Source: Spirogloea muscicola (Eukaryota > Streptophyta > Zygnematophyceae > Spirogloeales > Spirogloeaceae). Taken from it: a stretch of 28,551 bases of DNA. The position numbers and the translations under genes are program-made. Positions 1 to 28,551 of the stretch are shown here, piece after piece (the first letter of the stretch is position 1; each line of letters begins with the position of its first letter). A model generated the notes under the pieces. That model was not told where the DNA came from, did not search any database, and saw nothing but the letters and a program-made list of their open reading frames with translations. The stretch lies in assembly GCA_009602725.1 (NCBI GenBank), contig WELB01000261.1, forward strand, positions 1 to 28,551. The letters run 5' to 3'.

Positions 1-219
1 TCCCTGCAGCGGTCCATGGCCCACGCCCTGCATCTGCGAGCTGGCCGTTCTCTCGCTGCGGGCTCTGGCTTTCGTCAGGGTGATAGCTTCCCGGCAGCTA
101 GTCTGTCGGATCTGAGGCTCCTCACTCGTACGTACTGAGTGATCCATCCTCCCCCTGTTTTACCAGAGCATCCTCAGGCCCCTTTGTAGCTGCTCACCGC
201 TCTTAGGCCCCTCTGAACC

Positions 220-300
220 TTTGTGAATTCTTTTTGGGCTGGCTTTTCGCAGCCCTTGCCCCCATTGGGAGTGCCACTTCTTTCTGAAGCAGGCGGGAAG
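220..300 (-). repeat. Dispersed repeat copy
   Basis: This stretch carries a TTTTGGGCTGGC core followed by a CAGCCC, a CCCCCATTGGGAGTG block and then TTTCTGAAGC. The same order of blocks recurs on the opposite strand near 8287-8335 and in both arms of the foldback at 17140-17480. No protein family is recognisable. It belongs to the repeat family that scatters through the intergenic parts of this window. Confidence 0.6.
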
Positions 301-439
301 GACGGGCTAGAGGAGGCCATGAGTACCCACGAGTGACCACAGGGAGCAGCAAGCAACAACTGCAGCGAGCTCTCTGGTCCTTGTGTAAAAGTACGCATCC
401 GTCCAATTAATTGCAGCGACCCTGCTTTCCACCAGCGTG

Positions 440-570
440 CTGGCCGGGCCGCCTCAGACATTGTCCATTCCTTTGGGCTGGCCTTTCCCAGCCACCAGTC
501 AATCTGGCCGCGCTTTCTACTTTCTCCGGCCCTTTCGGACCTTGTCCATTGTTCGGGGCTGGCCTTACAG
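440..570 (-). repeat. Dispersed repeat, two diverged tandem units
   Basis: Read on the minus strand this contains GCGCGGCCAGATTGACTGG, then GGGAAAGGCCAGCCCAAAGG and AATGGACAATGTCTGAGGC. A second, more diverged unit lies at about 525-570. Closely similar sequence is at 8050-8200 (+), with shorter versions at 1890-1960, 8610-8670 and 9210-9270. In one frame it translates to a basic, tryptophan-rich peptide, but this looks incidental to a non-coding repeat. Confidence 0.65.
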
Positions 571-645
571 CCATCGCCGGCCACAATGTGTTTCTTCTCC
601 TTCCGCTGCTGTTGACCAGAGGTCATTGAGTGGCAACACGTGGAG

Positions 646-1043
646 GGCTATGTTCATCAGAGAGTACATTCTGACCAACTTGTCTGCAAGTTGCAGAAAT
701 TCTTGTATGGTTTGAAGCAAGCTCCTAGAGCGTATCTAATGTATGACACTTTCTTGCAGGAGAGGCTTCAGGAGATCTTCTTCAGATCATAGTGTCGATA
801 TTCTTAGACAAGAAGAACTCTCAAATTGCATTGTATGTTGATGATTTGATTCTGCTCAGCAAATATCTCAGAGACTTGACTCTGTTGATATCTAAACTCT
901 TCTCTACATTCCAGATGAAGGGCTTGGAAGACTTGAGTTACTGTTTGGAACTTCAGTGTAAGAGGGATAGTAACAAGAGAAGCATATCACTAAGTCAGTG
1001 CAAGGTTGTGTCTGATGTGTTGCAGATATTTTGGCATAGGGAT
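646..1043 (+). pseudogene. Ty1/copia retrotransposon reverse transcriptase fragment
   Basis: The first frame (about 646-788) reads VCKLQKFLYGLKQAPRA, the conserved copia RVT_2 segment, and stops at 789. After a frame change, the second frame (about 792-1043) reads IALYVDDLILLSKY with the YVDD catalytic box, then FQMKGLEDLSYCLELQ and LSQCKVV, all in the order expected for copia polymerases. The frame break, an in-frame stop and loss of the remaining pol (integrase, protease, RNase H) show a dead fragment. No LTRs are visible. The family assignment is firm; the ends are approximate. Confidence 0.85.
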
Positions 1044-1122
1044 GACTGCGATAGTGTGTGACTCCTCCTTGTAGAGTTTCACGTTGACATTTAGAGGAGT
1101 TTGACACACTGTTGCAGTCATC
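1041..1122. repeat. Imperfect inverted repeat (hairpin)
   Basis: The left arm at 1041-1067 (GATGACTGCGATAGTGTGTG and on to ACTCCTC) pairs with the right arm at 1094-1122 (GAGGAGTTTGACACACTG and on to CAGTCATC), leaving a spacer of about 26 bases. It abuts the end of the copia fragment. It could be a small foldback element or an inverted duplication formed when the copia copy was truncated. Confidence 0.6.
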
Positions 1123-1259
1123 CATATCAGATCTCTGCTGACTTGCACAATATCTAGGAGAAGGAGGCACCTCTCCTCTTCAAGAAGCTATTCCCTAGGG
1201 CGGCGATGACTGTAGAAGGCCAGCGAAAGACAACAGCTATCAATATTAGGCGATGGCTG

Positions 1260-1400
1260 TGGAAGAGATTGGCCAGCCCAGAAACAAGAACGAACAAAGT
1301 TCGAAGGGGCCAGAAAAGCGCTAAAGCACGCAGCGACTCACGTGGCCACCGGGTGCTCAATATCCCCAGTTGAGCAGCCGCAGGTCAAAGAAAGAAAGAG
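1260..1400 (+). repeat. Dispersed repeat copy
   Basis: It contains GATTGGCCAGCCCAGAAAC followed by GAACAAAGTTCGAAGGGGCC and GCTAAAGCACGCAG, then AGCAGCCGCAGGTCAAAG. The same block order (CCAGCCCA, GAACAGAGTACGAGAAGGGG, GCGCTAAGG and AGCAGCCGCAGGTCAGAG) occurs in the foldback near 17160-17490. The TIR element at 1422 is inserted just after this copy. Confidence 0.5.
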
Positions 1401-1419
1401 ACGACAACTAGTCTCCGGG

Positions 1420-1890
1420 TACAGTCAAACCTTGTTATAGGCACCTCTCGATATAGGCACATTAGGGCAAAACCTTGATAGTGGCACCATTTTGCGGGAA
1501 GCACTTTTTTCCCCCGGCAAATGTGACTCGATACAGGAACGTGCCTGTATGTACAGGCACAGTTTTTCGGGGCAGATTCCCCCACTAGAAGTGCCTATAT
1601 GAAAACAAATCAACATATCTCTCATATTCTCTACAGGGGTTAGGGTTGAGGTTTAGGGTTTAGGGTGTGGGGTTTAGGGTTGAGGTCTAGGGTTAGGGTC
1701 TAGTTTTTAAACCCTAACCCCTAAACCTAAACCCAAAAAGCCATTTTCAATATAATTTGATATATTGCTGATTGTCACGGTAGAAGCACATTTGGGGGCA
1801 ATAGTGCCTCTACAACGAACAAGCACACCTCGATATAGTCACATATTTTCGCCAAACCGGCCGACGTGCCTATAACAAGGTTTGACTGTA
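1420..1890. mobile_element. Non-autonomous TIR element (Tc1/mariner-like MITE), 467 bp, TA target duplication
   Basis: The element runs from 1422 to 1888. Its left end CAGTCAAACCTTGTTATAGG and the reverse complement of its right end are identical for about 23 bases, through GGCAC. It is flanked by TA at 1420-1421 and 1889-1890, the target duplication of Tc1/mariner-pogo transposons. The termini resemble pogo-type ends that begin CAGT. There is no transposase frame, so it depends on an enzyme encoded elsewhere. Shorter internal motifs (CTCGATATAG, AAACCTTGATAG) echo the TIR as sub-terminal repeats. A telomere-like tract fills its centre (separate entry). Confidence 0.85.
1634..1735. repeat. 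Degenerate telomere-like TTTAGGG / CCCTAAA tract
   Basis: About ten imperfect units of TTTAGGG and TTAGGG/TGAGG variants run to about 1700. After TAGTTTTTAAA the strand reverses to AACCCTAACCCCTAAACCTAAACCC, giving two telomere-like arrays in inverted order. TTTAGGG is the plant and common green-algal telomere unit. The whole tract lies inside the TIR element at 1422-1888, so it moves with the element and does not mark a chromosome end. Confidence 0.8.
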
Positions 1891-1965
1891 GCGGGAGGGC
1901 CAGCCCCAAAGAAATGGATAAGGATGTGAAGAGGCCGGGAAGCGCAGAAGCTTCCTTATCCAGCA
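1891..1965 (+). repeat. Dispersed repeat copy flanking the TIR element
   Basis: Directly after the TA duplication comes GCGGGAGGGCCAGCCCCAAA with GAAATGGATAAGGATGTGAA and GGCCGGGAAGCGCAG. This aligns with GGCCAGCCCAAAGGAATGGA and the following AAGGTCTGAAGAAGCTGG at 8150-8200. The TIR element therefore landed within or beside older repeat copies. Confidence 0.5.
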
Positions 1966-2358
1966 CTTCGCCTGGCTTTCCCGACCGCTCTGCTCTTCTG
2001 CGTCACTAGCCTTGCCGTGCAACCCCAGAGCTTAGCGAGGACGAGTTTCTCGCCGGCCGAGGCCCTGGCGGCTGCGATGGCGGCGGTGTGCACGACATAT
2101 AAGCGCCGGCACGCCAGCGCCTGCGACAACGTTGTAGCTGCAGCACTTGCTGAGCTGCTCCGAGCTCGTTTGCGCTGTTGATGCGGCTCCCAGGCTCGAG
2201 GGGTGCACCTAGCGACCAGCAGGCTGAGGAAGGAACACGGTTCTGGGCCATCGTTAGGCGCTCACATTCCCAGCTCTTTGAGCGTCAGGGGCTGTTCCTG
2301 CAGTGACCTGTCAAGAAGTCGCACGTCCTCGTTTTGACATTCTCCGGAGCAGCCGAGC
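1966..2358 (+). promoter_or_regulatory. 5' flank of the PDF/M41 gene with a TATA-like box
   Basis: There is no convincing coding sequence between the repeat at 1965 and the proposed start at 2359. The stretch becomes GC-rich from about 2040 and contains CATATAAG at 2096-2103, about 260 bases before the start codon, a possible core promoter. The assignment rests only on position and motif. Confidence 0.25.
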
Positions 2359-5300
2359 ATGTTACAAGCAAGCGCTGTGTCGGCCTTGTCCTGCCTGTTC
2401 ACAAGCACTTGCTGCTCCAGCCCCAGCTTCCGCCCCAAAGGATCTGGGACACTGGACACAACAAGATTGCCATGTATCTCCAAGCAAAGAGGACAACAAA
2501 CGGGAGACGCATGCACCAGCATCGCCCATGATGCTATTACTGGTACTTCCAATGACAAGGTAACCAGCACCTCCTACTGGACCACCTGCATTGTCAGAAT
2601 ACAGCTCGCTGGCTGCGGTCTTTGGTGTGCAAGCTAGCAAGTCAATGTCAAATTTTCTGCATTTGTATGATGCAGAAGTCTGCAACGAGTGTCACTCTCC
2701 AGGCTTCGGCTGGCGCAACTAGCTGCATTGTCAAAGCTGAGCTGCCAGACGGTAGCCTGCATGAGTTCCCATCGGTGCAGCATCAAGAGGACTTCTGGAC
2801 AGTATGGCGGCACCTGGTAATTTAGCTTGTCCAAGCTGGTGTAAATTTCTGATGCTCACACAATATGAGGCAAATCTTCTGTACAGACTTTGGGCAATCT
2901 GAGAGCTGACAGGATAGCACAGTCAACGCATGAATATCTGAGCAAGCCACCAACAGGGTAGTAGACAAGTGTGCAGCCTATCTACTTCAATTTCTGGCCA
3001 GTCTATGCTTCGACCTCCTTTTAGCAAAGGCCAGGGCTGTGTTAAGGACTTGCCCGTCCTCAAAACTTGCAGATGCCGCTTCACACAGAGAGCACGAGCG
3101 TCATCAATGCAGGCGTAGAGAGGGAGATGATGTACCCTCTCACTCGCTTGCAAGCACGAGTTGCTGACTGTGCAAGCGTCAACCTTCGTCAACAAAACAT
3201 CAACCAGCTTATATCATCCCTAGAGGCCAGACTCTTGAGGTGAGGTCTCGAGTTGTTGACTTGGAATCCTTGTTTGTAATGATTGTCACAAAGACTTAAG
3301 GCCAGGTGGAATGGAAAGCGCTGCTCGTCTGGATCAGTGCACATATACACCACTAACTATGGCAAAAGGTAGGACATGCTACCAAGGATAGGGATAGAAT
3401 GGTACTCCAAGTGCCAAACCATGCAGTCCAGGTTCGCATCTTTCTTAAGTTCCTTCTGTCTTTTGTACCAGGACCAAGCTAGATGCTATTGCAGCGCCCC
3501 AACTCGGCCTGCCTTACAAAGCCGTGGCACTTAATCTCGTGGAATCCAGAGTAGCTACTCAAGGCAAGCAGGGGACTCAAGCAGAGCAGATTCAGCTGTT
3601 CATCAATCCATACATTATTTGGCAATCTCGGGCTCCAAAGCACGCCAAGGAGAGCTGTGCATCGCTGGCAGGCCTGTCACTTGGCATTGCTGTGAGTGAC
3701 TCAGTGTTACCGTGGTCAAGCAAATCAACAATTGTGTACTGCATTTGCAGTATCGCTGCTCGTCAAATTCTTGCAATTAAAGTGGTAAAGTGGCTTGCAT
3801 GGTGGAGGAAATAGCTAGCTGGATGTACAAACCACAAGCAATTTGATCAGGTCCTTTGTAATGCTGATCAAACAGAGACCAGAATGCTTACTCGTTGCAG
3901 CACAGAATGGTAGAGGAAGGTGGTTCCTGTCACTGGTTAGTCTCTTGATCCCTGAGTTCATCTGCTGCAATGTGATGGTCAAGAACAATGGCGTTCTTGT
4001 GACAATCTTCAAGCTTGCATGTCGTTTTTGGTCACAGTGAAGCAGTTTCGGCTGCATCGAAGCCAGACAAGCCAGACAAACTCATCACGCTACAAACTAA
4101 GCAAACAGTTTCCTGCTCTTTGTGTCGCTACTTGTGGTGTAGAGCAGCTCCGCGGCAGAGAAGCACGCGCTTTGGGACGTGCATTTGACTACATTGCCGG
4201 CATCCTTCCTCTGGACCGAGTTAAAGAGAAGGTATCAATATGAGAGAGGCCCCAACTACCGAGGCAAATTGGTGTGTGGTTGTCTAAGTTAGGTGCTTGC
4301 TTGCTTTCCTCCTGAGGTTGCCAAATTCTGTTCTTGCAGACAAGGAGGGCAGTTCGCCACGAGCTGAGAGCACAAGAAGCAGCTGCTTGCAACATGTGCC
4401 AGAAGCACAGCCTAGTTGCACAGAAGTCCGAAGCTGCAGTGTGGGCAGCTTCGGTGCAGTGGCGTTCACACAATTGTGGGCCCCGGATGGATCACCCCGC
4501 TTGCTTTGCAGCATACCATGAAGCAGGCCATGCTGTCATGGGCTGCCTGTTGCCGTTGACTCGGGTATGCAAGCTTGGGATGGGACTTTCCTGATTAGTT
4601 TGTTTGTCATTGATGGTTACTGAGCCGCATGATGTATGACCTCATGACTGATGACTGATGAAAGGTATACTGTGGAGCTTAGGTTGAGGGTGTGTCTTTG
4701 ACGAGGAGAGGCTGGCGGGACTATACAGGCGGCACTGAAATCGTCTGGCAGGCAGTAGAGCTGAAGTTTGAAGACCGTATTCGGCAAGCAATGGCTGTCT
4801 GGCTAGGGGGACTGGTATGATGCCAAATTGCTGAATTGCTCTCCGATAGTACCTCATGTCAGAAATCGGGCGTACATTTCATAGACACCTCGACCTCTCA
4901 ATGCTACTAAGATTTCGAGAGGTCTACCTTATCGCATACAACATAGGGTGCTGCTTTTTGTGAATCCCACTGTGGTCCAGGTTACATGACCATTATCGGA
5001 AGTCACTAATACCTGCCTCTTGCAGGCGGCAGAGGAGCTGAACCACCTAAACCAAATTGCTGAATTGCTCTCCGATAGTACCTCATGTCAGAAATCGGGC
5101 GTACATTTCATAGACACCTCGACCTCTCAATGCTACTAAGATTTCGAGAGGTCTACCTAACACTAACACCTGCCTCTTGCAGGCGGCAGAGGAGCTGATG
5201 TTTGGGCGCGCAGATCAGTATGGCAGCCGGGAGGGTTGCATCACCTTCTCAGACGACCTTGTCAATGGTGAGCTCTACAAGGTCAAGTGTCCTCTTAGCC

Positions 5301-6336
5301 TAAGGCTCTCGCTTTGTGTAATTCCATACCGTTCACTTCCTTCCGTGCTTTACGTGACAGTACTGGCTCGATTTTGGCCACTTCATTTCAAGCGCACCGC
5401 CATCCTCTGTCTTCTCAGAGCGCAGCAAGCCAGTGCCTGCAAGAACATGTAGCACTACTTGCACTTTGAGTCGCCTTCATCCTGGCTTTTGCTGTATGCC
5501 TGAAGCACATAAGCTCTTTTTGACATAGTCTTGCTGCTGGTGCAGTGGCAGCCTTAGCGACAGCATTTGCAGCCGCCTGCCGCATAGAGCAGGCTCGAGC
5601 ATGCGGGGCCGGCGAAGTAGATGGAGCTGTGCGGAAGTTGGCAACTGCGCCTGAAAGCACGGGCTGGACTCAGCCGCTCTTCACATGGTCCCGAATGGCT
5701 CAGCCTACTGCTGCTGCTTCTTCACAGAGCTCAAATTGTTGGGTCAGGAACGCATCAGCTCCAGTGGCCGCGCTGGTTGACGATGATGATGCAGCAGTCA
5801 ACATCCCAGACTGGGCAGCCCACATGCCAGGAGGTTCTGTGCACCTCGGCAAGATCGTTGCAGATACATCAGTCAAGCCTCTGCCTGGTGATCGGCGAGA
5901 GGCTGGGTCTCTGTCTCCTCCCACCAACTCATGCTGGAGGCGACCCTTGTCCTTACGATGCACCGGGCCTCATGAAAGCCGTATGCTCGAGCTGGTCGAC
6001 TCAGCTTATCAGGTATTTGACTTATAACCTTCCACCACAGTGTCCGTTTAGCCTGCCACCCATGATGTATTCCAGCTGACTAACCACTTTAGGAGATCTC
6101 ACCCTTGAGCGTGCTCTTATAGCTAGCCATTGACTGCTTGACTGATCCATCTTCCAGCTGAAAGTGTAGGGCAGGCCCATCAAGCTGAGATGAACATTTT
6201 TGCATCCCAGGTGGCTAATCAGATTTTGGTTGCACATGAGAGTGCACTGCACAAAATTGCTGGCCTGCTTATGGATAGAGGACGGGCCTCCACGTCCGAG
6301 ATATATGGAAATTTGAAATCACCTAACAGCTCGTAG
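2359..6336 (+). CDS. PDF-like domain joined to an FtsH-type M41 metallopeptidase domain
   Basis: Exons: 2359-2559, 2676-2816, 3073-3239, 3472-3691, an unresolved part within 3692-4142, one starting at 4143, 4145 or 4148 and ending 4231, then 4340-4564, 4683-4814, 5183-5267, 5546-6012, 6211-6336. Every resolved junction is GT-AG and agrees in phase. The protein is roughly 640 residues. Exon 1 begins with a Ser/Thr/Ala/Cys-rich stretch with no acidic residue in its first 30, like an organelle presequence. The next part follows deformylase order: LISSLEARLL helix, AIAAPQLG (3488-3511), FINPYII, ESCAS (3650-3664), then ALGRAFDYIAGILPLDRV. The HExxH that should sit at 4178-4192 reads RAFDY. About 65 unassigned residues follow. 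The M41 part has AYHEAGHAVMG (HEAGH 4517-4531), VEGVSLTRRG, WLGGL joined to AAEELMFG, SDDLV (probable third ligand) and a C-terminal ILVAHESALHKIAGLL. No Walker A, Walker B or SRH is seen, so this is not a whole FtsH. The M41 and PDF identities are firm; one transcript joining them is an inference. Confidence 0.72.
4823..5197 (+). repeat. Tandem duplication of an intron end and 3' splice site within the M41 region
   Basis: The 107 bases at 4823-4929 recur without visible change at 5052-5158. The segment ending CTGCCTCTTGCAGGCGGCAG then AGGAGCTG is present at about 5004-5040 and again at 5161-5197. A 229-base tandem duplication followed by loss of about 72 bases from the second copy explains the pattern. 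Only the second copy continues into the conserved AEELMFG exon at 5183. Using the first acceptor (exon from 5026) would give about 38 residues and then a stop. Confidence 0.9.
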
Positions 6337-6582
6337 AGCTGCAGAGAGTGAAAATACCAATGAGCATCCCATTACTGAGCCTGTGCTGGCAAATGGCATA
6401 GTCTACTGGGCTCACAGGTAAGCACACCTGAGTACAAATACACTAAATTTAGAGGATCTACACTGTACGTATCACCCATCTGTTTACTGCACTTAGAGGC
6501 AATCACGAAGCCTTGAGTCATCGTCGACTCGTGCGCCACACATGCATAGGGTAGTCTGCTGACGCTTTGCCCGTGCCATGGC
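6337..6582. other. Convergent 3' region between two genes
   Basis: This short interval separates the stop of the M41 gene (+) at 6336 from the stop of the small membrane protein gene (-) at 6583. I see no exon with conserved features and no clear TGTAA-type polyadenylation signal close to either stop. It probably holds both 3' untranslated regions. Confidence 0.5.
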
Positions 6583-7211
6583 TCAAAAGGGCACTTCAAT
6601 GAAGCCAGCAAGCAGGAGGTAACCAAGAATACCGGCAGGAGGGAGGAGAATTGCCAGGCCGATGCCCAGAAAGAGGGGGACATCGTTCCGCTTGGCCACA
6701 GTATCTAAGTAAGCCTGCCGTCTTATGTTTCGCCGCTGCGAGATGGTCAGCTCAGGCCTGACCAGGGCCAGCCTCACCTCGTCCTCCTCATTGCTCTCCT
6801 CGAGCTTGCCCTTGAGCTGCTCAGCTATGGAGGCAGCCCCGGCTTGTCGTCGCCGGCTGTCGCCTGGCACACAGCGAGCCCAAGGCGTCTGTCAAACAGT
6901 GCCCAGCACGACCACCTAAACCTACACAAACGAAAACACCATGCGACAGCCCAAGTGGCGTTCTATCGTTTGCCGGAGCACCAACAGCCAGCTCACTACT
7001 ACATTGGACATTTCCAACTTGTCGAAGTCACAGAAGAGAGCCACTCTGTAAGGTCCTGGCCTGCTGGCTACTGCTTCTGCCACTCAGCCCCTGTGAAAGT
7101 TTGCCCGGCTCGCGATCGCTCGATTACCAGGCTCACTGCCGGCCCTGCCCGGGCTCGCCAGCCTCTCCAGCAGGTCCAGGCTGCTCCGGATGCTCGCCGT
7201 CGCCGTCCCAT
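6583..7211 (-). CDS. Small basic-N-terminus membrane protein, unknown family
   Basis: Two exons, 7211-7128 and 6888-6583, joined by a GT-AG intron in phase 0, give 129 residues. The start ATG at 7211 opens MGRRRRASGAAW, an Arg/Ala/Trp-rich stretch without acidic residues that could be an organelle presequence. The middle is polar and charged (EQLKGKLEESNEEDEVRLAL), then QRRNIRRQAYLDTVAKRND. The C-terminus is hydrophobic, VPLFLGIGLAILLPPAGILG and then YLLLAGFIE, enough for one long or two short membrane passes with a Pro-Pro kink. The pattern of a short charged region before one C-terminal hydrophobic hairpin resembles small plastid or mitochondrial assembly proteins, but I do not recognise the family. 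Exon 2 is well supported; exon 1 rests on splice phase and composition. Confidence 0.55.
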
Positions 7212-7768
7212 CTGGCACGCCGTCAAAGGCAGGTTGCCCACAACGGAGGCGGGTCAGCGCTGCCCGGCCAGGCATTCCACCTTCAGGTGGCTGCCGCAGC
7301 CAGCGCCACACACGACGGAGCCCGCTTGTGGGCTCCGCTGCGGCAACTGGGCCTCTGCTGGTAGCGGCCCTCTGGCCCAGCTGTGCGCTGCAACCACAAA
7401 GTGGGCCGGACGCTGACGCTCCTCGCTGACGCTGACGCTCCTCGCCGGCGTCAGGCCGACGCCCAGGCGCTCGAGACTGCTTGCGAGAGAGGCGGCGATG
7501 GGCTCCATGCGGGCAACGCGGCGACTGGCCCCCCATGCCGCCGCTGCTCGGCTCTCGGACCTGCGTCGGGCGGTGGCGCGCCGGAGGCGCTGTCGGCCCG
7601 CTGCTCGGGCGGCGCGGCGGCGGCGGCGGTGCNTCGCCTCCACCTGCCGAGAAGCGTGGCGTCTTGGCGCCGTCAGAGCTGACGACTGGCCAGTGCGTGC
7701 CAGCCAGCGAGGGCCGCCCGCTTCACAAGCAGATGGCCCTGACGAGGACCAGACGGAGGAGGGCTCGC
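7212..7768. other. GC-rich interval with one ambiguous base, no confident gene
   Basis: This very GC-rich stretch holds short GCTGACGCTCCTC tandem units near 7411-7445, a run of GGC/CGG triplets at about 7615-7632 and an ambiguous base at 7633. On the minus strand an acceptor-like CTTCTCGGCAG is followed by codons for V-E-A before the ambiguous base. This could start Sec23 exon 2 (the family has L-E-A there), but the frame afterwards does not continue as Sec23. Other open frames here look compositional. Confidence 0.4.
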
Positions 7769-7846
7769 CTTGGAGTTGGGCCAGACGTTCCAGGACAGGC
7801 GGACGCCGTCCACCGCCTCGAGGTCGTGGAAGTCCGGCGCGGCCAT
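7769..7846 (-). pseudogene. Orphan Sec23 first exon (COPII coat)
   Basis: The ATG at 7846-7844 opens a 26-residue exon reading MAAPDFHDLE then AVDGVRLSWNVWPNSK. The DGVRxSWNVWP string is the hallmark N-terminus of Sec23, the COPII inner-coat GTPase activator that acts in ER export. The exon ends at AAG followed by GCGAGC, which would be a GC-AG intron donor. No later Sec23 parts (zinc finger, trunk, beta-sandwich, gelsolin domain) follow on this strand before the next gene. It is therefore a detached first exon, from rearrangement, misassembly at the ambiguous base, or an unusually distant exon 2. The family call is good; its functional state is unknown. Confidence 0.6.
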
Positions 7847-7850
7847 GGCG

Positions 7851-7881
<31 letters not shown>

Positions 7882-7885
7882 CGCC
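7847..7885. repeat. GGC/GCC trinucleotide repeat
   Basis: About ten GGC triplets lie immediately upstream (on the minus strand) of the Sec23-like start codon, so they would sit in its 5' untranslated region as GCC repeats. Similar triplet runs flank the gap at 11849 and occur at 17030-17047. Confidence 0.8.
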
Positions 7886-8039
7886 AGTGCCGCCATCGGC
7901 GCCTGCAGCGCCGCCGTATCCGGGCGGATAGGCCGACCGGCAGAGGCGACAAGTGGCGGCGGCGCAACTGGCTTCGGATTTCTGAGTTAGCCTGTCAAAT
8001 CTGTCAAGTGCTCACCCGCGGGTACTCACGTCACACTGT

Positions 8040-8345
8040 TACCTGAGGAAGCAAGCGCGGCCAGATTGACTGGTGACTGAGGGATTGCCTCTCACGGCCA
8101 GTGTCTTACTTTGGAAGAAGCAAGCGCGGCCAGATGGACTGGTGGCTGGGAGAGGCCAGCCCAAAGGAATGGACAAGGTCTGAAGAAGCTGGAAGAGCTT
8201 GGAAGAGCTGTGTCTTTCCTTCCACCTTTTCCATTTCATGCGCTCCGCGCGCGCCTTCTCTCTACCTTAGCCACCTTAGCACAGAAGTGGCTCTTCCCTT
8301 GGGGGCAAGGGCTGTGATAAGCGAGCCCGAAAAGAGTTGACCTTA
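8040..8345 (+). repeat. Cluster of dispersed repeat units
   Basis: Two copies of GAAGCAAGCGCGGCCAGAT followed by TGACTGGTG or GGACTGGTGG start near 8047 and 8115. The second continues through GGGAGAGGCCAGCCCAAAGG and AATGGACAAGGTCTGAAGAA. At about 8287 comes GGCTCTTCCCTTGGGGGCAA with GGGCTGTGATAAGCGAGCCC, matching the inverted copy at 220-300. Short open frames here are by-products of the repeat. Confidence 0.65.
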
Positions 8346-9310
8346 GCATAGGGCTTCGGTTTATGTATCCCCTCGTGTTGCACTAGCTGTTGCCTGAACA
8401 TTGTATGGCTTCACATTGTCCACTCTATCATGTCATGCGTACCAAGCGCGCCTTCTCTTCTTCTGCGACTCTTCCTTCCCGAACTGAAGAAGCTTCCCCG
8501 TCTCCTTGTGCTCGATGTGCTTGCCTCTGTACTTGGGCGCTCAGGCCTTCCATTGATCGATACACGCTCCATTCCCTTGTGCTCCGTCACACAAAGGGAC
8601 TTTGAAAAGGACTTTGGAAAGCCAGCCCAAAGGAATAGACAAGATCCGACTGGGCTGAAAAGCGCAGAAAAGTTACTGGATTGCAGCTTCAGTTCCCCAA
8701 GTCAGCCTGTCGGCTCACTCGTGGGTACTAAAGCCCCCCGTCCCCTTGTGTATTCGCCCTGTCACCAACAAGCAAATAGCTCTTCCAAAGTATAGGCGAT
8801 GTGGATTGCCATACCACGTCAATAGGTCAGATTGCAGGCGAAGGAGTGACGTGTCAAGGTCTAAGTGGCAGGCGAGCAGAGCAAAGCAAACCAAGTCTGG
8901 AAAGCAGAGTAGTGCGGAAAATACGGCAAAAACTTGTAATTCAGTAGATGACATGGTGCAGAATGAGGAGCTTGAGAATGTGGATTTCGTTGACTCTCTA
9001 GTAAAAAGGGGGCGCTTTGACTGGAGCTTAAGTGGACGGACCATGTTTGCCACTCCTTTTCACACAAGACCAACTCTGAGTCCACCTTCTTGGTCCACGT
9101 GTGCTGCCACCTCACCATCCTTGTCAGTCGACACACATGAGCCACCGACGGGATATGGCGCGACTGCAGCCCAGATAGAGAGAAATAGCCCTCCCAACAT
9201 ACGGCAATGGTAGTGAGAGGCCAGCCCAAAGGTACAAACGGGATCTGAAAGGGCTGAAGGCTCCAAACATGCAAAACAACTCTCTGTGACTCCTGCGAGT
9301 GATTGCTCAA
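8346..9310. repeat. Repeat-rich intergenic stretch with partial repeat copies
   Basis: Partial dispersed-repeat copies lie at about 8610-8670 (GGAAAGCCAGCCCAAAGGAA) and 9210-9270 (GAGAGGCCAGCCCAAAGG). A 155-codon open frame (8746-9213) between them is rich in Arg, Ser, Lys and Thr with a Glu/Asp patch. It ends in repeat-like sequence and shows no domain I can name, so I do not call it a gene. Nothing else is supported. Confidence 0.4.
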
Positions 9311-9389
9311 TGACCTCTAGTCAGCAAGTGCAGATCAGAATAACTAGAGGGCAGAATAGCTTAGCCTTGTCGGATCCTGGAGACAGCAG

Positions 9390-10315
9390 CTAAGGCGCGG
9401 CCTGCCCTTTAGTGCACGGCAAACGCCATAGAATGCTGCAGAGGGATGGCCAGGCGCATTCTGTACACCAGAGCAAGCAACCTGACGGCATTGAAGTCGG
9501 GTTGCTCGCTCTGCTGTCCTTTCTGGGCTGTCGAACTTCACATACATGGCCTGCGCTGCTGGAGAGGGGGGAGGGCTCGGACCAGTACTGCGGGCCCTGC
9601 CCAGGGCACCTGGTAAGCCTTGCCAACGCCAACTGCATGTCCTGCAGCTCCGGTAGGTGGTCCGCTGGCCAGAGGTGCTCCAGCAGCAATGCCTGCAAAT
9701 GCTCCATCACGAGGCAGGAGTGCCAAAGGCAATCTCAAAGAGGATGAGGCCGCCTGTAGGGGTCTGGCATCCGTCGGGCAGTGGCAGAGGGGTGGCGCGA
9801 CCAGGCAATGCCCTTTCCTTGCAGAGGGCTAGGGCGATGTTGCCCAGCTGCCGTTGGCAGGTGGCGAAGGCGGCACCGACATCCTCAGGCTGGCCCACCA
9901 GCGTGGTATCATTGCTGTAGGTGGGCACAAGGACACCAGAATGAGCAGCCCGTGAGCTTCAAAGCGCGCGGTTGTGGGGGGCCAACACGTGGAAGAAGCC
10001 CACCAGCGGGTCGCCTTGCCGAGTGCCCGTGGTGGACTCAAGCTCCAACCTGTCCTCCAGAGGAGGTCGCTAGGCTGGCCTTAGCCAAGCTGGAAGAATG
10101 GCAGGAGGGATGGCAAGGTCTCCCGCAACTCCTCGGCAAAAAGCTCGGTGTACACAGTAAAAAGTTACAGATGTCCACTGCAAGTAACGACCCAAGTCGG
10201 GGTGCAGGTCCAGGGTGGCCCGCACACCATGAACGACGGCTTCGCTACCAATCCGCAGGCTGGCGCCGTTTTGATGAGGTGCCAAACGGGTCTGGGCCTG
10301 CCCTGACCTGGCCAA
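9390..10315 (-). pseudogene. Degenerate LINE reverse transcriptase, minus-strand copy
   Basis: On the minus strand, starting at 10315, the frames read GSEAVVHGVRATLDL (about 10250), TGTRQGDPLVGFFHVLAP (about 10025-9975), YSNDTTLVGQPEDVGAAF (about 9920), then MMEHLQALLLEHLW and LPELQDMQLALARL. These follow the order of a LINE RVT_1 palm: the RQGDPL motif, the xxDD box, then thumb-like sequence. Several frame changes and stops separate the blocks. The YADD box reads YSND. The 5' part is missing from 10315 upstream, where this copy meets the opposite-strand copy head to head. Confidence 0.75.
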
Positions 10316-11640
10316 TCGCCATTGGGGAGGTGCTCAATCGCCTAGTGGGACGCGTCCTGTGGCAGCAGCACACAGGGCAGGCCCAGACCCTTTTGGCGCA
10401 TCACCAGTACAGTTCTAGGTTGTGGAGTGGCAGCGAAGCCATCGTTCACGGTGTGCAGGCCACTCTAGACCTACCCTCAATTGGGCGGTACTTGCGGTGG
10501 ATGTCCGCAATGCTTTTAGCTGCGTAGACCGAGCCGTTGCCGCCGAGGAGCTGCAGGAGGCCTCCCATGCCTCCTGCCCTTCTTCCGGCTTGGCTATAGC
10601 CAGCCTAGCCATGACCAAGCTCTGGAGAACGAAAAAAGGCTAGATGGTGGTCCTTAGGTCCACCACGGGCACACGGCAGGGGGACCCTCTGGTCGGCATT
10701 TTTCACGCGTTGGCCCCCAATAGCGCTCTGAAGCCGACGGCTGCTGCACATCCTGGCGTCCTCGTGCCCACCTGCGCCAACGACACAACGCTGGTGGGGC
10801 AGCCAGAGGCTGTCTTTGCCGCCTTCGCCACCTTCAAAGGCAGCCGAGCGATCGGCCTGGCCATCTGCACACAGAAGTGCATTGCCTGGTTGCTGCAACG
10901 CCTGCTTCCGATCCTTCTGCTACTGCCCGCCGTAAGGCAGCCACTTACAGGCGGCCTCACCCTCCTTCGGGTCCCCTTTGGCATTCCAGCGTTCATGATG
11001 GAGCAATCGCAAGCACGGCTGCTGGAGGACCTCCGGTAGGCGGAACATCTTCCGGAGCTGCAGTAAACACAGTTGGTGCTGGCAGTGCTTACCAAGTGTG
11101 TTACGCAGCGCCCGCAGTACCTGGTCCAGGCCCTCCCTGGCAGGCAGTCCCGTTCGCACGCCTCTCGTATACTGCCGACCTCCAGGCCCGAGCTCGCTTC
11201 ATGGCGGACATGGAGAAGGCCTCCTCCAACGCTGCTGTGGAGCTCCTGCCTGTGGGCGACCATCGTGAGCGCGCGCACTTGTTGGGCCGCAGCCTGGTTG
11301 ACGGCGCTGCCCATCTACGCGGCGCTCAAGGTGCCGGACGACACCTTCCGGACGACAGTCCACCACCTCCTCGGCCTCCATTCACCCTGCCTCGAGGGTG
11401 TGGCGCAGACCGGCACGCACGACCTCCTCTGGAACCTCCATCGCCCTCTCCTGGAAGCGTCCTTCTCTCGGCCGCACGTCGAGAGGGGCGGCGCCATGGC
11501 GGCGGCGGCCAAGCTGTTGCACGAGTGTATGACTTCTGGAATGCCATGGGTGTGTTTCCTGGAGGCGGGCCACACCGTGGCCATGGAGAAAGTCCGGTGT
11601 CATGGCCCTCAATCAATGGTGGGGCGGATGGTACGTCCCC
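10310..11640 (+). pseudogene. Degenerate LINE reverse transcriptase, plus-strand copy
   Basis: The frames read PIAIGEVLNRLVGRVL (from about 10312), GSEAIVHGVQATLDL, VDVRNAFSCVDRAVAAEEL (about 10490-10545), STTGTRQGDPLVGIFHALAP (about 10660-10720), CANDTTLVGQPEAVFAAF (about 10770-10825) and, after a frame change, ALPIYAALKVPDDTF with downstream LINE C-terminal-like sequence to about 11640. This is the standard order of a LINE palm domain. Stops and frameshifts, for example after KKG near 10642, show it is inactive. The xxDD box is CAND. It is clearly related to the minus-strand copy at 9390-10315. Confidence 0.8.
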
Positions 11641-11848
11641 ACGCCCGCTGCCCGGGCCGGGAGGGCAGCCGCGCCACAGGTCCGGTTAACCCGGTTATCC
11701 AGCCTCAAGCCCGCCCAGGACTGGGTTAAGGCTAGCAGGGTTAGCCGACCCGAACCCCCCGGAGGCGGAGCAACTGTCAACTGCCAACTGCCATGGCGCT
11801 GCCGGCGCTGGCGCCGCCGCCGTCGCCGGGGCCGCCGCCGCCGCCGGN

Positions 11849-12487
11849 NNNNNNNNNNNNNNNNNNNNNNNNNNNNNNNNNNNNNNNNNNNNNNNNNNNN
11901 NNNNNNNNNNNNNNNNNNNNNNNNNNNNNNNNNNNNNNNNNNNNNNNNNNNNNNNNNNNNNNNNNNNNNNNNNNNNNNNNNNNNNNNNNNNNNNNNNNNN
12001 NNNNNNNNNNNNNNNNNNNNNNNNNNNNNNNNNNNNNNNNNNNNNNNNNNNNNNNNNNNNNNNNNNNNNNNNNNNNNNNNNNNNNNNNNNNNNNNNNNNN
12101 NNNNNNNNNNNNNNNNNNNNNNNNNNNNNNNNNNNNNNNNNNNNNNNNNNNNNNNNNNNNNNNNNNNNNNNNNNNNNNNNNNNNNNNNNNNNNNNNNNNN
12201 NNNNNNNNNNNNNNNNNNNNNNNNNNNNNNNNNNNNNNNNNNNNNNNNNNNNNNNNNNNNNNNNNNNNNNNNNNNNNNNNNNNNNNNNNNNNNNNNNNNN
12301 NNNNNNNNNNNNNNNNNNNNNNNNNNNNNNNNNNNNNNNNNNNNNNNNNNNNNNNNNNNNNNNNNNNNNNNNNNNNNNNNNNNNNNNNNNNNNNNNNNNN
12401 NNNNNNNNNNNNNNNNNNNNNNNNNNNNNNNNNNNNNNNNNNNNNNNNNNNNNNNNNNNNNNNNNNNNNNNNNNNNNNNNNNNNNNN
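11849..12487. other. Assembly gap (639 ambiguous bases)
   Basis: The gap is entered from a run of GCC/CCG triplets (about 11808-11847) and left in GC-rich coding sequence. The preceding frame from ATG 11793 is Ala/Pro only and could be a 5' leader or an N-terminal extension of the gene that follows; this cannot be decided. Confidence 0.99.
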
Positions 12488-14740
12488 CGCCGCGGTGGCA
12501 CGCCCGCATGGGCTCGCTGGCCGGCTGCGCGGTGCTGGCGCTAGCGGATGCGCTGCCGCCAAGCGAGTGGCTGGCCGCGGTGCGGCGGGAGGCGGCGCTG
12601 GAGCTCTGGGTGGCCGGCGTCAAGGAGGAGGCCGTGAGGGCGGGCATCCGGCGGGCGGTCGTGGACGCGGCGCTGGCCGGCGTCCGGCCCGCCGAGAGCG
12701 TCGCCGAGAAGGACGCCAGCCAGCCGGAGGCCCGGCTCTCGGCGCAGGACTACATCGCCAGGTGAGGAGCCGCTAAGCCAATCCGGGTGCCCCCACTGTG
12801 GAGCACGTGGGTGAGCAGGCCCTGAAGCGGCACTGCTGACCTCAATACCCAAATGCTAAACCCTTGAAACATAAACCCCTAAAACCTCTAAATCCTTCAA
12901 TCCTAAACCCTTAACCCACCAAAGTGGTGCTTGGCAACCTCCGCAGCGTAGTCTGCGAGCCGCGCATCTCGCGCGGCGTGTCGGCGTACGAGGAGGCCCG
13001 GCTGCTGCTGGAGGGGGTGGAGGCGGAGTACGGCGTGCCGGCGCCTATCCTCGCTGCGCTGTGGGGCATTGAGAGCAGGTGCTGCTCCTGCTCAGCAGCA
13101 AGGATTATCTTCCTATCTCACTACTCCAGTTGCTTACATGTAGCAAGTTGATGAAGTGGGTGGTATGACGGTCCGGAGGCGACCTCTCTGGACCGAAGAA
13201 TGCACATCGCGTGGTGGTGAACATAAGTACAGTGCATCTAGGTTCCAAGCAGTGACCTGCGCAATGGCGTCTGCTGAGAGGGGAGCTTTGCTGTTTTCTT
13301 GGGTGAAGCTATGGCCAGAATTGCGGCTCCTGGGACCTGATCGAGGCGCTCGTGACTCTCGCGTACAACAATGCGCAGGCAAGCTGTCGGCTGCATGCTT
13401 TTTGTTGCTCCTGGTCTCGAGCTCTGCTAGTTGCTTGCTCGCTGCTTACCGAAGCTCTTGTATGTGCAAGCCTGATGCGTGCGATAATATCAAAAATGAC
13501 GCCTGCTCTACACCTTTGGGTTGGCTCTTCTGTCTGCCAGCCCCACCGTGCCACGTACTTCCGGAAGGAGCTCATTGACGCAATGCACATCATGGAGGAC
13601 ATGGCGTTGACGCCCCAGGATTGGCGCCTCAAAGGCTCGTGGGCGGGCGCCATGGGGCAATGCCAATTCATGCCCTCCAGCTACCGAGCATATGCTGTGG
13701 ACTACGACCACGATGGCACGGCCGGTTAGTGACACAGCATGCACTCATGGCCGTCCGCTTGATGTTGTCGCTTTGAGCAATGCTGGAGAAGCTGTTCTAG
13801 ATCTTGCACAAAGAGGCACCACAAGCATGCTTGCATCGCGCTTAACTTGGAGAAGTCCTTCCATTGCCCATTTGCTCATTGATTGGTGTCACTGACTCGC
13901 TCTTGCGGGGCTTGCGAATGTTACCGAAGGCTTGACTATAAAGCTCAACTGCCCCTTGTGAACGATGGCCTCGCAGATATCTGGTCATCTCAAGCTGATG
14001 TATTTGCATCCATGGCCAATTACCTTCGAAAGAATGGTTGGCAGGTCGGGGACCCTTATGGCCAAAGGGTGAGTCTGTCCTTGCTGCCACATGCATAGTA
14101 CCTCAAGTCTGCTGCTTACCCTGAGCGCGTGAAAGCTGCTGAGTATTTGTTTCTTGCTAGACCTGATTTTTGACGCTGAGACGTGGTTGTCTGCATACTG
14201 CACAAATAGTGCAAGGCTTGTGACTTGCTGTTGCTTCTTTGTAACATCCGCTGATGTTTGGTACTGCAGGTTGAGATTCTAGGTAAGATTGACAGGAGCC
14301 TGCTCGGTTTGAGGACAAAGAAGCCGGTGAGAGAATGGGAAGCGCTCCATCAAGTCAGCCCGCTGTGCTCCACTGGAGAGCCAGTTCTGCCAGCTGACGC
14401 CCTTGCCAGCCTAGTACGTATCAACACAGCACCTTCCAATTGCTATGCCCTGCTTGATGAGTCATCCAAGTGATGGATAGCTGTCTTTTTTCTCAACAAC
14501 ACAATCTATTGCAAGAATAAGTTCTTCACATTGCGAGTCATGGGTCCTCAGCCTGGCTTCTACATGCAACATCTGTGGTGTCTGCAGTTGACACCAGATG
14601 GACCCCACGGTTATGCATACCTGGCATGTGACAACTTCAGGGCTATCATGCGATACAACCCTTCCACGCTCTACGCCATCTCTGTGGGTGAGCTAGCCAG
14701 GAACTTGGCTGTGCGCGTTGGAAAAGATGGCGGGTCATGA
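12488..14740 (+). CDS. MltB/SLT_2-type lytic murein transglycosylase, multi-exon
   Basis: Exons: (gap) to 12761, 12947-13078, 13309-13378, 13541-13724, 13977-14068, 14270-14413, 14588-14740. From the first in-frame ATG after the gap (12508, GSLAGCAVLALADA, signal-like) they give exactly 342 residues; a start inside the gap is possible. Bacterial MltB-family enzymes cleave the MurNAc-GlcNAc bond of peptidoglycan and form 1,6-anhydro-MurNAc. Family blocks appear in order: WVAGVKEEAVRAGI and DASQPEA; RISRGVSAYEEA; YGVPAPILAALWGIESSYG with the catalytic Glu (codon 13071-13073); LIEALVTLAYNNAQ; YFRKELIDA; WAGAMGQCQFMPSSY; DIWSSQADVFASMANYLRKN; GWQVGDPYG; DGPHGYAYLACDNFRAIMRYN; YAISVGELA. The intron at 13379-13540 has a GC donor (GCAAGC); the rest are GT-AG. 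TGTAA lies at 14792-14796, about 52 bases after the stop. Introns rule out bacterial contamination; transfer from a bacterium or the plastid ancestor is inferred. Target compartment unknown. Confidence 0.9.
12853..12918 (+). repeat. Degenerate CCCTAAA-like tract in an intron
   Basis: Within intron 12762-12946 there are about eight imperfect units of the form CTAAACCCT, ATAAACCCC, TAAAACCTC and CTAAACCCTT. This is the same telomere-like unit as at 1634-1735 but more decayed, and here it is not in a recognisable transposon. Confidence 0.65.
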
Positions 14741-15205
14741 TGCCGGCCTTGTGCTTTAGTAGTGTTATCTCCTTCGAAGCGGATTGCCAATTGTAAGCAC
14801 CCCTTTAAGTCAAAGGAGGTCGCAAGTCCTTCTGTCCTTAATCCGGGGGTAGGGCTATGTTCGCTCTACCTTTCTACAGTTTCCCCCATTCATAATTTCT
14901 ATACCAAAAGAAGAAGTGCCGTACCAGCAATATTCACTGCCAGATTGATTCTCACCAAGATACAGCAGGTTCCCCTGAATGATCTGCAGCATACCTGCAG
15001 CTGCTGTCAGTGGTGCCGTACTTATTCAAAGTATCAGCTTCCAAATAACATCTCACTTGACCACTGCGATGTGGAACAAGGTAGTTTGTAATCATCCAAG
15101 TCCTGAACACGTTTCAGTCACCGTCCGCCAGATTGACTACTTCCGTATCAGTGGAGTAGCACGTGAAACATCAGCGCTTGTGTGGCTGTAGCTGCCAAAC
15201 ATGTG
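14741..15205 (+). other. 3' flank of the transglycosylase gene; no assignable gene
   Basis: A possible polyadenylation signal TGTAA is at 14792-14796. An open frame at about 14979-15191 has some codon-like regularity but no recognisable motif. It could be part of an unknown plus-strand gene that continues to 15836. I see no RNA gene here. Confidence 0.3.
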
Positions 15206-15839
15206 AATGTGAGGCAGTTTGGCTGAAACGAGCTGGCAAATTGATGGGTGTTGTCATGTTCCACATTGTCAATGGCTATGAGTCTTTTGCCAGTGGATAT
15301 ACAGAGCACGAGATGATGCTGGACATTCGTTGATCGGTGGTGAAGGCACTTTGGGACATCCAAGCTTGACATATCAACCGCAGCCATTTCCTAGTCGAGG
15401 TATCTCTCTAGTACTTGCATGACCTTCAAGGCGCCCCTCCTGCGAAGCCGTTGTCAGGGCACTTACTCGAGCTGCAGTGCTTCAGAGTGAGTGGGGCCTC
15501 ATGGATGAGTTGAATTGTGGCTTGACACAGAGACGAAACATAGTGCTCATGCAGTGCAGCTATAGATTGCTTGAGCAGCAAAATGCTCCTGTGTGCTTTT
15601 CTTCTAAAATCCACGAAAAACGCTTTGCTTCAAAGCTTGAGGAGGCAATGCAGTATGTCGTCTATCACATGTCATGCTTCAGTCAGGTCCGTAGCACGTC
15701 AGACATGGTGCACAGCATAGGCCTAGTACCACTGGATGACTTAGATTGGCCTACTCTGGCTCTGTGGTGCAAGCACAAGCAGCTTTCCGCAGTCAACTTT
15801 GCATCGCGGCTGGTGGACATTGCACGAGCGAACTAACGG
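15206..15839 (+). CDS. Possible exons of an unrecognised gene
   Basis: One coding-like segment at about 15213-15330 reads VWLKRAGKLMGVVMFHIVNG, continuing with YESFASGYTEHEMMLDIR and a stop. A second, about 15460-15836, is open for some 120 codons and ends VPLDDLDWPTLALWCKHKQL then SAVNFASRLVDIARAN before TAA. Its composition is protein-like, and a good acceptor (TTCAGTCAG before GTCCGTAGC) precedes the last part. I cannot assign a family or join the segments with confidence. They may be 3' exons of an unknown gene or remnants. Confidence 0.3.
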
Positions 15840-17130
15840 TCAGATCTGACTGACGTCAGTCGCAGTAGCGCTTGGCCAAAGCATGCAGCAGTAGATATTG
15901 TTTGAAGGAGTTGACTGCTGTTCTACAGGGCGAAGATTCTTCACCGGCAGTTGTATACAGACCGTGTGACCTAGTGCAAATGCACATGCACTGCAACTAC
16001 TGTGCACGTGACTGAGTCAAGATTGCTATTTCCCCAGCAAGATTGTCCAATCTATTGCAAGTCGCGGTCAAGGTTCCTCGGTGACAGGCACCTTCTGTTG
16101 ACTACATAGCACGTAAGCTCGCGTAGGTGCCAAGGTACCCGAGAGTAGCTGTGCGGTTTAGTATCTTAGCAAGAGAGCTTGTCTCCGGCCAGTCAGGAAT
16201 GCCTGGTCCAGCAGCTTGGCGTTTTGGCAGCAAAGAGGGCGCCTGGCAAGAAGCACCCGAAGCATGCTGTACCTAAGCATACAACCATTAAAAAAAATGC
16301 CAACACCACACATCAAAGCCCAAACGATGCAGTCCGAGGTCAACTTGTAAGGCATGTCAGCCGATGCTTCTGCATATCCTCGTTCGCTCCTCGACTTTTA
16401 GAAAGATTTTATGAGAAATAGTAGCCGCTCATTGCCCAATCTGGCAGGTCATGACGAGTACAGCAGGCCAGGCTTGGTAGGCAGGTCAGCCTAGTCAGCA
16501 GACAGTGCGGGCGCTTCTCGAGTTTTGAAGTTGATTGGTAGCCACCCCGTTCTCGAGCTGCCGATGTGGACAGCGGGGGAGACGGCGCGCCGTGCGCATG
16601 AAATGAGAGGGTGGCCATTGAAGTATATACACCGTCCAGGTAGGGCAGGGGGAGAATGCTCTGCCACATGCAGGCTCTGGTATCTCGGCACATTGTTCTA
16701 CCACAAGTTGACAGAGGAGGTGACAGCTGACGCAGTCACACCTCCAGGCCAGCACACATTGCGGACCTTGATCAGTCTCTCCGAGCTGGGTCTTCCACAG
16801 CCATCCCCTACTTCGAAGAGCAGTTTGCGGAGAGTACGATCGGGAAGCGAAGAGCGGCTGGCGGGAGTGGGACGAGAAGCAGGAGTGGAGGTGGCGCGCG
16901 GTGCGCATGAAAGGGTGGCCAATGTACGCCAATACGCTGTCCAGGCAAAAGATGGTGCAACGAGCGGGACTCCATGAAACGAAGCCCCATGCTAAGGTGG
17001 CTAATGTGGCAGTACGAAGGGCGAAGGGTGGCGGCGGCGGCGGCGGCTGCAAATGCAGTTGGCGAGCCTGAGACGTCGCGGTGGGGGGCTCGTGCGGAAC
17101 GGCACAGAGAGAAGGCCGCGCGGGCGCTTC
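15840..17130. other. Gene-poor stretch with imperfect direct repeats
   Basis: No convincing gene is seen. A block with GGCGCGCCGTGCGCATGAAA, GGGTGGCCA and CACCGTCCAGG at about 16585-16645 recurs as GGCGCGCGGTGCGCATGAAA, GGGTGGCCA and CGCTGTCCAGG at about 16891-16950, an imperfect direct repeat about 300 bases apart. GGCGGC triplets run at about 17030-17047. The long minus-strand open frame over 16495-17244 is low-complexity and spans the repeats, so it is not called. Confidence 0.45.
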
Positions 17131-17134
17131 AAGT

Positions 17135-17485
17135 GAAAGAAAGGGCTCGCCCATTGAGGAGAGGGGCTGGAAAAGCCAGCCCAAGTAAGAATGAACAGAG
17201 TACGAGAAGGGGCCCAGAGGAAGCGCTAAGGATAACAAGCACAAGAAGAAACAAAGCAGCTACGAATCACTCAGGAACCCCTGCTAAGGCAGCGACTGCT
17301 TAGCAGGGGTTACTGAGTAGTAGCTGCTTTGTTTCTTCTTGTGTGCTTCTTTCTTAGTGCTTCGCCTTAGTGCTTCGCCTGGCCCCCTTCTTCTTGGGCT
17401 TCTTGTACTCTGCTCATTCTTTTTTGGGCTGGCTGTTCCAGCCCCTATCCTCAATGGGCGACCTCTTTCTTCTGCTAAGCAGCCG
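17135..17485. mobile_element. Foldback (inverted-repeat) element
   Basis: The core hairpin pairs about 17241-17288 (ACAAGAAGAAACAAAGCAGC then TACGAATCAC and CCCCTGCTAAG) with 17299-17341, around a spacer of about 10 bases. The symmetry extends outward: CGCCCATTGAGGAGAGGGGC, TGGAAAAGCCAGCCCAAG and GAATGAACAGAGTACGAGAA on the left are mirrored by CTTGTACTCTGCTCATTC, TTGGGCTGGCTGTTCCAGCC and CCTCAATGGGCG on the right. The whole is thus two inverted copies of the dispersed repeat. There is no open frame for a transposase. Confidence 0.75.
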
Positions 17486-17948
17486 CAGGTCAGAGATGCT
17501 GGGCTCAGTGGAAGGGTGTTCAGTAGAAGCCAGTATCACACCGTTGAGGCAACCAGAAGCGCCGAGCGGCTGGGGCGCTGCAGGCCGGCCTCGCGCGCTC
17601 GTACAGGCGGCGCCGCCGGTCGTGACGGGCGGTGCGGCGCGGGGGCGGCCCGGCTGGCGCGGTACGAGCGGCGCGGCCAGCTGCACGCCCGCTCGTACGG
17701 CGCCCTGGCCCCCCTCTCCTCACCCTCAGTGACTCAGGGCCACTTTTGCACTCGGTCGGTCGGTCACCAATTGGCCTCGTCTTGGCCTCGCGTTGGCAAG
17801 TTCCTGGCCCCAGGCGTCCATACAATGCGCGACACGTACTCCTCGGCCAGGTCCGACCGACCCGGTCATCAGTCTGCGTCCCTGGGCTGGCCCTCCACTG
17901 ACCTGTGGCTTGTGGCCATCCTCCGTTCACGATAGTATCGGGAAACCG
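17486..17948 (+). promoter_or_regulatory. GC-rich 5' flank of the propeller gene
   Basis: A strongly GC-rich segment (about 17560-17720) is followed by short repeated words (CGGTCGGTCGGTCA at about 17754, TTGGCCTCG twice at about 17780). No exon with conserved features is recognisable. Position suggests promoter and 5' untranslated sequence for the gene starting at 17949. Confidence 0.25.
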
Positions 17949-20900
17949 NTGGCGCTGGCCGCCGGCGCCGCCAGCCTCGCCGCCGCGCAGCCGTCGTCGG
18001 GCGGCGGCGAGGGCTCGGGCGAGCACCAGCCGGGCGGCGACCCCGTGATCGACGTCAACAACGCCGGCCTCTTCTACGTCTTCGCCGACGGCCAGGTGCC
18101 GGCGCCGCCCGCTCGTCGCCGTCGCCGCACGACGGCCACCGTCTATCTGTTGCATGCAAGCCACTCCTCTCCGCCGCTCGGCAACGTTACCACGAACGAC
18201 TACCGCATGCTTTATCCACAATGTTGCTCTGTGGCGACGAGCCAGCTGCCTTGCCGACGTGGGAAAAGCACCAAACATTGCGGTGATGAAGCCATTCTTA
18301 CCCCCCATACACAACGTGCCCCGCAGATCGTCGCCATTGATGCAGCTCGGGGGCTTGTAGTCAAGAACATCCCGACCACAAACCTGACCTTTCCCAACAG
18401 CTGTCCCAACAATCCTGCCAAGTGAGTCGTCTCGTTGTGGCCTCCTGGGAACCATCTGCTTTGGCAAGTGGCCAGCGCAACGCTAGTATTGCCCGTGCCC
18501 AGCACCACCTTCTGTAAGAGCTGGTTGGAGAGGGCACTTCCTGAAGCCTGCTTGCTCTTCTCCTCGCCAGTGGACGCTGGAGCGCCTCCACTGCCTCAGC
18601 GGACCACACCTTGTTCGTCAATGTGATCTACAACGAGACCATCGGCGCAGTCTTTGTTCTCAATGTTCAGCAACAGGCAGTGGTTGCCACGATCGTGCTG
18701 ACATCCAGGCCCGTCCACAATTACTACGTTCCCTACTTGGTGGGCTGTTTCGTGACATTTAGCACGACATACTACTGCTTTGACGCATCGTGTGCTTGCC
18801 TGCACTCTCATCATTTGATAACATGGCAGCTTGCACCTCCTTTGCCAAACGACAGCCCATGCAAAGCAGAGACTGAATTACCTCAGACTGCTAGCTGTGT
18901 CAAGCATCGCAGTGGTTTCTTGCAAGGAGCATGTCCACAAACTCGTCATCTCACAATGTTCTCAGGCCTGCCTGTTCTTTTGCAGCAACAAATCTGGTCA
19001 CATTCTGACTCAGAGGGAACCTTTGATGTAATTGACGCAAAGCCGCCGTATGAGGTGATTTCAAACACTGTGCTGGATGGGAGTGAGAAGATTCCTGGGC
19101 ATGGCGCACTTCTATTCAATATTGGCAAGCCCACTCACCACATCCTCCCAATCCACACATGTGCTAGTTGACAGTTACTCAAAGAGGTCACATCTACTGC
19201 ATCGTCCTTCCTGAGTAGCAACTCTCATGTCTGGTGACGTCCCCTTCTGCCTGTGAAGTCATATCAACATGGGATTCGTTCAGAGATGATCAAGCCACTA
19301 TGTCGTTCCTGACAAGTTAACAAACTGCTCCACGTTGTTCCTTGACATGGCAGCAACGGAACCCAACATTGGGTATGTCACTAATGTCAATCAGCCAGGA
19401 GTATATGAGGTCAATCTGCTCGAGGATGCAACGGGGCAGGCGAACAATCGTGTGTCGTTCTTGAACTTCACTGCTGTCGGATCAGTAAACAATAAGACAA
19501 TCGTCTGCCCAGGTACATCTCATACAGGAACAAAGACCTCTCTTCGTAGGAGGAAGAGCCACTGGCAACCCCTTGCATAAGAGCTCCAGTCATATCGGCT
19601 CACTGACTCATGCAGAGCTAGGCTATGCATGTTACATCGATGACATCGATGATCCTGACCTGATGCTCATAGTCCTGGTGGAAAAGATCCAATCTCATTG
19701 CATTGTCAAGGCTAAGAAGATAAAGCCAAGCGTACGCTGAGTGCAATCTCAAGTTCGTCCTGTCCCTTGATGACCAGGGACCCACGATCTTCGCTACAGT
19801 CAAGTAGCTGGTCGCGTTTTTGTTGTCTGCGTCAGTGAAGGCGAAGGTGGGGATGAAAGTGGACCCCAACCTGGCATGGTGGAATTCAATCCTGATAACA
19901 ATGAGATTACCGACTTCTGGGAAATCAGTGTGAGTACAAGTGACAAGTTGTAACCTTTCATGTTGCGCAGTATCACATTAAGCAATGATGTCTCTGCAGC
20001 CATCTCACGCACCTTTGGCTCACCTCGTCCTGCAGGCTGATCACGTATATGTCACGCCAGATCAGTCCTACTTACTGGCAGTAGCGCCAGATCGGAACAT
20101 CATACATAGCATACACTTCACAGCTGGAAATAGCTTTAATTACACTGCAATTACTGTCAACGGCACACCGTCGAGTGTCGCTTTCTACCCCATCACGACC
20201 GCATCGGTGAGGGCGTGCTGCATGAGACACGCAAACGAAAGCTGGATGCCTTGATGCAGGTTGTGTAGCCTCCAGCTGTAAGCCCCAAAGCTTGCTTAAA
20301 TCTCCGTGCTCTGCTCATGGCAGGGAGCATCGTCCTACATGGCATATATATCTTTGGCCAACGGGCCAGGGATGGCTGCGGTCGACCTTCTAAAGATCTT
20401 CAGTTGTGGTGCCAATTGTCCAGCGAGCAAGTTGAACAGCTACATCACAATCATAAAGATGGGTCAACAGGTGCCACATCTGCCCAGTGGGCCTTGAACA
20501 AGCATCCCAGCTAATATTCAATACAAGCGAGCAGCAACGTGTGTCCGCAGTATGCATCTTCAATTGCCGCATATACTGACTCTCCATACTTTCTCATGCA
20601 TCTGATCAGATGTTCTGACATTGTCCACTGTGTGCAGAATCCTTTGGGCTCTTCAGGCTACAACTTCGTTGGGGATGCTCTCTACAGCAATGTGTCAGGC
20701 AGCAGGCCATTGAGTGGCGGCGTGGTCGCCATCTGTACCACTGCTGCCTATGAGAATGCTGTCTATTGTTACAATCACAACACGCAGGAGATCAAGAAGT
20801 ATGAAATTGAAGGCCCTCAGCTCATCAGGTCAGCCCCTACTCGCCTCTTGAGCAGGACATCAGCCTGTCATCTGCTAGGTTGCTCCACAGTCTGATCTGT

Positions 20901-21267
20901 GCAATGGGCGAGGTGACCTTTCAGCAAAATCGAAATTCCCACCAGAGCACACCATTGTATCATCAAGTGCCGTAACAGCATAGGCAGATGGACACATGAT
21001 AAGTAAGACATATTTGATGATTGACTCATGCCATGCTCTTCACTTCCTTCACCAAGCAGCTTCCAGCCTGGCGTGTTCAATGGCACGGAACCCGAGCCCG
21101 GCACTGTCAGCACCACGTTTTCCTGCGACAGTCTATCAGTCGTTCCTTCACCCGGCAGCCCCAGCGCAAGCCCCCCGCCTAGTGCTGCCGCATATAGCGG
21201 TCCTGCTACAGCCATCCATCTCGTAGTCGCGCTTCTCTCCTATGTAGCCGCAAGGCTGCTAGCCTGA
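17949..21267 (+). CDS. Secreted beta-propeller-like protein with GPI-anchor-like tail
   Basis: Confident exons: 17949-18095, 18327-18421, 18571-18739, 18986 to about 19124, about 19295-19484, about 19809-19929, 20036-20206, 20324-20470, 20638-20828, 21060-21267; boundaries from 19124 to 19809 are uncertain and one exon there may be missing. The start codon contains the ambiguous base (NTG; A would make ATG), followed by the short Ala-rich LAAGAASLAAAQP, signal-like. Repeating segments of the type VIDVNNAGLFYVFADGQIVA, AIDAARGLVVKNI, GAVFVLNVQQQAVVATI, GMVEFNPDNNEITDF and HVYVTPDQSYLLAVAPDRN have the blade pattern of YVTN/NHL/lactonase-like propellers. There are about ten N-x-S/T sequons (NLT, NET, NCS, NFT, NYT, NGT, NVS). 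The C-terminus is a Ser/Pro stalk (SPSASPPPSAAA style) and then a hydrophobic end, IHLVVALLSYVAARLLA, typical of a GPI signal. A cell-surface location is inferred; ligand or enzymatic role is unknown. Confidence 0.72.
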
Positions 21268-21993
21268 ATTCTCAGGCTGCATTGATTTATTAGTGCTGTG
21301 CCTGGCTAGTACCTGACTCTGCTAGACGTGAAGCTGGCCGCGGCAGGGTTGCCACATGGTACTCTTGAACCCCATTCAATTCTTGCTAGTGAAGTGTATG
21401 CAGTCTACCAGAAGAAGGTGCATTTTGGGTTGCTCCTTGGATGACCAGATGTACTTCTACTGTTGATGACTGCAACACCTTTCTGATGAGGACGACGATT
21501 GTGATCCTCAGTTCAGCAGCTGTCTGGCTTGCTCAGCTTTAGTAGCAGTCTCAATGCCTCGCTGAAAGTTCTCCAACACAACAGCACAACGAGGTTGTAG
21601 GAAGACATTGCCATGCCAAATGTGGGTCCCAACCCCCAACTAAGCCTTTGCATTGCACCCTCGCTGTGAAAGTGAGAAGGAAGGAAGCAGGGTCTGTTTT
21701 CTGTAAGTAAATGTAATGGGCAGCCAACACGACTGCCATGGCGTGGGCTTTGAGGCATCACGAAGCTAACGCGACACGACCAGCCCTCCTCCACTGGTTT
21801 GACCGATATATATGGCAGGAGTGACAGCAATCCAGGGATCAGGTGCCCAGTTGCACGCAAGTGTTACCTAAGCTCTAGATGAGGGACCCCTGTCTGCTCA
21901 GTGTTCACCTGAAGCTGCACACTCTGCTGATAGAGGCCATGGTTGCAAGCATCTATTTGATGTAGCATTGGGAAGGTTACATAGTCAGGCATG
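21268..21993. other. Convergent 3' region
   Basis: It lies between the stop of the propeller gene (+) and that of the BAR-domain gene (-). On the minus strand TGTAA (plus 21978-21982) lies 12 bases after the BAR stop, a candidate polyadenylation signal. A 115-codon minus-strand frame at 21513-21860 has a hydrophobic 3' half but no family I can name and would lie downstream of a gene end. No gene is called. Confidence 0.4.
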
Positions 21994-24900
21994 CTAGGGC
22001 CGTCTGCTGAGGACGGGCTGAGGGGGGCTTGCACCATTCCTAGCGCGCAGCTCCAGGAGCTGCCCGCTGTCAGTCCACGCAGTGCCCCGCTTGGCTTGGA
22101 TCACACTGGCAAGAGCCTGCACAGAAAGCCGACAGAGTATGAGGTGCCGAGTGCAAGTGCAATGCTTTGCACCAACGTGACCACGATAGAGCTTCCTGTA
22201 CGCAAGGACACTCGGAGCACCATACATCAGTATGGCCCTTCTCTTTATCCACCAAAGTTCCTTGTCAAGTAGTTTCTACCAATCAGACGCACACTGTGAC
22301 AGTGCACTAGAGCAAAATAATATGGACACTGAACACAGAGGAAACACAGGCCACAATTGACCCTGTAAAACAATGTAGACGACATTGCCTTGTGCCTAGG
22401 CATAGTTTGCAGCCCTTTAAAAATGAGCATTCCTAATAATGGGGCACTTCTTGATGGGGCCAAGGAGGGCGCCTGGTAATTGACTTTACCTGGAGCAAGC
22501 GCTGGCGATCAGATTGTGGAAGGGCTGACCAATCTGGCACAGCGAAGTTGGCGCTGCTGTGCCAGCGCACATTCCGCACCTGCTCCACAAGCTCACTCCT
22601 CTCCTGCATGCTCAAGTCTGCAATAACAGTTGCTGCAAGATCAGCAACCCTTGATCACAGGAAAAGCAGGTGCCTCTAATAGGCCACCAAGTGCTGGCAA
22701 GCTGAGGGCCAAAGGCTGCCTGGAAAGAAACCCTCTCAAAGAAGACCAGAGGAGCTGACAGAAGCAAAATGCATTGTGAGACAGTAGCAGAATGCACTGT
22801 GCTTAGAACAAATGCCTGTACAAGTAGCGAGGGGACCTTGCACAGCAGTGTTGGAGCTAACTAGCATGTCCATAATATGCACCACTTAAGAGCAGTGGTC
22901 CAAGCATGCTAACCATCTAGTGGACCAGCTGCGACATGATGATAATCAGCCGCCTCTTGTGGCCCCTTTGTGGCCTGGGACTGAGTGGGTTCATCAAAAA
23001 TGGGCCATCCTCCTGGTCCAATTCGGGGCTTAGGAGAGTCGTACACTTGCGTGCGAAAGTACATCTGAAGACACATAGAACAACATCTTCTTTATCAGGA
23101 CATAACGAACTGATGCATGGGCATGTACACCCAGATAGACGAACTTACAATCTCACAGAAGTGCACGACCTCACATTAGCCAGCAGAAGATTCTACTGGT
23201 AGCAAGCCAGAAGAAGCTCAAATTCACATGCACCACGGAGAACCTTCAACACCCAAAGTTGCCCTCTCTAGCACTTTACTCCATCAAAGAAAGCAGGACA
23301 GAAAGGGAGATGTATGTCATTGCACAATTGCAGGATGGAAGTGGGTGCAGACCAGCAGCCTCATGACAGGGGCACAGATGTACAAGTCTTACTGTTGCAG
23401 CGTCCTGTCTGCTGAAGTCAGGATGAGCAGGTGGTGGGTTTGATGGGTGTGGGGGGTATCCTGGCCCAGTTGGTGAGACCAAGGACGCGCCAGAAGGTGA
23501 GTCGCCCCTCATGGACTCGCCCTCATCTGACACCTCCACAATCTGCGAGGGTATTCGCTGGTGGCTCTGCCACCTTTGCGATTTCTGGCCACTGGGGCCA
23601 GCCAAGTGAGCCTGGGTGGTGGCTGTCGCAGCTAGGGAAGGATCAGACGGAGACGGCAGGGGCATGGGCACTGCCAGTGTTGGCAGCAGAGGCCCAGACG
23701 CCCCCAGATTACTAGCAGAGTAACTAGTACTTGCGCTAGACTTGTCAAGGTAAAGTGGGCCACTCAGGGGCCAGCTCATGGGGAGCGACCTGCCAGCTTT
23801 CTTCGACGGGTCTACCAGTGTGCCAGAGGAAGAAATCGGAGTGGCTTGCTTGGCAAAGGAAGCGGGCTGAGCAGTGGCGAGAGGAGGTGGCGGGAGCCTG
23901 TGAAGCTGCTGTGGGGAGGACGGCGGCGAGACAGCTGGAGAATCGGACGCTGGCGACCTCAACTCCGCTTTTGCCGGCTTCTGCTTGCCGACGGCCGTCG
24001 CAGGAGGTTGCACAGCAGTCTGGAGGGAGGAGCCGCTGGCTATTGCCAGCTGCTGCCCTGACCGTAGCAGAGGTCCTGAATGACTGTAGCTCCTGCTAAG
24101 AGGACCGCGGGAGAGAGGTGCTGACTTGTTGCTGGAAAAGATGCGAGGAGCCATGGCAGCGCTGACCTGAGCCTGGCCTGCAAGCGACGAAGGCGAGGGT
24201 AGCACGCCGGGCCTGCCGCCTGACTGCAACGCCAAGGATGAGGACTGGGCATGAACCGGGGGGGAGAGAAGAGGCCCCGACTTACTGACAGGAGACTTGT
24301 TGGGCATGGCTGCCGTTGCTGTAAATAGGCCCTGGTCAGTCCTTGTTGGGGCCAAGTTGGACCTCGCCGCCACTGTCTGCAGCCCCTTCTTGAAGTCAAC
24401 CTTCAGCGCTGGCAGCTCCATGCCTGCCGGTAGTGCCAGCGGTCCTGACTCTGATCGCTGGTAAACTGTGCGCTTCACATTGGCTGCCACCTCTCGTGGT
24501 TGCAGTGGCTCTGATGAGCCAATCGGAGCATCCGTCGCCCCTCCCAAGACCTCACTGGAGGTCACCGCCGCCAGCTTGCCGCGGCCAGCCATCCCTCCAT
24601 TAGCAGGCCTGCCCTCCTGGCTGCCACTGTCTTGCGTAGCCGCATCTAATGGTGGAGACAGCCGTTCAGGCTGGGCGACGGTGCGTGCAGTGAAGGACAG
24701 CGGCGCAGATTTGCTGGGCAAGGATCCCTTATGACTCGCCCTTCCAGCCTGCATGTGCAACTCGCCGGCCTCTGCTGCCGCTCGTAGAACAGCATTCAAT
24801 GTGAATACCGTGTCTGATGGGCTCAAAGTCGAGAGTCCCATTGCCATGAGTGTCTGGTCAAGGGTTGACAGAAGGTTGGACCACTCTGAGGGCAGCTCCC

Positions 24901-27900
24901 GAGGTACATCCTTGACCTGCAGGCTAAGGGCAAGCTGCAAAGAGTCAGCCATTTCGAAAAGTTCTTGCTCAGCACCTCAAGAGGTGCATGGCAAAGCAAA
25001 CCAACATGTTGCAGGTAAACAGCATGCTCGAGCAAGTAAGCCTATACAATGGCATAGGCAGCCTGCCGTGCTTGGTTTCTGCCAAAAGCTTGCCTCGGTG
25101 GCAAAGATGATTGGAGAGGACTGAACACTGAGTTGCCTCGGCTCCTGCAATGTCTGTTCCCCACATCACAGTGATTCACACTTTAGTTTGAGCTTAAAGT
25201 CGTTTCTCCTTCTAATAGCTGCTTCACGAATCCTACGGACTGCGAGGCTTTTTGGGCACTGTGCAAGATGACAGACGGAATTATGAGTGGTACCAGAAAT
25301 GCGGCCTTTCCTGTAGCTGCCTCTATGAATGACTATAGTGGAGATTTCCAGCTGCTAGGGTGGATCACCTCACTGAAGCAGCTGTCAAGCACATGCAGCA
25401 ACAAGGACTGACCTGCTCAGTTTCTTCCTCAAGCTCCCTGTTGTCATCTTCACCATCAAGTGGCACTAGTCGAACCTCACTTTGCTGCTCCAAGGCTACA
25501 GCATGAATGTACGAGCTTGCCAAGTGCAGCCTGCGAAGCGACTTCTTATGAAGGACAACCTGTTCGCAAGTCCACAACAAGATCAGAGAGGTCAAGCACA
25601 ACAAAACCAGAGAGATCAAGCACGTCAGTGTCATTTTGCAGTATTTGACTACAAGCTTTTACTGAGTTCAACAACCCTCTCAATACTGCCCAATCAAAAT
25701 AGCTGGCGTGTCAAGCGGCAGGCTGTTGATGTTCTTGTTGGAGAACTTGAGCTTGACAGTCTGAGCTTTGCGGGTCCAGCTAATGATGCAAGAATTAGGC
25801 TCCGGGCTTGATCCTAAGCCTTTGGGTATACAAAGTAAGATGAGAGTGGTGGCAAAAGCACCTGTGCACGGTGGTGCCTGGCAAGCTGCGAAATGAGGCT
25901 CCGTGCTTGCCTCTGCTCAAGCGAGAGCAGACGGCACCCCAAAGTCATTGCTATCTCATCAAACTCCTCCTTGGCCTGCTGCAGCTCGTTGGCAGGCGAG
26001 CCCTCTCCTTTGGAACCTAAACCCTCCCTAGGCTTTGACCTGGCTGCCCGTTGGCGATGCTCAGTATATTCAACCCTGCAGGCCCAGTACTGCATGTCAG
26101 ACAGGAACATCATGTGAAGTAATGCCATGTGCCATGCAGTCAATCACTGCCAACTGATAGACGCCCTCAATAAGGAGGAGGCATCAACCCTCCGGACCAA
26201 GTAATATACCATAGATACAAGACACTGACATCATCCATAGGTCATGACCATTCAGCAGCAGAAATGAGCAACTACACTGGAAGTTGGGAGGAGCGCAGGA
26301 AAGCTTTCGAAAGAGGTAGATGCACTGTACCTCTTCAACTCATAGGCGTCATTGGTCTCCTGTTACAATCAGATTGAGGTATGTCAGCCTGAGCACCGGC
26401 AAGACCGGTCAGATACAAAATGCAGGCGTCTTGCAAGGCATGCACCTGAACTGCCAGCTGGCAAATGCACCTTGAACCCATGCATCTCTGAAGCTAAGTA
26501 TGATTGAAGAATCTGCGTAGCAGTCAGACAAGCTTTTTCTCATTAACGTGCACATCTTCATAGCCAAGCAACAAGGCGCTCACTTCCACTTGATCCAACT
26601 CCTTCAGAAGTACTTCCAATGAGCTAATCATTGTCTGCTCAATATAGCGGCTCTGCACAGCAAGCACAAGTGGCCCCAAGGAAAAGGTGAAGACCCACTA
26701 GACAGCAGGGCCTGAGTAAGGGTACCGACTTCCAAAGAAGTACAGCCACTTATGACAAGAAGCGGTATAGAATATCACTTGCTGTAAAACAAGGGTGCAT
26801 GTCTACAAAGCCTTCTCACATATCTGCTCATGAATGCTGAGAGGTCCATCTGGACTGTTGATGCTGTTCTGAAGCTCTCCCCTGCACATCACACAGACGA
26901 ATGTTATAATTGCATTGACATTACCATTTCTGAAAGCTGATTCCTAATGTAATGTGCTGCTCGATATAGGTCCTGTAATCAGTCTCTCTCGTGCAAGAAG
27001 AGGTTGAGTTTTACTTGTCGCAAGGGCTAGATTTGTCAGACAGTGTGCCAGACATCCCAGTCATTCATTCTCTTATGATGATCGGAATTTTGAGGGCAGG
27101 TTGTACAAATTATTCACCTATGCCCCTGTTGTTGCTGGATCCAAATGTTTCTGCCATTGTGGTAGCCATATGCAAGGAGGCTTTGGCTACCGCTGTCACA
27201 CAACAGGCTTGCAAGAAATCATCAGCCAAGAGATCCATGCGGAAGACACTCAGGCATTGCTCTGCTACTCAATGAACCTCATTGACTGCGTTGCCCTTCT
27301 GCTACTCAAATGAACCTCATTGACTTCAAGGGAGTACTCCTTGTGAAGCTTGGCATCACAATCTCCTAGAGTGACACACTTACTCACTCATACACTCGCC
27401 ACAGACTCAGCAACAAGCTGGGCTTGGTGGCCAATGATGCTGACAGCAGCATCTCACCTTTGACAGTCTCTCGAAGACAATACGATGCTTTGAGAAGCTT
27501 CTGATACTTCAGGCGAGTTGCCCGTGCTTCCTGCACAACTCCAGCATGTATAGAAGGTCAGCTGGAGTCAGTTCAGATGCTAATACCTCCGGTTGCCACC
27601 CTCGTCTTCGCAAGGTCCTGGCAGACTTATCTACGTGTGATGCCAACTATGCTCTCTGCTGCTCCCATTCGTGTGACAGTTATCGTGTGAAGCTGGCTCA
27701 AGACTGGTGGCTACAAAGCTTCAGAACTTGGAAGCTTAACACTCGACAGTGTTGCTCCGAAGCTCAGAAGCAGCCGGTAGTCATCTCGTTGCCGGCTGCT
27801 TCTCTTTGCTAGACCCTTGAAGTGGTCAGAATAAACCCTGCTACCTCCACTCCGGACTAGGTGCTGTGGCACACACTTGAGCTGCAGAGGCACAAAGTCC

Positions 27901-28272
27901 TGAGAGCCAAGGTAGCCAAGGCCTTCTTATGTAACCCGCTGGTCTGCCGGTCTGCCTTTGGCACTCCTCATTGCTCCACCTTGATGCCTGCATAGCTCGC
28001 TTGTCTTACTCTACCTCGCTAACAAGATCTGCGCCGAGTCCTCTCCATGGTGCATCTCTCTGGCAGTCAAGCCAGCCACTGACCAGGACTAGAAAGCCTG
28101 CCGTTCGTGCTTCTGGCTGCTCTCATCGGGCGCAAAGCGCGTGTTGCTTTGCCTATACCTTCAGAGGCTCCGCGAACTCCTCGGCGTCCTCCGGCTGCTC
28201 CAGCGCCGGCGCAGGCTCCTCCTGACGGGGCTGTGCCTTGGCCCCCTGGGCCAGCCGTCGCAAGGACTTCAT
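21994..28272 (-). CDS. BAR-domain protein with S-G/A-P-L repeats, similar to Arabidopsis At2g33490
   Basis: Eleven exons: 28272-28159, 27530-27458, 26881-26820, 26652-26584, 26359-26331, 26075-25862, 25559-25413, 24967-23393, 23064-22926, 22617-22490, 22116-21994. All introns are GT-AG and phases agree, giving 890 residues. The start MKSLRRLA matches the family's MKSS-type beginning. Residues about 39-215 follow the plant BAR-like coiled coil: ATRLKYQKLLKAS, TVQMDLSAFMSRYSRY, SSLEVLLKELDQVE, NELQQAKEEFDEIAM, RLLSLEQRQARSLI, SQLARHHRAQ, VVLHKKSLRRLHL. BAR domains form curved dimers that bind or bend membranes. The 525-residue exon 8 is Ser/Pro/Ala-rich with about eight S-G/A-P-L motifs (KSAPLS, ESGPLA, KSGPLL, HSGPLL, LSGPLY, ASGPLL), which also typify the Arabidopsis family. 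The last three exons add a conserved-looking tail (YDSPKPRIGPGGWPIFDEP, DLSMQERSELVEQV, WSALPQSDRQRLLQALASV) that I do not recognise and that could belong to a separate gene. A 29-base exon (26359-26331) is notable. Confidence 0.8.
26990..27370 (+). other. Coding-like segment inside a BAR-gene intron, opposite strand
   Basis: Within intron 27457-26882 the plus strand has an open frame reading LYKLFTYAPVVAGSKCFCHC, GSHMQGGFGYRCHTTGL and SQEIHAEDTQALLCYSMNLI. The words CTGCTACTCAATGAACCTCA (from 27260) and CTGCTACTCAAATGAACCTC (from 27299) form a near-perfect direct repeat about 39 bases apart, and the frame is lost across it. It could be a retrocopy fragment or an old exon. I know of no matching family. 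Confidence 0.25.
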
Positions 28273-28551
28273 CGAAGAGAGCGCCGCCTGCGGATGCTCG
28301 CCCCGGCCTCTACCGGAGGTCACGACGCGCTGTCTCACCAGCAAACCAAGCCGCGTACTGACTTTGCCCAGGAGAAGAGCATCGACGGCCCCCCGTCGCA
28401 GCGCCGAGCTGGCCTGGTCGTCCCGCGGCGCGCCCGCATCAGGCCGGGCAGCTCCCGGCGCTCCTGCGCATATCCGCGTCGCCGGTCACAGCCGCCGGCG
28501 GATCGCCGGCGGACCGGCGCTCGGCTTGCAGCGGCGACCGGCGGGCGGCGG
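28273..28551 (-). promoter_or_regulatory. GC-rich 5' flank of the BAR-domain gene
   Basis: This is upstream of the ATG at 28272 on the minus strand. It is strongly GC-rich, with CGCCGGCGG-type words near the window end, like the starts of the other genes here. No TATA-like box or other motif stands out. Confidence 0.3.

Follow-up and report, generated by a model that had tools for sequence, protein, structure and literature searches.

A predicted nuclear gene of Spirogloea muscicola that joins a pseudo-deformylase fold to an M41 peptidase domain without an AAA+ module

The closest described systems to the gene reported here are the FtsH-type proteases and the plastid-type peptide deformylases (PDFs). 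Alone, an FtsH-type protease without its AAA+ module should be unable to pull folded proteins apart. Arabidopsis VIRESCENT3 is an M41-like protein reported to lack this module, and Adam et al. 2011 and Giglione et al. 2003 are cited by papers on formyl-methionine (fMet) and deformylation. Compared with FtsH (M41, PF01434), our gene has in common the HEAGH motif, the GG-AAEEL block and the C-terminal helices, but it differs in its absent AAA+ module, the lack of a clear membrane segment and a long, weakly constrained insert. The FtsHi pseudo-proteases offer another parallel, since in them, too, a chloroplast protease family has retained an inactive enzyme domain (PMC8197885). They have lost the protease site and have AAA+ intact; our gene has an intact protease site and no AAA+, and its inactive domain is a deformylase. 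Plastid-type PDF (PF01327) is matched in fold, block order, Pfam family and the positions of two host PDF introns; it has the HExDH motif and the motif I glycines, both of which our gene has lost, and our gene is fused to a protease. M41-like frames without AAA+ already exist; what is new here is that a deformylase fold precedes the M41 domain.

The window, meaning the whole stretch of DNA analysed, comprises 28,551 nucleotides of contig WELB01000261.1 (C261). Eleven exons on the + strand, from 2359 to 6336, join into an open frame of 635 codons plus stop, and the alternative frames of the joined coding sequence contain 19 and 26 stops. Exon boundaries were picked by eye, using frame and GT-AG, and were afterwards tested against an independent copy on another contig, C90. 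The features are as follows.

2359..2559, + strand: exon 1, ATG and N-terminal extension, rich in Ser, Thr and Ala
2676..2816, + strand: exon 2, N-terminal extension, splice sites common to the window and C90
3073..3239, + strand: exon 3, start of the pseudo-deformylase, phase 2 at the exon end
3472..3691, + strand: exon 4, PDF motif I and motif II, boundaries as in the host PDF gene
3876..3935, + strand: exon 5, PDF strand RPECLLVAAQNGRGRWFLSL, its start at an intron site of the host PDF gene
4148..4231, + strand: exon 6, degenerate PDF motif III and start of the C-terminal helix
4232..4339, + strand: junction intron between the PDF and M41 halves, phase 0, GT..AG, 108 bases in both copies
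4340..4564, + strand: exon 7, linker, then the M41 zinc motif HEAGH (residues 351-355)
4683..4814, + strand: exon 8, M41 as far as WLGGL
5183..5267, + strand: exon 9, M41 with AAEELMFG and SDDL; D435 is the candidate third zinc ligand
5546..6012, + strand: exon 10, last part of the zinc-site half, then the weakly constrained insert and the beginning of the C-terminal helices
6211..6336, + strand: exon 11, M41 C-terminal helices, then stop

An alternative acceptor for exon 6 is possible at 4145. Three other choices were rejected: an extra exon at 2887-2957 is followed by an in-frame TAG and carries a 1-base indel relative to C90, an exon 5 start at 3819 meets a stop in C90, and a start at 3851 has the wrong phase. 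Neither exon 1 nor exon 2 had a match in the Pfam search. The first 60 residues of exon 1 are without Glu and this exon is a possible transit peptide; a plastid location is a guess from the N-terminal composition. Within intron 8, a 107-base repeat (4823-4929 and 5052-5158) is 100% identical, and a 38-base repeat (5004-5041 and 5161-5198, 97%) extends into exon 9, duplicating its acceptor and first bases so that an extra acceptor precedes the true one by 157 bases. The C90 copy has these repeats in single copy; the doubling could provide a decoy acceptor or could stem from faulty assembly.

The earlier note on this DNA had placed a deformylase-type domain and an M41 domain in this gene and suggested a profile search of the spliced protein; both families were indeed matched above their curated Pfam cut-offs after splicing. 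Pep_deformylase (PF01327) covers residues 140-293 (E 4e-17, 62.7 bits, cut-off 22.8) and Peptidase_M41 (PF01434) covers residues 348-420 in two stretches (E 8.6e-13, 49.0 bits, cut-off 29.9); the C90 protein scores 67.7 and 49.8 bits against the same cut-offs. In an unspliced, exon-by-exon profile search, PDF was detected at 3485-3679 (25.1 bits) and the M41 exons stayed below significance, not reaching E 0.001. Against NCBIfam, the spliced protein scores under the cut-offs of the deformylase models and far under that of the FtsH equivalog model (39.1 against 600 bits). The note's description of PDF family blocks in order stands for the fold blocks, but the catalytic block HExDH is absent. Likewise, its complete M41 domain is borne out by the match, but the domain is not compact, with about 110 weakly constrained residues inside it. 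Its statement that a PDF-like fold, and no AAA+ module, precedes M41 agrees with our search, in which no AAA family appeared among the Pfam matches of the protein up to E 1. Nor did a simple hydropathy scale reveal a clear membrane anchor, the maximum 19-residue mean in the window protein being 1.37. The usual threshold for a membrane segment is about 1.6.

The PDF part was duplicated from the host's own deformylase gene. A conventional PDF gene is present in three copies (C68, C56 and C217) with GVGLSAPQ, EGCLS and QHEFDH. In all three, an intron ends ahead of motif I at an acceptor that leaves a single base of an Arg codon, with ten codons to the Gln of the motif (its donor was deduced from the open frame of the exon upstream), and the next intron, in phase 0, follows residue 14 counted from the Glu of motif II, exactly in front of an Arg-Pro pair. 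Both introns occur at the identical place and phase in the window gene, where the start of exon 5 had been fixed prior to this comparison and agrees with it; the sharing of two introns with all three host copies shows the duplication of a nuclear PDF gene. A PDB sequence search with the PDF part returned 29 distinct sequences at E up to 1, of which 28 are named deformylase; the differently named 3uwa aligns with the same deformylase motifs.

This domain is predicted to be no working deformylase. Motif III, HEFDH in the host and consensus (QHEFDHLxGxL), reads RAFDY in the window (GRAFDYIAGIL) and RGIDY in C90, so that both His metal ligands and the catalytic Glu of HExDH are replaced in both copies. 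Motif I is LDAIAAPQ in place of GVGLSAPQ, with AAPQ kept and both Gly lost; the L, D and A found in both copies occupy what we take to be positions G43, I/V44 and G45 of E. coli PDF. Motif II is ESCAS in place of EGCLS, in which the Gly and Leu are changed and the Glu and metal-binding Cys are kept, this Cys being the sole metal-binding residue remaining in the PDF part.

In the M41 part, HEAGH is intact and lies within the aligned M41 stretch. Its eleven PDB matches (best E 7.5e-4) comprise nine named FtsH, one AFG3L2 and one unrelated dehydrogenase subunit. An alignment to a profile built from four host M41 sequences places D435 on the family Asp, the third zinc ligand, with low certainty, and the C90 alignment ends before this Asp; the same profile locates the C-terminal M41 helices at residues 582-625, beyond the weakly constrained insert that separates them from the zinc-site half. 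Host FtsH genes with AAA+ were found on other contigs (14 of 383 candidates were scored in the second scan). One of these, on C88, was considered as the source of the M41 part; its intron adjoins the WLGGL/AAEEL join in a different phase and thus does not match. A scan of genome contigs with exon 7 gave seven loci, namely three FtsH with AAA+ (L015, L016 and L018) and four from Bradyrhizobium (L012, L013, L014 and L017). The latter carry AYHEAGHAVMG around base 3001 in frames of 145-231 codons from stop to stop, encoding small M41-like proteins with no AAA+ in frame; they resemble our gene in having a HEAGH-type site without AAA+ and differ in having no deformylase fold. A scan of viral contigs with the two-protein alignment matched 44 stretches and confirmed none, and both its patterns derived from the N-terminal extension, so the scan has little to say on PDF or M41.

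The PDF-then-M41 order is repeated in a second, diverged copy in the same 153-Mb genome. Among 20 matches to PF01327 up to E 1, C261:3485-3679 and C90:499010-499195 (31.8 bits) cover the same profile range. Searches with exon 7 and exon 2 found only the exons themselves and C90 (498131-498355 at 95% for exon 7, and 87% for exon 2), and exon 10 found itself, C90 (83%) and a weak match on C104 (E 0.09). Two aligned pieces spanning the gene have 85-86% DNA identity, the exon order is as in the window, and no frame-breaking indel precedes the stop of the C90 copy. All ten donors are GT in both copies and nine of the ten acceptors are AG in both, the exception being exon 5 (CAG in the window, CAA in C90). 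Exon lengths differ by 3 bases in exon 3 and 9 bases in exon 4, and one further base differs in exon 11, downstream of the C90 stop. In nine of ten introns the copies differ by indels, most of them 1 or 2 bases long, and the junction intron has none. Identity is 86.5-96.5% in exons and 76.0-88.9% in introns, which by itself does not discriminate between them. Several other gene families occur as three closely similar copies, each on a different contig, as would be seen in a polyploid or in an assembly left uncollapsed (C68/C56/C217, C14/C61/C36, C69/C19/C36 and C79/C124/C88); the fusion was found twice.

Comparison of the two copies over 627 aligned codons, with exon 5 treated as coding in both despite the acceptor loss in C90, gave an overall dN/dS of 0.33 (95% 0.24-0.44) at a dS of 0.19, and no stop or frameshift. 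For the domains and their junction the values are 0.20 (0.11-0.37) for PDF exons 3-6, 0.15 (0.02-0.38) for the exon 7 junction linker and 0.17 (0.06-0.37) for the M41 core, with p 1.0e-6 for the PDF part and p 1.4e-4 for the M41 core when tested against neutrality. Exon 6 and the exon 7 linker together contain 13 silent and 7 replacement differences, a surplus of silent ones across the junction (p 1.1e-4). Exons 1 and 2 and the M41 insert are without clear constraint: exon 1 is itself weakly supported (0.65, 0.24-2.57), the value for exon 2 (0.89) has an open upper bound, and upper bounds above 1 also accompany exon 5 (1.00), the exon 10 insert (0.59) and the C-terminus (0.36). Since the catalytic residues are lost in both copies, this loss most simply predates the split between them. 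Constraint appears to have gone on after catalysis was lost, and the PDF part looks like a pseudo-deformylase that selection has maintained since then.

The halves very probably form one fused gene, as far as the genomic sequence can tell. Exon 6 ends and exon 7 begins in phase 0, as the earlier note had stated, and the GT..AG boundaries and phase are common to both copies. It is quite unlikely that a degenerate PDF gene and an AAA-less M41 gene merely lie side by side and appear joined. Such an arrangement could draw on two ATGs that lie in frame within exon 7, at residues 310 and 341 and both ahead of HEAGH, and on in-frame stops in the gap, where one TGA has a common position in both copies and the window has an additional earlier one; however, the 108-base gap has no indel between the copies and, in the window, no in-frame ATG, exon 7 is constrained upstream of HEAGH (7 silent and 4 replacement differences), and of the 18 codons preceding its first ATG only 3 differ between copies, 2 of them silently. 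TGTAA is the polyadenylation signal of green algae; it is absent from the gap and also from the 364 bases downstream of the stop, so its absence is uninformative about the gap. A joint gene that is decaying into a pseudogene is also unlikely, though it would accommodate the lost PDF catalytic residues, the lost exon 5 acceptor of C90, the second exon 9 acceptor created by the window repeat, and the finding of only two copies where the host PDF and several FtsH have three. Against decay stand the uninterrupted frame of the aligned codons, exon 5 included, and the overall dN/dS given above.

For this fused gene, the earlier note had envisaged an N-terminal formyl-Met reader next to a protease. 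The idea has a basis in the literature: a recogniser-protease has been postulated with FtsH as a candidate, and blocking deformylation destabilises chloroplast D2 (PMC4745127, PMC5354579, PMC13234167); the known fMet recognins Psh1 and TRIM52 belong to the eukaryotic cytosol (PMC13234167). The Gln of motif I and the Glu and Cys of motif II, all retained, could also speak for it. However, both His ligands, the catalytic Glu, and both motif I Gly with the residue between them are changed; with no metal and a D at position 44 in E. coli numbering, the pocket should not function as in PDF. Binding of fMet in the manner of a real PDF is therefore unlikely, and a reader of this kind is disfavoured and rather improbable. 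We tentatively prefer, as a reading that may well be right, one nuclear gene in which a pseudo-deformylase docking domain is fused to an AAA+-less M41 metalloprotease. Having lost deformylation, the PDF domain might serve for docking or as a scaffold, a role suggested by the loss of catalysis, and could bring the protease its substrates, perhaps nascent proteins of the organelle. A PDF fold would be plausible for nascent chains because PDF itself binds near the ribosome exit (PMC5354579). Without AAA+, the protein would take unfolded chains, nascent chains or peptides as substrates, or force would come from a partner ATPase: the M41 protease may work on such chains without an ATP motor of its own or may join an ATPase-bearing partner. 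Its role as a degradation machine is predicted from the intact HEAGH. Counting against the docking fusion are the acceptor loss in C90, the dN/dS ranges above 1 in exons 1, 2 and 5, the exon 10 insert and the C-terminus, and the low certainty of the M41 Asp.

Among the matches listed in a search of open-access titles and abstract beginnings, neither a PDF-M41 fusion nor a pseudo-deformylase was found, which is weak evidence that none has been described. A natural joint between a PDF fold and an FtsH-type protease would provide a concrete protein for testing the link between deformylation and proteolysis, and the fusion could be a putative new way to bring proteins to a protease.

The surroundings of the gene contain further features. 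Directly downstream, a minus-strand open frame at 6586-6891 has a hydrophobic C-terminus and, up to E 0.01, matches no Pfam family; over the aligned extent its DNA is well conserved in the C90 copy. Upstream, a frame at 616-792 with KFLYGLKQAPRAYLMYDTFLQERL resembles a Copia reverse transcriptase remnant, and degenerate TTTAGGG-like repeats at 1620-1740, on both strands and inside the contig, are similar to plant-type telomere repeats. The genome contains 68 exon matches to the light-harvesting family PF00504, so the organism is photosynthetic. At 12915-14095, intron-split exons match SLT_2, a bacterial-type lytic transglycosylase (E 1.6e-9, 3.5e-27 and 7.1e-12), a peptidoglycan-type enzyme encoded in the nucleus of a photosynthetic eukaryote.
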